Of a DNA stretch of 64,000 nt, positions 1-64,000 are shown one piece after another. Source of the stretch: Tumebacillus lacus (GTDB taxonomy: Bacteria; Bacillota; Bacilli; Tumebacillales; Tumebacillaceae); assembly GCF_026410385.1 (NCBI RefSeq), contig NZ_JAPMLT010000013.1, forward strand, positions 62,001 through 126,000, in the 5' to 3' direction. The number at the start of each line of letters is the position of its first letter. The first letter of the stretch is position 1. The notes under the pieces were generated by a model. The model did not search any database and was not told where the DNA came from. It saw nothing but the letters and a program-made list of their open reading frames with translations. A program made the position numbers and the translations under genes.

Positions 1-2
1 AA

Positions 3-680
3 ATGATCTCAAATATTTCGCACGATTTAAAGACGCCGCTTACCGTCGTGCTTGGGTATCTCGAAACGATCAATCTAGACCCGGATATGAACGTGGAGGA
101 AAGAATGGTTCTGTTGTCCAAGGTGTACACCAAGGCAAACGAGGTGCTGGAGCTGATCCGTCAGTTTTTTGATTTGGCGAGACTCGAATCGGGGGACAGG
201 CCGATTCCGCTATCCCGGATTCACATGAACGATATCTGCGGGAAAAATATGCTGGCCTTCTACGACACGCTGACGGGCAAAGGTTTCGACGTCGCCATCG
301 AGATCCCGGATAAGCCGCTGCTTGCGTGGGGGAACGAGGAAGCGCTGGACCGCGTCCTGAGCAATTTGATTGCAAATGCAATTCAGCATGGCGGGGAGGG
401 AATGGCGGTCGGATTCACATTGCGTTGCGATGACGAGTTTGTGTACATGGATGTATGGGACAGAGGCAAGGGGATCGACGAACTTCATCAGGACCGGGTG
501 TTCGAGCGGATGTACACGCTGGAGGACTCCCGCAACAAATCGTATCAGGGCAGTGGTCTCGGGCTGACGATTACGAAAAGGCTGGTTGAAGCGCAAGAGG
601 GGACAATCAACATCCATAGCAAGCCTTACGAAAAAACGGTGTTTACAGTCAAGCTAAAACGAGTTGCCTTCACAGCTTAA
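3..680 (+). CDS. Sensor histidine kinase, C-terminal part (5' end outside window)
   Basis: Transmitter part of a two-component membrane kinase. The visible 225 residues begin inside the dimerisation/phosphoacceptor domain (NISHDLKTPLT, the H box with the autophosphorylated His) and continue through the ATPase domain: N box NLIANAIQHGG, G1 box DRGKGID, G2 box GSGLGLTITKRL. The ATG at base 3 lies just before the H box, so it is an internal Met and the sensor/membrane part is missing to the left. An ABC transporter follows 83 bp downstream, the arrangement of Bacillus YcbM-YcbN-YcbO and of Bce-like peptide-detoxification modules. The kinase probably controls that transporter through a response regulator encoded further left. 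The ligand is unknown. Confidence 0.93.
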   Translation: MISNISHDLKTPLTVVLGYLETINLDPDMNVEERMVLLSKVYTKANEVLELIRQFFDLARLESGDRPIPLSRIHMNDICGKNMLAFYDTLTGKGFDVAIEIPDKPLLAWGNEEALDRVLSNLIANAIQHGGEGMAVGFTLRCDDEFVYMDVWDRGKGIDELHQDRVFERMYTLEDSRNKSYQGSGLGLTITKRLVEAQEGTINIHSKPYEKTVFTVKLKRVAFTA

Positions 681-687
681 GGAATTT

Positions 688-730
688 GTAAGAATCGGGT
701 AAGAAAAAAGCAAAGTTCGATGCTTACAAT
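688..730 (+). promoter_or_regulatory. Promoter of the ABC operon with response-regulator-type direct repeats
   Basis: GTAAGAA occurs twice, at 688-694 and 699-705, exactly 11 bp (one helical turn) apart. The repeats lie just upstream of a -10 TACAAT at 725-730. No good -35 hexamer is visible 17 bp upstream of it (AGAAAA). A same-face direct repeat covering a poor -35 is typical of activation by an OmpR-family response regulator. The repeats and spacing are seen; activation is inferred. Confidence 0.5.
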
Positions 731-763
731 AAAACTTGTAACGAACGAAGGAGGCATCGAACG

Positions 764-1687
764 ATGACGCATATCGTAAGAACGAAGCAGCTGACTCGGG
801 CATACCGGGGCAAGGAAGTTGTTTCGAACGTAAATCTAAACATCAAACAGGGTGAAATATACGGCATGCTGGGTCCGAATGGAGCAGGCAAAACAACGGT
901 CATGAAAATGATCACCAACTTGGTGAAGCCGACGGCTGGTGAAATCGAAATTTTTGGCGAACGGTTGACCGATACGTCGTTCCAACTGCTGGCGCGGATG
1001 GGCACGATCATCGAAAGACCGATTTTTTACGAAAAGTTGACGGCCCGTGAAAATTTGGAGTTGCACTGCGAATATATGGGCTACCATAACAAAAAGTCGA
1101 TTGATGAGGCGTTTGAGCTGGTGAACTTAAAAGGGATCGAAAAGAAAGCGGTCAAGGAGTTTTCACTTGGGATGAAGCAACGGCTTGGCATCGCGCGGGC
1201 GATCACGACGAAACCGGAGCTGCTGATTCTCGATGAGCCGATTAATGGTCTCGATCCGATAGGCATCAAGGAGCTTCGCGATCTGTTCAAAATGCTATGC
1301 AAGCATTATGGGATCACGATTCTCATTTCGAGCCATATTCTTGGGGAAGTCGAGCTGATCGCAGACACGATCGCAGTCATGAACGATGGCAAACTGCTGC
1401 AGGAGGTTTCGATGGACCATGTCGCCAAGCAAACGGCGGAATATATCGAAATCACAACGAACGAAAGCAGTAAAGCTGCTTTTGTGCTTGAAAAACACTT
1501 GCATATCTCCAATGTTCGCATTACCGACGAAGGCCAAATCCGCATCTACGATTGCCCCATTCCGCAAAGCGAGCTGATGAAGGTTTTGGTGCTGCAAGAT
1601 GTCGCGATCGAAGCGGTACATAAGAAAAAAGGGTCGCTTGAGGATTACTTCCTGTCCATCTTGAACGGAGGTGGCATCGTTGCTTAA
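764..1687 (+). CDS. ABC transporter ATP-binding protein, BcrA/YcbN type
   Basis: Cytoplasmic ATPase of an ABC-2 type exporter, 307 aa. Walker A is GPNGAGKTT (about residue 37), the signature is FSLGMKQRLGIARA, and Walker B is LLILDEPINGLDP followed by the D loop and SSHILGE with the switch His. The roughly 80 residues after the ATPase core match the C-terminal extension of bacitracin/lantibiotic self-protection ATPases. The start has an AAGGAGG site 7-8 bp upstream. It partners the permease that overlaps its 3' end. The substrate is probably a peptide antibiotic or membrane-active compound, by family only. Confidence 0.93.
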   Translation: MTHIVRTKQLTRAYRGKEVVSNVNLNIKQGEIYGMLGPNGAGKTTVMKMITNLVKPTAGEIEIFGERLTDTSFQLLARMGTIIERPIFYEKLTARENLELHCEYMGYHNKKSIDEAFELVNLKGIEKKAVKEFSLGMKQRLGIARAITTKPELLILDEPINGLDPIGIKELRDLFKMLCKHYGITILISSHILGEVELIADTIAVMNDGKLLQEVSMDHVAKQTAEYIEITTNESSKAAFVLEKHLHISNVRITDEGQIRIYDCPIPQSELMKVLVLQDVAIEAVHKKKGSLEDYFLSILNGGGIVA

Positions 1688-2369
1688 GCTCATAAAGCTC
1701 GAAATGCGAAAGTTTCGCATCATGTCTTATATTCGGGCGGCGATGATCGCCAACGTCGTGATATTAGGTTTAATCTGCTTTATCAGCCTGAACACGGAAG
1801 CAAAGGACGAGATGCTTTTTTCGAGCTACGACATGGTGTTCTCCATCATTGATACTCTTGTTCGGGGTACGTATATCGTGTTCGCTTCGGTGCTCATTTC
1901 GCGACTTGTCATTGACGAGTTCCGCGAAAGATCGATCACGGTGCTGTTTATGTACCCGATCCCTCGAAAAAAGCTCATCGCGGCCAAGCTGCTCGTCGTC
2001 GTCCTGTTTACGCTGGTTGCGGACCTTGCGGCAAATCTGTTTGTCGGCTTTGGTTTTGCTGTATTAAATCTGTTCACGTCCGTGATTCCAGAGTCGTTGA
2101 CGTGGTCGGTTGCAGCCAAATCACTGTTGACGGTCGTCATGAGCGCGCTGGCGACCAGCTTCCTAAGCCTGATTCCGTTGTACTTTGGCATGCGCAAACA
2201 TTCCGGCGCGGCCACCATCGTGTCGTCGCTGATTGTCGTGGCGCTCGTCTGCCAGAACGTCGATGGATTCACCTTGTATTCTGTCATTGCGGTGCCGATT
2301 GGCCTGGCGCTTCTTGGCGCGGTCGTCGCGTATCTGTCGATCCGTAACATTGAGCATGTCGACTGCTAA
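1680..2369 (+). CDS. ABC-2 type transporter permease
   Basis: Integral membrane partner of the preceding ATPase, 229 aa with about six hydrophobic segments (for example VVILGLICFISL, LLVVVLFTLVADLAANLFVGFGF). LVIDEFRERSITVLFMYPIPRKKLIAAK is shared by the ABC-2 lantibiotic/bacitracin permeases (shown in part: DEFRERSITVLFMYPIPR). I prefer the TTG at 1680, because GGAGGT (1667-1672) sits 7 bp before it. The in-frame GTG at 1671 overlaps that ribosome site. The gene overlaps the ATPase gene by 8 bp, indicating translational coupling. Start uncertain between 1671 and 1680. Confidence 0.88.
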   Translation: MLKLIKLEMRKFRIMSYIRAAMIANVVILGLICFISLNTEAKDEMLFSSYDMVFSIIDTLVRGTYIVFASVLISRLVIDEFRERSITVLFMYPIPRKKLIAAKLLVVVLFTLVADLAANLFVGFGFAVLNLFTSVIPESLTWSVAAKSLLTVVMSALATSFLSLIPLYFGMRKHSGAATIVSSLIVVALVCQNVDGFTLYSVIAVPIGLALLGAVVAYLSIRNIEHVDC

Positions 2370-2397
2370 AGTAGTGGAACAGGAGGAGAAGATCAGA

Positions 2398-2571
2398 ATG
2401 ATGAATCGAGTCGTAAAATGGGTATTGTTGCTTTGCGTTGTTTCGTTGGTCGTGAATGGACTGTTGTATTGGGGAACGGGAAATAGGGAAGTTCTCATCA
2501 ACATATATGGTGCCCTCGGATTGGGCGTCCTGTCCGCAATCGGGTACCTGTTTGCGAGGAAGATGCGGTAA
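2398..2571 (+). CDS. Small membrane protein, 57 aa
   Basis: Starts MMNRVVKWVLLLCVVSLVVN and has two hydrophobic helices (WVLLLCVVSLVVNGLLYW and INIYGALGLGVLSAIGYLF) ending in the basic tail ARKMR. AGGAGG lies 10 bp upstream of the first ATG, 28 bp after the permease stop, so it is co-transcribed with the ABC pair. I do not recognise a family. The position suggests an accessory or regulatory subunit of the transporter, which is inference only. Confidence 0.7.
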   Translation: MMNRVVKWVLLLCVVSLVVNGLLYWGTGNREVLINIYGALGLGVLSAIGYLFARKMR

Positions 2572-2601
2572 ACGATAGATGAAGTATCGGGAGATAGTGA
2601 A

Positions 2602-2650
2602 ACGAGGGCGGTCTCAACAAGGTTCATATGAATCTGGGGACAGCCCTCGT
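2602..2650. repeat. Long imperfect hairpin after the ABC operon
   Basis: ACGAGGGC (2602-2609) pairs with GCCCTCGT (2643-2650). The stem can continue inward (GTCTC with GGGAC), and the tip contains the palindrome TTCATATGAA. No T-run follows, so it is not a typical terminator. It may be an mRNA-stabilising stem or a small dispersed palindrome. The stretch 2572-2810 shows no convincing gene otherwise. Confidence 0.4.
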
Positions 2651-2810
2651 CGAATGAGCGGGACCTCGAGTGTGCAGTTTTCGGAAGTCATGGGTCAGCA
2701 TTCATCGAATACCCTCAGTGTCGCCCCTACTGGGCTCGCACGAAGGGCAAGTTTGTGCCTGCTGCCGTTGAGGTGAGCCTTATCATAAATGAGTGTGAAA
2801 TGAAGGGGCA

Positions 2811-2848
2811 GACCTCACCACTTTTGCCATCCTGGATGAGGTCTTTTT
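2811..2848 (+). terminator. Rho-independent terminator
   Basis: GACCTCA (2811-2817) pairs with TGAGGTC (2837-2843), followed by TTTTT. It lies 240 bp after the small membrane gene, so it may end a read-through transcript of the ABC operon. Confidence 0.6.
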
Positions 2849-2916
2849 CTGTTTGGGGTCTTGCATAGGAGTTCTATATGGCGGTTGATCTTCTAAAACC
2901 ATGTGACTCTTTTGAA

Positions 2917-2946
2917 TTGATCGGTTGTTGCGCGATCTGATATTAT
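2917..2946 (+). promoter_or_regulatory. Promoter of the S51 peptidase gene
   Basis: TTGATC (2917-2922), an 18-bp spacer and TATTAT (2941-2946), about 75 bp before the chosen start. A reasonable sigma-A match judged only from the sequence. Confidence 0.45.
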
Positions 2947-3022
2947 TAATTTGCTGTCCCGATGTACTATAGAAAGTCAGAATATTAAAATTACGACGCG
3001 CACAATGACGAGGAGTGGAGTT

Positions 3023-3685
3023 ATGAAATTATTGCTTACATCTGCAGGCATCAATAACAAAAGCATACATGACGCGTTGGTTGACATGCTGGACAAACCG
3101 ATTGCCGAATGTAGCGCCCTCGGCATATCCACTGCGTCGTACGCAATACCCGGTGGTGCAGCCAGGGCATTTGAGTTCTTCAGTGGACAAGCCGGCGCAC
3201 CGATGTGTGAGCTGGGCTGGAAGTCCCTGGGGGTGCTGGAGCTCACGGCGCTGCCCAGCATTGATAAAGAGCTTTGGGTTCCGATGGTCAAGGAGACTGA
3301 GGTTTTACTCGTGAATGGCGGTGACCCGTTGTATCTGTGTTACTGGATGCAGCAGTCCGGACTGGCAGACCTCTTGCCGTCGCTGCGTTCCGTCTATGTG
3401 GGAATGAGTGCTGGGAGCATGGTGATGGCACCTAACATCGGGGAATACTTCGTTGGCTGGACTCCACCCACCGGTGGTGATAAAACGCTGGGTCTGGTCG
3501 ATTTTGCGATGTTCCCGCATCTGGATCACGAGTTGCTGTCGTATAACACGATGGCTGCTGCAGAGAGATGGGCAGCCGGGATGCAGGGACCGGCGTATGC
3601 AGTTGATGATCAAGCCGCCATCAAAGTGATCGATGGAGAGGTCGAAGTTGTATCCGAAGGACATTGGAAACTGTTTACGCCATGA
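3023..3685 (+). CDS. Peptidase S51 (dipeptidase E-like) family protein
   Basis: 220 aa, the usual length for the alpha-aspartyl dipeptidase/cyanophycinase family of cytoplasmic serine peptidases. The nucleophile elbow is GMSAGSMVMAP (Ser in SAGS). LVNGGDPLYLCYWMQ corresponds to the family's GGGNT-like oxyanion loop, and a His occurs in FPHLDHELL. ATG 3023 is chosen because AGGAG lies about 7 bp upstream; the frame is open for 24 more codons without a ribosome site. It is monocistronic and followed by the antitoxin-like RNA module. The exact substrate is unknown: family members release N-terminal Asp from dipeptides or cleave cyanophycin. Confidence 0.85.
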   Translation: MKLLLTSAGINNKSIHDALVDMLDKPIAECSALGISTASYAIPGGAARAFEFFSGQAGAPMCELGWKSLGVLELTALPSIDKELWVPMVKETEVLLVNGGDPLYLCYWMQQSGLADLLPSLRSVYVGMSAGSMVMAPNIGEYFVGWTPPTGGDKTLGLVDFAMFPHLDHELLSYNTMAAAERWAAGMQGPAYAVDDQAAIKVIDGEVEVVSEGHWKLFTP

Positions 3686-3746
3686 TCCTTTCAAACAATC
3701 CAAATGTATTGCAGGAACCTTATGCGATATAGACCCGCAATGTGAT

Positions 3747-3776
3747 TTGAAGTCTCATCAAGGTCAAGGAAAGAAT
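3747..3776 (+). promoter_or_regulatory. Diverged promoter of the orphan antitoxin-like RNA
   Basis: TTGAAG (3747-3752), an 18-bp spacer and AAGAAT (3771-3776). It aligns base for base in spacing with the antitoxin promoter at 10780-10809 (TTGAAG, 18 bp, TAGAAT). The first -10 base has changed from T to A, so this copy may be weaker. Confidence 0.45.
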
Positions 3777-3782
3777 CATGCT

Positions 3783-3935
3783 ACAAGCATGCCGAACAAT
3801 AAAAGAAAACCATAGGTGCGGGAACACCTATGGTCGTTTGACACTACGGATACCCGTCAAGGGTGTCGGCTCGGATAACAAAGAAGAAGTAGACCTCCTA
3901 GGCCGCCAAGCTCAAGGGAGGTCTACTTCTTTTTT
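3783..3935 (+). ncRNA. Orphan copy of the type I antitoxin RNA module
   Basis: About 150 nt, homologous to the antitoxin at 10816-10966. Shared parts are the promoter layout, the ACAATAAAA block, the hairpin ACCATAGGTG/CACCTATGGT (3809-3834), GTTTGACAC, and the second hairpin around ACCCGTCAAGGGTGTCGGCTC (shown in part: CCCGTCAAGGGTGTCGG). It ends in a strong terminator, AGAAGTAGACCTCC (3885-3898) with GGAGGTCTACTTCT (3917-3930) plus six Ts. On the minus strand, where the second locus has its toxin, no holin-like toxin is present. It is probably a remnant or a solo antitoxin. Homology is seen; RNA function is inferred. Confidence 0.6.
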
Positions 3936-4050
3936 AGTAGGTTGCTAAGCGCTTCGTTCTTCTGTCTCAGTTTCTTGCGCCGTTCCAGCACCCTCGCATA
4001 GCTATCTCTTGTGCTTCGTCAATCACAACGCCAACGCCTCGTTCCGCCAT
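3923..4050 (-). pseudogene. Possible small frameshifted remnant downstream of marC
   Basis: On the minus strand a 27-codon frame (MAERGVGVVIDEAQ..., 4050 to 3967) overlaps a 31-codon frame that ends VLERRKKLRQKNEALSNLL (4018 to 3923). A one-base shift would join them into one charged, coiled-coil-like protein. The second frame's stop falls inside the antitoxin terminator stem, exactly where the toxin stop lies in the other locus. There is no ribosome site. It may be a decayed gene or chance. Low confidence. Confidence 0.2.
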
Positions 4051-4057
4051 GCTGAGG

Positions 4058-4702
4058 TTACGCTTTCAGCGTGGATACGATGTCGAGGAGATATGGTTTC
4101 AAACCCCCCAAGAAAAACTCGACAGCGATGACCATGACGATAAGCCCCATGATACGCATCAGTACGTTGTTCCCCGTTTCTCCAAGCCATTTCATGAGCC
4201 GAGGCGCATGGAGGAGAATCATATAGGTCAAGTAACAAATCACTGCGATCGAGAAGATGAGAATTCCTTTTTCCCACCAGTTGTGTGCGCTTTCCATAAG
4301 GACGATGGAGTTGGTAATCGCTCCGGGGCCGCAGATCATCGGGATAGCCAAAGGAGTGATGGAGATGTCCTTGACATAGTTTGAAACCTCGGGTTCTGCG
4401 ATTTTCGGTTTGGTCAGTCGGGCTTGGAGCATGTCTTGGCCCATGAAGAAAAAAATGACACCACCGACGATCTTCAAGCTGTTCACTGAAATTCCGAAAA
4501 GCTTGAAAAGCAACTGTCCAGTGATGGCAAACGTCAGAAGCGTGAAAAAGGAGATGAGCAACGCTTTTTTCGCCGTTGATTTCACAACCTCTTGATTACA
4601 CTCCGACATCATGGTCATGAACACAGGCATTACTCCCAAGGGATTGATCAAAGTAAAAAAAGAAGTCATGCAGAGAAGTGTAAATGATAGTTCGCTGCTC
4701 AT
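4058..4702 (-). CDS. MarC family integral membrane protein
   Basis: 214 aa with six predicted membrane helices, the full length for the MarC/YhgN family. Characteristic motifs are FTLINPLGVMPVF near the N terminus, FGISVNSLKIVGGVIFF in the middle and ITPLAIPMICGPGAITN in the second half. AAGGAAGG lies 10 bp upstream of the ATG. The physiological role of MarC proteins is unsettled; an early link to multiple antibiotic resistance in E. coli was not confirmed. It is transcribed alone, convergent with the peptidase region. Confidence 0.92.
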   Translation of the reverse strand: MSSELSFTLLCMTSFFTLINPLGVMPVFMTMMSECNQEVVKSTAKKALLISFFTLLTFAITGQLLFKLFGISVNSLKIVGGVIFFFMGQDMLQARLTKPKIAEPEVSNYVKDISITPLAIPMICGPGAITNSIVLMESAHNWWEKGILIFSIAVICYLTYMILLHAPRLMKWLGETGNNVLMRIMGLIVMVIAVEFFLGGLKPYLLDIVSTLKA

Positions 4703-5195
4703 CTTGAGTCCTTCCTTGTCCTAAATTCAGATTGCACTCATCATATCTCTACACTCAGCTACGAGCAAGCATGCCGTTTACCGCACATGCGTTTTGGTGT
4801 GTAAAAGCAGTGAAGAACTACTTGGCAAGGAATTGAAGTGCTGAAGACAGATAGACTCAAGATTTTGGGTGTTGATTCGATGGATTATGGGTAGGATACT
4901 GCCTCAGTAGACGTTGACAACAGTTGAGTGCGAACATACAATATTTGCAACAGTGCTCACCACGCCTCTCCACGATGCGTACCAGGGTGGGCCTTTTTTT
5001 ACCTGCCACACGGACAATTGCAAATACCATTCGCGTTCTCAGCCAGGCGGAAGTTTCGCAGCAAGCCCACCGTGATTTGATCGAGAATCGTATGTAAGAC
5101 ACGAAAAACTTCTACAAATAAGGTATAATGTAAAAAGTGCTGAGCTATCGGTTTTGAGGATCAATATTTCTACTACTTGAAAGAGAGTGAAATGA
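4703..5195. other. Intergenic stretch between marC and yeeI
   Basis: I see no confident gene in these 490 bases. An 81-codon open frame on the minus strand (5102 to 4857) is Cys-rich near its end (CCKYCMFALNCC) but lacks a ribosome site. The only clear signal is a TATAAT box at 5124-5129 with a poor -35, probably the yeeI promoter. Confidence 0.4.
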
Positions 5196-5918
5196 ATGGG
5201 CCGCAAGTGGAACAATATCAAAGAGGGCAAAGCGAAGAATGACGCGCAAAAGACTCGTGTGTACGCGAAGTTCGGTGTTGAGATTTTTGTAGCAGCAAAA
5301 AAAGGGGACCCGAATCCTGAGACCAACGCAGCGTTGAAAGCTGTTTTGGAACGGGCCAAGACATACAATGTACCGAGAGCGATCATCGATCGCGCGTTGG
5401 AAAAGGCAAAAGGCGGCTCGGATGAGACCTATGACGAGCTTCGGTACGAAGGCTTCGGGCCGAACGGTGCGATGTTGATCGTCGATGCTCTGACGAACAA
5501 CGTCAATCGTACGTTCTCTGATGTCCGATCTGCTTTTAAGAAAAACGCCGGCAACTTGGGCGTGAGCGGTTCTGTCGCGTATATGTTTGATTCCGTCGCT
5601 GTTTTCGGTGTCGAAGGGAAATCGGAAGAGGAGATCCTCGAGACCTTGATGGAAGCAGATGTGGATGTACGTGACATCGTCGCGGAAGACGAGCAGGTCA
5701 TCGTGTATGCAGAACCGGATCAATTCCACGCTGTGCAAGAAGCACTGAAAAACGCAGGGATTGCAGAATTCACGGTGGCAGAACTCACCATGATTCCGCA
5801 AAACGAAGTGACGCTTGAGGGGGACGCAGAAGTATCGTTCCGCAAGCTGATCGACGCGTTGGAAGACCTCGATGATGTGCAACAAGTCTACCACAATGTA
5901 GATTTCGGTGATGAGTAA
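5196..5918 (+). CDS. yeeI: YebC/PmpR family regulatory protein (YeeI type)
   Basis: 240 aa, full length. It starts [20 protein letters not shown], the signature of the YeeI branch (classical YebC begins MAGHSKW). Other family blocks are [47 protein letters not shown] and the C-terminal [17 protein letters not shown]. YebC-family proteins were first described as DNA-binding regulators; more recent work ties them to relieving ribosome stalling at proline stretches. GAGAGTG lies about 7 bp upstream of the start. Monocistronic, with a terminator 24 bp after the stop. Confidence 0.95.
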
Positions 5919-5941
5919 GCTGTACTTTCAAGAGACCATGG

Positions 5942-5968
5942 AAAGCCGCCCTTATGGGTGGCTTTTTT
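5942..5968 (+). terminator. Terminator of yeeI
   Basis: AAAGCCGCCC pairs with GGGTGGCTTT around a TTAT loop and runs into six Ts. Confidence 0.85.
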
Positions 5969-6074
5969 GTGTAACTTGGTATCGGTTGGTTGAACCCCCC
6001 TCGCGCCTTATACTAGAATCATGACAAGGAACACCATTTGATGCAGAAACCATTCCGGGAAGGAATTCGTACGC

Positions 6075-7637
6075 ATGCTTCCAATCGAAGAGACAGATCT
6101 TCAACGCATTCGCTCCTACTTTTCTGAGGCAATTTTGAATCGAGGATGGGGCTACTATCGGGGGCGTGCGGTAAGCCGTCTCCAGATGGAGGGACACTGT
6201 GCACGAGCCCTTGTAGCCGGGACAAAGTCCTATCGGGTGCAACTCGATTTCCATAACTTTTCCGCAAGTGCTTGTACGTGCCCGTATGATGATTATTGCA
6301 AGCATATGGCGGCTGTTTTATACGAACTGTCAGCACAGACGAAACCGGAAGTTCTGACGTTGCTCGCTCCGCATCACCAACTTGCTCTCGGCCTCAAACG
6401 GGACACGCAGCCGAGTGCTCCTCTAAGAGTGATGAACCCGCCTCGTGAGACGGAATCGGTCGAGGAATGGCATGAAAAAATAGACCGCATCTTGGACGAG
6501 GGGAAGGGGCGTAGCGGATGGGTGTCGAGCGAGGTGTTTTTGCGCAAAGGGGAAACTCAGTTGCTTCCATATGCGGAAGAGTGGGCTCCTGATATCCGGG
6601 CTTTGTATGTGTTGAATGTCGGGATGCATCTCCTAGAGGTGTTGGAGGAGAGGCACCGACAGCCTTCCTATCAATACTACGAAAGTCCCGGATACGTACG
6701 GAGCGTGACGGTACGGTGGATCGGCAACCTGTACGATCAAGTTGCAAAGCTACTGATGGAACGGCACTCAAGAGGCTATCGGGAGTGTCTGGAAGATACC
6801 ATACGCGTTCTCAGTCGGGCGGCATTTCCACAGCTAGAGTCGGTTGCTGACTGGGCACAATTTTACCGGATGTTCTGGACGACCGTACCTGTCGATGAAA
6901 AAATGATCGAACAGGAAGTTCTGCGGTTGCGAGCAGAGCAGGAACGGTCCGCTCACACTTTTGGGCAGCAAAAACTGCTGCTGCAAGCACTGATTCATCT
7001 CTTGATCCTGACCGATCAAGACGAAGCGGCGATGAACGTAGCCGATCGGGAACGGCCCTTGCTGGTCATGGATGAAGTGTTCGAGTATTTGCGTTCTTTC
7101 GTTGTGTATCAAAAGTGGAGTCGTTTGTATAAATGGTTGAACTGGTTGAGGCTGACATCAAGAAATTTTCAGCCCGCCTTGGTCTATCAGTACGTCAATT
7201 GCTGGAGTGCCCTGAAACGGGAGGGGTACGTGGAAGACAAGGAATGGGAGCACATCCTAGCCGACCTGCTGCCGGTCAGTTTGAATGAGTACCTGCAACT
7301 CTTGCTTGAACAAGAACGATATCGGGAATGGGTGGACCTGCATCTCTGGTACGAATCAGACCCTTTGGAGTTGGCGAAGGAAGAGTTGAGGTTGGTGGCC
7401 GACGAGGATCTGCCCAGTCTGCTTCCGTTGTACCACAGGGCGACTGAGCGATGGATTCGCGAGAAAAATCGGGATGCTTACAAACGAGCGGTCAAGATCT
7501 TGAAAAAACTCAAATCACACTATCGCAAACTCAAGCAACTGCCGCGCTGGGAGCAGTATATCGAAGGGATCAGCAAGAAATACAAGCGTTTATCCGCCTT
7601 CCGAGAAGAATTGATGAAAGGAAAGCTACTTCCATGA
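6075..7637 (+). CDS. ywqB: SWIM zinc-finger protein, YwqB-like
   Basis: 520 aa. An N-terminal SWIM zinc finger is visible as CTCPYDDYCKHMAAVLY (about residues 68-85; CxC...CxH ligands). The rest is a helical, charged region without a motif I recognise. The stop overlaps the start of an SNF2 helicase by 4 bp (ATGA). Bacillus subtilis has the same pair, YwqB (SWIM) and YwqA (helicase). SWIM domains bind DNA or protein, so this protein may recruit or regulate the helicase on DNA; that is inference. GGAAGGA lies upstream of the ATG. Confidence 0.88.
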   Translation: MLPIEETDLQRIRSYFSEAILNRGWGYYRGRAVSRLQMEGHCARALVAGTKSYRVQLDFHNFSASACTCPYDDYCKHMAAVLYELSAQTKPEVLTLLAPHHQLALGLKRDTQPSAPLRVMNPPRETESVEEWHEKIDRILDEGKGRSGWVSSEVFLRKGETQLLPYAEEWAPDIRALYVLNVGMHLLEVLEERHRQPSYQYYESPGYVRSVTVRWIGNLYDQVAKLLMERHSRGYRECLEDTIRVLSRAAFPQLESVADWAQFYRMFWTTVPVDEKMIEQEVLRLRAEQERSAHTFGQQKLLLQALIHLLILTDQDEAAMNVADRERPLLVMDEVFEYLRSFVVYQKWSRLYKWLNWLRLTSRNFQPALVYQYVNCWSALKREGYVEDKEWEHILADLLPVSLNEYLQLLLEQERYREWVDLHLWYESDPLELAKEELRLVADEDLPSLLPLYHRATERWIREKNRDAYKRAVKILKKLKSHYRKLKQLPRWEQYIEGISKKYKRLSAFREELMKGKLLP

Positions 7638-10540
7638 CGACGTTGGCAACGATCACGTTACAGGGCAAGAGGTCGTCTGTCGGCGATCTCTATCTGTTTG
7701 GAACAGATCAACAGGGGGAGCGAGTGGAGGTTCAAGAGTTGATCGACCTCTTGTTTGCCTGGGATCATCGCTCCTTTTTTGGAACGTTTATTGAAACTGT
7801 GGAATCGCAAGGTGAGAAGTTTGTGTGGCTGAGACCTCTGGAGGCGGTGCGCTTTCTACAGGAGCCACGCGCTGTTTTGCATGTGGCGATTTCGTGGAGT
7901 GAGGAACTGTGGCATGTGCAACAAGCAGCCCGGATCTGCTCAGACGCCCTGAAGGAAGGGTGGTTTGCTCCCTGTTTCGAACGGTGGAAAGCAGGTGCGT
8001 TCGGATGGACGATCCGCCTTCCAGAGCGGGATGACAGGGGCGAGCATTTGGCCGTCGCGAACGAATGGTTTCAGGACGTGATGGCCGACCTCTTGCAGCA
8101 GGAGCCTGAGGCAGCAGAGGCGTTTGTAGAACTTCGACGAGAGTACAAAGCGCTGGATGTACCAGCCGAACAGCAATCGCCTATTGCGACGGGAGAATGG
8201 ATCGACGAAGACGACTGGCTGATCGCCATCGGTTGGAAGCAGGATGAAGCCCCGTTTCGGACGGTGATTGAGATTCAAGAGCCTAGTGAAGGACAGCCAC
8301 ATTGGCAGTTGCAAATGCTTTTGCAAGATCGCGACCGCCCGTCCGTGGTGATTGAAACGGACGAGACGGGTCATCCAAGGCAAGGGTCTCTACCCGATTC
8401 ATGGCGGCCATATGTGGAAAGCCGTCTGGGTCAAGCCAGAAAGAAACTGGAGAATCTCGTTTCTTGGTTGCACGAGAGCGAACGGCAAGAATCCGGGCAA
8501 TGGGTGCTCTCTGACGAACAGGCTTGGAAGTTTCTCTCGGAGGACAGCATCGCTCTCCTTCAAGCCGGGAGTACGGTGTGGCTTCCTGGTTGGTGGGAGC
8601 AGATGCGATCCCGCAGGCCGCGCATCAAAGCCAAGGTGAAATCGAACGGTGGAACTTCGGGGTCTGCTTGGTTGGGATTGCAGCAACTCGTGGAGTTTGA
8701 TTGGAGATTGGCTCTGGGAGATGTGGAGCTTTCAGAAGAAGAATTTACACGCTTGGTTGCAGAACAGCGACGCTTGGTGCAGATACGGGGTCAATGGATT
8801 CACGTCGATCTCGAAATGATACAACATGTGATCCAGTACGTGTCGCGAATCAAGAAGAAACAGGGACTGCCCCTGCGCGATGTCTTGCAGATGTACTGGG
8901 CTGCCGAGGATCAAGTGCCATCTCCGGTGTCACATACGGATCACGATGCGCTGCCTGCTCGCTTAAACGAAAGCGAGTCTCCTGAATGGAGCCTCGACAT
9001 CGAGCTCAATCGCCATCTGCAAGCTCTCGTCGATCAGTTGCAGGCAGTCGAGAAGATCCCGGCGATTGCACAACCGGCCGGACTGCATGCTGAACTGCGC
9101 GGCTATCAAGAGCAGGGGGTTGCTTGGTTGCTGTTCATGCGAAAGTATGGGCTCGGGTGTTGCTTGGCCGATGACATGGGACTTGGCAAAACGGTTCAAT
9201 GTATTACTTATCTGCTTGGCATGCGCGAGGAAGGAGCAACCGGACCGGCTCTTCTCATTTGCCCGACATCCGTATTGGGCAATTGGGAGAAGGAGTTGCA
9301 AAAATTCGCCCCCGACCTGAAGGTGTATGTGCACTATGGTTCTCAGCGGACGAGGGGTGAGGAGTTCACGGTACGAGCGGCACACGCAGATCTGGTCATT
9401 AGTTCGTACTCTTTAGCGCAACTGGATGTTGAGGAGTTGCGCGGGGTGCAGTGGGAAGCGATTTGTCTCGATGAGGCGCAGATGATCAAGAATGTCCATA
9501 CGAAGCAACGGACGGCGATCCTCCAATTGGAAGGAAAGCATCGCATCGCGATGACAGGAACCCCGATTGAAAATCGTCTGACGGAGTTGTGGTCGATTTT
9601 CGATTTCCTCAATCCAGGATATTTGGGCAGTTTGTCGTCCTTTGTGCAAACGTATGTCAATCCGATTGAGCAGCACGGCGATCCTCTCCGCATCGAGCAG
9701 ATTCAGAAGTTGGTGCGTCCGTTTCTGTTGCGTCGCGTGAAGAACGACCCGGCGATCCAACTGGATCTGTCGAATAAATACGAACGAAAAGTATTTGTGA
9801 CCTTGTCGGCAGAACAGGGGGTGCTCTATGAACAAGTGGTGCAAGACTTGTTCCAAAGTCTGGATACCCTGTCACCGATGGAGAAGAAGGGGCGGATACT
9901 CGCTGCGTTGACAAAGCTAAAGCAGATCTGCGACCATCCTGCGCTGTTCTTGAAAGAGGAAGAGACAACAAACCGGACGGGGCGTTCGCTGAAACTGGAG
10001 CGGCTCTTGGATCTGGTGGAAGCCGTGCGAGGACAAGGGGAGTCCTGTCTGATCTTCACGCAATATGTGGAGATGGGGCATCTCTTGCAGCGGGAATTGG
10101 AGCAGAAGCTCGGCGAGCCGGTGCTGTACTTGCATGGGGGTGTACCAAAACGTAAACGCGATCAGATTCTCGCACGTTTTCAAGAGCGGGCAGCGGATGC
10201 AAACGAGCGTACTGACATCTTGATCTTGTCGCTGAAGGCTGGTGGAACGGGGCTGAACTTGACCAGAGCCACACAGGTGTTTCATTTTGATCGTTGGTGG
10301 AATCCGGCGGTGGAGGACCAAGCGACAGATCGTGCGTATCGCATCGGGCAGACTCGAGATGTGAAAGTGCATAAATTCGTGACCATCGGGACACTTGAGG
10401 AGCGCATCGATGAGATGATGGAACACAAACAGAGCTTGAGCCGACAGATCGTCAGCAGCAACGAGCCGTGGATCACAGAAATGTCAACACGAGAACTGAG
10501 AGAGTTGTTCGCATGGCGGACAGAATCAATCGGAAAGTGA
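7634..10540 (+). CDS. ywqA: SNF2/RapA-type helicase, YwqA-like
   Basis: 968 aa Swi2/Snf2 superfamily-2 ATPase and dsDNA translocase. The N-terminal ~480 residues carry the bacterial SNF2-associated region. The motor begins at LRGYQEQGVAWLLFM and has motif I DDMGLGKT, the DEAQ-type motif II CLDEAQMIKN, motif III MTGTPIENR, motif V SLKAGGTGLNL and motif VI DQATDRAYRIGQ. ATG 7634 is chosen because AAAGGAAAG precedes it and it overlaps the upstream stop by 4 bp. The frame stays open for 61 earlier codons inside ywqB. Probable role in remodelling protein-DNA complexes during repair or transcription; not shown for this protein. Confidence 0.95.
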   Translation: MTTLATITLQGKRSSVGDLYLFGTDQQGERVEVQELIDLLFAWDHRSFFGTFIETVESQGEKFVWLRPLEAVRFLQEPRAVLHVAISWSEELWHVQQAARICSDALKEGWFAPCFERWKAGAFGWTIRLPERDDRGEHLAVANEWFQDVMADLLQQEPEAAEAFVELRREYKALDVPAEQQSPIATGEWIDEDDWLIAIGWKQDEAPFRTVIEIQEPSEGQPHWQLQMLLQDRDRPSVVIETDETGHPRQGSLPDSWRPYVESRLGQARKKLENLVSWLHESERQESGQWVLSDEQAWKFLSEDSIALLQAGSTVWLPGWWEQMRSRRPRIKAKVKSNGGTSGSAWLGLQQLVEFDWRLALGDVELSEEEFTRLVAEQRRLVQIRGQWIHVDLEMIQHVIQYVSRIKKKQGLPLRDVLQMYWAAEDQVPSPVSHTDHDALPARLNESESPEWSLDIELNRHLQALVDQLQAVEKIPAIAQPAGLHAELRGYQEQGVAWLLFMRKYGLGCCLADDMGLGKTVQCITYLLGMREEGATGPALLICPTSVLGNWEKELQKFAPDLKVYVHYGSQRTRGEEFTVRAAHADLVISSYSLAQLDVEELRGVQWEAICLDEAQMIKNVHTKQRTAILQLEGKHRIAMTGTPIENRLTELWSIFDFLNPGYLGSLSSFVQTYVNPIEQHGDPLRIEQIQKLVRPFLLRRVKNDPAIQLDLSNKYERKVFVTLSAEQGVLYEQVVQDLFQSLDTLSPMEKKGRILAALTKLKQICDHPALFLKEEETTNRTGRSLKLERLLDLVEAVRGQGESCLIFTQYVEMGHLLQRELEQKLGEPVLYLHGGVPKRKRDQILARFQERAADANERTDILILSLKAGGTGLNLTRATQVFHFDRWWNPAVEDQATDRAYRIGQTRDVKVHKFVTIGTLEERIDEMMEHKQSLSRQIVSSNEPWITEMSTRELRELFAWRTESIGK

Positions 10541-10550
10541 GGCAGGCAGT

Positions 10551-10727
10551 ATGGCGAGAGATCAAAAAGGTACGACGAGGCCCTCTGTTCCACGCACGCG
10601 GAAGGTCAAACAACCGCACGTTGTTGAGCCGATATGTGAGATCAATCCGGAACTTCAGAAACAAGGCATGTCCAGCGCGTGGCAACAGTTTTATGCCAAA
10701 GTGAAGCAGGCAACCCAAACTTATTGA
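10551..10727 (+). CDS. Small basic protein, 58 aa
   Basis: Starts MARDQKGTTRPSVPRTRKVK and ends MSSAWQQFYAKVKQATQTY. GTGAGG lies about 8 bp upstream of the ATG, and the gene begins 10 bp after the helicase stop, so it is probably the third gene of the ywqBA operon. The N-terminal half is basic and Pro/Thr-rich (disordered); the C-terminal half is a likely amphipathic helix. Family not recognised. The reading frame and position support a real gene, while the small size keeps confidence moderate. Confidence 0.6.
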   Translation: MARDQKGTTRPSVPRTRKVKQPHVVEPICEINPELQKQGMSSAWQQFYAKVKQATQTY

Positions 10728-10779
10728 GACGCAATCTGCATCATGATGGAAGAGATTGTGGGAATCGGACAGATGGGAT

Positions 10780-10809
10780 TTGAAGTCACAACGTTACTTA
10801 TGATAGAAT
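10780..10809 (+). promoter_or_regulatory. Antitoxin RNA promoter
   Basis: TTGAAG (10780-10785), 18 bp, TAGAAT (10804-10809) with an extended TG (TGATAGAAT). It points toward the 3' end of the toxin gene on the opposite strand. Confidence 0.6.
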
Positions 10810-10815
10810 ACTGTT

Positions 10816-10966
10816 ACAAGCAAGACGTACAATAAAAAATGACCATAGGTGCGGGAACACCTACGGTCGTTTGACACAACTGATACCCGTCAAGGGTGTC
10901 GGCTCATACTTCTAGCTGAAATAGATCGCCAGAGGTGCTAACTCATGGGGCGATCTATTTCTTTTT
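10816..10966 (+). ncRNA. Type I antitoxin RNA overlapping the toxin mRNA 3' end
   Basis: Predicted ~150-nt RNA from the promoter at 10780 to a strong terminator: GAAATAGATCGCC (10918-10930) pairs with GGCGATCTATTTC (10949-10961), then TTTTT. It runs convergently into the toxin gene and covers its last codons and 3' untranslated region, as in TxpA/RatA and BsrG/SR4 pairs. Two further hairpins (10841-10868 and around ACCCGTCAAGGGTGT) lie inside. The first of these also serves as the toxin mRNA terminator on the other strand. A related module lies at 3783-3935. Antitoxin action is inferred from the architecture. Confidence 0.65.
10839..10868 (-). terminator. Toxin mRNA terminator
   Basis: On the minus strand GACCGTAGGTG pairs with CACCTATGGTC (one G-U pair) around a TTCCCG loop, then ATTTTTTATTG. 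It ends the toxin transcript inside the antitoxin RNA. Confidence 0.65.
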
Positions 10967-11074
10967 GTTCTGTATGTCAAACCAATCCTTGATGATCTTC
11001 AAGACCAGCATAAGCGCTGAGACGAGGAACAATCCGAATTGGAGCATGAGTGAAATCACTTCATGAGTTGACAT
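10955..11074 (-). CDS. Holin-like type I toxin, 39 aa
   Basis: Starts MSTHEVISLMLQFGLFLVSA and ends ALMLVLKIIKDWFDIQNKKK: one hydrophobic helix with a charged Lys-rich tail. This is the pattern of the 'putative holin-like toxin' family of Firmicutes type I systems, small peptides that disturb the membrane when overproduced. The ribosome site AGGGGGTGAG is nearly perfect but can be locked in a 10-bp hairpin by the upstream CTCACTCCCT. The gene has its own promoter and a convergent antisense RNA. It lies between ywqBA and the DUF1385 gene. Family assignment is by pattern and context. Confidence 0.8.
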   Translation of the reverse strand: MSTHEVISLMLQFGLFLVSALMLVLKIIKDWFDIQNKKK

Positions 11075-11078
11075 ATCT

Positions 11079-11104
11079 CTCACCCCCTTTCAATAGGGAG
11101 TGAG
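11079..11104 (-). promoter_or_regulatory. Hairpin sequestering the toxin Shine-Dalgarno
   Basis: In the toxin 5' leader CTCACTCCCT (11104-11095) can pair over all ten bases, with one G-U, with the ribosome site AGGGGGTGAG (11088-11079) across a 6-base loop ATTGAA. Such self-inhibition of the full-length transcript is known for type I toxins. Pairing is seen in sequence; the effect is inferred. Confidence 0.65.
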
Positions 11105-11144
11105 CCGATCACCCTTGAGGAGCCTATTCAATTGTGTTGTTTGT

Positions 11145-11173
11145 ATTCTAGCATAGGAGAATCTAAGTGGGAA
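11145..11173 (-). promoter_or_regulatory. Toxin gene promoter
   Basis: On the minus strand: TTCCCA (weak -35, 11173-11168), 17 bp, TGC then TAGAAT (extended -10, 11150-11145). Expected start near 11138, giving a leader of about 64 nt before the ATG. Confidence 0.5.
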
Positions 11174-11280
11174 CTGCTGTGTTTTAGATGAGAATAAAAA
11201 TTTCACGAGTATCCGACTGTCCTTGATTCTCCCTTTGTGTAATAATGAATACACAGAAACGCAATGGAGGTGTGGTTCCT

Positions 11281-12033
11281 ATGATCGGAGGGGAGGCCTA
11301 TCCGAACGGGGTGGCGTTTTACACGGATGAGGTCTGGGTGAAGGCGACACGGGGGCGTGATCAAAACATCCGCGTCGAGGTGCGGCGGAAAGTACTGTCA
11401 CAGAGTCGGTGGAGGAAGAGAGTTGCTGCGATTCCCTTTGTCAGAGGATTGGCCCTGATGGGGGATCTGGTGATGGCTCATTGGCGGCTTTATATCGCCG
11501 GGTGTCTGGGCGGCGGGGTCCTGCTCTTCTTGATGGGAGACACGTTGCTGCAGAACGGGACGAGCGATTCCCTGCATACAATCACTTGGTATGGGGAATT
11601 GCTCATGCTCGCGCTGTTTCTGGCGGCAGTCGTTGTGATTCGGCTCACGGGCATCTCCCGCTATCATGGGGCCGAGCACCAGGTGGTCGCGGCGTATCTG
11701 ACACACGGGGACATTGAGCGGGACAAGGTTCTGGCCGCTTCACGGGTTTCCTCACGGTGCGGGTCAAATCTGGCAGTGTTTCAGATCTTAAGCTATGGCT
11801 TGCTGACCTGCTTCCCGCTGTCCGTGTGGTTGAAGATTCTGCTGAGCTACATGATCGGATACGAGCTTTTCTTGTGCGACGAACGAGGAAGATGGCGGTG
11901 GGTGTTGTCTCCTTTTTATCGGATCAGTGGATGGTTGCAGGGACGACTTCTAACGAGCAAGCCGACAGACAACGAATTGGAAGTTGCAGAGTCCGCATTT
12001 CTCACGCTTCATCGGTTGCGAAAGGAAAGATAG
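11281..12033 (+). CDS. DUF1385 family membrane protein (YqhQ-like)
   Basis: 250 aa. MIGGEAYPNGVAFYTD at the start corresponds to the GGQAVIEGVMM signature of DUF1385/YqhQ proteins. The family core is RLTGISRYHGAEHQVVAAY followed by SSRCGSNLA and several membrane helices. ATG 11281 is preferred to the in-frame ATG 11245, because GGAGGTG lies 8 bp before it. It is shorter and more diverged than typical YqhQ (about 300 aa). Function is unknown for the family. Monocistronic with a terminator right after the stop. Confidence 0.83.
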   Translation: MIGGEAYPNGVAFYTDEVWVKATRGRDQNIRVEVRRKVLSQSRWRKRVAAIPFVRGLALMGDLVMAHWRLYIAGCLGGGVLLFLMGDTLLQNGTSDSLHTITWYGELLMLALFLAAVVVIRLTGISRYHGAEHQVVAAYLTHGDIERDKVLAASRVSSRCGSNLAVFQILSYGLLTCFPLSVWLKILLSYMIGYELFLCDERGRWRWVLSPFYRISGWLQGRLLTSKPTDNELEVAESAFLTLHRLRKER

Positions 12034-12035
12034 GG

Positions 12036-12070
12036 CCTCACCGCGTGTATCATCGTGGTGAGGTTCTTTT
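12036..12070 (+). terminator. Terminator of the DUF1385 gene
   Basis: CCTCACC (12036-12042) pairs with GGTGAGG (12057-12063), then TTCTTTT. Confidence 0.75.
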
Positions 12071-12093
12071 GTATTCGCACCACCTGTAATAAT

Positions 12094-12149
12094 CGATAAT
12101 TATTTATTGCAAAACGATAAACGCCGTGCTATGCTCAGTGTGACGATAA
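12094..12149 (+). promoter_or_regulatory. Promoter with three CGATAA repeats before the DUF2975/HTH pair
   Basis: TTGCAA (12107-12112), 17 bp, TATGCT (12130-12135) preceded by TG. CGATAA occurs at 12094-12099, 12115-12120 and 12144-12149: upstream of, inside and downstream of the promoter. These are likely operator half-sites for the HTH protein of the operon (inference). Confidence 0.5.
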
Positions 12150-12167
12150 CCAAGTGGAGGTGCTAAT

Positions 12168-12650
12168 ATGAAACGGGAAACACTCTTTTTGAAGCTGGTT
12201 GTTTTTCTGATGGGGATTCCGATTCTTGCTCTGTGTGTGTTTTTGGTACCGGAACTGGCTCGATATGGATTTGAAGAACTGTATCCAGAGCTGCCTTATC
12301 TGCAATATCCCTTCATGATTGGTTTGTATGCAGCGGCGGTCGTGTATTACGTGGCCTTGTATCAAACGTTCAGACTGCTGAGCTATATTGACAAGAACAT
12401 CGCGTTCTCGGAGCTTTCTGTCAGCGCTTTGAAGAACATCAAAAACTGTGCCATTACGATCAGTGCCTTGTTTGCGGCCTTGATGCCGCTCATCTATCTC
12501 ATCGCGGAGAAAGACGATGCCCCAGGTCTGATCTTGATCGGGATGATCATTATCTTGGCTTCCGTTGCGATCGCAGCCTTTGCTGCTGTGCTTCAGAAGC
12601 TGTTGCGAAATGCCATCGATATCAAATCTGAACATGATCTGACGGTCTGA
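12168..12650 (+). CDS. DUF2975 membrane protein
   Basis: 160 aa with four hydrophobic helices (LKLVVFLMGIPILALCVFLV, FMIGLYAAAVVYYVALY, NCAITISALFAALMPLIYLI, GLILIGMIIILASVAIAAFA). The YIDKNIAFSELSVSALKNIK block between helices 2 and 3 is the recognisable DUF2975 signature. The ATG follows GTGGAGGTG. As in other Firmicutes it is paired with a ~70-aa Cro-type regulator that starts 9 bp after its stop. Such pairs are thought to form a membrane-linked regulatory module; the mechanism is not established. Confidence 0.88.
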   Translation: MKRETLFLKLVVFLMGIPILALCVFLVPELARYGFEELYPELPYLQYPFMIGLYAAAVVYYVALYQTFRLLSYIDKNIAFSELSVSALKNIKNCAITISALFAALMPLIYLIAEKDDAPGLILIGMIIILASVAIAAFAAVLQKLLRNAIDIKSEHDLTV

Positions 12651-12659
12651 GGTGAAAAC

Positions 12660-12872
12660 ATGGCGATCATAATCAACATCGATGTGATGCTGGCGAAACG
12701 GAAAATGAGCGTAACGGAACTGTCGGAGCGGGTGGGCATCACGATGGCGAACCTGTCGATCTTGAAAAACGGCAAGGCAAAAGCGATTCGGCTGTCCACT
12801 TTGGAAGCGATTTGCAAAGCATTGGATTGCCAACCGGGGGATCTTTTGGAGTACAAAGCGGAATCCGAATAA
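12660..12872 (+). CDS. YozG-like Cro/CI HTH regulator
   Basis: 70 aa, essentially one helix-turn-helix domain: VMLAKRKMSVTELSERVGIT, then MANLSILKNGKAKAIRLSTL, then EAICKALDCQPGDLLEY, which is the HTH_26 layout. It follows the DUF2975 gene directly. It probably represses its own operon through the CGATAA repeats upstream (inference), with the membrane protein modulating it. Confidence 0.92.
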   Translation: MAIIINIDVMLAKRKMSVTELSERVGITMANLSILKNGKAKAIRLSTLEAICKALDCQPGDLLEYKAESE

Positions 12873-12884
12873 GGTGCCGAACTG

Positions 12885-12917
12885 AAAGACAGGGTGGGAT
12901 GTCCCATCCTGTCTTTT
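12885..12917 (+). terminator. Terminator of the DUF2975/HTH operon
   Basis: A perfect 15-bp stem, AAAGACAGGGTGGGA with TCCCATCCTGTCTTT, around a two-base loop region and followed by T. Confidence 0.85.
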
Positions 12918-12972
12918 ATGCTGATTTTTACCTCTTTTGTTAGTTGAAGTCTAGATATAAATAGACTACGAT

Positions 12973-13134
12973 TTAGGAAATACTACGCGGAAGAGTTTCT
13001 TCAAGACATGAGGGCAGCCCGGGGAGGTAAATAACGGCAAGACCAAGGCCGTAACCTTCGCAAGCATTTGGGTCAAAGTATCGGTTTTTCTGCGTCCCTT
13101 GCGCCTTGCTCCCGGATTCCTCGATTTTTACCAT
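12973..13134 (-). CDS. Possible 53-aa protein of unknown nature
   Basis: A minus-strand frame starting MVKIEESGSKAQGTQKNRYF and ending LPSCLEETLPRSIS. The translation has ordinary amino-acid composition (a DPNACEGYGLGLAV block), but the ribosome site is weak and no promoter stands out. The same bases could instead be a structured RNA or a gene fragment. The rest of the 12918-13318 gap holds only AT-rich promoter-like sequence before mqo (TATAAT near 13213). Confidence 0.25.
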   Translation of the reverse strand: MVKIEESGSKAQGTQKNRYFDPNACEGYGLGLAVIYLPGLPSCLEETLPRSIS

Positions 13135-13318
13135 AATTAAATGGCCCCTGATTCTAGAGTGTTACTATATATTATGGCTTAAAAGTACTTATAATAGACT
13201 TTGAGTATGGTATAATCGAAACAGAAATGGCGTGTTCGTAGGAGACATCTTGCTTATTGTGACACCTGAGCAGGAAGGCTCACTCTTTTTTGTAAACAAA
13301 AGGGAAAGGAAGGCTATC

Positions 13319-14821
13319 ATGAGCAACGTACACAAAACAACAGACGTGATCTTAATCGGTGCCGGAGTCATGAGCGCGACTTTGGGAGCCTTACTGAAAG
13401 AGTTAGCACCGGAATGGGAAATCAAAGTGTTTGAGAAACTTGCAAACGCCGGGGAAGAAAGCTCGAACGAATGGAACAATGCAGGGACGGGCCATGCTGC
13501 ATTGTGCGAGCTGAACTATACATCCGAGAAAGCGGACGGATCTATAGATGTCAGCAAAGCAATCAAGGTCAACGAACAGTTCCAGCTCTCCAGACAGTTT
13601 TGGTCTTATCTTGTAAAAAGCAACCTGATTCGGAACCCGCAGGACTTTATTATGCCGATCCCTCACTTGAGTTTGGTGCATGGTGAGAAAAACGTGGAAT
13701 TTTTGAAAAAACGTTTTAAAGCGCTTTCAGACAATCCGCTGTTCCAAGGGATGGAGTTTTCCGATGATCCGGAAAAACTGAAAGAATGGATTCCGCTCAT
13801 TATGGAAGGCCGCACGTCGGACGAGCCGATCGCAGCTACGAAAATCGATTCGGGAACGGACGTCAATTTTGGTGCGTTGACGCGCATGATGTTTGACCAT
13901 TTGAAGACGAAACATGTAGAGATCAACTATAAGCACAGCGTTGAGGATATCAAGCGTGCCGGCGACGGCTCGTGGGATTTGAAAGTGCGCAATCTGGAGC
14001 GCGGTGTCACCGAAACCCATCGTGCCAAATTTGTCTTTATCGGCGGTGGTGGCGGCAGTCTGCCTTTGCTGCAAAAAACCGGTATCCCGGAGTCCAAACA
14101 AATCGGCGGTTTCCCGGTCAGCGGGCTCTTTATGGTATGCAAAAATCAAGAAGTCGTCGAGCAACATCATGCGAAAGTATACGGAAAAGCAAAAGTCGGC
14201 GCTCCGCCGATGTCTGTTCCGCATTTGGATACCCGATATATTGATAATAAGAAAACATTGCTCTTTGGTCCGTTTGCCGGTTTCTCGCCGAAGTTCTTGA
14301 AAACGGGTTCGAATTTGGATTTGATCGGTTCTGTCAAACCGAATAACGTCATCACGATGTTGGCGGCAGGCATGAAAGAAATGGCCTTGACCAAATACCT
14401 GATCCAGCAAGTGATGTTGTCGCATGAAAAGCGCATGGAAGAACTGCGCGAATTTATTCCGAATGCCAAGAGTGAAGATTGGGATATCGTAGTTGCGGGC
14501 CAGCGTGTGCAAGTCATAAAAGATACGGCGGCCGGTAAAGGGACGTTGCAATTTGGCACGGAAGTTGTGAGCGCGTCCGACGGCTCGGTCGCTGCTTTGC
14601 TCGGCGCGTCTCCTGGTGCTTCGACCGCTGTTCACGTCATGCTCGAAGTCTTGGAAAAATGCTTCCCGCAGCATATGATCGAGTGGGAAGAGAAGATTAA
14701 AGAAATGATTCCTTCATATGGCGTTTCCCTTTCGAACAGCCCGGAGCTCTTCGAAGAAATTCATACTGCCACCGCGCAGACGCTGGGTCTTGCTGATCAT
14801 AAAGAACTGGCTTATCAGTAA
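13319..14821 (+). CDS. mqo: Malate:quinone oxidoreductase
   Basis: 500 aa FAD-dependent peripheral membrane enzyme that oxidises malate to oxaloacetate and passes electrons to (mena)quinone. [15 protein letters not shown] near the N terminus is the dinucleotide-binding fold. [20 protein letters not shown] and [13 protein letters not shown] are Mqo signatures, and [21 protein letters not shown] lies mid-protein (shown in part: [17 protein letters not shown]). ATG 13319 has AAAGGAAGG upstream; the frame is open earlier but without a site. Monocistronic. It fits the menaquinone pathway genes mqnB/mqnD at 27 kb. Confidence 0.96.
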
Positions 14822-14848
14822 TTCTCTCATAGGATAATCGATCACAAC

Positions 14849-14892
14849 AAAGACCTCGCCGCACATTATAAAGCGGGCGAGGTCTTTTTTTC
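14849..14892. terminator. Bidirectional terminator between mqo and the MBL hydrolase
   Basis: AAAGACCTCGCC (14849-14860) pairs with GGCGAGGTCTTT (14876-14887), then Ts on the plus strand. An A-rich left flank gives some Us for the convergent transcript. Confidence 0.8.
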
Positions 14893-14903
14893 GTTTCGAC
14901 TCT

Positions 14904-15641
14904 CTACGGCGTATACGCAGAAATCAGTTGTCGGAGCGCTTGTTTCACATCGCCGTGAAAGAGGCCGCCGTGGTAGCAAATAATCTGTTCCGCGTCATAG
15001 TGGAGCAGTCGTTGTACGGAGCGGACGGCCTCATCCAGATCCAGTGTGTATTGGGGATTGGCGATGGCAAGTGTGCCTTCTTCGATGACGACAGCGTCTC
15101 CCGCTATCACTGTTTTGCTGGCCGGGATATACAAGGAGATATGACCTGGCATGTGGCCGGGAGTGTGGATGACTTCGATGCCGCCGCACCAAGGGAGACT
15201 CGCTCCGTGAGTGACAGTCCGGTCGACGGCAGCTGGCTCAATCGACTGTAAGAAGCGGATGAACTGTTCTGCATTCGGCTTGGCATCAGCCGGCAACGCG
15301 TCAAACGTGGATTCCGCCTGTTCGAGTCGCAATGACTTTTTCGTTCCCTCTAGATACGGCTTTTCCAGCTCATGGGCGATGATCTCGATGTGCGGGTATG
15401 TCCGCTTCCATGCAGCGAGCGATCCGATATGGTCCATGTCGTGATGTGTCACGATCAATTTTGTTATCGAATCGAGCGTGATACTGTAGCGTGCAGCCGC
15501 TGCTTCAAGCAGGGGGATAAAGTTTGGATACCCGCAATCGATGAGGATCGTATCGTGCTCATCATGAAGAAGAATCGGTGTGATGACTTGTTTTGTTTCG
15601 TTATACTCAAACTCGATATCGAGAAGATGACAGTGATTCAA
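14904..15641 (-). CDS. MBL-fold metallo-hydrolase
   Basis: 245 aa metallo-beta-lactamase fold. The metal motif is THHDMDHIGS (HxHxDH type), with further ligands in HTPGHMPGH and AGDAVV, the glyoxalase II-like layout. The likely start is TTG at 15641, with AGGGGG about 10 bp upstream. It is convergent with mqo. The substrate cannot be told from sequence: this branch covers thiolesterases, lactonases and hydrolases annotated 'YflN-like'. Confidence 0.88.
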   Translation of the reverse strand: MNHCHLLDIEFEYNETKQVITPILLHDEHDTILIDCGYPNFIPLLEAAAARYSITLDSITKLIVTHHDMDHIGSLAAWKRTYPHIEIIAHELEKPYLEGTKKSLRLEQAESTFDALPADAKPNAEQFIRFLQSIEPAAVDRTVTHGASLPWCGGIEVIHTPGHMPGHISLYIPASKTVIAGDAVVIEEGTLAIANPQYTLDLDEAVRSVQRLLHYDAEQIICYHGGLFHGDVKQALRQLISAYTP

Positions 15642-15769
15642 TACAGATACCCCCTGAATAAAACGGACTGGGAATGTATTCCTATTCTATCAGGTTCCGA
15701 GTGATGTTGACATCAAATAATGAGAGGAATATCATAAAATGAATGGAGTTTGTACGGGGGGCTTTGACC

Positions 15770-16099
15770 ATGAATCTGGACGAGATGCGTCAGGAACGCA
15801 GCAAATACAATGCGGCGATGAAAGAGAGCGATCCCTTCTTCAAGGAGTTTGGTTCTTTGGATGACAACGTGTATGCGGAGGGTCACATATCCAAGAAAAA
15901 CAAAGAGCTCATGGGGCTCGCGATCTCGGTGACAACAAGGTGCAACGAATGCATCCTCTATCACATGGATCAATGCCGAAATGCCCAAGCATCGAGGGAA
16001 GAAATCGTGGAAGCGATTAAAATTGGTGTGATGGCGGGTGGTTCGATCACCTATCCCAATGCGCGATTTGCGTTTCAGACTTTGGAGGAGTCTTTCTGA
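15770..16099 (+). CDS. AhpD/carboxymuconolactone decarboxylase-like protein
   Basis: 109 aa. It contains CNECILYHMDQCR, the CxxCxxxH redox motif of AhpD-type proteins, followed by the EIVEAIKIGVMAGGSITYPN helix typical of the family. ATG 15770 follows GGGGG by 9 bases; an earlier in-frame ATG at 15743 has a poorer site. It is the first gene of a compact cluster with a GNAT, a VOC-fold protein and a cupin. Probable role in peroxide or thiol redox chemistry by family. Confidence 0.85.
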   Translation: MNLDEMRQERSKYNAAMKESDPFFKEFGSLDDNVYAEGHISKKNKELMGLAISVTTRCNECILYHMDQCRNAQASREEIVEAIKIGVMAGGSITYPNARFAFQTLEESF

Positions 16100-16113
16100 G
16101 GAGGGGTGCTGGA

Positions 16114-16569
16114 ATGAAAATCGTCGAAATCCAACAAAGACCCGAATTATTTGATACATCTGTCGGTGTTTTTTGGCGTGAGTGGGGAAACGAAAAGAAC
16201 TACAACTTTTATGAAGATGCGATGAGGAACTCTTGCCTGACAACAGATGAGATCCCGAGGTTTTACATCGCCCTGGAGGATGAATCCATCATCGGCACGT
16301 ACGCCTTGATCAGGAATGACCTGAACAGCCGTCAGGATTTATTCCCCTGGCTCGCCTGTCTCTTTGTGGAACCCGGGCACAGGGGGAAACAGATCGGATC
16401 TCAACTGCTGCAACACGCCTTGCAAGAGGCCGCCAAAAAGGGATTTGACAGACTCTATCTCAGCACCGATTTGGACGGGTACTACGAAAAGTACGGGTGG
16501 ACTCACTTCGGAGAAGTATACGGTGTGGGCGGTGGCTCTCTGAAGATTTATTCAAGATCTGTCGAATAA
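16114..16569 (+). CDS. GNAT family N-acetyltransferase
   Basis: 151 aa. The acetyl-CoA pyrophosphate loop is LFVEPGHRGKQIGSQLLQHA (motif A, R/QxxGxG/A), and YYEKYGWTHFGE is the usual C-terminal element. GAGGAGGGG lies 10 bp upstream of the ATG, 14 bp after the AhpD-like gene. Acceptor substrate unknown. Confidence 0.88.
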   Translation: MKIVEIQQRPELFDTSVGVFWREWGNEKNYNFYEDAMRNSCLTTDEIPRFYIALEDESIIGTYALIRNDLNSRQDLFPWLACLFVEPGHRGKQIGSQLLQHALQEAAKKGFDRLYLSTDLDGYYEKYGWTHFGEVYGVGGGSLKIYSRSVE

Positions 16570-16593
16570 CAACGAAACCAAGGAGGGGCATCC

Positions 16594-17067
16594 GTGACGG
16601 TCAAAATCCAAAAGATCACGACAAACTTGTGGTTTGATACGCAAGCGGAAGAGGCGGCGCAGTTTTACACATCGATCTTTGAAAACTCCAAGATCGACAG
16701 AGTCACCCGCTACAGCAACGGAACCGTCATGACGGTGGAATTCCAACTGGATGGACAAACGTTCGTCGCATTGAACGGCGGTCCGCAATATAAATTTACA
16801 GAGGCGATCTCCTTGATCGTCAACTGCGAGGACCAAGCGGAAATCGATACTTACTGGGAAAAACTCACCGAAGGCGGAGACGAGAAGGCACAGGTGTGCG
16901 GTTGGCTGAAAGATCGGTACGGCGTGTCGTGGCAAATCGTGCCGGCCGCGTTGTCTGAGATGATCAGCGGCCCCGACCCGGCGAGATCGGAACGAGTGAT
17001 GAATGCCTTGCTCCAGACGAAGAGCAAGATCGACCTCGCCGCCCTGCTGCAGGCATACGAAGGATAG
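16594..17067 (+). CDS. PhnB-like VOC-fold protein
   Basis: 157 aa glyoxalase/bleomycin-resistance fold of the PhnB (3-demethylubiquinone methyltransferase-like) subfamily: KITTNLWFDTQAEEAAQFYT, FVALNGGPQYKFTEAISLI, and C-terminal DRYGVSWQIVP. GTG start at 16594 with AAGGAGGGG 8 bp before it. Function of this branch is unknown; the name 'methyltransferase' in databases is misleading. Confidence 0.88.
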   Translation: MTVKIQKITTNLWFDTQAEEAAQFYTSIFENSKIDRVTRYSNGTVMTVEFQLDGQTFVALNGGPQYKFTEAISLIVNCEDQAEIDTYWEKLTEGGDEKAQVCGWLKDRYGVSWQIVPAALSEMISGPDPARSERVMNALLQTKSKIDLAALLQAYEG

Positions 17068-17096
17068 AAGAGTACATCGCCGGAGGAGCGAAGCCG

Positions 17097-17552
17097 TTGA
17101 CAAAGATCCATAATGTGAAACACATGCCTGCTGAATCGACCGAGATCTGCGGGCCGATGAAGACGTTGTATCTGGGGCGTGCCGCAGGGAGCGAGAAGTT
17201 GTACGTGAACATCGACGATGTGGAGCCGGGTGCCAAGAGCACAAAATACCACAGTCATTCGGCGCAGGAAGAGTTTTTCCTGATCTTGAGCGGCAGCGGG
17301 ATCTTGCGTATGAACGAGGCAGAGCATCCGGTGAAACAAGGGGATTTTGTTGCGAAACCTGCCGGGAAGGGGATCGCGCATCAGTTCATCAATACCGGCA
17401 CGGAAGTTTTGAGCATTCTCGATTGTGGAACGGTCTCTCCCCATGATGTGACCGCGTATCCGGATGAAGACATCGTGTATGTGAAGCACCTTGGGAAAAT
17501 GTTCAAACTCTCCGAGGACGTGAAAGACTTTTCCTCCGAACCGAATGAGTAA
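17097..17552 (+). CDS. Cupin-domain protein
   Basis: 151 aa single cupin: KYHSHSAQEEFFLILSGSG (motif 1, HxH...E) and FVAKPAGKGIAHQFINTG (motif 2 with His). TTG start at 17097 with GGAGGAG 9 bp upstream, 29 bp after the VOC gene, so it is the last gene of the cluster. Metal-dependent enzyme or small-molecule binding; substrate unknown. Confidence 0.86.
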   Translation: MTKIHNVKHMPAESTEICGPMKTLYLGRAAGSEKLYVNIDDVEPGAKSTKYHSHSAQEEFFLILSGSGILRMNEAEHPVKQGDFVAKPAGKGIAHQFINTGTEVLSILDCGTVSPHDVTAYPDEDIVYVKHLGKMFKLSEDVKDFSSEPNE

Positions 17553-17558
17553 AACGAG

Positions 17559-17585
17559 CCACTCCGAACAGGGAGTGGTTTTTGT
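17559..17585 (+). terminator. Terminator after the cupin gene
   Basis: CCACTCC (17559-17565) pairs with GGAGTGG (17572-17578), followed by a T-rich run. Confidence 0.75.
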
Positions 17586-17680
17586 TTGTGAGGAGAGCGA
17601 GTGTTGTGTCTGCAGAGAAAGAAGGCGTATAATAAAGCCAACTTACAGAGGATCATGGCTCCGTTGGAAGGAGATAGACA

Positions 17681-18550
17681 ATGAGCGGGAAGAACGAAGA
17701 ATCCATGCTGATTCCTGACACAGACCGCAACAGTCTGGCAGGTGACTGTGAGAACTGCTTTGGCCTCTGCTGTGTCGCGTTGCCGTTTGCAGCTTCGGTG
17801 GATTTTGCGATGGACAAGCAGGGCGGGACGCCTTGCACGAACTTGCAGTCAGACTTCCGTTGCGGCGTGCACACGAGCCTAAGGCAGCGGGGGTTTCGGG
17901 GATGCACGGTGTATGATTGCTTTGGAGCGGGGCAGAAGGTATCGCAGGTGACGTTTGGCGGACGAGACTGGCGACAGTCGCCGGAGACGGCGAAGCAGAT
18001 GTATGAGGTGCTCCCGGTGATGTGGCAGCTGCATGAGTTGCTCTGGTATCTGTCCGAGGCACTCACGTTGCAACCGACTCGGTCGTTTCACGGTGAGCTC
18101 CGAGCGGCTCTGGAAGAGACGGAACGCCTGACTCTGCTCGATCCCGACGCGCTGCAAAAGCTGGACGTGGCGGCACATCGGGCGGAGGTCAATGCGCTGC
18201 TTTTGCGGACGAGCGAACGGGTGCGGGAAGAGGCCCTTCGCCAGCTGAAAGGCCGTCCGGGTCGTCGGAAAAACTTCGGCCGGGGTGCTGATCTGATGGG
18301 GGCCGATCTCAAAGGCCACGACCTCCGAGGAGCCAACTTGAGAGGCGCCTACCTGATCGCCGCCGATCTCAGAGGTGCCGATCTGCGAGGTGCAGACTTG
18401 ATCGGAGCGGACTTCCGGGACGCGGATCTGCGGGGAGCCGACCTCACCGAGGGCCTCTTCCTCACCCAGATGCAGATCAACGCGGCGAAAGGCGATGCCG
18501 GCACCAAGTTGCCGAAGTCACTCACCCGCCCGCCGCACTGGTCCAACTGA
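17681..18550 (+). CDS. Pentapeptide-repeat protein with N-terminal Cys cluster
   Basis: 289 aa in three parts. Residues ~20-85 hold a Cys cluster (GDCENCFGLCC, PCTNL, FRCGVH, GCTVYDCF) like Fe-S/zinc-binding YkgJ-type domains. Residues ~90-205 are helical. Residues ~208-270 are about 12 pentapeptide repeats (A[D/N]LxG, e.g. ADLRGADLRGADLIGADF), which form a right-handed quadrilateral beta helix. GGAGAT precedes the ATG. Pentapeptide proteins such as Qnr/MfpA mimic DNA, but the short repeat run and the Cys domain give no basis for that role here. Confidence 0.9.
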   Translation: MSGKNEESMLIPDTDRNSLAGDCENCFGLCCVALPFAASVDFAMDKQGGTPCTNLQSDFRCGVHTSLRQRGFRGCTVYDCFGAGQKVSQVTFGGRDWRQSPETAKQMYEVLPVMWQLHELLWYLSEALTLQPTRSFHGELRAALEETERLTLLDPDALQKLDVAAHRAEVNALLLRTSERVREEALRQLKGRPGRRKNFGRGADLMGADLKGHDLRGANLRGAYLIAADLRGADLRGADLIGADFRDADLRGADLTEGLFLTQMQINAAKGDAGTKLPKSLTRPPHWSN

Positions 18551-18587
18551 CCGACGTTTTCCATAGAACAAAGGAGGAAATCATATC

Positions 18588-18929
18588 ATGGCTGATTTGC
18601 CGAATTGCCCAGCATGTAATTCATCTTACACATACGAGGATGGCGGACTGTTTATCTGCCCGGAATGCGGGAACGAGTGGACACTGGAATCGGGTGCCGA
18701 AAGCGGCGAAGACGTGAAAGTCTTCAAAGACGCGAACGGCAACGTTCTGCAAGACGGTGACACGGTCATCGTCATCAAAGACCTGAAGGTCAAAGGCACT
18801 TCGTCCGTCTTAAAGATGGGCACCAAAGTCAAAGGCATCCGTCTGGTGGACGGCGACCACGATATCGATTGCAAGATCGACGGGTTTGGTGCGATGAAAT
18901 TGAAGTCGGAGTTTGTGAAAAAGGCATAG
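18588..18929 (+). CDS. yjdM: YjdM/PhnA zinc-ribbon protein
   Basis: 113 aa, full length. An N-terminal zinc ribbon is visible as [16 protein letters not shown]...ICPECGNEW (shown in part: [21 protein letters not shown]). The C-terminal domain has [20 protein letters not shown] and [20 protein letters not shown]. Once named alkylphosphonate utilisation protein PhnA, but not part of the phn pathway; function unknown. AAGGAGG upstream of the ATG. Confidence 0.95.
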
Positions 18930-18952
18930 ACCGCAACTGCGGTCTTTTTTTC
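18929..18952 (+). terminator. Terminator of yjdM
   Basis: AGACCGCA pairs with TGCGGTCT around AC, followed by seven Ts; the stem begins at the last base of the stop codon. Confidence 0.85.
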
Positions 18953-19046
18953 TGCCCGCACGGACCCCCTGAAAATTCCGCTTGCTTTCGCAGGTACTGT
19001 CTGATAAAGTCTTCTGAAATACCTGCGGGAGAAGGAGAGATGCACA

Positions 19047-19685
19047 ATGGGGATTCATAATTATTTCAAGAGCCTGTCCGACCTCGAGGGCATCTTCCGT
19101 TGCCCTGGCAAATTTAAATATCAAGAGCACTCGGTGGCCAGCCACTCGTTTAAAGTGACGAAGATCGCCCAGTTTCTCGGCACGGTGGAGGAGCACCAAG
19201 GCACGCAGATCGATTGGCGGACCCTCTACGAGAAGGCGATCAACCACGACTATGCGGAACTGTTTACCGGCGACATCAAGACCCCTGTCAAATACGCGAT
19301 GCCGGAGTTGAAGGAACTGTTCTCCCAAGTGGAAGAGACGATGACGCGCAACTTCATCGCGCAGGAGATCCCGGAGGAGTTCCAAGCGATCTATGAGCGG
19401 CTGTTCAGCGAAGGCAAGGACGACTCGATTGAAGGCAAGATCCTCGCGGTGGCCGACAAGATCGACCTGCTCTACGAATCGTTCGGCGAGATCCAAAAGG
19501 GAAATCCGGAGACGCTGTTCCTCGAGATCTATGAGGAAGCGCTGTCGACGATCATCCGGTATCAAGAACTGCATTGCGTGCAATACTTCTTGGAAAACAT
19601 CCTTCCTGAGATGCTGGAGGAAGGCGTCATCCCCTACACGCAAATCAACAAGGTGTCCAAACACATCCTTGGAAAAAAGCAGTGA
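19047..19685 (+). CDS. YfbR-like HD-domain hydrolase
   Basis: 212 aa HD-superfamily phosphohydrolase. Metal ligands are visible as EHSVASHSF (His), INHDYAELFTGDI (HD) and the later VADKIDLLYES (Asp). The spacing fits YfbR-type 5'-deoxynucleotidases, which dephosphorylate dNMPs. GAGAAGGAGAG lies about 10 bp upstream of the ATG. Monocistronic. Substrate by family only. Confidence 0.85.
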   Translation: MGIHNYFKSLSDLEGIFRCPGKFKYQEHSVASHSFKVTKIAQFLGTVEEHQGTQIDWRTLYEKAINHDYAELFTGDIKTPVKYAMPELKELFSQVEETMTRNFIAQEIPEEFQAIYERLFSEGKDDSIEGKILAVADKIDLLYESFGEIQKGNPETLFLEIYEEALSTIIRYQELHCVQYFLENILPEMLEEGVIPYTQINKVSKHILGKKQ

Positions 19686-19693
19686 GCGCGGCT

Positions 19694-19726
19694 CCGTAGA
19701 TCACCCACGCGATCTACGGCTTTTTT
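19694..19726 (+). terminator. Terminator of the HD hydrolase gene
   Basis: CCGTAGATC pairs with GATCTACGG, then CTTTTTT. Confidence 0.85.
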
Positions 19727-19739
19727 GTGCGAAGGGGCA

Positions 19740-19771
19740 TTGACTCTGTGGTGCACCCCACAGTTTATGAT
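19740..19771 (+). promoter_or_regulatory. MerR-type promoter with 20-bp spacer and palindromic operator
   Basis: TTGACT (19740-19745) and TATGAT (19766-19771) are separated by 20 bp instead of 17. The spacer holds the inverted repeat CTGTGG-TGCACC-CCACAG (19746-19763). An over-long spacer carrying a dyad is the hallmark of promoters that MerR-family proteins activate by twisting DNA. Confidence 0.8.
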
Positions 19772-19794
19772 GCAGGAGGGGGAGGGAGAGACGC

Positions 19795-20142
19795 GTGTAC
19801 AAAATCAGCGAATTTGAGGAGATGACCGGTCTCAGCAAGGAGACGTTGCGTTACTATGCGGAGGTGAAATTACTCGAACCGGCAATCATCGATCCGGAGA
19901 ATCACGATCGCTATTATGACGATGGCAGTTACTTTCTCGCCCTTCTGTTGGTCAAGTTGAGGAGATTTGGTTTTACGATACAAGAAATGATCGATGTGAT
20001 GGCGGACGAGTCGTTTGCCCATTTGGAAGAGCTGTTGCAGCAAAAAAAGAACAAGATCCAGAAGCAGATGGAAGATCTGCGCCTGCAGGTGGAGGAGATC
20101 GATGAGTTTCTGGCGTCTGGGATGGAGGAAGATGACGCGTGA
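19795..20142 (+). CDS. MerR family transcriptional regulator
   Basis: 115 aa. N-terminal winged HTH: MYKISEFEEMTGLSKETLRY, then YAEVKLLEPA and RYYDDGSYFLALLLVKLRRF. A long C-terminal coiled coil (LEELLQQKKNKIQKQMEDLR) forms the dimer. There is no Cys at all, which argues against a thiol metal sensor. GTG start with AGGAGGGGGAGG before it. It probably controls its own operon through the 20-bp-spacer promoter just upstream. Its stop overlaps the next start by 4 bp. Confidence 0.92.
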   Translation: MYKISEFEEMTGLSKETLRYYAEVKLLEPAIIDPENHDRYYDDGSYFLALLLVKLRRFGFTIQEMIDVMADESFAHLEELLQQKKNKIQKQMEDLRLQVEEIDEFLASGMEEDDA

Positions 20143-20588
20143 TCCGGTGGAAAGAAGAAACGATCCTGGAGGCCAACATTGAACACGTGTGGGCACTGTT
20201 TTCCGATCAGAACATCAAGCGAATCATGCCGAAGGTAGAGGAGCATACCTTGGTCGAAAAAACGGAACGGGAAGTGGGCGCGAAACATCAGCAGACGTAC
20301 CGTGAAGGCAAACGGGTCGAGACGTACATCGTGGAAACCACTGCGTATGAAGAGAGCGAGGACAAAAAGCGGAAGCAAACCAGCTTTGTGTTGGGAAAGG
20401 CGTTTGAGATCACGACGACGTTTACGTTGTACAAAATCGATGAGACGCACACGAGATTCGAGTACGAAGGGCAAAACAAAGGCGTCAATTTTGTCGGACG
20501 AGCGATGCTGAAACTCGGGAGCAAGGAAAGCAACAACAAAGTCGTGGAAGAGTTTATGCAAAGGGTTAAAGAAGAAGCGATGAAGTGA
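20139..20588 (+). CDS. SRPBCC (START-like) family protein
   Basis: 149 aa with the Bet v1/polyketide-cyclase pattern: WKEETILEANIEHVWALFSD at the N terminus, an anti-parallel strand region, and a long C-terminal helix (SNNKVVEEFMQRVKEEAMK). GTG start overlapping the MerR stop (GTGA). Members bind a hydrophobic ligand in a cavity. It is tempting to see it as the small-molecule side of this MerR operon; that is inference. Confidence 0.83.
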   Translation: MIRWKEETILEANIEHVWALFSDQNIKRIMPKVEEHTLVEKTEREVGAKHQQTYREGKRVETYIVETTAYEESEDKKRKQTSFVLGKAFEITTTFTLYKIDETHTRFEYEGQNKGVNFVGRAMLKLGSKESNNKVVEEFMQRVKEEAMK

Positions 20589-20677
20589 GCGGGAGAGGCG
20601 CGTGGCAGGAGAAGTATTTCCAGCAGGTGAAAGGGGCAACTTGGGAGATAGACCAAGGAGACGGGAGTGTCACAGGC

Positions 20678-21229
20678 GTGAAGATACGACTTGCTTTGCT
20701 CAGCGTGGCTGTCATGGTTGCCCTGAGCGGATGCGGAGATACGAAGGATGATACGGCGCAAAAGAAGCCGGAAAACAGCGGGCACGAAGGTCACACGGAC
20801 CATGTTCCATCGGGTGACGTGCCGGAGGGTCTCAAAACGGCTGACGATCCGACCTTCAAAGTGGGCAGCCAAGCCACGATCCAAGACGGTCACATGCCTG
20901 GGATGAAAGGTGCGAAGGCAAACATCGCAGGGGCATACAGCACGACGGCCTATGTTCTGTCGTATACGCCCACGACCGGCGGGGAGCGGGTGCAACATCA
21001 CAAGTGGGTGATTCATGAGGAGATCGAAAACGCCGGCCAAGACGCGTTTAAAAAGGGACAGGAAGTCACCCTCCTGGCCGACCACATGAAAGGCATGAAG
21101 GGCGCAAAAGCGGTGATCGAGTCAGCCGAGCAAACGACGGTGTACACGGTGGACTACACGCCGACGACAGGTGGCGAGACGGTTCGAAATCATAAATGGG
21201 TCACAGAGAGCGAACTGTCGGCTCCGTGA
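20678..21229 (+). CDS. YdhK-like lipoprotein with two DUF1541 repeats
   Basis: 183 aa. GTG 20678 gives a clean lipoprotein signal, VKIRLALLSVAVMVALSGCG (lipobox LSGC); the frame is open 31 codons earlier. After a His/Glu-rich linker (HEGHTDH) come two DUF1541 repeats. Each has an HM.GMKGA block and YTPTTGGE.V.(H/N)HKWV, starting near residues 60 and 123. The Met/His motifs could bind copper or another metal, as suggested for YdhK relatives, but this is inference. Last gene of the MerR operon. Confidence 0.88.
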   Translation: MKIRLALLSVAVMVALSGCGDTKDDTAQKKPENSGHEGHTDHVPSGDVPEGLKTADDPTFKVGSQATIQDGHMPGMKGAKANIAGAYSTTAYVLSYTPTTGGERVQHHKWVIHEEIENAGQDAFKKGQEVTLLADHMKGMKGAKAVIESAEQTTVYTVDYTPTTGGETVRNHKWVTESELSAP

Positions 21230-21250
21230 TGAACGACAGATGCGCGGAAC

Positions 21251-21292
21251 AGAGATCGCCGGGGTGCACGCTGCTCCCCGGCGATCTCTTTT
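21251..21292 (+). terminator. Terminator of the MerR operon
   Basis: A 14-bp perfect stem, AGAGATCGCCGGGG with CCCCGGCGATCTCT, followed by TTTTG. Confidence 0.88.
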
Positions 21293-21379
21293 GTTGTACA
21301 GATCAGCATTCCTTCGGCCTGTCTGATTTTGGTATGATGAGAAGAGTGAAAACAATCGTGGAAAGGGGTCATCGAAACG

Positions 21380-22474
21380 ATGAGTGAGCCAAAACGTTTA
21401 GCGGAGGCATTTCTGCAGACGACCTATCAAGTGGCGGGACACAGCAAGCGGGACGTGCAGCAGTTGAAACAGGCGTTTGAAGCGGTGGACGGGGGGACGG
21501 CCAGCGATGTATACGGGTCGGGGCCGATCATCGAGGAGTTTCAACAGAAGATGGCGCAGTACCTCGGCAAGGAAACGGCTGTCTTTTTCCCCAGCGGGAC
21601 GATGGCGCAACAGATCGCGTTGCGGATCTGGTGTGACCATAAAGGGATCAAGCGGGTGGGCTACCATCCGTTGAGCCATCTGGAGCTCCATGAGGAAAAC
21701 GCGTTGCAAGAGTTGCACGGGATCGAGTCGGTGCATCTGACCGACAGGGACAGCGTGATCCGTCTGGAGGATGTACAACGTTTGCAGGAAGAGGTCGCGT
21801 GTGTGTTGCTGGAGTTGCCGCAGCGGGAGATCGGCGGGCAACTGCCTTCCTATGAGGAACTGGTGGCGATCTCCGCTCATTGCCGGGAAAAAGGGATCCA
21901 CCTGCATCTGGACGGAGCACGGCTGTTTGAGATTCTTCCTTATTATCAAAAGTCGGCGGAGGAAGTGTGCGCGTTGTTTGACAGCGTGTACGTGTCGTTC
22001 TACAAAGGGATCGGCGGGATCGCAGGTGCGATTTTGGCAGGGGATGCAGCGTTCACGGAGGAATCGAAAGTGTGGAAGCGTCGCTACGGCGGGGATTTGA
22101 TCAGCCTGTATCCGTATATCGTCAGTGCCGACTATTACTTCGATCTGCGGGTGGGTAAAATGGAGCAGTACTACGCCGATGCGAAGGAACTGGCGGCTCT
22201 CTACAACCAGTGCCACGCCGTCACCACGCGGCCGGAAGTGCCCGTCTCGAACATGTTCCATGTGCATGTCGCGGTACCGAAAGAAAAGCTCGAATCCATT
22301 GTCGCCTCGATCTGCGAGGAGACAGGCATCGGCCTCACTCATTATGTGCGCGAAACGGCTGAGCAGACCAGTTACTATGAGGTGGGTGTGGGCGACCGGT
22401 ACGCGGCGATTCCAAAAGAGGAACTGCGGCATGCCTTCCAACTTCTGAACAAGAAACTGTCGGGTGTGGAGTAA
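21380..22474 (+). CDS. Threonine aldolase/beta-eliminating lyase family, PLP enzyme
   Basis: 364 aa fold-type I PLP enzyme. DVYGSGPIIEEFQQKMAQYL, AVFFPSGTMAQQIAL (phosphate-binding loop), HLHLDGARLFE (Asp pairing with the pyridine N) and SVYVSFYKGIGGIAGAIL (Schiff-base Lys) are the low-specificity L-threonine aldolase pattern. It would cleave threonine/allo-threonine to glycine and acetaldehyde. The DVYG and HxxSH elements fit, but related lyases cannot be excluded. AAAGGGG precedes the ATG. Confidence 0.85.
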   Translation: MSEPKRLAEAFLQTTYQVAGHSKRDVQQLKQAFEAVDGGTASDVYGSGPIIEEFQQKMAQYLGKETAVFFPSGTMAQQIALRIWCDHKGIKRVGYHPLSHLELHEENALQELHGIESVHLTDRDSVIRLEDVQRLQEEVACVLLELPQREIGGQLPSYEELVAISAHCREKGIHLHLDGARLFEILPYYQKSAEEVCALFDSVYVSFYKGIGGIAGAILAGDAAFTEESKVWKRRYGGDLISLYPYIVSADYYFDLRVGKMEQYYADAKELAALYNQCHAVTTRPEVPVSNMFHVHVAVPKEKLESIVASICEETGIGLTHYVRETAEQTSYYEVGVGDRYAAIPKEELRHAFQLLNKKLSGVE

Positions 22475-22521
22475 GCGGAAGCGTGCAGGATGAGGGAGGC
22501 AAGGACGGGAGGGAACCTGCT

Positions 22522-23577
22522 GTGATCGCTATTCTGCTAGTTGTTGTCGGGATACTCGTCATCGCGTTGCTTGTTTTGAATGTGTATCCCGCCTTTGGTG
22601 CGAAGCCGGCCGGCAAAGGGAAGTATGCCAATCAGATCCCGACCCCGATGGGGATGGATCTGAAGACGACCGCTTCCTTGCTGCGGGATTTTATAAAAGG
22701 GAATCCAAGGACGAAGCCGACCGACGTGCTGCCGATGGGGACTTTGGATGCGAGCCGGTTGCAAGGGCATCAGGAGGCGAAGGTCACGTGGTTCGGCCAC
22801 TCGGCGTTGTTGCTGGAGTTGGACGGCAAAACGCTGTTGCTCGATCCGATGTTCGGACGGGCTCCGTCGCCGTTTCCGCGTTTTGGCGGCAAAAGGTACA
22901 GCGAGTCGCTGCCGATCGAGATCGAAGACCTGCCCGCCATCGATGCGGTGCTGTTCTCGCACGATCATTACGACCATCTGGACTATGGCTCGATCAAGCG
23001 GCTGAAAGACAAGGTCGGACGTTTCTACGTCCCGCTGGGTGTAGGGGCTCATTTGCAGCGGTGGGGGGTCGAGGCTGATCAGATTACGGAGCACGACTGG
23101 TGGCAAGAGTCCGAGTGGGACGGGATCATTGTGTCGTGCACCCCGGCACGCCACTTTTCGGGCAGGAGTTTGACCGACCGGAACGCGACGCTGTGGTGTT
23201 CGTGGGTCATTGCGGGGCAAGAGACGAAGGTCTATTTCAGCGGGGACAGCGGCTACGGTCCGCATTTCCAAGAGATCGGGGACAAGCATGGCCCGTTTGA
23301 CATGACGTTTCTGGAGTGCGGCCAATATGATGCGCGGTGGGCGAACATTCACATGCTTCCGGAAGAGACGGTGCAGGCGCATGTCGACCTCCGAGGCAAA
23401 GTGATGATGCCGATCCATTGGGCGGCGTTTACGCTGTCGTTGCATGATTGGAACGACCCGGTGGAACGGGCATGGAACGAAGCGAAACGGCTCGGCGTGG
23501 AGATGACGACGCCGCACATCGGCGAGACGATCCGCATCGGTTCGGAAGACTATCCGCACTCGACGTGGTGGCGATAA
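22522..23577 (+). CDS. Membrane-anchored MBL-fold hydrolase, NAPE-PLD/UlaG-like
   Basis: 351 aa. One N-terminal membrane helix (VIAILLVVVGILVIALLVLN) is followed by a metallo-beta-lactamase domain: TWFGHSALLLELDGKTLLLD, FSHDHYDHLDYGSI (HxHxDH), PARHFSGR, YFSGDSGYG and IHWAAF. GTG 22522 is preferred to GTG 22483 because GGGAGGG lies 8 bp before it. The pattern matches N-acyl-phosphatidylethanolamine phospholipase D-like hydrolases, which work at membranes. Substrate not provable here. Confidence 0.86.
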   Translation: MIAILLVVVGILVIALLVLNVYPAFGAKPAGKGKYANQIPTPMGMDLKTTASLLRDFIKGNPRTKPTDVLPMGTLDASRLQGHQEAKVTWFGHSALLLELDGKTLLLDPMFGRAPSPFPRFGGKRYSESLPIEIEDLPAIDAVLFSHDHYDHLDYGSIKRLKDKVGRFYVPLGVGAHLQRWGVEADQITEHDWWQESEWDGIIVSCTPARHFSGRSLTDRNATLWCSWVIAGQETKVYFSGDSGYGPHFQEIGDKHGPFDMTFLECGQYDARWANIHMLPEETVQAHVDLRGKVMMPIHWAAFTLSLHDWNDPVERAWNEAKRLGVEMTTPHIGETIRIGSEDYPHSTWWR

Positions 23578-23600
23578 GGACAGAAAAAGGGAGGCGAGCC

Positions 23601-23624
23601 GAGAGGGGCTGCCTCTCTCTTTGT
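23601..23624 (+). terminator. Weak terminator-like stem after the MBL gene
   Basis: GAGAGG (23601-23606) pairs with CCTCTC (23612-23617), then TCTTTG. Weak. Confidence 0.35.
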
Positions 23625-23733
23625 TGCACGGTATTCGATGAGGATCAATGCCGTGAATTATCTACTTCTGGTGAGCGACTGACAGAATGTAAGCTGGGCA
23701 ACATTGGGAGGGGGGCGTGTTGTGCTAACGTGA

Positions 23734-23770
23734 AAGGGATCGCTTGGCGAAGAGAGAGCGATTCCTTTTT
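23734..23770 (+). terminator. Terminator-like hairpin before the LLM oxidoreductase
   Basis: AAGGGATCGCT (23734-23744) pairs with AGCGATTCCTT (23757-23767), then TTT. It lies in the leader between the MBL gene and the flavin oxidoreductase gene, either as a second terminator or as an attenuator. Confidence 0.55.
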
Positions 23771-23814
23771 CCATTGGAGATACTACACATGATGTTGATA
23801 CAGGAGGGAACTCG

Positions 23815-24855
23815 ATGGCTACAGAGAACGAGAACAGCCCGAAACGCCTGCAGGACATTCCGTTGTCCGTTTTGGATCTGGCCCCGGTGATCGAGGGCGG
23901 CACGGCGGCGGATGCGTTGCGCAACAGTTTGGATCTGGCGCAACATGCGGAAAGTTGGGGATATACCCGCTATTGGCTGGCGGAGCATCACAATATGCTC
24001 GGCATCGCCAGTTCGGCGACGTCGGTGGTGATCGGGCACATCGCAGGCGGGACGTCGAAGATCCGCGTGGGGTCGGGCGGGATCATGCTGCCGAACCATG
24101 CGCCGCTGCAGATCGCGGAGCAGTTTGGCACGCTGGAATCGCTGTATCCGGGACGCATCGATCTCGGGCTCGGCCGTGCACCGGGAAGCGACCAAGCGGC
24201 AGCAAGGGCACTGCGTCGGGCGCTGCACAGCAACGGGGATGACTTCCCGGAACTGGTGGCGGAACTGCGGGGTTATTTCCATCCGCCGGTCGACCCGGAA
24301 AAGATGCCGGTGCGCGCGGTGCCGGGCGAAGGGCTCGACATCCCGATCTGGTTGCTCGGCTCCAGCGGCTTCAGCGCCCAGTTGGCCGGACAGCTCGGTC
24401 TTCCGTTTGCGTTTGCCAGCCATTTCTCGCCGAATTATACGATCCCGGCTTTGGAACTGTACCGACGTACGTTCCAGCCGTCCGATGTGCTGGACAAACC
24501 GTACGCGATGGTCGGCGTCAATGTGATCGCGGCAGAGACGGATGCCCAAGCCCGTTATCTCGCTACGTCGATGCAACAGCAATTCCTCAACCTGATCCGC
24601 AATCGTCCCGGCAAGCTGCGACCGCCGGTGGACGATATGGACGCGCTGTGGACCGACTATGAAAAGGCCGCGCTGGAACAGCAACTGGGCGGCTCGATCG
24701 TCGGCAGCCCGGAGACGGTGCAGGCGAGGTTGCAGAAGTTTTTGGACGAGACGCAGGCGGACGAGATGATCGTCAATGCGCAGATCTACGATCATCAGGC
24801 GCGGCTGCGGTCGTTTGAGATCGTGTCGCAGTTTATGAAGAAGGCGTCGTACTGA
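23815..24855 (+). CDS. LLM-class flavin-dependent oxidoreductase
   Basis: 346 aa luciferase-like monooxygenase (TIM barrel, FMN). Family blocks are [10 protein letters not shown] (here [14 protein letters not shown]), [60 protein letters not shown] and the GTPETV-like loop [20 protein letters not shown] precedes the ATG. This subgroup (MsnO8/YhbW-like) is widespread; the substrate is unknown. Confidence 0.92.
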
Positions 24856-24865
24856 TCCTGTCAAA

Positions 24866-24895
24866 AAACCCCGTCTGCAAACGCAGGCGGGGTTT
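24866..24895. terminator. Bidirectional terminator
   Basis: AAACCCCGTCTGC pairs with GCAGGCGGGGTTT around AAAC, with A-run before and T-run after. It ends both the LLM gene and the convergent MFS gene. Confidence 0.85.
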
Positions 24896-24910
24896 CGTTG
24901 CGATGTGTGG

Positions 24911-26341
24911 TCAATGCTTCGGTTGCACGTCCAGCATGGGCTGAGGCTTTTTCAGGAAGAAGGAGAGCAGCATCCCGGCCAGTGCCAGCAGGGAGGCGAC
25001 GAGGTAGGCGTTGTTGATGCCGTGGATCATCGCATCGGTCTTCACTTGAATCGGGGCGTTGTCGGCGGTGATCGTCATGACGGTGACGAGGATCGCGGTG
25101 CCGATGGAGCCGCCGACGGTGCGCAGGGTGTTGGTCATCGCCGAGCCGTGCGCGATCAACTGCGGCGGGAGTTGGTTGATCCCGGCGGTGGTGATCGGCA
25201 TCATGACCATCGAGACCCCGATCAGGCAGAACGAGTAGGTGATGATGATCGAAAGGTACGACGTGGTGATCGTCAGGCTCGTCAGTTGGAAGGTCGAGAC
25301 GGTGACGATGGCCATCCCGATGACGGCCAGCCAGCGGGCTCCGACTTTGTCGAAGATGCGGCCGGTGATCGGGTTCATGATGCCCATCAGGATCGCGCCC
25401 GGCAGGAGCATCAGCCCGGAGTCCAGTGCAGAGACGCCGCGCATCTGTTGCAGGTAGAGCGGCAGGAGCAGGTTGATCCCCATCATCGCGATGAAGACGA
25501 TGGTGGCGATGCCGGTGGCGAGGGTGAAGATGCCGTATTTCAAAACGCGGATCTCCAGCATCGGGCGCTCCATGTTCAACTGCCGCCACACGAACAGGAT
25601 CAGCGAGATCGCGCCGATGACCAGTGTCGCCAGCACTTCGGTCGCGCCCCATCCTTGGCTGCCTGCGCTGCTGAAGCCGTACAGCAGGGAGGAGAAGCCG
25701 ATGGTCGAGGTGATAATCGAGACGGGGTCCAGTTTCGGGTAGGTGAGTTTGCCGACGTTTTTTAAAGCGACGGCAGCAAAGAGCAGGTCGAGCAGCGTGA
25801 TCGGCAGCACGACGTAGAACAGCAGTCGCCACGAGTAATGCTCGACGATCCAGCCGGACAGGGTGGGGCCGATCGCGGGTGCAAAGGCGATGGCGAGGCC
25901 GACCATGCCCATCGCCGCGCCGCGTTTCTCACGCGGGAAGATAAGCAGGATGACCGTTTGCATCAACGGCATCATCACGCCCGCCCCCATCGATTGCACG
26001 ATCCGACCGATCAAAAGGCCGGTGAAGTTGGTCGACAGGGCGCAGATCAAACTCCCGACGGCAAAGATGCCGATCGAGGTCAAGAACAACTGCCGCGTGG
26101 AGTACCGCTCGATCAGAAAGGCGGTGATCGGGATCATGACGCCGTTGATCAAGAGGTAGATGGTGATCAGCCACTGCGCGGTGTTGGTGGAGATGCCGAG
26201 GTCTTCGATGATCTTCGGCAGCGCGATATTGAGCAGCGTCTGATTGAGGATCGCGATGAATGTGCCGATCAAAAGGACGGCCATCATGACTTTGACGTTC
26301 AATTTTGGCGAAGATTCGGTTGTTTGGGCATCAGAACTCAC
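24911..26341 (-). CDS. DHA2 family MFS multidrug efflux transporter
   Basis: 476 aa with 14 membrane helices, the EmrB/QacA (drug:H+ antiporter-2) type. Motifs are LLNIALPKIIEDLGIST and QWLITIYLLINGVMIPITAF near the N terminus, LIGRIVQSMGAGVMMPLMQT (motif B) and GLAIAFAPAIGPTLSGWIVE (motif C, antiporter). GTG start at 26341 overlapping the MarR gene stop by 4 bp, so translation is coupled. Exports lipophilic drugs by family; substrate unknown. Regulated by the MarR protein upstream. Confidence 0.95.
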   Translation of the reverse strand: MSSDAQTTESSPKLNVKVMMAVLLIGTFIAILNQTLLNIALPKIIEDLGISTNTAQWLITIYLLINGVMIPITAFLIERYSTRQLFLTSIGIFAVGSLICALSTNFTGLLIGRIVQSMGAGVMMPLMQTVILLIFPREKRGAAMGMVGLAIAFAPAIGPTLSGWIVEHYSWRLLFYVVLPITLLDLLFAAVALKNVGKLTYPKLDPVSIITSTIGFSSLLYGFSSAGSQGWGATEVLATLVIGAISLILFVWRQLNMERPMLEIRVLKYGIFTLATGIATIVFIAMMGINLLLPLYLQQMRGVSALDSGLMLLPGAILMGIMNPITGRIFDKVGARWLAVIGMAIVTVSTFQLTSLTITTSYLSIIITYSFCLIGVSMVMMPITTAGINQLPPQLIAHGSAMTNTLRTVGGSIGTAILVTVMTITADNAPIQVKTDAMIHGINNAYLVASLLALAGMLLSFFLKKPQPMLDVQPKH

Positions 26342-26823
26342 AATTTCAACTCCTTTGATTCGGGGGGCGGGTCGGCAGGCTCCTGATGGTTCAGGTGTTC
26401 GACCGCTGCGGCCGCTACTTTTTCCAGCATGGTGATCAGCGAGATCGTCTCTTCTTCGGTGAGAGGGGAGGTCAGGACGTCCGCCCAGACGCCGAGCGTT
26501 TGAATGATGTCAGGTTTGATCTGTCGGGCTTTTTCGGTGAGGAAGACACGCTTGACCCGGCGGTCCAAGGTGTCGGTGACGCGGGTGACGAGGCCGGATT
26601 CTTCGAGGGTGAGCACCGCTCGGGTGGTGGTGGCTTTGTCGACGACGATGACTTTGGAGAGCGTGTCCAGCGAGACGCCGTCTTGATCGTACAAGGTCAT
26701 GAGGACGGGCAACTGACCCGGTCCCACTTCGTAAGGCCGCAAGTTGCGCGTCATAAACATCTGACCGTAGCGGCTGAGGATGGAGATCCATTTGCCAAGA
26801 GGTACGTAGGGGAGTGTGTTCAT
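26338..26823 (-). CDS. MarR family transcriptional repressor
   Basis: 161 aa winged-HTH regulator: GPGQLPVLMTLYDQDGVSLD, LSKVIVVDKATTTRAVLTLE (recognition helix), and the wing VTDTLDRRVKRVFLTEKAR. ATG 26823 is chosen for AAGGAG 9 bp upstream; the frame is open for 59 earlier codons through the operator region, so an earlier start is unlikely. Two palindromes flank its promoter (26848-26861 and 26889-26904), the expected autoregulatory sites controlling this gene and the MFS pump. Confidence 0.93.
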   Translation of the reverse strand: MNTLPYVPLGKWISILSRYGQMFMTRNLRPYEVGPGQLPVLMTLYDQDGVSLDTLSKVIVVDKATTTRAVLTLEESGLVTRVTDTLDRRVKRVFLTEKARQIKPDIIQTLGVWADVLTSPLTEEETISLITMLEKVAAAAVEHLNHQEPADPPPESKELKL

Positions 26824-26847
26824 GGTCAGACTCCTTTTTCGTTTATC

Positions 26848-26904
26848 GTTGCGTCCGCAACCAATATGCAGGATCATAGCATGAGGATGGTTGCGTTTGC
26901 AACC
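26848..26904 (-). promoter_or_regulatory. marR-MFS promoter with two MarR operators
   Basis: Minus-strand promoter: -35 TTGCAA (26902-26897), 18-bp spacer, extended -10 TGC-TATGAT (26878-26873). Palindrome GTTGCGTCCGCAAC (26848-26861) lies between the -10 and the gene; GGTTGCGTTTGCAACC (26889-26904) covers the -35. Their centres are 42 bp apart, four helical turns. Confidence 0.75.
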
Positions 26905-26978
26905 GGTACTTTCAGCTTCTTGTCCTAATTTGATACAATGGACAGCAAGTGATGCAAGCGGTGAAGGAGAGAATAGCG

Positions 26979-27644
26979 ATGAGCAAGGATGCAAGCGCAA
27001 GGCGCGTGCTGATCCTGACAGCTGTCGAAGCGGAGCGGGAAGCTGTGCGGCGCGGGTTGCAGGGGGCGGCCGGATTTGATGTGGAGCTGGCGGGTGTCGG
27101 TCCGGTGGCGGCTGCGGTGAATGCGACGAAGCTGTTGGCGAAGGCGGACGGTCAGTATGGACTGGTCGTGATCGCAGGGATCGCCGGCGGATTTTCCGGT
27201 CAGGCGGAGGTGGGCTCGCTGGTGGTGTCCAGCGAGATCATCGCGGCCGACCTGGGAGCCGAGACGTTGGAGGGGTTTCGCTCTCTCGACGAGCTCGGCT
27301 TTGGCTCCGCTCGCGTGCCGGTCGATCCGGCGCTTGTGGCACGGGTGACGGAAGCGTTGCACATCGGCGGATTGCCGGTGACGGCGGGGCCGGTGCTGAC
27401 GCTGTCGACGGTGACCGGCACTGCGGCATCTGAGGCCGAACTGACGGCGAGGGTGCCGGGAGCGGCTGCTGAAGGGATGGAAGGGTACGGTGTCGCGTAT
27501 GCGGCGCATGACTTTGGCCTCCCTGTTTTGGAAGTGCGGGCGATCTCCAACGCAGTCGGTCCTCGGGATCGGAGCGCATGGCGGATCAAAGATGCTTTGC
27601 TGGCGCTGGAAGCGGCGAGTGCAAGATTGGCGGAGGTGTTGTAG
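26979..27644 (+). CDS. mqnB: Futalosine hydrolase
   Basis: 221 aa nucleosidase of the futalosine menaquinone pathway, releasing hypoxanthine from futalosine to give dehypoxanthine futalosine. Nucleoside-phosphorylase fold: RVLILTAVEAEREAV, GLVVIAGIAGGFSGQAEVG, VVSSEIIAADLGAET, EGMEGYGVAYAA and LEVRAISNAVGPRDRSAW (purine/ribose site). ATG 26979 has AAGGAGAG 7-8 bp before it; an in-frame ATG lies 10 codons earlier. The stop abuts the mqnD start. The mqnA/C genes are not in this window. Confidence 0.93.
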   Translation: MSKDASARRVLILTAVEAEREAVRRGLQGAAGFDVELAGVGPVAAAVNATKLLAKADGQYGLVVIAGIAGGFSGQAEVGSLVVSSEIIAADLGAETLEGFRSLDELGFGSARVPVDPALVARVTEALHIGGLPVTAGPVLTLSTVTGTAASEAELTARVPGAAAEGMEGYGVAYAAHDFGLPVLEVRAISNAVGPRDRSAWRIKDALLALEAASARLAEVL

Positions 27645-28490
27645 ATGAAAATCGCGTATTCTCCATGTCCGAATGATACGTTTGTGTTCCATGCGTGGGC
27701 GCATGGATGGGTCGAAGGCGCGCCGGAGTTGGACGTGTTGTTTGCAGACATCGACATCACGAACGGGATGGCGGCCGGTGAAAACGGCCTCGATGTGATG
27801 AAGATCTCGTATGCGGCGTTGCCGTGGGTGCTGGACAAGTACGCGCTGCTCCCCTGCGGCGGTGCCCTCGGCCGCGGCTGCGGTCCGCTGGTGCTGACGA
27901 ATGACGGAGCGGCCGCCGGTCGCCCGGATGCGCTGTCCGGCAAGCGGGTGGCGGTGCCGAGCGAGCGGTCGACGGCGTATCTGCTGTTCCGGCTGTGGGC
28001 GGCGCAAAACGTGCCGGGCGGCGTGGGCGAGATCGTGGTGCTGCCGTTCCATGAGATCATGCCGGCCGTCCGGGACGGGAAGATCGATGCCGGGCTGGTC
28101 ATTCACGAGGCGAGATTTACCTACCGCGAGTACGGCCTGACCCAATTGGTCGACCTCGGCAACTGGTGGGAAGGTGACACGGGTCTGCCGATCCCGCTCG
28201 GGGCGATCATCGCCCGCCGGACGCTCGACCTCGATGCGATCACCGGCTGGATCCGCCAGTCGGTCGAGTACGCGTGGAAGCACCCGGAAGCGTCGAAGGA
28301 TTATGTGATGTGTCACGCGCAAGAGTTGTCTCCGGAAGTGGCGCAGCAGCACATCGATCTGTATGTCAACGAGTTTACAGCCGATCTCGGGGAACAAGGG
28401 TATGAGGCGATCACCGCTCTGCTCATCCGTGCGGCCAAGGAAGGACTCGTGCCGGCGTTTGATGTGGAGAAACTGCTGGATCGGAAATAA
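27645..28490 (+). CDS. mqnD: 1,4-dihydroxy-6-naphthoate synthase
   Basis: 281 aa, the lyase converting cyclic dehypoxanthine futalosine to 1,4-dihydroxy-6-naphthoate. IAYSPCPNDTFVFHAWAHGW at the N terminus is the MqnD hallmark. DVMKISYAALPWVLDKYALL, LPCGGALGRGCGPLVL and LVIHEARFTY (catalytic His region) follow. It starts immediately after mqnB, with GGAGG inside the mqnB end, so the two are coupled. Together they show a menaquinone-using respiratory chain. Confidence 0.96.
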   Translation: MKIAYSPCPNDTFVFHAWAHGWVEGAPELDVLFADIDITNGMAAGENGLDVMKISYAALPWVLDKYALLPCGGALGRGCGPLVLTNDGAAAGRPDALSGKRVAVPSERSTAYLLFRLWAAQNVPGGVGEIVVLPFHEIMPAVRDGKIDAGLVIHEARFTYREYGLTQLVDLGNWWEGDTGLPIPLGAIIARRTLDLDAITGWIRQSVEYAWKHPEASKDYVMCHAQELSPEVAQQHIDLYVNEFTADLGEQGYEAITALLIRAAKEGLVPAFDVEKLLDRK

Positions 28491-28497
28491 AATACGG

Positions 28498-28524
28498 GAG
28501 GCACCCAGAGATGGGTGCCTTTCC
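28498..28524 (+). terminator. Terminator of mqnBD
   Basis: AGGCACCCA pairs with TGGGTGCCT, followed by TTCCC; short T-run, so moderate. Confidence 0.55.
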
Positions 28525-28601
28525 CATTCGCTTTTCCACTGCGAAGGAGGTGACTTTGCAACTCATCTCGAAACGTATTTCCTCAAGGGGGAAGTCAAAT
28601 C

Positions 28602-30323
28602 ATGAATTTTTTAAAATCTTACCTATACAAATACTGGCGAACGGCTTCTGTCGCGTTGCTGTTTCTGACGTTCGAGGCACTGTGCGATCTGATGCAGCCG
28701 ACGATCATGTCGAAGATCATCGACGTCGGCGTGGCCAACCGGGATCTCGGCTATGTGTTTCGCATGGGCGGGCTGATGCTGCTGATCACCGCGCTCGGGG
28801 CAGCGGCCGCTTCGATTCGAAATGTGGCTGCCAGCCATGTGTCGCAAAACTTCGGACGGGAGCTGCGCGGCGATCTTTATAAAAAAATCTTGTCGCTCTC
28901 CGCTCGCAATCTGGACCGGTTCGACCAAGCGTCGCTGATCACGCGGCTGACCAACGATGTGTCGCAGGTGCAGATGTTTGTGAACGGGATGATGCGCATC
29001 TTCGTCAAAGCGCCGCTCCTGTGCATCGGCGGCCTGATCATGGCGACCCGGCTCAACCCGGAGCTCGCGGTGGTGCTGGCGGTTGCGGTGCCGGTCGTCG
29101 GCGTGCTGATCGTGATCAATATGAAGGTGGGATTTCCCTATTTCAAACGGGTGCAAAAGGCGCTCGACCGGGTCAACGGCGTGATGCGGGAGTATCTGTC
29201 CGGGGTGCGGGTGGTCAAGGCGTTCAACCGCTTTGACTATGAAGTGGCGAAGTTCAGCGGGGCGAATGAAGAATTTCAAGAACGCTCCGTCGCGGCTGCG
29301 CGGGTGATCGCGGTGTTCTCGCCGATCATCATGCTCACGCTCAATCTTGGTATCGTCGCCGTGCTGTGGCTCGGGGGCATCCGGGTCAACGAAGGTGAGA
29401 TGCAGGTCGGGCATATCATCGCGTTTACGAACTACATGACGCAGATCTTGTTCTCGCTGATGCTGATCTCGATGGTGTTCAATATGTTCGTGCGGGCGCG
29501 GGCATCGGCCGGGCGGATCGGCGAGGTGTTTGCCGAGGAGAACGAGATGACATGGAAGGAAGAAAGGGCTGACAGTCTGGCTGGGAAGAAGGGAAGGGTC
29601 GATTTTGAAGGCGTGTCGTTTCAGTATGACGGCGAGCCTGTTTTGAAGGGAATTACGTTCTCCTGCCTGCCGGGGGAGATGGTCGGCATCATCGGTTCGA
29701 CCGGCTCGGGGAAGAGTTCGCTGGTCGGGTTGCTGCCGCGTTTTTATGATGCAAATGAGGGCACGATCAAAATCGACGGCGAGGACGTGCGCACGGTCGA
29801 CCCGAAGCGGCTGCGCGAGAAGATCGCCATCGTGCCGCAAAAGATGACGCTGTTCACCGGCACCATTTTGGAGAACATCAAATGGGGCAACGAGACGGCG
29901 ACGCAAGCGGAGATCGAGCAGGCGGCCCGGATGTCGGAGGCGCATGAGTTTATCGCCAAGACGCCGGACGGCTACGACACGCGGCTCGGTCAAGGCGGTG
30001 TCAATCTGTCCGGCGGGCAAAAGCAGCGCGTCTCCATCGCCCGCGCCCTCGTGCGCAAACCGGAGATCCTCATCCTCGACGACAGCACCAGCGCCGTCGA
30101 CGTGGCAACTGAGGCCAAGATCAAAGCGTCGCTGAAAGGGTACGCCAAAGGGCTGACCTGCCTCTTGATCGCGCAACGGATCACGTCGGTGATCGATGCG
30201 GACAAGATCGCGGTGCTCGATCACGGCGAACTGGTCGGACTCGGCACACATGAAGAACTGTTCACGTCCTGTGAGGTCTATCAGCAGATCTACCAGTCGC
30301 AGATCGGGAAGGAGGTGCTCTAG
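28602..30323 (+). CDS. Heterodimeric ABC exporter subunit with degenerate ATP site
   Basis: 573 aa half transporter: six membrane helices (1-310), then an ATPase with GSTGSGKSS (Walker A), LSGGQKQRVSIARAL (perfect signature) and LILDDSTSAVD. The catalytic Glu after Walker B is Asp and the switch His is Gln (LIAQRITSV). Its partner has the reverse pattern. In BmrCD/LmrCD/TM287-288 heterodimers this means one working and one degenerate site per pair. GGGGGAAG precedes the ATG; a better AAGGAGGTGAC site lies about 50 bp upstream without a matching start in this frame. Confidence 0.95.
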   Translation: MNFLKSYLYKYWRTASVALLFLTFEALCDLMQPTIMSKIIDVGVANRDLGYVFRMGGLMLLITALGAAAASIRNVAASHVSQNFGRELRGDLYKKILSLSARNLDRFDQASLITRLTNDVSQVQMFVNGMMRIFVKAPLLCIGGLIMATRLNPELAVVLAVAVPVVGVLIVINMKVGFPYFKRVQKALDRVNGVMREYLSGVRVVKAFNRFDYEVAKFSGANEEFQERSVAAARVIAVFSPIIMLTLNLGIVAVLWLGGIRVNEGEMQVGHIIAFTNYMTQILFSLMLISMVFNMFVRARASAGRIGEVFAEENEMTWKEERADSLAGKKGRVDFEGVSFQYDGEPVLKGITFSCLPGEMVGIIGSTGSGKSSLVGLLPRFYDANEGTIKIDGEDVRTVDPKRLREKIAIVPQKMTLFTGTILENIKWGNETATQAEIEQAARMSEAHEFIAKTPDGYDTRLGQGGVNLSGGQKQRVSIARALVRKPEILILDDSTSAVDVATEAKIKASLKGYAKGLTCLLIAQRITSVIDADKIAVLDHGELVGLGTHEELFTSCEVYQQIYQSQIGKEVL

Positions 30324-30324
30324 C

Positions 30325-32205
30325 ATGGCGAAAGAAAAAGACCGTTCACCCTCGCCGATGATCGGAGTCGCGCCGAGACCGGGATTTGGCGGTCCGGGAC
30401 GCGGGGCTCCGGTGGTGAAGGCGAAGAATTTTAAAGCGACGCTGAAGCGGCTGTGGCAGTACTTTGGAAGCGAGCGGAAGATGCTGGCGGTGATTTTCTC
30501 GTTTCTTTTACTTGACGCGGCGTTGATGTTGTTCGCCCCGTATCTGCTCGGGCGGTCCATTGATGCGATGACGGCGGAAAACGGCGGCGTGGACTGGGGT
30601 CTGCTGGAGATCACGGTGCTCCTCTTGCTGGCCGCCTATCTGGCGGACGGGGTGCTGACGTTTTTGCAGGGTTGGCTGATGGCGGGGGTGTCGCAGCGGA
30701 TCGTGAAACGTCTGCGCGCGGCTCTGTTTGCCAAATTGCAAAAACTGCCGGTCGCGTTTTTTGACACGTGGACGCACGGTGAACTGATGAGCCGGCTGTC
30801 GAACGACATCGACAACGTGAGCACGACGATCTCCCAGTCGACGACGCAGTTGATGTCCGGGTTGATCGTGCTGGTCGGGACGCTGGTGATGATGCTGGTG
30901 CTCAGCCCGATCTTGACGGTGGCGAGTTTGATCACGATCCCGCTGGTGTTTTGGCTGACGCGGACGATTGCCAAGAAGACGAGGGTGTTATTTCGCAATC
31001 AGTCGGTCCAACTGGGCAAATTGAACGGTCACATCGAAGAGACGATCACGGGGCTGACGGTGGTCAAAGCGTTTAATCGGGAGGACAAGGTAATCGAGGA
31101 GTTCGACCGGGTGAATGAGGAACTGAGCGCGGTCGGGCTGAAGGCGCAGATCCTTTCCGGGTTTTTGATGCCGATCTTGAACGTGATCAACAACCTCGGC
31201 TTTACGGTTGTCGCCGTCGTCGGCGGGGTATTGGCGGTGAAAGGGCTGGCGACAGTCGGGGTCATCGCGGCGTTTCTCAGCTACTCGCGGCAGTTTGTAC
31301 GGCCGTTGAATGACTTGGCCAACGTGTTCAACGTGTTGCAGTCGGGCGTGGCCGGAGCGGAGCGCGTGTTTGAAGTCCTCGATGAAGAGGAGGAGCCGGA
31401 GGATCGTCCGGGGGCGATGGAGCTGAAAGATCCGAAGGGGCACGTGGTGTTTGAAAACGTCAGCTTTGGCTACCGGCCGGATGTGCCGATCTTGACAGAT
31501 GTCGACTTTGAATCGGTCGCGGGCACTTCGACGGCGCTGGTCGGGCCGACGGGGGCAGGGAAGACGACGGTGGTCAATCTGCTGACGAGATTTTACGATG
31601 TGACGGGCGGCACGATCTATCTGGACGGACGGGATATCCGGGACTATACGCGGGACAGTTTGCGCCGGAGCTTTGGCATCGTGTTGCAGGATACGTACCT
31701 GTTTTCGGGGACGATCAAGGAGAACATCAAGTACGGCCGGCCGGACGCGACCGACCGGGACGTGGAGGAAGCGGCGGCGATGGCGAACGCGGATGTGTTT
31801 ATCAATCGTCTGCCGAAGCAATACGACACGCAGCTCACCGAGAACGGGAGCAATCTCTCGCAAGGCCAACGGCAACTGCTCGCCATCGCCCGCGTGATGC
31901 TGGCGAAACCGGCGCTTTTGATCCTCGATGAAGCGACGAGCTCGATCGACACCCGGACGGAACTGCACATCCAGGCGGCGTTGCTTGAGATGCTGAAAGG
32001 GCGCACGAGCTTTATCATCGCGCACCGGCTGAATACGATCCGGGATGCGGATCGGATCATAGTCGTCGATCAAGGGCGCATCGCGGAGCAGGGCAGCCAT
32101 GAGGAATTGATCGAGAAGCAGGGCAGGTATCACAGCATGTTTGTGAACCAGTTCCAGAATCTTGAGGGAGCAGATGAAAACGAAACGAGTCGCCGCCTTT
32201 TATAA
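30325..32205 (+). CDS. Heterodimeric ABC exporter subunit with consensus ATP site
   Basis: 626 aa partner of the preceding gene. A Pro/Gly-rich N-terminal tail (PGFGGPGRGAPVVKAKNF) precedes six membrane helices. The ATPase has GPTGAGKTT, ALLILDEATSSID (catalytic Glu present) and IIAHRLNTI (switch His present), but a changed signature LSQGQRQLLAIA. So the working site uses its Walker motifs with the LSGGQ of the partner. ATG 30325 starts one base after the partner's stop, with GGAGGTG before it. Multidrug or peptide exporter by family. Confidence 0.95.
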   Translation: MAKEKDRSPSPMIGVAPRPGFGGPGRGAPVVKAKNFKATLKRLWQYFGSERKMLAVIFSFLLLDAALMLFAPYLLGRSIDAMTAENGGVDWGLLEITVLLLLAAYLADGVLTFLQGWLMAGVSQRIVKRLRAALFAKLQKLPVAFFDTWTHGELMSRLSNDIDNVSTTISQSTTQLMSGLIVLVGTLVMMLVLSPILTVASLITIPLVFWLTRTIAKKTRVLFRNQSVQLGKLNGHIEETITGLTVVKAFNREDKVIEEFDRVNEELSAVGLKAQILSGFLMPILNVINNLGFTVVAVVGGVLAVKGLATVGVIAAFLSYSRQFVRPLNDLANVFNVLQSGVAGAERVFEVLDEEEEPEDRPGAMELKDPKGHVVFENVSFGYRPDVPILTDVDFESVAGTSTALVGPTGAGKTTVVNLLTRFYDVTGGTIYLDGRDIRDYTRDSLRRSFGIVLQDTYLFSGTIKENIKYGRPDATDRDVEEAAAMANADVFINRLPKQYDTQLTENGSNLSQGQRQLLAIARVMLAKPALLILDEATSSIDTRTELHIQAALLEMLKGRTSFIIAHRLNTIRDADRIIVVDQGRIAEQGSHEELIEKQGRYHSMFVNQFQNLEGADENETSRRLL

Positions 32206-32220
32206 GGGCGCGGCTTTTTT
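32192..32220 (+). terminator. Terminator overlapping the exporter stop codon
   Basis: GCCGCCTT pairs with AAGG...CGGC (32192-32214), then six Ts. Confidence 0.6.
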
Positions 32221-32321
32221 TGTTTAGGAGTTGTGACCGATCGGAGCCGGGCGACATATTATTTTCCCGTGGGAAACACTTTTGCCTTCACTCAAAATAG
32301 AAAAAGGGAGTGCTTGAAAAG

Positions 32322-32822
32322 ATGTTCGATTGGTTGCGAAATGGGAAGTATGCGGCGTTGCTTCTGACGTTGGTGCGGCTGTATGTCGGCTGGACGTTTC
32401 TGAGCGCGGGTCTGAAAAAGTTGACCGGCCCGAAGCCGTTTGATGCCACCGGATTTTTGCAGGGAGCGATCGAGAAAGCGGGCGGGGAGAAGCCGATCGT
32501 GCAGGGCTGGTACGGGGATTTTTTGCAGAACGTGGCGTTGGCGAATGTGGAGGTGTTCAACGTGCTGGTGCCGTGGGGGGAACTCCTGGCCGGGATCGGG
32601 TTGATCCTTGGAACGCTGACGACGTTCTCCGCTCTGATGTGCCTGCTGATGAATTTCTCGTTTCTGCTCGCCGGGACGATCAGCAAGAATCCAAACCTGA
32701 TCCTGTTGGGCTTCTTCCTGCTGGCAGCCGGGGCAAACGCAGGTCGCTTCGGCGGCGACCGTTGGGTGTTGCCGTGGCTTCGTCAGCGGTCGCGCGCGGT
32801 GCTCGGACGTCGGCAAGAATGA
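32322..32822 (+). CDS. DoxX family membrane protein
   Basis: 166 aa with four hydrophobic segments. LRLYVGWTFLSAGLKKLTG (written VRLYVGWTFLSAGLKKLTG here) at the N terminus and LVPWGELLAGIGLILGTLTT are DoxX/MauE signatures, and SFLLAGTISKNPNL lies before the last helix. ATG 32322 lies 11 bp after AAAGGGAG; GTG 32310 is possible but overlaps that site. DoxX proteins are thiosulfate:quinone reductase subunits in archaea and of unknown role in most bacteria. Confidence 0.85.
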   Translation: MFDWLRNGKYAALLLTLVRLYVGWTFLSAGLKKLTGPKPFDATGFLQGAIEKAGGEKPIVQGWYGDFLQNVALANVEVFNVLVPWGELLAGIGLILGTLTTFSALMCLLMNFSFLLAGTISKNPNLILLGFFLLAAGANAGRFGGDRWVLPWLRQRSRAVLGRRQE

Positions 32823-32826
32823 AAAA

Positions 32827-32863
32827 AAGGACCTCGTCGCAGAACGTGTGCGGCGAGGTCTTT
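32827..32863 (-). terminator. Terminator of the lipase gene
   Basis: A stem of about 13 bp (GGACCTCGTCGCA with TGCGGCGAGGTCT) followed by seven Us on the minus strand; it may also serve the convergent DoxX gene. Confidence 0.75.
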
Positions 32864-32870
32864 GTGTGCG

Positions 32871-33653
32871 TTACAACTGCTGACGGAGCAAGAACAGGTA
32901 GGTGTCGAGCGAGTGGTAGCTCAAGATGCTCTTTTTGATCTCCGGGAAGTCGAGCGAGTTGACTTCGATGCCGGTGTTGACTTGGTCGTAGCCCATGATG
33001 TGCAGCGGGGACTTCGGCACGACGTCCGGCTGGTTGTAGATGCGGAAGCTGTTCGGCACCAGAGTGTTGAACGTGGCGACAAACGTCTCATCACCCGTCA
33101 TCGGAGCGGCAAACGTGTACAGCTCGCAGGCGAGGTGCGGCTGCGTGGCGGCGATCCAGGCACCCGTCAGATTGGCAATCGCGCCGCCGAGCGAGTGGCC
33201 GGTGACGGTGATGCAGGTCGAAGCGGGGAGCGATTGGACGTACGACTCCAAAGTCCGGGTCTCGGTCTCGCCCGGTTTGATGACGTTGGCTGAGCGGAAC
33301 ATCCGCGTGAAGCCCAGTTCGGTGCGGCCGCCGTTTTGGATGTCGGTGAAGTCGGTATGCTCCGCTTCAAAGTCGGCCAGCCAATCCATGACGCCTTCGG
33401 TGCCGCGGTAGACGATGCCGATCTGCGTCGGGTCGGCTGCCGATTGGACAACGAAGCCCATGAACTGGATCTGGGAGAAGAAACCGGCGACCGGATCGCA
33501 CTGGATGTTCGCCAGCACGGTCCAGCCGTCCGGCAGGTCTGTCGGCACGGCCGGGTTGGTGTTTTGGGTGTCGGCACTGTAGGTGCTGTACGCGCTTTTG
33601 ACAAGCTCGCCCCACGCGATGGCGGTCGAGACGGAATAGGTGATGGTGCTCAT
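32871..33653 (-). CDS. Class 3 lipase family protein
   Basis: 260 aa alpha/beta hydrolase: TVTGHSLGGAIANLTGAW (nucleophile Ser in GHSLGG), an IGIVYRGTEGVMDWLADF block (oxyanion region), catalytic Asp probably in IYNQPDVVP and His in LSYHSLDTYL. The start at 33653 is chosen because GAGGAGAG lies 8 bp upstream; a further in-frame ATG overlaps that site. No signal peptide is seen, so export is not indicated. Lipid ester hydrolysis by family. Confidence 0.88.
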   Translation of the reverse strand: MSTITYSVSTAIAWGELVKSAYSTYSADTQNTNPAVPTDLPDGWTVLANIQCDPVAGFFSQIQFMGFVVQSAADPTQIGIVYRGTEGVMDWLADFEAEHTDFTDIQNGGRTELGFTRMFRSANVIKPGETETRTLESYVQSLPASTCITVTGHSLGGAIANLTGAWIAATQPHLACELYTFAAPMTGDETFVATFNTLVPNSFRIYNQPDVVPKSPLHIMGYDQVNTGIEVNSLDFPEIKKSILSYHSLDTYLFLLRQQL

Positions 33654-33703
33654 GAGCACTCTCCTCATAGATGAAGGTGGATTACACCTCCAGTATAGAG
33701 GAT

Positions 33704-34798
33704 TTATTTAACCGCGCCCAGTCCTTTCATCTCCACGTCGAGCGTGAGATGGACATCCGCATCTGCGAACGCGTCAGGCCAATGATCCTGTACCTTTTTC
33801 CAATGCGAATACTCGAATGCCCGGGCATGAAGACCAAAGCCGACCGGGTCGACATGGTGGTCTTGCAATTTTTTTACGAGGGCTCTCGCATCATGCAGGA
33901 GTTGGGCTTGGACCATCTTGGTGATCTCGTCTACTTGTTTCTCGGCATTCATTGTGAACGTGCGCTCCAACAAGCTGGCCGAGATCTTCATCTGGATGTC
34001 AAAGCGAAACTTGCCGCGAACGAACGACGTTTTCACTTTCTGTTTGGAGCGCAGGTCGATGCTGACCTGTCCCTTGCCTGCCACCGGGATCGTGTAGGGC
34101 ACCGAAGCGGATTCGACGTTCTCTTGCAGCGCTTGCAACAGGACGCTCTCTTTGCGGTCGAGCGAGACGATGTAGGTGGCTTTGTTGTTGAGCAGGGCGG
34201 TGCCGGTGACGATGATCTCATTTTTGCTTTTTTTGAGCTGTGTGATCGCGGGTGTGATGCCTTCTTCGAAGTACTGGTAATGAAATTGTTTGATTTCGGT
34301 GCGTGCGATGCTGCGTTTGTCGTAGGCGTTGTCGACCAGATCGGAGAGATAAACAGACAGATGGGTCTTGTCACGCGGCATGAAACTCATGATCTCTTCG
34401 ATGCTGTCGTCAACGGCGATCACCCGCGCATTGGTGGCGTTTTTGGCATCACGAAATACGACGTCGATCAACGGCATCACATCTTTCTCCTGCAAGAGCC
34501 GTTTGCCGAGCAACAGGACCTGCAGTTTGCTGCCTGTGACCGATCCCCGGCTCATCGCGTTCAAGTTTTCCCGAGCGGCGCGCACAGAGGGGGCCTTCGT
34601 CGAGGAGGTGATGCTTTTTTCTTTGAGCGCCGTGGAGAAGAGGACTTGGTTGTCGATGACGAGCAGTTGGTCCTTATCCGTCCGATCGATGGCGATGCCG
34701 AGCACGATGTTGGTGCGCTCGAGATAATTTTGCTTGCCGCACGCCGTCAAAGGGAGCAACAGCAGGAACGAGAGAGCGGCCGGAAGCCATTTTTTCAT
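33704..34798 (-). CDS. gerAC: Spore germination lipoprotein GerC (Ger(x)C)
   Basis: 364 aa. Lipoprotein signal MKKWLPAALSFLLLLPLTAC (lipobox LTAC), then Ger(x)C blocks: ERTNIVLGIAIDRTDKDQLL, RAARENLNAMSRG, LQVLLLGKRLLQEKDVMPLID, VYLSDLVDNAYDKRS. It is the C subunit of a nutrient germinant receptor in the spore inner membrane. ATG 34798 overlaps the gerB stop by 4 bp. Last gene of the tricistronic operon. Which germinant is sensed cannot be read from sequence. Confidence 0.93.
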   Translation of the reverse strand: MKKWLPAALSFLLLLPLTACGKQNYLERTNIVLGIAIDRTDKDQLLVIDNQVLFSTALKEKSITSSTKAPSVRAARENLNAMSRGSVTGSKLQVLLLGKRLLQEKDVMPLIDVVFRDAKNATNARVIAVDDSIEEIMSFMPRDKTHLSVYLSDLVDNAYDKRSIARTEIKQFHYQYFEEGITPAITQLKKSKNEIIVTGTALLNNKATYIVSLDRKESVLLQALQENVESASVPYTIPVAGKGQVSIDLRSKQKVKTSFVRGKFRFDIQMKISASLLERTFTMNAEKQVDEITKMVQAQLLHDARALVKKLQDHHVDPVGFGLHARAFEYSHWKKVQDHWPDAFADADVHLTLDVEMKGLGAVK

Positions 34799-35895
34799 GG
34801 AAAGCGCCTCCTCTTGAACCATTGAAACACGGCGATATAACCCCACAGACAGACGGGAAAGGCATAGGCGAAAAAGATTCCATACTTGCCCCATGCCGTC
34901 AGCAGTCGATCCAGGGAGGTATAGGAGGGGTTGTAGAAAAAAGCGATGAGCAGGAAGATCCCGGTGTACCAGCGCAAGTGGACGCGGTGGTCTTGTTTGC
35001 CCATCAGTTGGCTCGTCCCGAACACGGCGGTGAAGAGATAGGGGATGACCGTCATCGACAGCACGAGGAAATAGAACGAGAGAAACACGATCTCAAATCG
35101 CTCAATAAACGGCAGTTCGATGCGTTTGAGCAGGATCAGAGTCGGCCAGAAATACTCTGTGACTTCGGTGGGGCTGAAAAAGATGCTGGCCAGAATCTCG
35201 ATCAGCAGATAGACCGCCAAGGAGATCGAATTGGCGATGATGATGCCTTTGTAGGCGGCTTTTTTGTTTTGCAGAAACGGGTAGAGGATGAAGGCCATTT
35301 CAAAGCCGAGAAAGGGCAGCACGGTCAGTTTGACGGCGCTCACGATCGGGACCCACCCGTCTTTGGCGATAGGCAGGAGGTTGAGCCAGTGGCTCTCTTT
35401 TAAGGAAAACAGCAACAAAGGATACATCCACACGGTGCCCAAGTAGACAAATTCCGCATAGCGTCCGAGCACGCGCAAACCGTTGCGGGTGACCGTATAG
35501 ACCGGGATCATGAACAGGACGATCAGCAGAAAAGCGGACGAGTCCGGCACGATCCACATCCGTTCGATGAAGACAGAAGACAGGATGGCGAGCCCGGCGG
35601 CGATGGCGCAGTAGAGGATAAAGATCAGGGAAAGTCCGTTGCCGATCCATTTGCCGAAATAGCGGGGCAGAAGGTCGTACAACGTGTCCTCCGGGTGTTT
35701 GCTCATGATGAGAATGATCAGGCAACTGGCGGCGAGAGCGATCACATAGCCGAAGAGGATCGAGATCCAGGCATCTGTTCCCGCCGCCTCCCCGAGCGTG
35801 CGCGGCATGGTCAAGATGCCGACCCCGATCTGCGTTTTGTAGATGAAAAAGATGAACTGTTTGGTGGTGATTTCGTTGTAGGCGTATTTCTTCAC
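34795..35895 (-). CDS. gerAB: Spore germination permease-like protein GerB
   Basis: 366 aa, ten membrane helices, APC-superfamily GerB protein. TKQFIFFIYKTQIGVGILTM at the N terminus and the GYVIALAASCLIILIMSKHP helix are family marks, as is the FLGFEMAFILYPFLQNKKAA block. It forms the germinant-binding membrane subunit. It overlaps gerA and gerC by 4 bp on each side, giving strict translational coupling. Confidence 0.94.
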   Translation of the reverse strand: MKKYAYNEITTKQFIFFIYKTQIGVGILTMPRTLGEAAGTDAWISILFGYVIALAASCLIILIMSKHPEDTLYDLLPRYFGKWIGNGLSLIFILYCAIAAGLAILSSVFIERMWIVPDSSAFLLIVLFMIPVYTVTRNGLRVLGRYAEFVYLGTVWMYPLLLFSLKESHWLNLLPIAKDGWVPIVSAVKLTVLPFLGFEMAFILYPFLQNKKAAYKGIIIANSISLAVYLLIEILASIFFSPTEVTEYFWPTLILLKRIELPFIERFEIVFLSFYFLVLSMTVIPYLFTAVFGTSQLMGKQDHRVHLRWYTGIFLLIAFFYNPSYTSLDRLLTAWGKYGIFFAYAFPVCLWGYIAVFQWFKRRRFP

Positions 35896-37367
35896 TTGTC
35901 ATCACCTCGGTTTTTTGCGGACGGTGATTGTCTGGTCGATTGCACCGGGTGCGCCGATTGGGGACGGTTGAGCATTTTTTGCAAGGGAATGCGGATAAAC
36001 GTGTCTTTCCAGTCGCCAAAGCGGGCCGGTGCGAGGGGCGAACTGTAGGGCAAGCCCAGCGTCTCGGCCGCAATCAGGTGACCCACCAGCGTGGTGAGGC
36101 CGATGACGATGCCGATCATGCCGAACCAGGCGGACAGCAGCATCATCGGAAAGCGGATCAGGCGAATCGAAGCGGCCATGTTTTGATCCGGCAAGATAAA
36201 GGAGGCGATGGCGGTCAGCGAGACGACGATCACCATGATGTTGCTGACGATCCCGGCCTGCACCGCCGCTTGTCCGACTACGATGCCGCCGACGATCCCG
36301 ACCGTCTGCCCGACGGGAGAGGGCAATCGAATGCCCGCCTCGCGCAACATCTCCAAGGTCAACTCCATCAGCAAGGCCTCCATGAGCGGTGGGAGCGGCA
36401 CGCGTGCTCTTGACTCACCGATCGACATCAGGAGGCTGATCGGCAGGATCTCGAAGTGGAAGGAGATCGCGGCGATATACAGGGCGGGCAGGAAGATCCC
36501 GATCAGCAAGCCGGTGAAGCGCAACAGGCGGACGAAGGAGGCGACCATCCAGCGCGTGCTGTAGTCGTCCAAAGCTTGGAGAAACGAGACGAATACCATC
36601 GGGCCGATCAGCACACCCGGCGAGTTGTCGACGACGAGCGCTGCCCGGCCTTGGAGCAGGTGGGAGACGGCCACGTCGGGGCGTTCGGTGACTTTGTATT
36701 GAGGGAACGGCGAATAGGGGTTGTCCTCGATGAGTTGTTCCAGTTCGCCGGTGTTGATCACAGCGTCGATGTCGATCTTTTCGATGCGTCCTTGCATCTC
36801 CCGAATCACTTCCGGGTGGGTCACGTCTTCGAGGTAGAGCAGGTAGACGCGGGTCTGGCTGCGGCGACCGACGGTCAGTTGTTTGATCTTCAGGTTGCGA
36901 TTGGCGATGTAGCGGCGGACCATCGCGATGTTTTGGCTGGCCGTCTCGGTGAAGCCTTGGTGCGCTCCTTTGAGGGTGGACTCCACCTGTGGCTCTTCGA
37001 TGGCCCGCTGCGGCCAGCCGGCTGTGTCGAACAGCACGGCATGCGGCTGGCCCTCGAGGAACAAGGCGCTTTTTCCTTGAAAGAGCCCTGCTTCGACATC
37101 GGACCACCGGGATGCGGAAGTGGTCTTGCCGCCGTTTGGCACCGCGTTGCGCGGGGGAGTCTTTGCGTTCCCTTCATAGATCAGGGGGTGCAGGATGTGG
37201 TCGTTGATCGACAGTTTGTCGACCAGCCCTTCCAAGTACACGAGGACGCCGTGCTGACCGGTCTTCAGCGGCACAGGATGAATGATCAGGTCCGGGGTGT
37301 GCGTGAACAGGGATCGCAGGTGTTCGATATTTTCAACCAGTTTGTCGGTGATCTGCTTCGGTTCCAT
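35892..37367 (-). CDS. gerAA: Spore germination protein GerA subunit
   Basis: 491 aa. A soluble N-terminal domain (to ~250) contains VYLEGLVDKLSINDHILHPL and the QGRIEKIDIDAVINTGELEQ stretch. Then come PFPQYKVTERPDVAVSHLLQ and GRAALVVDNSPGVLIGPMVF, followed by five membrane helices. GerA subunits oligomerise and may form the ion channel of the receptor. First gene of the operon, read leftward from about 37.4 kb. Such operons are normally transcribed in the forespore by sigma-G; I did not identify the promoter. Confidence 0.95.
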   Translation of the reverse strand: MEPKQITDKLVENIEHLRSLFTHTPDLIIHPVPLKTGQHGVLVYLEGLVDKLSINDHILHPLIYEGNAKTPPRNAVPNGGKTTSASRWSDVEAGLFQGKSALFLEGQPHAVLFDTAGWPQRAIEEPQVESTLKGAHQGFTETASQNIAMVRRYIANRNLKIKQLTVGRRSQTRVYLLYLEDVTHPEVIREMQGRIEKIDIDAVINTGELEQLIEDNPYSPFPQYKVTERPDVAVSHLLQGRAALVVDNSPGVLIGPMVFVSFLQALDDYSTRWMVASFVRLLRFTGLLIGIFLPALYIAAISFHFEILPISLLMSIGESRARVPLPPLMEALLMELTLEMLREAGIRLPSPVGQTVGIVGGIVVGQAAVQAGIVSNIMVIVVSLTAIASFILPDQNMAASIRLIRFPMMLLSAWFGMIGIVIGLTTLVGHLIAAETLGLPYSSPLAPARFGDWKDTFIRIPLQKMLNRPQSAHPVQSTRQSPSAKNRGDDK

Positions 37368-37509
37368 GACGCCAAGCCTCCGGTGGTTCTGTTTTCCTTT
37401 TTGGTTACACTTCCCTACTCGTCTGAGAGGTATCCACTGGTGTCATGAATGGAGGTTCAATGTTAATATAGATGGGAAGCATGACTTACTATTCCGAAGA
37501 GGAGGAGAA

Positions 37510-38904
37510 ATGGAAAACATGGAAATGTTGCAAAGCATCGTCGGTGTCAGCAATGATATTCTCTGGTCCTATATTTTGATCGGCGTGCTCGTCCTCGTTG
37601 GCCTGTACTTCACGTTCCGCACGAAGTTTGTCCAATTTCGCATGGTGGGTGAGATGGTTCGACTGCTCGGTGACGGGGTCGGTGACTCGGTCAAGCAGAA
37701 GAAAGGGATCTCGTCGTTTGGCGCGTTCTGTATCTCCACCGCGTCGCGGGTCGGCACCGGTAACCTCGCCGGGGTGACGATCGCGATCGTGACGGGGGGA
37801 CCCGGCGCGGTCTTCTGGATGTGGCTGATCGCATTGATCGGCTCGGCGTCTGCGTTTGTGGAAGCGACGCTGGCTCAGATTTACAAGATCAAGGACGGCG
37901 ACGGGTATCGCGGCGGCCCGGCGTATTATATGGAAAAGGGTCTTGGCCAGCGGTGGATGGGGATCTTGTTCGCCGTGCTGATTACGCTGTGCTTCGGCCT
38001 CGTGTTCAACGCGGTGCAAGCGAACACGATCTCGGTGTCGCTCAATGCGGCGTACGGATTTGACCGCAACCTGATCGGTCTGGTGTTGGCGGCGATCAGT
38101 GCGTACATCATCTTTGGCGGCGTCAAGCGCATCGCCAAGACGTCGGAATGGATGGTGCCGATCATGGCGGGCGGCTATGTGCTGATCGCGCTGTATGTGG
38201 TGATCGTCAACATCACCGAGCTGCCGGGCGTGCTGGCGCTGATCTTCAAGAGCGCGTTTGGCATCGAGCAGGTGGCGGGCGGCGCGATGGGCGCTGCGAT
38301 CATGGCGGGGATCAAGCGCGGTCTGTTCTCCAACGAAGCGGGCATGGGCAGCGCCCCGAACGCAGCGGCGACGGCCGAGGTGTCCCACCCGGCCAAGCAG
38401 GGTCTGATTCAGGCGCTCGGCGTGTTTGTCGACACGCTGATCGTCTGCTCGGCAACGGCGTTTATCGTGCTGCTGTCCGGCCAGTACGGCGCGTCCGATC
38501 TGACCGGCATCGAGCTGTTGCAGTCGGCGCTCTCCTCGCAGCTCGGGGCATGGGCGACCCACTTTGTGGCGGTGGCCGTGTTCCTGTTTGCATTCTCGTC
38601 CGTTGTGGGCAACTACTACTACGGCGAGACGAACATCGAGTTTATCAACTCGCACAAGGCGTGGGTGCTGGCGTTCCGCCTCGCGGTCGTCGGCATGGTG
38701 TTCTTCGGCTCGGTGGCAAAAGTGTCGCTGGTCTGGGATCTCGCCGACCTGTTCATGGCGCTGATGGCGCTGGTGAACCTGATCGCGATCTTCCTGCTCG
38801 GCAAGGTGGCATTTGCAGCGCTGAAGGATTATCAGGAGCAAAAGAAGCAAGGCAAAGACCCGGTCTACCGGGCAGCCGGCACGGAATGCTGGGAAGAAAA
38901 ATAG
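37510..38904 (+). CDS. AGCS family alanine/glycine:cation symporter
   Basis: 464 aa with about eleven membrane helices. ISTASRVGTGNLAGVTIAIV is the AGCS signature near residue 80. GGPAYYMEKGLGQRWMGILF, GIKRGLFSNEAGMGSAPNAA and GNYYYGETNIEF are further conserved blocks. GGAGGAG precedes ATG 37510; the frame is open 76 codons earlier but overlaps the divergent gerA promoter region. Na+- or H+-driven uptake of alanine or glycine; substrate by family. Confidence 0.94.
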   Translation: MENMEMLQSIVGVSNDILWSYILIGVLVLVGLYFTFRTKFVQFRMVGEMVRLLGDGVGDSVKQKKGISSFGAFCISTASRVGTGNLAGVTIAIVTGGPGAVFWMWLIALIGSASAFVEATLAQIYKIKDGDGYRGGPAYYMEKGLGQRWMGILFAVLITLCFGLVFNAVQANTISVSLNAAYGFDRNLIGLVLAAISAYIIFGGVKRIAKTSEWMVPIMAGGYVLIALYVVIVNITELPGVLALIFKSAFGIEQVAGGAMGAAIMAGIKRGLFSNEAGMGSAPNAAATAEVSHPAKQGLIQALGVFVDTLIVCSATAFIVLLSGQYGASDLTGIELLQSALSSQLGAWATHFVAVAVFLFAFSSVVGNYYYGETNIEFINSHKAWVLAFRLAVVGMVFFGSVAKVSLVWDLADLFMALMALVNLIAIFLLGKVAFAALKDYQEQKKQGKDPVYRAAGTECWEEK

Positions 38905-38932
38905 GCAAGGGAAAACGAAGAGTGCAAATAAG

Positions 38933-38963
38933 AAAAGACCGCAGAGATCTGCGGTCTTTTTTT
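38933..38963. terminator. Bidirectional terminator
   Basis: AAAAGACCGCAG pairs with CTGCGGTCTTTT around AGAT. It ends both the AGCS gene and the convergent tail-collar operon. Confidence 0.85.
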
Positions 38964-38969
38964 GATGCA

Positions 38970-39512
38970 CTAGCCTCGGGACGGGAACTCGCCTTGGAGG
39001 CAGATGATGTAGTTCATCGCAAGGTACGGCTGCATGTTGTTGTGCGGCTGAGAGCCGCCTGCGACGTTGAGTGCGACCGGGGACATCGGGGTGTCTGGGG
39101 TGGGGTTGAAGAGGGGGATTTGCGTTTCCAGGCCCGGGAGACCTTCCGCGACGGACTGTGACCAGTAGCTGCCGGTCGGGTCAACGGTGGTCCCTTGGAC
39201 GTTGATCGCTTGCGGCGCATGATTGTGCCCCGGCATCTCCGTGGTGAGCAGCGTGACGGTTGAGGAGCCGACTTTCTCGCCCACGGTGCGCGGGGTCAGG
39301 CCTTGGCCGCTCCCTTGGCCCATCGGAGCGTTGCCCATCAGGTTCGGCAGGGCGAAGGTGGTTTTGCCGTCGCCGCCGTACTGGACGCCGAGGATGGAAA
39401 AGAGCGCCGTGTTTTGCGAGATCGACATCAGCTGACCGTTGCACAGCGCCCAGCCTTTCGGTGCGAAGTTTCCTGCGAAAACGCGGATCTCGCCGATATA
39501 TGCGTCTGCCAT
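38970..39512 (-). CDS. Phage tail collar-domain protein (MdpB-like), copy 1
   Basis: 180 aa. The N-terminal collar domain is YIGEIRVFAGNFAPKGWALC with NGQLMSISQNTALFSILG and VQYGGDGKTTFALPNLMG. A variable middle ends in the conserved GGSQPHNNMQPYLAMNYIIC. This is the layout of 'microcystin-dependent protein' MdpB homologues. Third and last gene of a run of three paralogues behind a GNAT gene, with no other phage gene nearby. GGAGGGAG precedes the ATG. The fold trimerises in phage tail fibres; the role here is unknown. Confidence 0.9.
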   Translation of the reverse strand: MADAYIGEIRVFAGNFAPKGWALCNGQLMSISQNTALFSILGVQYGGDGKTTFALPNLMGNAPMGQGSGQGLTPRTVGEKVGSSTVTLLTTEMPGHNHAPQAINVQGTTVDPTGSYWSQSVAEGLPGLETQIPLFNPTPDTPMSPVALNVAGGSQPHNNMQPYLAMNYIICLQGEFPSRG

Positions 39513-39531
39513 TGTGTTTTCTCCCTCCTTT

Positions 39532-40050
39532 TTAGTTCCGCGACGGGTAGATGCCTTGAATCGCGATGGCGAAGTTCGTCGCGAGATAAGGCTGCATGTT
39601 GTTGTGAGGCTGGCTGCCCCCTACTGTACCGAGTGCGCCGGCGTTCATCTGGATGAGCGTTGCAGCCGGATTGTAGAGGGAGACTTGGCTATTATCTTCA
39701 TTCACTGCAACCGCCCACGTGTTGTTGACCGGTTCCAGAGCGGTGGCGTTGGCGGAAGATGCAGATACCTGATGGGTGTGCTGAGGCATTTCATTAGTGG
39801 TCAGGGTATGAGCGGCCTCGCCTTGCGAGGTGCCGAGCGGGATGTTGGATGCCACGTGGATCGGCACGCGGCCGCGCAGATCCGGAAGCGCGAAGGTGGT
39901 GGTTCCGTTTCCGCCGTATACGGTGCCAAGCAAGGAGAAGAGGGCTTGGTTTTGATTGATCTGGAGAATCTGACCTTCACAAAACATCCAGCCGCGCGGT
40001 GCATAGTTGTTTGCAAACATGCGAATTTCACCCAAGAACGGTTCTGACAT
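39532..40050 (-). CDS. Phage tail collar-domain protein (MdpB-like), copy 2
   Basis: 172 aa paralogue of its neighbours: FLGEIRMFANNYAPRGWMFC, EGQILQINQNQALFSLLGTV, YGGNGTTTFALPDLRGRVPI, and C-terminal GGSQPHNNMQPYLATNFAIA. Spaced 19 bp from each neighbour with its own AGGAGG. The middle segments of the three copies differ strongly, while the two ends are near-invariant, suggesting a common scaffold with different surface loops. Confidence 0.9.
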   Translation of the reverse strand: MSEPFLGEIRMFANNYAPRGWMFCEGQILQINQNQALFSLLGTVYGGNGTTTFALPDLRGRVPIHVASNIPLGTSQGEAAHTLTTNEMPQHTHQVSASSANATALEPVNNTWAVAVNEDNSQVSLYNPAATLIQMNAGALGTVGGSQPHNNMQPYLATNFAIAIQGIYPSRN

Positions 40051-40069
40051 GCTGATTCCTCCTATTCGT

Positions 40070-40570
40070 TTAGGGCTGAGGCGGGAAAACGCCGTAGAGC
40101 GAGATGATGAATGAGATCGTCAGCGACGGCATCATGTTGTCGTGAGGCTGACTGCCGCCTACCGTGGAGATGGAAGCGGGGTTCATCGCGGTCGGGGTGC
40201 CGGTGGTGGCAAACGTCGAGCGGGGGCCGGATGCCCAGACAGCATTGTTGGGGCTTATTGCTGTGGCCGTTGCATTGACAGTATTTACGGTGTGCGTGTG
40301 AGCGGGCATTTGGGTAGCTGTGAGCGTCACCGTTTCGGTGCCGCTTTTTGAAGCTCTCGGATAGGCGGTGCTCGGGTGGACCGGGACACGGCCTTGCAGA
40401 TCCGGCAGGGCGAACGTGGTCTGTCCGTCGCCGCCGTAGGTGGTGCCGAGAAGTGCGAAGAGCGCTTCATTTTCGGCGATGGAGAGGATCTGGCCGTTGC
40501 AGAGCGCCCAGCCTTGCGGGGCGAAGTTGCCCGCGAACATGCGGATCTCGCCCAGATACGATTCACTCAT
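40070..40570 (-). CDS. Phage tail collar-domain protein (MdpB-like), copy 3
   Basis: 166 aa. YLGEIRMFAGNFAPQGWALC, NGQILSIAENEALFALLGTT, YGGDGQTTFALPDLQGRVPV and C-terminal GGSQPHDNMMPSLTISFIIS. Start at 40570 chosen for AGAGGTGATC just upstream. It overlaps the GNAT gene end by 8 bp, so it is the first structural gene of the operon and coupled to the acetyltransferase. Confidence 0.9.
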   Translation of the reverse strand: MSESYLGEIRMFAGNFAPQGWALCNGQILSIAENEALFALLGTTYGGDGQTTFALPDLQGRVPVHPSTAYPRASKSGTETVTLTATQMPAHTHTVNTVNATATAISPNNAVWASGPRSTFATTGTPTAMNPASISTVGGSQPHDNMMPSLTISFIISLYGVFPPQP

Positions 40571-41051
40571 TCTGATCACCTCTTGTAGAGTTTTGATGCT
40601 GCCATTCCAAAAAGTCGTACAGTTCATTGCCTCCAGTCTGTGTGAAGCCAAGGCGCGCGTACAGACGGCGGGCCGGGTTGGTCTTCAGGACGGAGAGGCG
40701 CAGCGGTTTGCCAAGTTCGGCCGCTTCACGCTGCAAATCTTGTAAGAGCGCAGTACCGATGCCTTTTCCCCGGTGCTCAGGCAGCAAGGTGAGATCGACG
40801 AGGATCACAGCTTGTCCGGAGCGCGAGATCAGGATGCGGCCTGCGCGGAGATGGTGATGGATCAGGATGCGATGATCTGCGTCCGGATATTGCGCGGCAT
40901 AGGATTGCTGTTGGGCGGTCCATTGCATCTGCAGAAACGCTCGCTGTGTCGTCTCGTCCCAGCCCCAAGCACGCATTTCGTCTGCCCGGGTGCTGGCGTA
41001 GAGCTCGAACAGGAAGGGAGCGTCGCTGGGTGAGATTGGCATTGTGTCCAA
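40563..41051 (-). CDS. GNAT acetyltransferase leading the tail-collar operon
   Basis: 162 aa from a TTG at 41051 (GAGGTG 5 bp upstream) or 159 aa from ATG 41042. Acetyl-CoA loop VDLTLLPEHRGKGIGTALLQ, followed by LRLSVLKTNPARRLYARLGF. Its 3' end overlaps the first of three tail-collar genes, so it is the first gene of a four-gene operon. Modification of the collar proteins or of their partner is an attractive but untested idea. Confidence 0.87.
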   Translation of the reverse strand: MDTMPISPSDAPFLFELYASTRADEMRAWGWDETTQRAFLQMQWTAQQQSYAAQYPDADHRILIHHHLRAGRILISRSGQAVILVDLTLLPEHRGKGIGTALLQDLQREAAELGKPLRLSVLKTNPARRLYARLGFTQTGGNELYDFLEWQHQNSTRGDQNE

Positions 41052-41237
41052 TGGAGCACCTCGCTTATGATAGGAAAGTATCAGAATCCTGCAATGCCAC
41101 TTAAGCATATCACACCGAAGAACTTCAATCATATAGAACTGTCCATATCTTAACTTATTTAAAAATCATTCTAATGGGTAGTGTGTTTTAAGGTGTTAGT
41201 GATCTATAATGGTAGCGTAGGGGGAGGGAGGAATGGA

Positions 41238-44200
41238 ATGAAAGGAAAGTCACGATCTTTTACTCGTTTTTTGAGCATGATGCTGGTGTTTTTGCTCCTG
41301 TTCGCATCGAGCGGTGCCGGACAATGGGCAGAGGTCGCGAGGGCGGCCGATGAACCCTGGGTGAACAAAGATGCCGGCACGACAGGCGGTTTCAACAAGG
41401 TGGCTCATCACAATGGGAACTGGATTGCGGTGGGCAACACCGGTTTGCTCCGCAAGTCGGGCGATGGGGAGACATGGTCGCCGTCCGGCAGTTATGCGAC
41501 CTCGTTTTTTGGTGTGACGCATGGGCTGGGCTACTGGGTGATCGTTGGCTCTGGAGGTGTGCTGTACACCTCGGATAACAACGGTGATTCTTGGGTAGCG
41601 AGAACCAGCGGTGTCGCCGCAAATCTGAGGTCGGTCGCAGCCAACTCCACCACGCTCGTGACAGTAGGGGATGGCGGTAATATCGTCTACTCTTTGGATG
41701 GGCAAAACTGGACACCGGCAACCGGTTCACCGTTTGGCACCACACTGAGGGGAGTCACCTATGGCGGAGGACAGTTTGTCGCGGTGGGTGACAGCGGGAA
41801 GATCTACACGTCCACGGACGGTATCGCGTGGTCGCCGCAGACTTCCCCGACCACTCAGACTCTGCTTGAGGTCGCATATGCGGACGGCAAGTATATCGTG
41901 GTCGGCCTGAATGGCATGCTCCTTTATTCGGAGAATGGCACAGCTTGGGAGCAACAGACCGTTCCTTCCGGTGCGACGACGTTGTACGGTGTCACCTATG
42001 GACAAGGGAAATTTACGGTGGTTGGATTATCGGGTACGGTCATCCATTCGGCTGATGGCAAGCTGTGGGAGGCAGAGGCGTCAGGCATCGCGACTCATCT
42101 CACCCACATCGCCTTTGGCACCAACAAGTACGTGGCGGTCGGGGTTTCGGGCAAAGTGTATGTGAGGAACGCCGCCATGTCGACCAATGCCAACCTGAGC
42201 TCTCTCACGCTCAGCGCAGGCACGCTGTCGCCGCTGTTCTCCTCCAGTGTCGAGATCTACACGGCCAACGTGGCGAACGGCGTCACTTTCGTCGACGTCA
42301 CGCCGACGGTGGAAGATGCAAACGCGACGGTGGAGGTGCAAGGGGCGTCGGTCACTAGCGGCACAGCTTCGACAGTGCCGCTGAGTGTTGGAAACAATGA
42401 GATCACGATCCTCGTGACTGCGCAAAGCGGCGCGACGAAGACGTACAAGGTGACGGTCAACCGCGCCTTGTCCGGCAACAACAATCTGAGCAATCTCACA
42501 CTGAGCACCGGTTCACTGACACCAGGATTTGCGTCGGGCACGACGAGCTACACGCAAAACGTGCCGTACGCGGTGACCAGCGTCAATGTCACGCCGACTG
42601 TGGCGGACACGACGGCGACTGTGACGGTGAACGGGGCGGCTGTCGACAGCGGTTCGGCGGCGACTGTATCGCCGCTCGATCAGGGCGAGAACACGATCAC
42701 CGTGACGGTGAAAGCGCAAAACAACGCGACAAAGACATACACCGTCAAAGTGACGCGAGGTGCTCCGTCGGCCAACGCCGATCTGAGCGGTTTGACGTTG
42801 AGCGCAGGTTCGCTTTCTCCAAGTTTTGATCCTGCGGAGATCGGCTATGACGCCAGCGTGGTCAACGGCGTGACCAGCGTCGACGTCACACCGGTGACGT
42901 CGGACAGCACGGCGACGATCACCGTAAAGGGGACTTCGGTCGCCAGCGGCAACTCGGTGAACGTACCATTGACCGTCGGAGCGAATCCGATCCCGGTCCT
43001 CGTGATGGCGGAAAACGGCACGACGAAAACCTACACCGTTACTGTGCATCGCGCGATGTCGAGCAACACGCAGCTCGCAGGTCTCACATTGAGCACAGGA
43101 TCGCTGTCCCCGTCCTTCACGGGAGGGGTCAGGAGCTACAACGCCACCGTCGCAAACGGTGTGACGAGCGTCGATGTTACGCCCGACTACGCGGAGAGCA
43201 CGCAATCGGTGAAAATCAACGGAACTCCTGTCAGCGACGGCGCTTCCAAGACGATCACGCCGCTCGCAGTCGGTCCGAACACCGTCACGGTCGTGGTGAC
43301 GGCGGAGAACGGCGATTCCGACCAATATGAGATTACCGTGACCCGCGAAAAGTCGGACAATGCCGACTTGAGCGCTCTTTCTGTCTCGAATGGTCCGCTG
43401 AATCCGGGGTTTGATCCCGATACGTTGAGCTACGACGCGGCCGATGTGGCCAATGAAGTGACCAGCGTATCGATTACGCCGACTGTGGCGGACGACCAAG
43501 CAACGGTAACGGTTGATGGAACTCTGGTCGCTAGCGGCACGGCCCGCGCGGTCTCGCTGGGCACCGGTTTGAACGCGATTCCGGTCGTGGTGACGGCGGA
43601 GAACGGGTCGACGAAGACGTATATCATCAACGTGACCCGCGCCAAGTCGGCCAATAACGATCTGACCGACCTGACGATCAGCGAAGGCAGCCTCAATCCG
43701 TTATTTGCAACCGGTCAACAGGATTACACCGTTGAAGTGGGCAATGAAGTGACCTCTCTCGATGTCACGCCGACTTTGGCAGACACGACGGCGTCTGTGA
43801 CGGTCAACGGCTCACCGGTCGCCAGCGGCAGTTCGAAGACGGTGACGTCTCTGGTTGTCGGAGAAAACACGATCACCGTCGCGGTGCGGGCGGAGAACGG
43901 GGCGACCAAGAATTATGTGATCGTTGTGACCCGTCTGAAATCGAGCAATGCCGATCTGAGCAACCTGACGATCAGCAAAGGTACGCTGACACCGGGGTTT
44001 GATGCGAGCATCGAGCAGTACACGGCGGAGGTCGGCAACGAAGTGACCTCCCTCGATGTCACACCGACCGCAGCGGACAGCACCGCGACGATCACCGTTG
44101 ATGGGTCGCCGGTCGCCAGCGGAGCGTCGACGACGATCTCCTCGCTCCCGGTAGGCACGACAACGATCACCATCGCGGTGGAAGCGGAGGACGGCACGCC

Positions 44201-47200
44201 GAACGTGTATGAGATCAAAGTCACCCGCTTGCCGTCGAGCAACGCCAACCTGATCAGCTTGACGGTCAGCAAGGGATCGCTGACACCGACGTTCGATTCG
44301 TCTGAAGTGAACTACACGGTGGAAGTTGCGAACGATGTGACCGCTCTCGATGTCACGCCCACCGTGGCAGACAGCACCGCGACAGTCACTGTCAACGGCG
44401 ATCCGGTCGTAAGCGGCACCGGCAAGACGATCTCTTCGCTGGCGGTGGGCACGCCTAAAACCATTACCGTCACAGTGAAGGCGCAAGACGGCACGGAGAA
44501 AGAGTACGAGATCATCGTGACCCGCTTGCCGTCGAGCAACGCTGATCTGAGCAATTTGACGATCAGTGAGGGCACATTGGCGCCTGTCTTCGCGTCCAGC
44601 AGTCAAAACTATACGGCAGAAGTCGGGAACGAAGTGACCAGCTTGACGGTCACTCCGACTGTGGCGGACAGCACGGCGACGGTCTCCGTCAATGGCGTTG
44701 CAATCGTCAGCGGCACTGGCAAGGCTGTTGCGCTGAGCACAGGCCCGAACACGATCACCGTCGCAGTGGAAGCGGAAGACGGCACGCCCAAAGAGTACGA
44801 GATCATCGTCACTCGTGCGAAGTCGGACAACGCAAACCTGAGCAACTTGATGGTCAGCGCGGGCACGTTGACGCCAGGTTTCTCTGCCGGTGAAAAGGCC
44901 TACACCGTGGAGGTCGGCAACGAAGTGACCAGTCTGACGGTCACACCGACAGCAGCTGAGAGCATGGCCGAGATCACTGTCAATGGCGTTGAAGTCGTCA
45001 GCGGCACCGGCAAGGCGGTCTCGCCGCTGGCAGTCGGCCCGAACACGATCACCATCGCAGTGACGGCAGAAGACGGCACGCCGAACTCGTATGTGATCAC
45101 TGTGAATCGCGCAGAGTCGAGCAACGCCGACCTCAGCAATCTGACGGTCAGCGAGGGATCGCTGACACCAGCGTTTGCTTCCGGTGAAGTGAATTACACG
45201 GTGGAAGTCGCGAACGATGTGACCTCTCTTGATGTCACACCGACCGTGGCGGACAGCACCGCTTCTGTAAACGTCAACGGCGATCCGGTCGTGAGCGGTA
45301 ACGCGAAGACGATCTCGTCGCTCGCCGTGGGCGAGAACACGATCACCATCGCGGTGGAAGCGGAAGACGGTACGCCAAAAGTCTACGAGATCATCGTGAC
45401 ACGCCTGCAATCGGGCAACAACAACCTGAGCAACTTGACGGTCAGCGCGGGTACGCTCGACCCGGTGTTCGCACCGGGCGAGATCAGCTACTCGGTCAGC
45501 GTCGGCAATGAAGTGACCAGCCTCGACCTCACGCCGACAGTCGACGATCTCACCGCATCGGTGAAGGTAGCCGGCGCGGACGTCGTCAGCGGCAATGCGC
45601 ATACGGTCGCGCTGCATGTCGGCGCGAACCCGATCCAAGTGACGGTCACCGCAGAAAACGGGTCGACGAAGACGTACACTGTCACCGTCACCCGCGCTGC
45701 TTCGAGCAACAACAATTTGAGCAACGTGACGATCAGCCAAGGCACGTTGACCCCGGTGTTCTCCTCTGAGACCACCGACTACACGGCCGACGTGACCGCC
45801 TCGGTGAACAGCCTTGAGCTCACGCCGACTGTGGCAGACGGAACGGCAACCGTGAAGGTGAACGGCAAGGCGGTGACCAGCGGCAACGCGATCAAGGTGG
45901 TCCTGAAACCTGGTTCCAACACGATCACGGTGCTCGTGACCGCAGAGAACGGCTCGACGAAAACGTACACCTTGGTCGTCACCCGTCCGAGCGGCGGTGG
46001 CGGTGGCGGTGGCGGCGGGACTCCGTCTGACATCATCGACGGCGTGATTCGTGTGGTGAACGAAAACGGTCAGCCGCTCAACGAAAACGTCACCAAACTC
46101 CTCGGCTCCAACGTGCCGCTGACCGCCGCGATCTATGCGGCGGACGGCAAGACCCTGTTGCAAGCAGGGATCGACGTCGAAGCGAACGGGACTTTCAAAA
46201 TGAAGCGCGTGACATCAGGCACGTACAAGATGTTCTTGTACCCGCTTGCACCAAACGGTGAAAAGCTGGCAGGAGCGGAAGGCACGCTGACGGTGCAAGA
46301 GTCCGCGTCTTCGTTGCAGATCGAAATGATCAATCCGTTCGGCACCGTTCGCGACTCGGTCACGAACGAAGCGGTGGACGGGGTAAAAGTCAGCCTGTAC
46401 TGGGCGGACACCGAGCAAAACCGCAGCAAAGGCAGAACGCCGGGCACACTGGTGTCCCTGCCGCAACTGCCGGAGATGATGCCGGGGCAAAACGTCAACG
46501 GACAACTGTCCTCCCTCGAGGGGGAGTACGGGTTCCTGATGTTCCCGGAAGGCGCGTACTACCTCATCGCGGAGAGATCCGGCTATGAGACGTACGACAG
46601 CCGACTCGACCCGGAGACTGGCATCCTCTTGGTGGACCGCATCGCGGTGACGACAGACTTTAAGATGAAGGCGCTGGAAACCCGCGAACACCTGCCGTAT
46701 ATCCTCGGCTATGCGGACGGCACATTCCAGCCGAACAAAGGCATCACCCGCGCAGAACTGGCGACGATCTTGACTCGCTTGTTTGCAAACGGCGAGGTCG
46801 GTGCGCAGACCGCATCGTTCGGCGATGTGAACCACTCGCACTGGGCGGCGAAGTCGATTGCCTTCGTCCACGGCAAGAACGTGATGGTGGGCTATCCGGA
46901 CGGCAATTTCTATCCGAACCGCGTGGTGACGCGCGCCGAGATGGCGATGGTGCTGGCGAAACTGAAGCAACTGCCGAACGCGGCAGGGACTTCCGCTTTC
47001 ACAGACCTTGGCGATCATTGGGCGAAAGACGCGATCCTCAAAGCGGAAAAGGCCGGGCTGCTGAACGGCTTCCCGGACGGCACGTTCCGTCCAAACGCCG
47101 AACTGACCCGGGCGCAGACGGTCGTGATCCTGAACAAACTGCTGGAGCGTCATCCGCGGTCTGTGGAAGGTTCGCCAAAATGGTCCGATGTCGCGCCTGA

Positions 47201-47285
47201 TTACTGGGCGTACAAAGACATCATGGAAGCGTCCGTTCGCCACAAGTATCATTTGGTGGACGGCGTGGAAGTGTGGATCAAGTAA
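41238..47285 (+). CDS. Giant SLH-domain surface protein with 13 cadherin-like repeats
   Basis: 2015 aa. Signal peptide (basic MKGKSRSFTRF, hydrophobic MMLVFLLLFASS, cleavage near AEVARAA). Residues ~37-310 are propeller-like repeats of about 40 aa (G..W..VG..G.(L/I)..S.DG..W). Residues ~317-1584 are 13 cadherin-like beta-sandwich repeats of ~96 aa, each opening N.(D/N)LS.LT.S.G.L.P.F and ending T..Y...VTR. A poly-Gly linker and two Cna/carboxypeptidase-regulatory-like domains follow. Three SLH domains (~1818-1985: GYADGTFQPNKGITRAELAT, GYPDGNFYPNRVVTRAEMAM, GFPDGTFRPNAELTRAQTVV) anchor it to pyruvylated cell-wall polymer. ATG 41238 follows GGGAGG. Confidence 0.94.
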   Translation: MKGKSRSFTRFLSMMLVFLLLFASSGAGQWAEVARAADEPWVNKDAGTTGGFNKVAHHNGNWIAVGNTGLLRKSGDGETWSPSGSYATSFFGVTHGLGYWVIVGSGGVLYTSDNNGDSWVARTSGVAANLRSVAANSTTLVTVGDGGNIVYSLDGQNWTPATGSPFGTTLRGVTYGGGQFVAVGDSGKIYTSTDGIAWSPQTSPTTQTLLEVAYADGKYIVVGLNGMLLYSENGTAWEQQTVPSGATTLYGVTYGQGKFTVVGLSGTVIHSADGKLWEAEASGIATHLTHIAFGTNKYVAVGVSGKVYVRNAAMSTNANLSSLTLSAGTLSPLFSSSVEIYTANVANGVTFVDVTPTVEDANATVEVQGASVTSGTASTVPLSVGNNEITILVTAQSGATKTYKVTVNRALSGNNNLSNLTLSTGSLTPGFASGTTSYTQNVPYAVTSVNVTPTVADTTATVTVNGAAVDSGSAATVSPLDQGENTITVTVKAQNNATKTYTVKVTRGAPSANADLSGLTLSAGSLSPSFDPAEIGYDASVVNGVTSVDVTPVTSDSTATITVKGTSVASGNSVNVPLTVGANPIPVLVMAENGTTKTYTVTVHRAMSSNTQLAGLTLSTGSLSPSFTGGVRSYNATVANGVTSVDVTPDYAESTQSVKINGTPVSDGASKTITPLAVGPNTVTVVVTAENGDSDQYEITVTREKSDNADLSALSVSNGPLNPGFDPDTLSYDAADVANEVTSVSITPTVADDQATVTVDGTLVASGTARAVSLGTGLNAIPVVVTAENGSTKTYIINVTRAKSANNDLTDLTISEGSLNPLFATGQQDYTVEVGNEVTSLDVTPTLADTTASVTVNGSPVASGSSKTVTSLVVGENTITVAVRAENGATKNYVIVVTRLKSSNADLSNLTISKGTLTPGFDASIEQYTAEVGNEVTSLDVTPTAADSTATITVDGSPVASGASTTISSLPVGTTTITIAVEAEDGTPNVYEIKVTRLPSSNANLISLTVSKGSLTPTFDSSEVNYTVEVANDVTALDVTPTVADSTATVTVNGDPVVSGTGKTISSLAVGTPKTITVTVKAQDGTEKEYEIIVTRLPSSNADLSNLTISEGTLAPVFASSSQNYTAEVGNEVTSLTVTPTVADSTATVSVNGVAIVSGTGKAVALSTGPNTITVAVEAEDGTPKEYEIIVTRAKSDNANLSNLMVSAGTLTPGFSAGEKAYTVEVGNEVTSLTVTPTAAESMAEITVNGVEVVSGTGKAVSPLAVGPNTITIAVTAEDGTPNSYVITVNRAESSNADLSNLTVSEGSLTPAFASGEVNYTVEVANDVTSLDVTPTVADSTASVNVNGDPVVSGNAKTISSLAVGENTITIAVEAEDGTPKVYEIIVTRLQSGNNNLSNLTVSAGTLDPVFAPGEISYSVSVGNEVTSLDLTPTVDDLTASVKVAGADVVSGNAHTVALHVGANPIQVTVTAENGSTKTYTVTVTRAASSNNNLSNVTISQGTLTPVFSSETTDYTADVTASVNSLELTPTVADGTATVKVNGKAVTSGNAIKVVLKPGSNTITVLVTAENGSTKTYTLVVTRPSGGGGGGGGGTPSDIIDGVIRVVNENGQPLNENVTKLLGSNVPLTAAIYAADGKTLLQAGIDVEANGTFKMKRVTSGTYKMFLYPLAPNGEKLAGAEGTLTVQESASSLQIEMINPFGTVRDSVTNEAVDGVKVSLYWADTEQNRSKGRTPGTLVSLPQLPEMMPGQNVNGQLSSLEGEYGFLMFPEGAYYLIAERSGYETYDSRLDPETGILLVDRIAVTTDFKMKALETREHLPYILGYADGTFQPNKGITRAELATILTRLFANGEVGAQTASFGDVNHSHWAAKSIAFVHGKNVMVGYPDGNFYPNRVVTRAEMAMVLAKLKQLPNAAGTSAFTDLGDHWAKDAILKAEKAGLLNGFPDGTFRPNAELTRAQTVVILNKLLERHPRSVEGSPKWSDVAPDYWAYKDIMEASVRHKYHLVDGVEVWIK
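42187..45990 (+). repeat. Thirteen tandem ~290-bp repeats inside the SLH protein gene
   Basis: Each unit encodes one cadherin-like domain. DNA-level similarity is strongest among units 6-11 (recurring GNEVTSLDVTPT-coding blocks), weaker at both ends, consistent with expansion by unequal recombination. Confidence 0.85.
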
Positions 47286-47301
47286 AGCAAGCGTTCCTAA
47301 C

Positions 47302-47341
47302 AAACGAGAGGAGCTCCCAAACCGGGGGCTCCTCTCGTTTT
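47302..47341 (+). terminator. Terminator of the SLH protein gene
   Basis: A stem of about 16 bp, AAACGAGAGGAGCTCCC with GGGGGCTCCTCTCGTTT, then T. Confidence 0.88.
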
Positions 47342-47456
47342 GTAAGGGTTATTACTTTAAATAAGAAAGCGACTTTCTATAATACTTGACATAGAGCAAA
47401 AGCGAAGCGGGAACCTTTAATGGATGTGAAGTGTCTCGAAGAGAGGGGTACCAACT

Positions 47457-48587
47457 ATGGACAGCAAATTCCAACCGTTATTTGAGCCGTTTGCCCTGCG
47501 CAGCGGCGTGGAAGTGAAAAATCGCGTCGTCATGGCGCCGATGACCAATTTCTCGTCCAACCCGGACGGCACCGTCACCGATGCGGAAGTGGAATACTAT
47601 CAGCGCCGCTCCGGCGGGGTCGGCCTGGTGATCACCGCCTGTGCGTATGTGACGCCAAACGGGAAAGGATTTCACGGCGAGTTTGGCGCGGATTCGGATG
47701 AGATGATCCCGAGCCTGCGCCGACTGGCGAGTGCGATCCAAGAAAAAGGGGCCAAGGCGGTGCTGCAGGTCTTCCACGGCGGCCGTTCTTGCCCGCCGGA
47801 GTTGGTGCCGGGCGGTGAGGTCGTCAGTGCCAGCGCGGTGCCGGAGGAGAAGGAAGGCGCTCCGACGCCGCGAGCGTTGCAGGAGGAAGAGATCACGCAT
47901 ATCATCCGCGCGTTCGGGGAGTCGGCCCGTCTCGCGATCTTGGCCGGGTATGACGGCATCGAGATCCACGGGGCGAACGGCTACCTGATCCACCAGTTCT
48001 TTTCGCCGCATGCCAACCGCCGCGAAGACAGTTGGGGCGGTTCGCTGGAAAAGCGGATGAAGTTCCCGCTGGCTGTGGTGGATGAGGTGCAGCGCGTCGT
48101 CGCGGAACATGCCAAGGAGCCGTTTGTCGTCGGGTACCGCTTTTCGCCGGAAGAGCCGGAGACGCCGGGGTTCACGATGGGCGATACGCTGGAGCTGATC
48201 GACAAGTTGGCCGACAAAAACCTCGACTACCTCCACGTCTCGCTGATGGAATTCTGGTCACAGCCGCGCCGCGGGGTGGAAGACCTGACCCGCCCGCGTA
48301 TCGAACTGATCACGGAGCGTGTGGCCGGTCGCGTGCCGGTGATCGGCGTCGGTTCGATCCACACGCCCGATGAAGCGGTAAAGGCTCTGCAAGACGTGCC
48401 GCTGGTCGCCCTCGGCCGCGAGTTGATCATGGAGCCGGACTGGGTGGAGAAAGTGCAGGCAGGCCGCACCGATGAGATCAAGACTACGCTGACGAAACAC
48501 GACCAAGAGCGTCTCGTCGTCCCGGACCCGCTGTGGAACGCGATCATGCACGCGCCGGGCTGGTTCCCGGTGGTGGATGCCAACTAA
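47457..48587 (+). CDS. NADH:flavin oxidoreductase, old yellow enzyme family
   Basis: 376 aa FMN TIM-barrel reductase: LRSGVEVKNRVVMAPMTNFS (FMN-binding N terminus), VLQVFHGGRSC, YDGIEIHGANGYLIHQFFSP (substrate His/Asn as HxxN), ANRREDSWGGSLEKR, and VIGVGSIHTPDEAVKAL with LVALGRELIMEPDW (phosphate loop). It reduces activated C=C bonds of xenobiotics; natural substrate unknown. Start at 47457 with GAGGGG upstream. Monocistronic. Confidence 0.94.
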   Translation: MDSKFQPLFEPFALRSGVEVKNRVVMAPMTNFSSNPDGTVTDAEVEYYQRRSGGVGLVITACAYVTPNGKGFHGEFGADSDEMIPSLRRLASAIQEKGAKAVLQVFHGGRSCPPELVPGGEVVSASAVPEEKEGAPTPRALQEEEITHIIRAFGESARLAILAGYDGIEIHGANGYLIHQFFSPHANRREDSWGGSLEKRMKFPLAVVDEVQRVVAEHAKEPFVVGYRFSPEEPETPGFTMGDTLELIDKLADKNLDYLHVSLMEFWSQPRRGVEDLTRPRIELITERVAGRVPVIGVGSIHTPDEAVKALQDVPLVALGRELIMEPDWVEKVQAGRTDEIKTTLTKHDQERLVVPDPLWNAIMHAPGWFPVVDAN

Positions 48588-48596
48588 ATAACAAAC

Positions 48597-48632
48597 AAAG
48601 CCTGCCATCGGGATCGACGGCAGGCTTATTCA
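48597..48632. terminator. Bidirectional terminator
   Basis: AAGCCTGCC pairs with GGCAGGCTT; it lies between the convergent flavin oxidoreductase and histidine phosphatase genes. Confidence 0.7.
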
Positions 48633-49166
48633 ATTCTCGTAGACATACAGCTTGCCGTTGTCCGGGGTGTTGAATGTGGGACCGGTAAAGCCGCGTTTGA
48701 GCAGTTCTTTGCGCAAGGTCATCATGCAGGCGCCGTGGGAGACGATCAACACATCTTCGCTGCTCTCCTGCAGGATCTCGTCGAGGATGGTGCCGAGCCG
48801 CTCTTTGATGTCGGCTTGGTTTTCCAATTGGGATGGATGGTCGATCGCCCAAGCGATGCGCACGAGGATGCCCCAGAGGAGAAAGGGCAACCGGACGTGA
48901 CGCTTAAAGAACGGATACGCTCTCAGTTCCCGCAGAGCGGTGCTCGTCTTGATCTCCCCGTGATAGATCGTCTTCGCCGTCTGCACGGCGCGTGGCAGGT
49001 CGCTGGCATAGCAGCGTTTCCAGTTCACGCCGCCCAGATCGACCGTGCCGATCTCGATGTCGGCTGCGTCGTATTCATCAAACCATTTCAAAAACTCGTC
49101 AGGCCCCACCAATCCTTTTGGGAAGCCCATCCGGACTTTAAAATGCCGCACCAGACCCACTTTCAT
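48630..49166 (-). CDS. Histidine phosphatase family protein
   Basis: 178 aa. N-terminal KVGLVRHFKV supplies the catalytic RH (the usual Gly after RH is Phe). CYASDLPRAVQTAKTIY follows the family pattern, and VLIVSHGACMMTLRKELL carries the second His. ATG 49166 follows GGGTGAT; the frame is open 17 codons earlier. Phosphomonoesterase or mutase branch; substrate unknown. Divergent from the riboswitch-controlled acetyltransferase. Confidence 0.88.
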   Translation of the reverse strand: MKVGLVRHFKVRMGFPKGLVGPDEFLKWFDEYDAADIEIGTVDLGGVNWKRCYASDLPRAVQTAKTIYHGEIKTSTALRELRAYPFFKRHVRLPFLLWGILVRIAWAIDHPSQLENQADIKERLGTILDEILQESSEDVLIVSHGACMMTLRKELLKRGFTGPTFNTPDNGKLYVYEN

Positions 49167-49210
49167 CGTATCACCCGGTTTCTCGTTTTTGGAAAAGTAT
49201 AACAGGGGTC

Positions 49211-49240
49211 TTGCCATTGGACAAGGGAACCTGCTATCAT
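49211..49240 (+). promoter_or_regulatory. Promoter of the riboswitch/GNAT transcript
   Basis: TTGCCA (49211-49216), 18 bp, TATCAT (49235-49240) with an extended TGC. Expected start near 49247, just before the aptamer. Confidence 0.55.
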
Positions 49241-49254
49241 AATTTCAAATCACT

Positions 49255-49408
49255 GGAAGGTCATCTAGGGAGCCGACGTCCTGAGCGGGACGGTTCGAAC
49301 CGAGCGATGGCAGGCATCCCGAGCGGGATGTCACACCGTAGGGATAAAAGACCTCGGAAAGTTCCATGTGCCTGTCTGGCAGGCGCATCGGGACGGACCG
49401 GGGTTTTT
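49255..49408 (+). promoter_or_regulatory. ykkC-family riboswitch with overlapping terminator
   Basis: Aptamer 49255-49360: P1 AGGTC (49258-49262) with GACCT (49350-49354), conserved CTAGGG (49265-49270), a GTCC/GGAC hairpin, AACCGAGCG, a CATCCC/GGGATG hairpin, then ACACCG and GGGATAAAAGACC. The last block is the hallmark of the ykkC class, which includes guanidine-I, ppGpp, PRPP and nucleotide-sensing variants. A terminator (CCTCGG 49352-49357 with CCGGGG 49398-49403, extended by TTCC and an ATGTGCCTG hairpin, then TTTTT) reuses the 3' strand of P1. Ligand binding should therefore prevent termination (an ON switch). The ligand subtype is not certain. Confidence 0.8.
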
Positions 49409-49433
49409 CTGTATATTTTAAGGGGGGATTCAC

Positions 49434-50012
49434 ATGAGTGAGCAAGAAACACGGCCGTCTTATCCGGAACAGTTCGAATCGGAGCGGCTGATCATCCGCT
49501 TCCCGCGGCCTTTGGAGGACGCGGCACAGGTCAATGCCGGCGTGCTGTCGAGTCTCGATGAGCTGATCCCGTGGATGCCGTGGGCGAGACAACCGTACAA
49601 CTTGGAACAGCAGATCGAAAGTTTGGAAAAGGCGCGGCAGGAGTCGCTGGAGGGGGCCGATTTTCGTTTGTTGCTGTTTGCAAAAGAGACCGGGGAACTG
49701 GTCGGCTCCAGCGGTCTGCACCGGATCAACTGGAAGGTGCGCAAATTCGAGATCGGCTACTGGGCGGTCACCGCTCACAGCGGCAAAGGCTACATCACCG
49801 AAGCGGTGGAGCGAATCACGCAGTACTGCATCGAGGAGTTGCAAGCCAACCGGGTGGAGATCCGCTGCGACGCGTTGAACGTGAAGAGTGCGGCGGTGCC
49901 CAAGCGCCTTGGGTTCAAGCTGGAAGGCGTGCTGCGCAAAGACGATGTCGACCCGAACGGAGATCTGCGGGACACGTTCGTCTTTGCCAAGGTGCGTGGC
50001 GAAGAATTTTAA
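49434..50012 (+). CDS. GNAT acetyltransferase (RimJ/RimL-like) under riboswitch control
   Basis: 192 aa. FESERLIIRFPRPLEDAAQV at the N terminus, IGYWAVTAHSGKGYITEAVE (acetyl-CoA loop) and CDALNVKSAAVPKRLGFKLE are the RimJ/RimL type, close to enzymes acetylating ribosomal-protein or small-molecule amines. AGGGGGG precedes the ATG. It is the only gene between the ykkC-type switch and the next terminator, so its substrate or pathway should relate to the switch ligand. Confidence 0.92.
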   Translation: MSEQETRPSYPEQFESERLIIRFPRPLEDAAQVNAGVLSSLDELIPWMPWARQPYNLEQQIESLEKARQESLEGADFRLLLFAKETGELVGSSGLHRINWKVRKFEIGYWAVTAHSGKGYITEAVERITQYCIEELQANRVEIRCDALNVKSAAVPKRLGFKLEGVLRKDDVDPNGDLRDTFVFAKVRGEEF

Positions 50013-50025
50013 AGGGAAAGATAGG

Positions 50026-50056
50026 GGAGCCTCGGCAGGGTCGAGGCTCCTTTTTT
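50026..50056 (+). terminator. Terminator of the riboswitch-controlled GNAT gene
   Basis: GGAGCCTCG pairs with CGAGGCTCC, then six Ts. Confidence 0.88.
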
Positions 50057-50148
50057 AGTGGGATAACGTGGGAATACAGTACAGCGAACCCTTGCTAGAA
50101 GGGAGCGACAACGACTATCTTTTATATAAGAGGAGAGTGATTTCCAAG

Positions 50149-50988
50149 ATGAGCGATCAAAACAAGCATGCGCACGAAAAAGGCATACATAGAGACTTTG
50201 CAAACGACATGACGTACGGCGACTACCTGCAATTGGACAAGGTGCTGTCGGCGCAGCAGCGGCTGTCCGATCATCACGACGAGATGCTGTTCATCATCAT
50301 CCACCAGACCAGCGAACTGTGGATGAAGCAGATCCTGCATGAGATGGGCGTGGCCAAGCAGTGCATCCTGCAGAACAATCTGGAGCCGGCGTTTAAGATG
50401 CTGTCCCGCGTGTCGCGCATCCAGCACCAGTTGATCCAGTCGTGGGATGTGCTGTCGACGCTGACGCCGTCCGAGTATATGGAGTTTCGGGAGAAGCTCG
50501 GGCGTTCGTCCGGCTTTCAGTCGTACCAGAACCGCCTGATCGAGTTTACGCTCGGGCACAAAAATGCGCGGGTGCTCACCGTGTACCAGCATCAACCGGA
50601 GCTGTATCAGCGACTGGAAGAGACGCTGCATGAGCCGTCTCTTTATGACGCGTCGATCATGGCACTGTCGCTTCGCGGGTTGACGGTGGACCAGGCGGCG
50701 CTGGAGCGCGACTGGTCGCTGGAGTATGTCGAGAACAACAGCGTGCGCGAGGCGTGGCTGACCGTGTATCGCGACGTGGAGAAGTATTGGGATCTGTACG
50801 AACTGGCGGAGAAATTGGTCGACATCGACTCGCGCCAGCAACAGTGGCGGTACAACCACATGATCACCGTCGAGCGCATCATCGGGCACAAGATGGGCAC
50901 CGGCGGCTCCTCCGGGGTGGAATATTTGAAGAAAGCACTCGAAGGCCGCTTCTTCCCGGAACTGTGGAGTTTGCGCACGTCTTTATAA
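50149..50988 (+). CDS. kynA: Tryptophan 2,3-dioxygenase
   Basis: 279 aa haem enzyme opening the indole ring of L-Trp to N-formylkynurenine. [37 protein letters not shown] (distal pocket His), [15 protein letters not shown], and [20 protein letters not shown] (proximal haem His, C-terminal GTGGSSG loop) are diagnostic. ATG 50149 has AGGAGAG about 10 bp upstream; an in-frame start 27 codons earlier lacks a site. kynB and kynU are not adjacent, so the rest of the pathway must be elsewhere or missing. Confidence 0.96.
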
Positions 50989-50995
50989 ACGAGAG

Positions 50996-51032
50996 ACCCG
51001 TTTCGCCAGAAAGAGTGGCGGACGGGTTTTTT
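50996..51032 (+). terminator. Terminator of kynA
   Basis: ACCCGTTTCGCCA pairs with TGGCGGACGGGT (one bulge), then six Ts. Confidence 0.85.
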
Positions 51033-51045
51033 CGTGATTTCGGGA

Positions 51046-51104
51046 TTGACGGGATTTCAAATCGTTGTTATAGTACGACTGTCGAACTATTTCACGGTCG
51101 AACT
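51046..51104 (+). promoter_or_regulatory. Promoter and operator of the marR-MMPL operon
   Basis: TTGACG (51046-51051), 17 bp, TATAGT (51069-51074). Overlapping the -10 is the imperfect palindrome AGTACGAC-T-GTCGAACT (51072-51088), and GTCGAACT recurs at 51097-51104, 16 bp from its first copy. A plausible autoregulatory MarR operator. Confidence 0.65.
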
Positions 51105-51143
51105 GTTTGATTGTACAACTACCGCCCGGAGAGGAGGGTATGT

Positions 51144-51605
51144 ATGCATACATCTATGCTCAAAGAGCTGATTGATCGCTATGAATCGGCTACTTTTACT
51201 GTCAATCGCATCATGAACGCCAAAATCCGCGATCAGTTGCCGGAGAGCATCACGCTGGATCAACTGGGCATCCTCCGGTATGTTCGGGACCGCGGAGTGT
51301 GCACGCCGTCGGAACTGGCCGATTTTTTTTGCGTGGGGAAAAGTTCGATCACTGCGATTGTGAAGCGGCTCGCGGATAAAGAATTTATCAAGCGTCTGGC
51401 CGATGAACAGGACCGCCGCGTGACGTATCTGGCGTTGACAAAGAGCGGCGAGCAACTCGTCTTGGAGGTCAATGACAAGATCGAGGGGATGCTGACCGCT
51501 TTTATGAAACATTTTGAAGATCAAGAGGTGCGCACGTTTATCGGCACGTATGAAAAACTGGCGCAGATCTTGGTTGAGGCAGAAGGGGGGAGATCCAAGT
51601 CATGA
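51144..51605 (+). CDS. MarR family regulator of the MMPL exporter
   Basis: 153 aa winged HTH: LDQLGILRYVRDRGVCTPSE, LADFFCVGKSSITAIVKRLA (recognition helix), wing DEQDRRVTYLALTKSGEQL. ATG 51144 has GAGGAGGG 5-7 bp upstream. Its stop overlaps the MMPL start by 4 bp. The pair resembles Bacillus YdgG-YdgH. Two Cys residues (VCTPSE, FFCVGK) are near the DNA-binding domain and could be redox-sensitive (inference). Confidence 0.92.
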   Translation: MHTSMLKELIDRYESATFTVNRIMNAKIRDQLPESITLDQLGILRYVRDRGVCTPSELADFFCVGKSSITAIVKRLADKEFIKRLADEQDRRVTYLALTKSGEQLVLEVNDKIEGMLTAFMKHFEDQEVRTFIGTYEKLAQILVEAEGGRSKS

Positions 51606-54600
51606 AGACAGTGATCAAAATGCGCTGGCTGATCCTGATCCTGTGGCTTTGCGCAGCGGTGGGACTGTTCCTCGCCGCACCGAACATGGAAGAGCTGGTG
51701 CGCGACAAAGGGCAGATCTCCGTGCCGGACGGGTATTCCTCGTCGACGGCTGCGAAGATGGTCAAGGAGATGAAAGGCGACGCGAGCGGTTCGTCCAATG
51801 AGCAGTCGGCCGTGCTCGTCTTTCATAATGAGAAAGGCATCAACGCGAGCGATCTCGAGGAGATCAAACGCGGCGTGGGTCAACTGAAAGACGGGGAAGC
51901 GAAATACGGGATCACCGAGGTGATCACCCATTTGGACACCAAAGATCTGGAAGAGCAGATGGTGGCCAAAGACGGCAAGACGGTGCTGGTGCTGGTCTCG
52001 GCTTCGATGGAGGGCCGCACCCCGGCAGAAGCGCGCGATGCGCTGTATGAGGCGCTGGAAGGCGTGTCGGTGGAGCACTACTACACCGGCGACTGGCTGA
52101 TCGGGGAAGACGTGATTCAGAGCTCGCAGGAAGGGCTGAAGAAGACGGAGTACATCACCGTGATCTTCATCCTCGCGATCCTGTTTATCGTGTTCCGTTC
52201 GGCGGTGGCGCCGTTTATTCCGCTGCTGACGGTCGGCCTCTCGTATCTGGTGGCACAGTCGGTGGTCGGATTTTTGGTCGAGTGGGTCAACTTCCCGCTG
52301 TCGAACTTTACGCAGATCTTTATGGTCGCCATCATGTTCGGGATCGGGACCGACTATTGCATTCTGCTGATCTCCCGCTTTAAAGAGGAGTTGGCACAGA
52401 GCGAGGACCGGACGGCGGCGATCTTGAACACGTACCGCACGGCGGGCAAGACGGTGTTCTTCTCCGGCCTGGCGGTGCTGGTCGGATTTGCGTCGATCGG
52501 GCTGTCGACGTTCTCGCTGTACCGCTCGGCTGTAGCGGTCGGCGTGGGCGTGGCGGTGCTGTTGATCGCGCTGGTGACGTTGGTGCCGTTCTTTATGGCG
52601 ACGATGGGCAAAGCGATCTTTTGGCCTTCGAAAGGCACGCTGGAGCACAAGCCGAGCCGCCTGTGGGGCGCGGTCGGGAACTTTTCGCTGAAGCGTCCGG
52701 TGTGGGCGCTGGTGATCCTTGCGGTGGTCTTGGTGCCGTTCCTCGCCGCGTATCAAGGGGCGACGTCGTACAACTCGCTGGAAGAGATCGGCGACAAATA
52801 CAACTCGGTCAAAGCGTTCAACGTGATCACCGAGTCGTTTGGCCCTGGCGACTCGATGCCGTCGAAGATCGTGGTCAAAGTCGATCAGCCGCTCGACACG
52901 CCGGAGGGCATGGCGGCTGTGGAGCGCGTGACGCGCGAACTGGATGAGGTCGACGGCGTGAAGACGGTGCGCAGCGCGACCCGTCCGAGCGGCGACCCGC
53001 TGGAAGATCTGCAAGTCGCCGAGCAAGTGAAGCAACTGGGCGACGGACTCGATCAGGGCGGCGACGCGCTGGGACAGATCAATCAAGGTCTGACCGATGC
53101 GAGCACCGCGCTGAAAGACAACCAGCCCAAACTGAACGAAGCGGTGCAAGGCGCAGGCCAACTGGTGGCCGGCACCAACGAACTGAAAAACGGTGTGGTG
53201 CAGCTCGGCGACGGGCTGAAGCAGATCGAAAAAGGGCTCGTCGACGGTTCGATGGGCGCAGAACAGATCTCGGCCGGCCTGAAGCAAGCGAAAGAGAGCG
53301 CCGACCGGTTGAAAGCCGGTTCGGATGCGTTGCTCGCCAACTACCAGGCGATGCATGGCGGTTTTGGAGAGATGGCGAAAGGCTATGCGTCGATCCAGCA
53401 AAACGTCAGCGGCCTGACCGCCGGGATCGCCGGTGTGGGTCAAGGGCTCGACGGGCTGGCACAGAAATACCCGGAGCTGATCAACGACCAAGATTTTAAA
53501 AATCTTCGCAGTTCGGTCACCGGTCTGGAATCGGGTGCGAAAGGGCTCGGCGACGGGCTCGCGCAGTTGAATCAGCAATTGGGCGGTGCTCTCGATGGGT
53601 TTAAGCAAGTCAATGACGGCTACGCGCAAGCCATCGAAGGGCAAAAAGCGCTGTCGGCAGGTCTTGGGGAACTGTCCAGTGCCCTTGTCGGTCTGCAAGC
53701 GGGTCTCGACCAGCTGGCGGGCGGTCAAAGCCAAATCGTCTCGAAAGTTCCGGCTGTCACGGGGGGCTTTGACCAGATCGCCAACGGGCAGAAGGAACTG
53801 CAAAAAGGGTATGCGGACATGAACGGGCAACTGGGTCAGTTGACCGACGGTCTGACCCAGAGTGCCGACGGTCTGGCGCAAGTGACCGACGGTCTGGAAG
53901 AGGCAAACGGCTATCTGTCCGATCTGTCGGCCGGACCGGATAAGCAGCTCACCGGCTGGTATCTGCCGCAAGAGGCGCTGGACAACGAAGACTTCCAAAA
54001 GGCGCTCGACGCGTACATGTCGGAGGACCGCAAGATCGCTTCGTTTGACGTGGTCTTTGCGGGCAACCCGTATGAGATCGACACGCTCGAACGCATGGAC
54101 GATCTGACTGCCGCCGTCGAACGCGCGCTGAAAGATACTGACTACGCAGGTGCGGCCTTTGCGGTGGAAGGCGTCTCGTCGATCAACAACGATCTGCGCA
54201 ACATCTCGGCGGAAGACTACTCCCGCACGGTGATGCTGATGCTGATCGGCATCGGGCTGATCTTAGTCCTGATGTTCCGCTCGATCGTGATGCCGATCTA
54301 CATCATCCTGTCGCTGCTGATCACCTACTACTCGTCGCTGGCGATCGCGGAAGTGATCTTCGTCCGCATCCTCGGCTATACGGGTATCTCGTGGGCTGTT
54401 CCGTTCTTCGGGTTTGTCATGCTGATGGCGCTCGGGGTCGACTACTCGATCTTCCTGATGGACCGCTTCAAGGAATATCGCCATCTGCCGCCGCGTGAAG
54501 GCATCCTGCTGGCGATGAAAAACATGGGCAGCGTGATCATCTCGGCTGCGGTCATCCTTGGCGGCACGTTCGCCGCGATGCTGCCGTCCGGCGTGATGTC

Positions 54601-54778
54601 GCTGTTGCAGATCGCGACGATCTTGCTCTGCGGTCTCTTCCTCTACGCGCTGCTGATGCTGCCCTTGTTCATCCCCGTCATGGTGCGGACGTTTGACAAG
54701 GCCAACTGGTGGCCGTTCATGGGCGAACCGAAACGCAAGGAAGAAGCGAAACCTGCTGCCAAGACGGTGGAAGCATAA
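51602..54778 (+). CDS. ydgH: MMPL/RND family transporter (YdgH-like)
   Basis: 1058 aa. Two MMPL halves: residues ~1-400 with a large N-terminal extracellular loop and helices (FMVAIMFGIGTDYCILLISR) and ~860-1045 (FFGFVMLMALGVDYSIFLMD). The GTDY/GVDY Asp residues are the proton-relay positions. The second extracellular loop (~470-780) is a long run of LxxGLxQLxxG-type repeats, as in YhgE/Pip proteins, which should form a coiled stalk. Exports lipids or hydrophobic compounds by family. ATG overlaps the marR stop. Confidence 0.94.
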   Translation: MKTVIKMRWLILILWLCAAVGLFLAAPNMEELVRDKGQISVPDGYSSSTAAKMVKEMKGDASGSSNEQSAVLVFHNEKGINASDLEEIKRGVGQLKDGEAKYGITEVITHLDTKDLEEQMVAKDGKTVLVLVSASMEGRTPAEARDALYEALEGVSVEHYYTGDWLIGEDVIQSSQEGLKKTEYITVIFILAILFIVFRSAVAPFIPLLTVGLSYLVAQSVVGFLVEWVNFPLSNFTQIFMVAIMFGIGTDYCILLISRFKEELAQSEDRTAAILNTYRTAGKTVFFSGLAVLVGFASIGLSTFSLYRSAVAVGVGVAVLLIALVTLVPFFMATMGKAIFWPSKGTLEHKPSRLWGAVGNFSLKRPVWALVILAVVLVPFLAAYQGATSYNSLEEIGDKYNSVKAFNVITESFGPGDSMPSKIVVKVDQPLDTPEGMAAVERVTRELDEVDGVKTVRSATRPSGDPLEDLQVAEQVKQLGDGLDQGGDALGQINQGLTDASTALKDNQPKLNEAVQGAGQLVAGTNELKNGVVQLGDGLKQIEKGLVDGSMGAEQISAGLKQAKESADRLKAGSDALLANYQAMHGGFGEMAKGYASIQQNVSGLTAGIAGVGQGLDGLAQKYPELINDQDFKNLRSSVTGLESGAKGLGDGLAQLNQQLGGALDGFKQVNDGYAQAIEGQKALSAGLGELSSALVGLQAGLDQLAGGQSQIVSKVPAVTGGFDQIANGQKELQKGYADMNGQLGQLTDGLTQSADGLAQVTDGLEEANGYLSDLSAGPDKQLTGWYLPQEALDNEDFQKALDAYMSEDRKIASFDVVFAGNPYEIDTLERMDDLTAAVERALKDTDYAGAAFAVEGVSSINNDLRNISAEDYSRTVMLMLIGIGLILVLMFRSIVMPIYIILSLLITYYSSLAIAEVIFVRILGYTGISWAVPFFGFVMLMALGVDYSIFLMDRFKEYRHLPPREGILLAMKNMGSVIISAAVILGGTFAAMLPSGVMSLLQIATILLCGLFLYALLMLPLFIPVMVRTFDKANWWPFMGEPKRKEEAKPAAKTVEA

Positions 54779-54790
54779 CGTGGAAAGAAG

Positions 54791-54821
54791 AAAGGCCAAC
54801 TGGAGACAGTTGGCCTTTTTT
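54791..54821 (+). terminator. Terminator of the marR-MMPL operon
   Basis: AAAGGCCAACTG pairs with CAGTTGGCCTTT around GAGA, then TTTT. Confidence 0.88.
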
Positions 54822-54833
54822 GCATTTTGCTCG

Positions 54834-55742
54834 CTAGTTCATTTGGCAGAGGATCTTGCAGACGTTGCGTTCGGCGGCCGGTTGCTGGTCCACAGGCAGT
54901 TTGCGGATCAGGTAGAGGGCGGCGTACGGGACTTTCAGCGCGTGCGGGTCGTTGTAGACCTGCGACCAATAGTCCGGGGCAAACAGCGTCTCAAACGGCG
55001 GGTCTGTGATCTCTGTGTGAAGGTACTCCTCCGGGATGCGGCGGTTGAGCTGCATTTGGATGCGATGGTTGTTCATGCCGCTCTCGGTCAGTTCGGGGTA
55101 GCCGAGGCGGGCAAATTCGTACAGGGCCTGCGCGTGGGTGAGACCGTGTTCCACCTCGCCGGTGAAGTGGTAGCGTTTGCCGTCGATGGTCGCAGACGGG
55201 ATGATTCGTAAGCATTCGGTCAGCGCGCGTGCGCCCAGATCGTCCAAGGAGCGGTACTCGGGGATGTCGGTGACTTGTTTGAGGGTATAGGCGGAATAGT
55301 CGTCGAGGCCGAAGTAGCGGTTGCCGCTTCCTTGTGAGGAGTCGAGCAGGGTATTGAAGAAGCCGGTGACGATGCTCGGGAGGAGCAGGTCCGGGCGGTC
55401 TGTGAACGCCTTCAGAGCAAGAAAGCCATAGGCGAGACCGTGACCGGAGTTGCTGAGGCGGGCGGCGTTGGCACGAAGGCCTTCGATTATGCGGTTCAGC
55501 AGGGCCGGGTCGGGAGTTTCGTTTTCGTAGGGGACGAAGAGCCGGGGAGAGCGGGCGATGAATTGATCGGCCATCCGTTTGAGACCGCTGCGGACGTGGT
55601 CGGGCAGATCGTATTCTTGGTTCATGTAATAGGCGGCCAAGAGAGCGGCACCGAAGTGACCGCCAAACCAGCCAGGGTTGATTTCATCTGAACGGCCTAA
55701 GGCATGGAGTCCAAGCTCCAGATACGTTTCGTTGATCGTCAT
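54834..55742 (-). CDS. Unassigned 302-aa protein, probably all-helical
   Basis: I do not recognise the family. The sequence alternates helices with aromatic/Gly loops (NPGWFGGHFGAALLAAYYMN, SGHGLAYGFLALKAFTDRPD, GLTHAQALYEFARLGYPEL), similar in feel to alpha/alpha-toroid proteins such as six-hairpin glycosidases or lanthionine cyclase-like folds. It has no signal peptide and no clear catalytic pattern. Convergent with the MMPL operon. Function unknown. Confidence 0.75.
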   Translation of the reverse strand: MTINETYLELGLHALGRSDEINPGWFGGHFGAALLAAYYMNQEYDLPDHVRSGLKRMADQFIARSPRLFVPYENETPDPALLNRIIEGLRANAARLSNSGHGLAYGFLALKAFTDRPDLLLPSIVTGFFNTLLDSSQGSGNRYFGLDDYSAYTLKQVTDIPEYRSLDDLGARALTECLRIIPSATIDGKRYHFTGEVEHGLTHAQALYEFARLGYPELTESGMNNHRIQMQLNRRIPEEYLHTEITDPPFETLFAPDYWSQVYNDPHALKVPYAALYLIRKLPVDQQPAAERNVCKILCQMN

Positions 55743-55840
55743 CAGGATCGCCTCCGTAAAAAGGATGGGATTTGATTCCAGTATAAGCGGTGTGTGTTAC
55801 TTTGTATACAAAAATGTATGTTATATATAAAAATAGGTGT

Positions 55841-55882
55841 GAAAAAGAAAGAAGAGTCAACACCCGCCGGATGTTGACCCTT
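55841..55882 (-). terminator. Terminator of the coiled-coil gene
   Basis: On the minus strand AGGGTCAACA pairs with TGTTGACTCT (one G-U), followed by a TCTTTCTTTTTC run. Confidence 0.7.
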
Positions 55883-55890
55883 TGATTCAA

Positions 55891-56244
55891 CTACTGAGGG
55901 CGGCCCCAAACCACTGTCACCAGTTCGGTGTTGAGGGCTGTCTGCTCCCGAATGATCCGCACATCTTCACGAACGTTCTGAATTTCGAACGCAAGACCGG
56001 CGATGTCTGCCTTGAGGTCAGCTCGCACCGCTTTGACCTCCGAGCGGACGTCTTGGATTTCTTCCGTGAGAGTCGCGATGTCCGCTTTGAGTTCCGTACG
56101 GACGGCTTGGATGTCCGCTTTGAGTTCGGTGCGGAGTTCTTGTTGGCTGGTTTGCAGGTCGGTAACGGCGGTTTGCAGGTCGGTGACGGTGGATTGCAGG
56201 GTATGGAGGGCGTCCAGGATGTGTGTGGCGAGTTGGTCGGTCAT
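55891..56244 (-). CDS. Coiled-coil protein, 117 aa
   Basis: Almost entirely heptad/11-residue coiled coil: TDLQTAVTDLQTSQQELRTE, LKADIQAVRTELKADIATLT and VKAVRADLKADIAGLAFEIQ. The recurring LKADI blocks point to internal duplication. ATG 56244 follows GAGAGGAG by about 12 bases; an earlier in-frame ATG exists 16 codons upstream. A TATAAT box lies at 56356-56361 on the minus strand. Function unknown. Confidence 0.75.
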   Translation of the reverse strand: MTDQLATHILDALHTLQSTVTDLQTAVTDLQTSQQELRTELKADIQAVRTELKADIATLTEEIQDVRSEVKAVRADLKADIAGLAFEIQNVREDVRIIREQTALNTELVTVVWGRPQ

Positions 56245-56368
56245 GGGTGGTGATGCTCCTCTCTGTATGGGGGTAAAGATCGAGGGTTGCACTGATGTGT
56301 AATCAGGAACCCGCGTATTTGTGTGAAAAGAGAGGGATGACGCAATAATTGTCCCTATTATAACACAA

Positions 56369-56408
56369 ATGGAGAAAAGGCATAGTTCTCACTTTGCCTT
56401 TTCTCCAT
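56369..56408 (-). terminator. Terminator of the amidase gene
   Basis: ATGGAGAAAAGGCA pairs with TGCCTTTTCTCCAT, a 14-bp perfect stem immediately after the amidase stop. Confidence 0.75.
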
Positions 56409-56413
56409 GAAAA

Positions 56414-58318
56414 TTACTGACTGACAACCTCAACATCCGTCTTCTTCACGAAGGCGAAGCGATGGTTGAAGTGAATTTGATAATACTCGTCCGCCCCTGC
56501 CACCACACGGTAGGTGGACGGCGCATTGAACAATTTGGCGTAGAAGTAGTCGGAGGTCACCGCCTCTGTCGCCACATACGCCTGCTCGGCCGGGATGCGG
56601 TATTGCAACGCCGTGTTCAACCGCGCCGGGATGCCGGCAGCCGTGTAGGCGGCCGCTTCCGGGAAGGCCGACCCGTAGACCGGGATCGAGGTGAGCCCCG
56701 CTTTCGGCTTTACCAGCAGGCCGCTGCCAGGCGAGGTGTTTTTGCCGTTCGGGTCGTGCAGCCATGCTTTTTGGCCGCCGTAGTAGATCGCCGTCCAATC
56801 GCCTTGCTGATCCGCTTTGACGAATCGCTGTCCCGTCACCGCTTTGTTGCCCCAGTCATAGATCTGGTGGGTGCCCGGCGAGCCGTCCGGGTGCAGGGCC
56901 GGATCGCTGATCAGCGGCGCGTCAAAGCTCGGAGCGGTGTGCAGATACACAAAGCTCGCCGGTTGCGGCTCCAACTCGCGCTTGTTGTATTTCAAGTACG
57001 GCAGGTTGGTATGGAAGTTCGGGTCGATCGTCACAACGTTCGAATCGGCTGTCGCATCGCTCGGGTTGAACGATGCGCCGAGCAGCGAGAAGTAGTGCGC
57101 CCAGTCGAAGAACGCGCCCGGGTCCCAGTGCATGCGCGTCTGGTTGTACGGAGTCAGCCCCGGAATGTCGTCATGACCGATGATGTGCAGGCGGTCCAGC
57201 GGCACATCGTAGCGGTCCGCCAGATAGCGCACCAATTTCGCCGACGATCTGTACATCTGCTCGCTGTACCACGTCGCCCCTTCCACCGCAAAGCCCGAGT
57301 GCTCGATGCCGATGGAGTGCGCGTTGACAAACCAGTTGCCTGCATGCCATGCGACGTCCTTCGGGCGCACCATCTGCGTAACTTGCCCGTTGACGGAGTT
57401 TACCGTGTAGTGAGCGGAGACGTAGGATTTGGACAGGAAGGTCTTGATCGCCGATTCGTAGCTGCCTTCCACGTCATGGATGACGATGTAGCGAATGTCG
57501 TTGCCGTCTTCCGGACGGTTGGCGAGGTCGTAGTTGCCGTAGTCTGTCGCGCTGCCGGAGTACTGCTTGTACGCTGCCGGAATGTAGCGGCAGGCGAGGC
57601 CGTTCGGGCAGTCCGCGTCGGAGAGCGCAGCGTTGCGCAGGTGCAGCGGGTAGGCGGTCGCCGTATTGGGCGTGACCGCAGCGGGTGTCAAAACCGCATG
57701 CTGACCGCTGTTGGTGGTGCGCTCCATCCCTTGTTGGATCGTCGCATAGACCGCGTCGGCAAACTCGGTGGCGATCTCCGCCGTGTCTGTGCCGCTGTAC
57801 TTGGCGACCGCTCCGTACCAATCAGCCGCGTCGGTCGGCAAGGTGCCGATCGTCTCGCGCGCGTACTGGGCCAGCAAAGCCGCGCCGCCGCGAATGTTTT
57901 GCGCCGGATCGAGTAGGAGGAAATCCGGGTCGATGCCGAGCAGCGCGGCCGCGGTGTCGAGCGTGTGCAGGGCCGGGTCAAACTCCTGCGAGGCGAACGA
58001 CTCGTCCTCCCCTTTGGCAGCGCTTTCCCCCGCGTACCGGGTCAAATGCATCACGCCGTACCCGCCGGATGTGCTCGGCTCGCCGTCATGGTGCTCCCAA
58101 CGGGATTCGTTGTACGCAACAGACATCAGGATCGGCAGCGGCACGCCAAACTCTTGTGCGGCAGACTCAAAGGCGGTTTGGAGCTTGTTCGGTTGATGCG
58201 GCTGCGAGACGGCAGTCTCCTCCGCATAGACAGCAGGGGTGAAGCCGGTCGGCAAGGCGAGCGCGCCCGCCATCAGCACGGCCAAGAACGAAAGCCGCGT
58301 GCGTCGACGCATGGACAT
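56414..58318 (-). CDS. Secreted N-acetylmuramoyl-L-alanine amidase with lysozyme-like N domain
   Basis: 634 aa. Signal peptide (MRRRTRLSFLAVLMAGALAL...VYA). Residues ~45-200 look like a lytic transglycosylase/lysozyme fold (LPILMSVAYNESRWEHHDGE with catalytic Glu, SGGYGVMHLT, AQNIRGGAALLAQYARET). Residues ~270-420 are an amidase_2 domain: YIVIHDVEGSYESAIKTFLS, VSAHYTVNSVNGQVTQMVRP, DVAWHAGNWFVNAHSIGIEH and LHIIGHDDIP (zinc His residues). The C-terminal ~200 aa carry SH3-like wall-binding segments. AAGGAGG precedes the ATG. Peptidoglycan remodelling or lysis outside the cell. Confidence 0.92.
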   Translation of the reverse strand: MSMRRRTRLSFLAVLMAGALALPTGFTPAVYAEETAVSQPHQPNKLQTAFESAAQEFGVPLPILMSVAYNESRWEHHDGEPSTSGGYGVMHLTRYAGESAAKGEDESFASQEFDPALHTLDTAAALLGIDPDFLLLDPAQNIRGGAALLAQYARETIGTLPTDAADWYGAVAKYSGTDTAEIATEFADAVYATIQQGMERTTNSGQHAVLTPAAVTPNTATAYPLHLRNAALSDADCPNGLACRYIPAAYKQYSGSATDYGNYDLANRPEDGNDIRYIVIHDVEGSYESAIKTFLSKSYVSAHYTVNSVNGQVTQMVRPKDVAWHAGNWFVNAHSIGIEHSGFAVEGATWYSEQMYRSSAKLVRYLADRYDVPLDRLHIIGHDDIPGLTPYNQTRMHWDPGAFFDWAHYFSLLGASFNPSDATADSNVVTIDPNFHTNLPYLKYNKRELEPQPASFVYLHTAPSFDAPLISDPALHPDGSPGTHQIYDWGNKAVTGQRFVKADQQGDWTAIYYGGQKAWLHDPNGKNTSPGSGLLVKPKAGLTSIPVYGSAFPEAAAYTAAGIPARLNTALQYRIPAEQAYVATEAVTSDYFYAKLFNAPSTYRVVAGADEYYQIHFNHRFAFVKKTDVEVVSQ

Positions 58319-58558
58319 GGTAAATTCCTCCTTCGTTGTTTCACGAGTTGAGAAGAGAACGTATTAAATTAATATATTGAAAACTCAGCACTTTCTAATA
58401 ATAACAAGTACAGGAAAATCCATCAAGAACGAGTTAAGTCGGCAGGCTTCCCTTTTTTGTAAATTTTCTACTTGTCGAAGAACTCGATGTCTGCTACTGT
58501 TTATTCAATAGTTCTATTTGCAAAAATACATAGTAAATTTACTCAGAGGTGATTCTAA

Positions 58559-60190
58559 ATGAAAAAGAAACTCGCTCTTCCGTTGGCTGTCGTCACGGCG
58601 TTTGCTGCTGTTGGCTGCTCCAGCAATACAGATACGGCCGACTCTCCGAAAAAAGATGCGGCTCAAGAAGTAAAAATCGCATTCCGCTCCGAGCCGGAAG
58701 TGCTCGACCAGTCGAAAGCAACCTCCGAAGAGAGCTTCACGATGGTCAACGCCTTCGGGGAAGGTCTCTACCGTCTGGACAAGGACAACAAGCCGCAACC
58801 GGCGATGGCAGCTGCTCTCCCGGAGATCTCTGAAGACGGCAAAGTCTACACGATCAAGCTGCGCGACAACGCCAACTGGTCGGACGGCTCGCCGGTGACC
58901 GCGGAAGACTTCGTCTACTCCTGGAAGCGCACGCTCGCTCCGGAAACCGGCTCCCAATACGCGTTCATGATTAACAACTGGGTCAAAGGCGCCGAAGAGT
59001 ACAACACGAAAAAGGCACCGAACGCAGACGGCGTCGGCGTCACCGCGCTGGACAACAAGACGCTCAAGATCGAGCTGAAAGCGCCGGTCGCTTTCTTCAC
59101 GTCGCAACTGTCCTTCCCGGTCTTCTTCCCGCTGAAGAAAGACGTCGTCGAGAAGCACGGCGACAAATACGCGGCAGACGCGGACAAGGTCGTCGCAAAC
59201 GGCCCGTACACGCTCAGCAAATGGGACCATGAGCAAGAGCTGGAATTTGTGAAAAACGACAAGTACTGGGACGCGGCGAACGTCAAGCTGGAAAAGATCA
59301 CGTTCCAGATCTCCAAAGACCAAAACTCGTCGCTCAACCTCTATGAGACCGAAGACGCGGACATCGTCGAGATCAACCGCGACCAAGTCGTCACCTGGAA
59401 GGACAAGCCGGACTACATCGCCGTACCGACCTTGTTCTCCTACGGCCTGCGCTTCAACCAAAAGACCGTTCCGGCATTCAAAAACGCCAACATCCGTCGC
59501 GCGCTGACGATGGCGATCGACCGTCAAGGCCTCGTCGACACCGTGCTTGGCAACGGCTCGAAAGCAGCGACCGGCGAGATCCCGTTCGGCACGTTGGACG
59601 GCAACAACGCGGAGTTCCGCAAGACGGCCGGCGACACGATCCTCAAATTCGATCCGGTAAAAGCCAAAGAACTGCTGCAAAAAGGTCTCGACGAACTGGG
59701 CATGAAAGAGCTGCCGAAGTTTAAGATGATCGGCGACGATGACGAAGTCGGCAAAAAGACGATGGAGTACATCCAAGCGCAGTACAAGCAATACCTCGGC
59801 ATCGAGCCGGATGTGCAAAACCTCCCGAAAAAGCTCCGCGTGCAACAGCAGAACGACGGACAATTCGAGATGCTGGCACCGTCCCGTTGGGGCGCGGACT
59901 ACAACGACCCGATGACGTTCCTTGATCTGTGGGAGTCGGACGGCATGTTCAACTACATCTCGTACAACTCCCCGGAATACGACAAACTCGTCAAAGGGGC
60001 AAAGGTGGAAGCCGATCCGCAGAAGCGCACGCAGATGCTCGTCGACGCAGAGAAGATCCTCATGAACGACGCTGCCATCGGGCCGCTGTACTTCCTCGGC
60101 CGCTCCTACCTCAAGCGTCCGTCGATTGACGGTCTGGTCTTCCCGGCGACCGGCGCGCAGTACGAGTTCCGCTGGGCATCGATCAAATAA
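58559..60190 (+). CDS. Oligopeptide-binding lipoprotein OppA-like
   Basis: 543 aa SBP_bac_5 protein. Lipoprotein signal MKKKLALPLAVVTAFAAVGC. Family blocks are FRSEPEVLDQSKATSEESFT, MVNAFGEGLYRLDKDNKPQP, YTIKLRDNANWSDGSPVTAE, DFVYSWKRTLAPETGSQYAF, VANGPYTLSKWDHEQELEFV and IRRALTMAIDRQGLV. It captures extracellular peptides for an Opp permease. No permease or ATPase gene is adjacent, so it must work with a transporter encoded elsewhere. AGAGGTGA precedes the ATG. Confidence 0.95.
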   Translation: MKKKLALPLAVVTAFAAVGCSSNTDTADSPKKDAAQEVKIAFRSEPEVLDQSKATSEESFTMVNAFGEGLYRLDKDNKPQPAMAAALPEISEDGKVYTIKLRDNANWSDGSPVTAEDFVYSWKRTLAPETGSQYAFMINNWVKGAEEYNTKKAPNADGVGVTALDNKTLKIELKAPVAFFTSQLSFPVFFPLKKDVVEKHGDKYAADADKVVANGPYTLSKWDHEQELEFVKNDKYWDAANVKLEKITFQISKDQNSSLNLYETEDADIVEINRDQVVTWKDKPDYIAVPTLFSYGLRFNQKTVPAFKNANIRRALTMAIDRQGLVDTVLGNGSKAATGEIPFGTLDGNNAEFRKTAGDTILKFDPVKAKELLQKGLDELGMKELPKFKMIGDDDEVGKKTMEYIQAQYKQYLGIEPDVQNLPKKLRVQQQNDGQFEMLAPSRWGADYNDPMTFLDLWESDGMFNYISYNSPEYDKLVKGAKVEADPQKRTQMLVDAEKILMNDAAIGPLYFLGRSYLKRPSIDGLVFPATGAQYEFRWASIK

Positions 60191-60212
60191 TCAGTTTGCA
60201 AAAGTACGGGGA

Positions 60213-60245
60213 AAGAGAAGCCGCAACATGAGGCTTCTCTTTTTT
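60213..60245 (+). terminator. Terminator of oppA
   Basis: AGAGAAGCC pairs with GGCTTCTCT around GCAACATGA, then TTTTT. Confidence 0.85.
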
Positions 60246-60289
60246 GTGCATACTCTTCACGAGGAACTATAAGGGAAGGTGCTTCCATC

Positions 60290-60973
60290 GTGAACAAGCA
60301 AGAGCCGTTACTTTGGATCAGTCAGTACGTTCACGACCTGTTGCAACAGAAATTCGGTCAGGAACTGAACCATTGCGAAGCGTTTCTGGGCGGTAGATAT
60401 CTGGTGGTGTTTGTGCGCGGTTTCGTCTCGGCGATGGAGGGCGTGCTGTTGCGCCAAGGGCAACTTGACAAGGTGGCCAACGCGCGGGCGATGGTGATGG
60501 AGAGCCTGATCACCGAGTACAAGACCTATCTGAAGTTGCAACTCGCCCTGAGCGTCGACGAGTTTTACCAAGACTGGAGCTATGAAAACAACACGGGTGT
60601 GATCATTGCGCTCTTGAAAGAGGAGCAGGAGCATCCCGAACCGCCGGGTGACTGGCGGGGACTTGACGGTCTGGAAGACGAGGTCAACCGGATCAGCCAC
60701 ATCATCGAACAAACGCCGCGGTTGACCACGGTCGTCCCCTTGACGCCGCGCGTCTTGATCGTGCAGCGTGACGGGATTTTGATCCTGTTGGAGAAGGTGA
60801 TGATCGCCAAAGGGTATGTCAAGGAGTTGCGGGCGACGAAGGCCGATGTGGAGAAAGACTATTTTCATCACCAAGCGAATTTTACGGCGATGGTCGGGCG
60901 TGAGTTGGAAGACCTGTTTGTCGATTGGAACTTTGAATCGGACAGGTCGATCATGTGTTTGATGTGGAAATGA
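60290..60973 (+). CDS. DUF2294/MpsC-domain protein, copy 1
   Basis: 227 aa, two DUF2294 (MpsC) modules in tandem. Module 1 (about 5-108): HCEAFLGGRYLVVFVRGFVS, EFYQDWSYENNTGVIIALL. Module 2 (about 135-225): RVLIVQRDGILILLEKVMIA, ELEDLFVDWNFESDRSIMCL. MpsC is named after the cation-translocating, membrane-potential-generating Mps system of Staphylococcus, but the domain occurs widely alone and is cytoplasmic here (no helix or signal). GTG start after GGAAGGTG. Followed 97 bp on by a paralogue. Confidence 0.85.
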   Translation: MNKQEPLLWISQYVHDLLQQKFGQELNHCEAFLGGRYLVVFVRGFVSAMEGVLLRQGQLDKVANARAMVMESLITEYKTYLKLQLALSVDEFYQDWSYENNTGVIIALLKEEQEHPEPPGDWRGLDGLEDEVNRISHIIEQTPRLTTVVPLTPRVLIVQRDGILILLEKVMIAKGYVKELRATKADVEKDYFHHQANFTAMVGRELEDLFVDWNFESDRSIMCLMWK

Positions 60974-61070
60974 GTCATGATATAATGGTGACTGCATATT
61001 CCAACTTTGACGCGCCCTGCCACCAAAGGGGAGAGGAAATAAAGCCTTTCTTTAAGGAGTGCTCGAAGCC

Positions 61071-61772
61071 ATGGAAGACAGCAAGCAACAGATGCTGACG
61101 ACGATCAGCAGTTATACGGGGAAGCTCTTGCGCGACCATTTTGGCAAAGGACCGGAGTCGGTCTTTGTCTCTGCCGGGTCGACGTATTTCAATATTTATA
61201 TCCGCAATTTCCTGTCTCCGATCGAACGGGTGCTGCTGGAGCAGGGCCAGGAGATGGTCGTGCGTGAACTGCGCATGAAGATGATGGACAAACTGCTGCC
61301 CGAACTGCGCGAGTTTTTGGAAGAGACCACGGGGCAGAGGGTCCGGGAGCTCTACTATGACTGGGGATTTGTGAAATGCTCCGGCGTGATCTTTGGGATC
61401 TGCGATCGGCCGTTTGAGCTTTCGGACGAGGTGGACGAGCAGTACGCCGGTCGAAACGAACTGGATGCGCTGATCAATCAGATCTCCAAGGAGACGGAGA
61501 AGCAGCCGGAGTTGACCTATTCCTTTCTGTTGAACGAGCGGACGCTGATCGTGATCCGCAAAGGGATTCTCGTGCGGATCGAAGAAGAATTGATCCGCAT
61601 CGGGCATGGCGAGATCTTGCGCCGGGTAAAGTCCAATCTGGAAAAGCGGGACCTGCAAAACAGCCAGCAGTTCGAGTTGATTCTGCACAGGCGGGTGGTC
61701 GATTCGTTTGTTGACTGGGATTTTGAACGGAACAAGAGCGTGATCATTTTGATCTTGCAACCAAGTACATGA
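61071..61772 (+). CDS. DUF2294/MpsC-domain protein, copy 2
   Basis: 233 aa, same two-module plan as the previous gene: SVFVSAGSTYFNIYIRNFLS, RELYYDWGFVKCSGVIFGI, then RTLIVIRKGILVRIEEELIR, VVDSFVDWDFERNKSVIILI. ATG 61071 lies 11 bp after AAGGAG; GTG 61059 would overlap that site. Similarity between copies is clear but moderate, so the duplication is old. A strong terminator lies 45 bp after the stop. Confidence 0.85.
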   Translation: MEDSKQQMLTTISSYTGKLLRDHFGKGPESVFVSAGSTYFNIYIRNFLSPIERVLLEQGQEMVVRELRMKMMDKLLPELREFLEETTGQRVRELYYDWGFVKCSGVIFGICDRPFELSDEVDEQYAGRNELDALINQISKETEKQPELTYSFLLNERTLIVIRKGILVRIEEELIRIGHGEILRRVKSNLEKRDLQNSQQFELILHRRVVDSFVDWDFERNKSVIILILQPST

Positions 61773-61817
61773 TGAGGTGGAAATGATCGGGACCTGAGTG
61801 TCAGGAGCCGGATCGTG

Positions 61818-61864
61818 AGCCGAGATGTGCAGACAGGAGACTGTCTGCGGATCTCGGCTTTTTC
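61818..61864 (+). terminator. Terminator of the MpsC-domain gene pair
   Basis: AGCCGAGAT...GCAGACAG pairs with CTGTCTGC...ATCTCGGCT, a long two-part stem, followed by TTTTTC. Confidence 0.88.
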
Positions 61865-61889
61865 TATTTTGATCAGAAGGAGACTGAGC

Positions 61890-62270
61890 ATGGATACGTG
61901 GAAGAGATGGGGAAACGAGACGGTGCGCATGATGGCGTTTGAGATCCGGGCTGAGATCACGCCGACGCACGGGTATTTGCAGGTGCTGGCTGCCGGCAGC
62001 GAGTGGGAGCGGGAGGCGGAGAGGCTGTACGGGCTGCTCGCGCGGCTGCAGATCGTGGAAGCGGTGCTGCGGGAGTTGATCGCCGGACGGATCAAGCGGC
62101 GGCCGTGGATCGCGCGGCAGGCGGTGTTGCTCGGGGAGGAGCTTGGCAGCGTGTATCGGGAGTTGCTGAAACTGCCGCTCGATCCCGTCTCCGAGCGACT
62201 CGCGGTGATGCTACAGGGGCTGTGGATGGCGGAACGCCTGTGCCGGGAATTGGCAGACTTGGCTGGTTAA
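61890..62270 (+). CDS. Unassigned 126-aa protein
   Basis: Starts MDTWKRWGNETVRMMAFEIR and is helical and Arg/Leu-rich throughout (ERLYGLLARLQIVEAVLREL, MLQGLWMAERLCRELADLAG). AGAAGGAGACTGAGC gives a good ribosome site 8 bp before ATG 61890. An EIRAEITPTHGYLQVLAAGS block resembles the start of histidine-kinase dimerisation helices (E-I-R..., P, GYLQ), but the catalytic His and the ATPase domain are absent. Function unknown. Confidence 0.6.
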   Translation: MDTWKRWGNETVRMMAFEIRAEITPTHGYLQVLAAGSEWEREAERLYGLLARLQIVEAVLRELIAGRIKRRPWIARQAVLLGEELGSVYRELLKLPLDPVSERLAVMLQGLWMAERLCRELADLAG

Positions 62271-62349
62271 TCTAGAAAATGGTATAGTGGATTGGTTACT
62301 TTGCAAACACTGTTGTGTAGAACACGATCTTTGCAGAAGGGGTCTTTCC

Positions 62350-63054
62350 ATGAGAATTAACAAATATATTTCCTCCACCGGCTTTTGCTCGCGCCGGGAA
62401 GCGGACAAACTGATCGAACAAAAACGCGTCACCATCAACGGCGTGCTCGCGGAGATGGGCAGCACGGTCGAGCCGGAAGAGACGGTCAAAGTCGACGGCA
62501 AGCCGATCGGCAAGGCCAGCGGCATCCGCAAGCGGACCGTCTACATCGCGCTGAACAAACCGCCGGGCATCACGACGACGACGGAGACGCACGTGCAGGG
62601 CAACATCATCGACTTTGTGAACCATTCGGAGCGGATCTTCCCGATCGGCCGCTTGGACAAGGAGTCGGAAGGTCTGATCCTGCTGACCAACGACGGCGAT
62701 ATCGTCAACAAGATCCTGCGCGCCGAGAACAACCACGAGAAAGAGTACATCGTGACGGTGAACAAGTCGGTCACGTCGCAGTTTTTGAAGAATATGGCGC
62801 AGGGCGTGGAGATCCTCGGACAAAAGACGTTGCCGGCCAAAGTCTCGAAGATCAGCGACACGTCGTTCAAGATCATCCTGACGCAAGGGTTGAACCGGCA
62901 GATCCGCCGGATGTGCGAAGCGCTTGACTACAAGGTCAAGAAATTGCAGCGCGTGCGGATCATGAACATCCGCTTGGAAAAATTGAAGTTGGGCCATTGG
63001 CGCAATCTGACGCCGAAAGAACTGGCCGAGCTCAAGGACATGATCAACGACTGA
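62350..63054 (+). CDS. rluF: 23S rRNA pseudouridine synthase RluF-like
   Basis: 234 aa RsuA/RluB/E/F family. N-terminal S4 RNA-binding domain (RINKYISSTGFCSRREADKL), then LNKPPGITTTTE and the catalytic IFPIGRLDKESEGLILLTND (nucleophile Asp), and later LTQGLNRQIRRMCEALDYKV. RluF modifies U2604 of E. coli 23S rRNA; the exact site here is by homology. ATG 62350 follows AGAAGGGG; earlier codons lack a site. Terminator follows. Confidence 0.93.
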   Translation: MRINKYISSTGFCSRREADKLIEQKRVTINGVLAEMGSTVEPEETVKVDGKPIGKASGIRKRTVYIALNKPPGITTTTETHVQGNIIDFVNHSERIFPIGRLDKESEGLILLTNDGDIVNKILRAENNHEKEYIVTVNKSVTSQFLKNMAQGVEILGQKTLPAKVSKISDTSFKIILTQGLNRQIRRMCEALDYKVKKLQRVRIMNIRLEKLKLGHWRNLTPKELAELKDMIND

Positions 63055-63056
63055 GC

Positions 63057-63084
63057 AAGGGATGTCATCGGACGTCCCTTTTTT
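63057..63084 (+). terminator. Terminator of rluF
   Basis: AAGGGATGTC pairs with GACGTCCCTT around ATCG, then TTTT. Confidence 0.85.
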
Positions 63085-63191
63085 CATGAATTTGAAAGAA
63101 TCACAGTTGCGGACGGGGGCGAACAAGCGGTACGATTTTGATATAATCAAGAGGATCCGCTTGAAAACTCTCCGCTTAGGATGTGATACGC

Positions 63192-63485
63192 ATGATGAAG
63201 ACTCCGATTGGCCGTCTGCGTGTGATCGGATTTATTGAAGGGATCTCGTTCCTGCTGCTGCTGTTCATCGCGATGCCGCTCAAGTACATGTTTGACCGGC
63301 CGGAGATGGTGCAGGTGGTTGGGATGATTCACGGCGTGTTGTTTGTGCTGTTTATTTTGGCGGTGTTGCATGCGGCGGTCGTGCATCGCTGGAAGATGCT
63401 CAAGGTGCTGTTTGCGTTGATCGCGTCGTCGATTCCGTTCGGCACGTTTGTGCTCGACGCGCGGTTGCGCCGCGAGCAGCAGTAA
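63192..63485 (+). CDS. DUF3817 membrane protein
   Basis: 97 aa with three hydrophobic helices (GFIEGISFLLLLFIAMPLKY, MIHGVLFVLFILAVLHAAVV, VLFALIASSIPFGTFVLDA). The pattern GRLRVIGFIEGISFLLLLFI...MPLKY and VQVVGMIHGVLFVLFIL is the DUF3817 (YdzA) family. ATG 63192 after AGGATGTGAT; GTG 63183 and ATG 63195 are alternatives. Function unknown. Confidence 0.88.
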   Translation: MMKTPIGRLRVIGFIEGISFLLLLFIAMPLKYMFDRPEMVQVVGMIHGVLFVLFILAVLHAAVVHRWKMLKVLFALIASSIPFGTFVLDARLRREQQ

Positions 63486-63502
63486 GGTCTATAGGCAGAA
63501 CG

Positions 63503-63534
63503 AAAAGGCTTCCCCGGCGGGGAGGCCTTTTTTA
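63503..63534. terminator. Bidirectional terminator
   Basis: AAAAGGCTTCCCC pairs with GGGGAGGCCTTTT, between the convergent DUF3817 and kinase genes. Confidence 0.85.
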
Positions 63535-64000
63535 TTTCGGTCGAGGCAGTTGGACGGAAAACGAGGTGCCGACACCTGGGGTGGAGACGCAGGTGACGGT
63601 GCCGCCGTGGAGTTCGACGATGGAGCGGGTGATCGCAAGTCCCAGACCCGCTCCGCCGTTTTTGCGGGTGCGGGCGGTGTCGATCCGGTAGAAGCGTTCG
63701 AAGAGATGATCGAGATGTTCGGCGGGAATGCCAGAGCCGTTGTCTTGGACGGCGAGCCGGATCTTCTGTCCGTTTTGTTTCAGCGACACGCGGATCGTGC
63801 CGGACTGTTCGTCGGTGTGTTGGACGGCGTTTTGGAATAGGTTGAGGATCACCTGTTTGATCCGGTCGCGGTCCAGTTCGGCCTCGATGCCGGCGGCGAT
63901 CTCAAACTCGACGCGGCGTTCGCCTGCCAAGAGGCGCAACTGCGGCACCATCTGTGCGAGGAGGGTGTCCAGCCGGTCTGACGTCAGCGTGAAGTCCGGG
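63532..64000 (-). CDS. Sensor histidine kinase, C-terminal ATPase part (continues beyond window)
   Basis: Read leftward; the frame is still open at base 64000, so the N-terminal sensor and H box lie outside. Visible: RIKQVILNLFQNAVQHTDEQ (N box), AVQDNGSGIPAEHLDHLFER (G1, F box), NGGAGLGLAITRSIVELHGG (G2), then the terminal strands up to RPK. Standard HATPase of a membrane two-component kinase. Signal and regulator unknown. Confidence 0.93.
   Translation of the reverse strand, partial: PDFTLTSDRLDTLLAQMVPQLRLLAGERRVEFEIAAGIEAELDRDRIKQVILNLFQNAVQHTDEQSGTIRVSLKQNGQKIRLAVQDNGSGIPAEHLDHLFERFYRIDTARTRKNGGAGLGLAITRSIVELHGGTVTCVSTPGVGTSFSVQLPRPK

Follow-up and report, generated by a model that had tools for sequence, protein, structure and literature searches.

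A ykkC-fold leader RNA, probably a natA-type (p)ppGpp riboswitch, ahead of a single GNAT acetyltransferase gene in Tumebacillus lacus

The acetyltransferase gene and its leader

The window analysed here is a 64,000-nucleotide stretch of the Tumebacillus lacus genome (assembly GCF_026410385.1, contig NZ_JAPMLT010000013.1, positions 62,001 to 126,000 of the forward strand), and all positions below are counted from its first base. Two of its elements are considered in detail: an RNA of the ykkC fold at 49253–49368 (+), hereafter the window RNA, and the gene for a GNAT acetyltransferase at 49434–50012 (+), hereafter the window GNAT (Table 1). A preliminary description of the locus had assigned the pair a dedicated promoter, and a sigma-70-type site is indeed found ahead of the RNA; it is the sole forward-strand site among the three promoter-like sites in 49100–49500 (both strands), against 0.3 expected in shuffled sequences. 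The aptamer blocks likewise lie where they had been placed, with AACCGAGCG at 49298–49306, ACACCG at 49333–49338 and GGGATAAAAGACC at 49341–49353. The same description had proposed a terminator that reuses the P1 strand. A terminator is present and its 3′ end carries TTTTT at 49404–49408, but instead of P1 it reuses the 3′ strands of both P0 and P3. A simple terminator scan of the region called nothing at 49347–49408, probably because the stem is interrupted. Downstream, an inverted repeat was called by a repeat scan of 49950–50200 on the reverse strand only. Since this repeat and its run of six T lie directly 3′ of the window GNAT, they probably mark the end of a one-gene unit, in which the window GNAT would stand alone.

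Table 1. Features of the leader and gene (window coordinates)
Feature	Position	Strand	Basis
Sigma-70-type promoter, TTGCCA-18-TATCAT, TG ahead of second hexamer	49211..49240	+	10/12 matches
ykkC aptamer with P0, most likely subtype 2a (natA-type)	49253..49368	+	RF00442 match and subtype profiles
P0 5′ strand UGGAA, partner 49362–49366	49254..49258	+	4/5 P0 pairs with two-sided changes
P1 5′ strand, partner 49306–49311	49260..49265	+	5/6 pairs with two-sided changes
P1b hairpin, variable	49277..49292	+	Sequence, folding
Marker base C (position 49; A in guanidine-I)	49305	+	Alignment, context-defined sets
P1 3′ strand	49306..49311	+	Pairs with 49260–49265
P2 hairpin	49315..49330	+	Folding
CACC, C75-A76-C77-C78 of ligand pocket (mapped numbering)	49334..49337	+	Motif counting
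P3 hairpin AGG/CCU with G.A and AUAAAAG loop	49340..49354	+	RF00442 match, pair covariation
Intrinsic terminator, exclusive with P0 and P3	49347..49408	+	−38.9 kcal/mol (terminator segment alone)
P0 3′ strand UUCCA, also within terminator 5′ arm	49362..49366	+	Folding
Ribosome binding site AAGGGGGG	49420..49427	+	Sequence
GNAT acetyltransferase, 192 aa, RimL/YdaF/MccE-like (PF13302)	49434..50012	+	Open frame
Inverted repeat, then TTTTTT	50026..50056	+	Sequence

The window GNAT matched PF13302 at 98.5 bits. Its nearest relative of solved structure by sequence was 1nsl (E = 3.6e-18), which we take to be YdaF, followed by 2fck and by MccE (3r95). The five NCBIfam models listed all scored it under their cut-offs, the best being RimL at 48.7 bits. 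A structure model of the protein (mean pLDDT 75.6, from four sequences) was compared with solved entries using VIA-align, in which rows less than 1 apart are considered tied; the top rows for this predicted fold were 1nsl (Z 22.4), RimL entries (Z 22.2–21.5) and MccE 3r95 (Z 21.4), with rmsd of 2.1–2.2 over 172–176 residues, and SpeG and RimJ entries ranked close behind. The window GNAT therefore has the same predicted fold as RimL, YdaF and MccE, but is only 19–27% identical to them in sequence, and it falls short of the equivalog cut-off of 184 bits for RimL, the L7/L12 acetyltransferase.

Class and subtype of the aptamer

Membership of the ykkC class, as claimed in the preliminary description, was confirmed by covariance search. 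RF00442 (Guanidine-I) produced a full-length match at 49254–49361 (+) with 40.2 bits and an E-value of 9.2e-6 in 601 bases, though below the gathering score of 63. Across the whole genome the same match was recovered at E = 1.5e-5 as one of four RF00442 matches at E up to 1, and under relaxed thresholds RF00442 was the single Rfam family matching the window RNA. A default Rfam scan did not report the RNA, because its score is below gathering.

Four subtypes of the second ykkC group are set out with their genes in the available text of PMC7266159: 2a (ppGpp), 2b (PRPP), 2c (nucleoside diphosphates) and 2d (unsolved). According to the portions available of PMC6031431 and PMC5912903, the A found at position 46 of guanidine-I aptamers gives way to a pyrimidine in aptamers for ppGpp and PRPP, whose two ends pair as P0, and a G at position 96 is present in PRPP aptamers and absent from ppGpp aptamers. 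In the window RNA the diagnostic A is replaced by C and the P0 helix is present, which places it in subtype 2.

To resolve the assignment further, profiles were trained on leader sets labelled by downstream gene alone, using short motifs within 1,500 bases downstream: 74 2a, 13 natA, 60 2b, 18 guanidine and 3 NUDIX leaders (168 RNAs). Training left out 98 of 308 loci as unlabelled, and 12 of 266 distinct sequences were set aside because their start was not recognised or they contained an N. The marker base followed context closely, being A in all 18 guanidine leaders, C or T in 60/60 purine and 72/74 amino-acid leaders, C in 13/13 natA leaders and G in the three NUDIX leaders. The window RNA, which was outside all training sets, scored 61.3 bits with the natA profile, 42.8 with that of the other 2a RNAs, 30.4 with 2b/PRPP and 10.7 with guanidine-I, in agreement with the earlier impression that it was nearer to the ppGpp and PRPP variants than to guanidine-I; the NUDIX profile, built from only three RNAs, returned no score. 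Leave-one-out typing of the 168 RNAs was correct for 73/74 2a (the other being called natA), 60/60 2b, 18/18 guanidine and 3/3 NUDIX leaders, and for 8 of the 13 natA leaders (four were called 2a and one 2b). These profiles partly measure kinship, as natA leaders from the same family as the window were in training; without them the margin of 2a over 2b was 12.4 bits.

A natA aptamer from Clostridiales has been reported to prefer pppGpp about 10-fold over ppGpp and was used in an in vivo reporter (PMC12373219, available text). RNAs of the natA type are thus likely (p)ppGpp sensors, as is the window RNA by kinship. L253, L262 and L265, which are natA-like leaders found in other classes, scored higher with the 2a profile than with the natA profile, and so the Clostridiales natA aptamer may represent another 2a branch.

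The bases that contact ppGpp are A5, G6, G48, C75, A76 (in some chains), C77, G104 and G105 (PMC6031431 and PMC5912903, available portions). This numbering was mapped onto the window RNA by counting between motifs of fetched PRPP-type leaders rather than from the crystal sequence; on this basis A5, G6, G48, C75, A76, C77 and G105 are kept and G104 is replaced by A. Sixty-one RNAs selected as 2a-type, the window RNA among them, were aligned by fitting to a model constructed for this work (R1, see below). Of these RNAs, 38 have A at position 104 and 23 have G, A5, G6, G48, C75, A76, C77, C78 and G105 were identical in all 61, and the marker was C in 55. Judged from sequence, the pocket positions of the window RNA are ordinary for 2a. 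Two-sided changes were observed at 15 of the 20 pairs in the alignment, and 97.6% of its cells were able to pair, against 26.9–48.6% when partners were slid, although the alignment leans to its model.

The most likely identity of the window RNA is a natA-type (p)ppGpp (2a) riboswitch acting on an unusual target, the GNAT gene, and it adds no new riboswitch class. In common with the natA branch of 2a it has the marker pyrimidine, P0, CACC, the pocket bases and the overlap with a terminator, and its 3′ part closely resembles that of ABC-ATPase leaders from the same family. It differs in that it would control a GNAT rather than an amino-acid, gltB or natA gene, a context that describes known 2a members but does not define the aptamer, and in its linker before A103, which lacks one to three bases relative to 10 of 13 other RNAs compared.

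Relatives of the RNA and the pairing with GNAT genes

Relatives were sought with RF00442 in 151 genomes, and again over 14 of these, and with model R1 in runs over 14, 398 and 398 genomes (overlapping sets). R1 was built from 25 subtype-2 RNAs including the window RNA, and its E-value for the window RNA is therefore by construction. Loci were recognised by sequence pattern, with 20 fetched loci that did not fit left uncounted, and contexts were read from downstream frames; Pfam was applied to 10 downstream genes besides that of the window, and other gene names were assigned by motif or by eye.

Among the matches listed, the nearest RNAs precede genes for ABC-transporter ATPases, labelled natA-like after PMC5912903 (available text), and for MFS transporters. 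A near-kin RNA in the T. lacus genome itself (L081) lies before an ABC-ATPase gene (ABC_tran by Pfam), and four others from the same family as the window (L079, L142, L143 and L155) precede natA-like genes. Many further natA-like leaders were found elsewhere, with the gene at L364 confirmed by Pfam. The near kin have in common the sequence ...ACACCGUAGGGAUAAAAGACCU(n)CGG(n)AAGUUCC..., with small variations. At L080 the RNA stands before apparent natA remnants, which are followed by a GNAT gene. The short linker before P0 recurs in L078 and L148 (MFS transporter) and in L080 (natA remnants), and a similar one is present in L247 (glutamate synthase-domain gene) and L074 (aminotransferase class IV gene). 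When scored with RF00442, the window RNA and L078, L079, L080 and L081 spanned 24.7–42.6 bits, all below the gathering score; natA-type members are easily missed at this Rfam cut-off, which constitutes a detection gap.

Several other contexts were encountered. The two MFS leaders (L078 and L148) are natA-type, ppGpp-like RNAs from two species of the window's genus, with the gene at L078 confirmed by Pfam, and are themselves examples of an unusual target. Elsewhere in the phylum, 2a-like RNAs precede genes for a BPD_transp_1 permease, an SNF-family symporter and an M20 peptidase (L244, L246 and L252, respectively). A distinct ykkC group (L131, L136, L137 and L077) has CACCUAUUG or CACCUACUG replacing the usual CACCGU; the first three combine GAGGG with a NUDIX motif within 1.5 kb downstream and the fourth combines GAGCG with a Ham1-family gene, and the group is possibly subtype 2c. 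Lastly, two guanidine-like RNAs (L091 and L092) are followed by a tandem pair of small genes, apparently for SMR transporters, and carry GAGGG and CAACGG where guanidine RNAs have GAGAG and CACGG.

A GNAT gene was located within 1.4 kb downstream on the same strand for 5 of the 315 distinct ykkC RNAs among the matches listed (the window RNA, L126, L132, L082 and L080). As an upstream control, a GNAT gene within 1.4 kb on either strand was found for 2 of 136 RNAs with enough sequence, again among the matches listed, and GNAT genes were therefore not enriched next to these RNAs. With no downstream excess, the count does not point to any special association; in the window, the case for a link is based on leader anatomy, the GNAT being the gene directly behind this terminator. 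Typing by profile placed 173 of the 314 typed RNAs among the matches listed (training RNAs included) in the ppGpp type (113 2a and 60 natA). Within the five GNAT-linked cases, the window RNA and L080 typed as natA, L126 and L132 as 2a, and L082 as 2b by 0.4 bits (44.9 vs 44.5 for 2a). Two of these were rejected as clean second cases, L082 being not typable and the GNAT of L080 lying behind the apparent natA-operon remnants. The other two, L126 and L132, are clean 2a-type cases from two genera of one other family, each followed by two GNATs in a row, and the first L132 GNAT is 30% identical to the window GNAT over 121 residues.

No further GNAT case was present among the matches listed for the family and order of L126 and L132 (the same 5 genomes), and the 1-genome family of G025 added none. 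In one further order (198 genomes), 50 loci were listed and 48 recognised; these were read by eye, were mostly natA-like leaders, and none had a GNAT match. Approached from the protein side, 18 other loci that carry relatives of the window GNAT yielded no window-type RNA (for L013, only 106 bases upstream), and the pairing consequently looks recent.

The preliminary description had also held that a GNAT is not a usual partner of the ppGpp and PRPP variants. This holds for subtype 2, in that neither "acetyltransferase" nor "GNAT" occurs in the main texts of PMC7266159, PMC5912903 and PMC12373219. A literature search on ppGpp riboswitches or ykkC together with acetyltransferase or GNAT did not return the association in the text available, the comparison covering gene lists other than those of the original ppGpp, add-on-helix and NDP reports. 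The description had left a choice between a new target of a known ligand and a new ykkC variant. The natA-type 2a grouping favours the former, and a GNAT as the probable target of a natA-type (p)ppGpp riboswitch is a pairing not named in the accounts searched. A new variant is not supported, since the pocket follows 2a and the short linker recurs in L078, L148 and L080, with similar linkers in L247 and L074.

Ligand, proposed switch and possible role

Three alternatives, guanidine-I, PRPP and a new ligand class, were each tested and ranked below the (p)ppGpp reading on the basis of Rfam, the marker base, profiles and pocket bases. The strongest of them, though unlikely, is that a natA-like aptamer has come to recognise a different ligand, such as a toxic amine or antibiotic handled by the ABC, MFS and GNAT products. 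The possible efflux genes and the acetyltransferase do look like components of a detoxification set, GNATs also follow guanidine-IV variants (PMC9788692, available text), the group of the window RNA has a short linker and A104, and the aptamer of PMC12373219 may, as noted, belong to another branch. However, the remaining pocket bases are those of 2a, both L247 and L074, with their similar short linker, have ppGpp-type contexts, and a natA aptamer has been reported to bind (p)ppGpp (PMC12373219, available text).

More doubtful is a PRPP (subtype 2b) riboswitch. The scaffold, P0 helix, CACC and C marker are common to this subtype and the window RNA, and purE lies downstream of some 2b RNAs that lack a preceding guanine aptamer (read by eye). 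Nevertheless, the 2b profile score was 12–31 bits lower than those of 2a and natA, counting without gaps from C75 places a C (49355) at the conserved G96 position (the alignment being uncertain in this linker), the CCCAGGCGG(G)-UAGG tail of many purine leaders and the CCCAGGCGGG tail are both absent, and no purine gene lies directly downstream. A guanidine-I riboswitch or a decayed, non-functional copy is very improbable: although Guanidine-I is the sole Rfam match and shares the overall fold, and a natA-type RNA in G012 precedes apparent natA remnants, the former is contradicted by the marker C, the change of CACGG to CACCG and the added P0, and the latter by helices, promoter, terminator and ribosome binding site that are intact by sequence and prediction, together with an open GNAT frame.

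Returning to the (p)ppGpp reading, the free leader was computed to fold into the terminator at 49347–49408, with energies for 49253–49412 of −76.8 when free and −60.6 with the aptamer enforced, tertiary and ligand energy being excluded. The 5′ arm of the terminator contains the 3′ strand of P3 (49352–49354) as well as that of P0; aptamer and terminator are therefore mutually exclusive, and ligand should favour read-through. A hairpin and T run taking most of the P3 and P0 3′ strands were present at 15 of the 15 GNAT, MFS and natA loci checked, with hairpin sequences that were changed yet matching (the P0 strand of L082 was read by eye). The ON switch anticipated in the preliminary description is, at the level of prediction, upheld by this arrangement.

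Whereas the anatomy is read directly from the sequence and the folds are computed, we infer (p)ppGpp as the ligand and a rise in read-through as its effect, and consider it probable (roughly 0.8) that a natA-type (p)ppGpp riboswitch of ykkC subtype 2a switches on the lone GNAT gene in response to increased alarmone. Transcription would start just 5′ of P0, and without ligand the nascent RNA would form the terminator, such that RNA polymerase would stop before the ribosome binding site. With (p)ppGpp in the pocket, perhaps with pppGpp preferred as in one natA aptamer, P3 and P0 would be held, the terminator would not form, and the window GNAT would be made.

If this is true, an acetyltransferase joins the genes placed under the starvation alarmone through an RNA sensor, and starvation may directly switch on acetylation in Tumebacillus lacus. 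The stringent response would then be tied directly to the acetylation of ribosomal proteins, polyamines or aminoacyl-nucleotides, these being candidate substrates suggested for the enzyme. A more elaborate proposal, which we regard as quite unlikely, is that the natA-type (p)ppGpp riboswitches of the family run a small resistance regulon against inhibitors of aminoacyl-tRNA synthetases, whereby inhibition would increase uncharged tRNA and hence (p)ppGpp, which would induce both export (natA-like ABC and MFS transporters) and, at this locus, a RimL/MccE-like acetyltransferase inactivating aminoacyl-nucleotide poisons.

Two other RNA matches were obtained elsewhere in the window. An Rfam BsrG match at 10844–11138 (−), scoring 80.4 bits against a cut-off of 55, contains a 42-aa frame at 10955–11083 (−) whose peptide presumably resembles a TxpA/BsrG-type membrane toxin, and the locus is a probable type I toxin-antitoxin pair. 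An abiF RNA match at 4956–4992 (+) scored 37.8 bits, just above its cut-off of 37.
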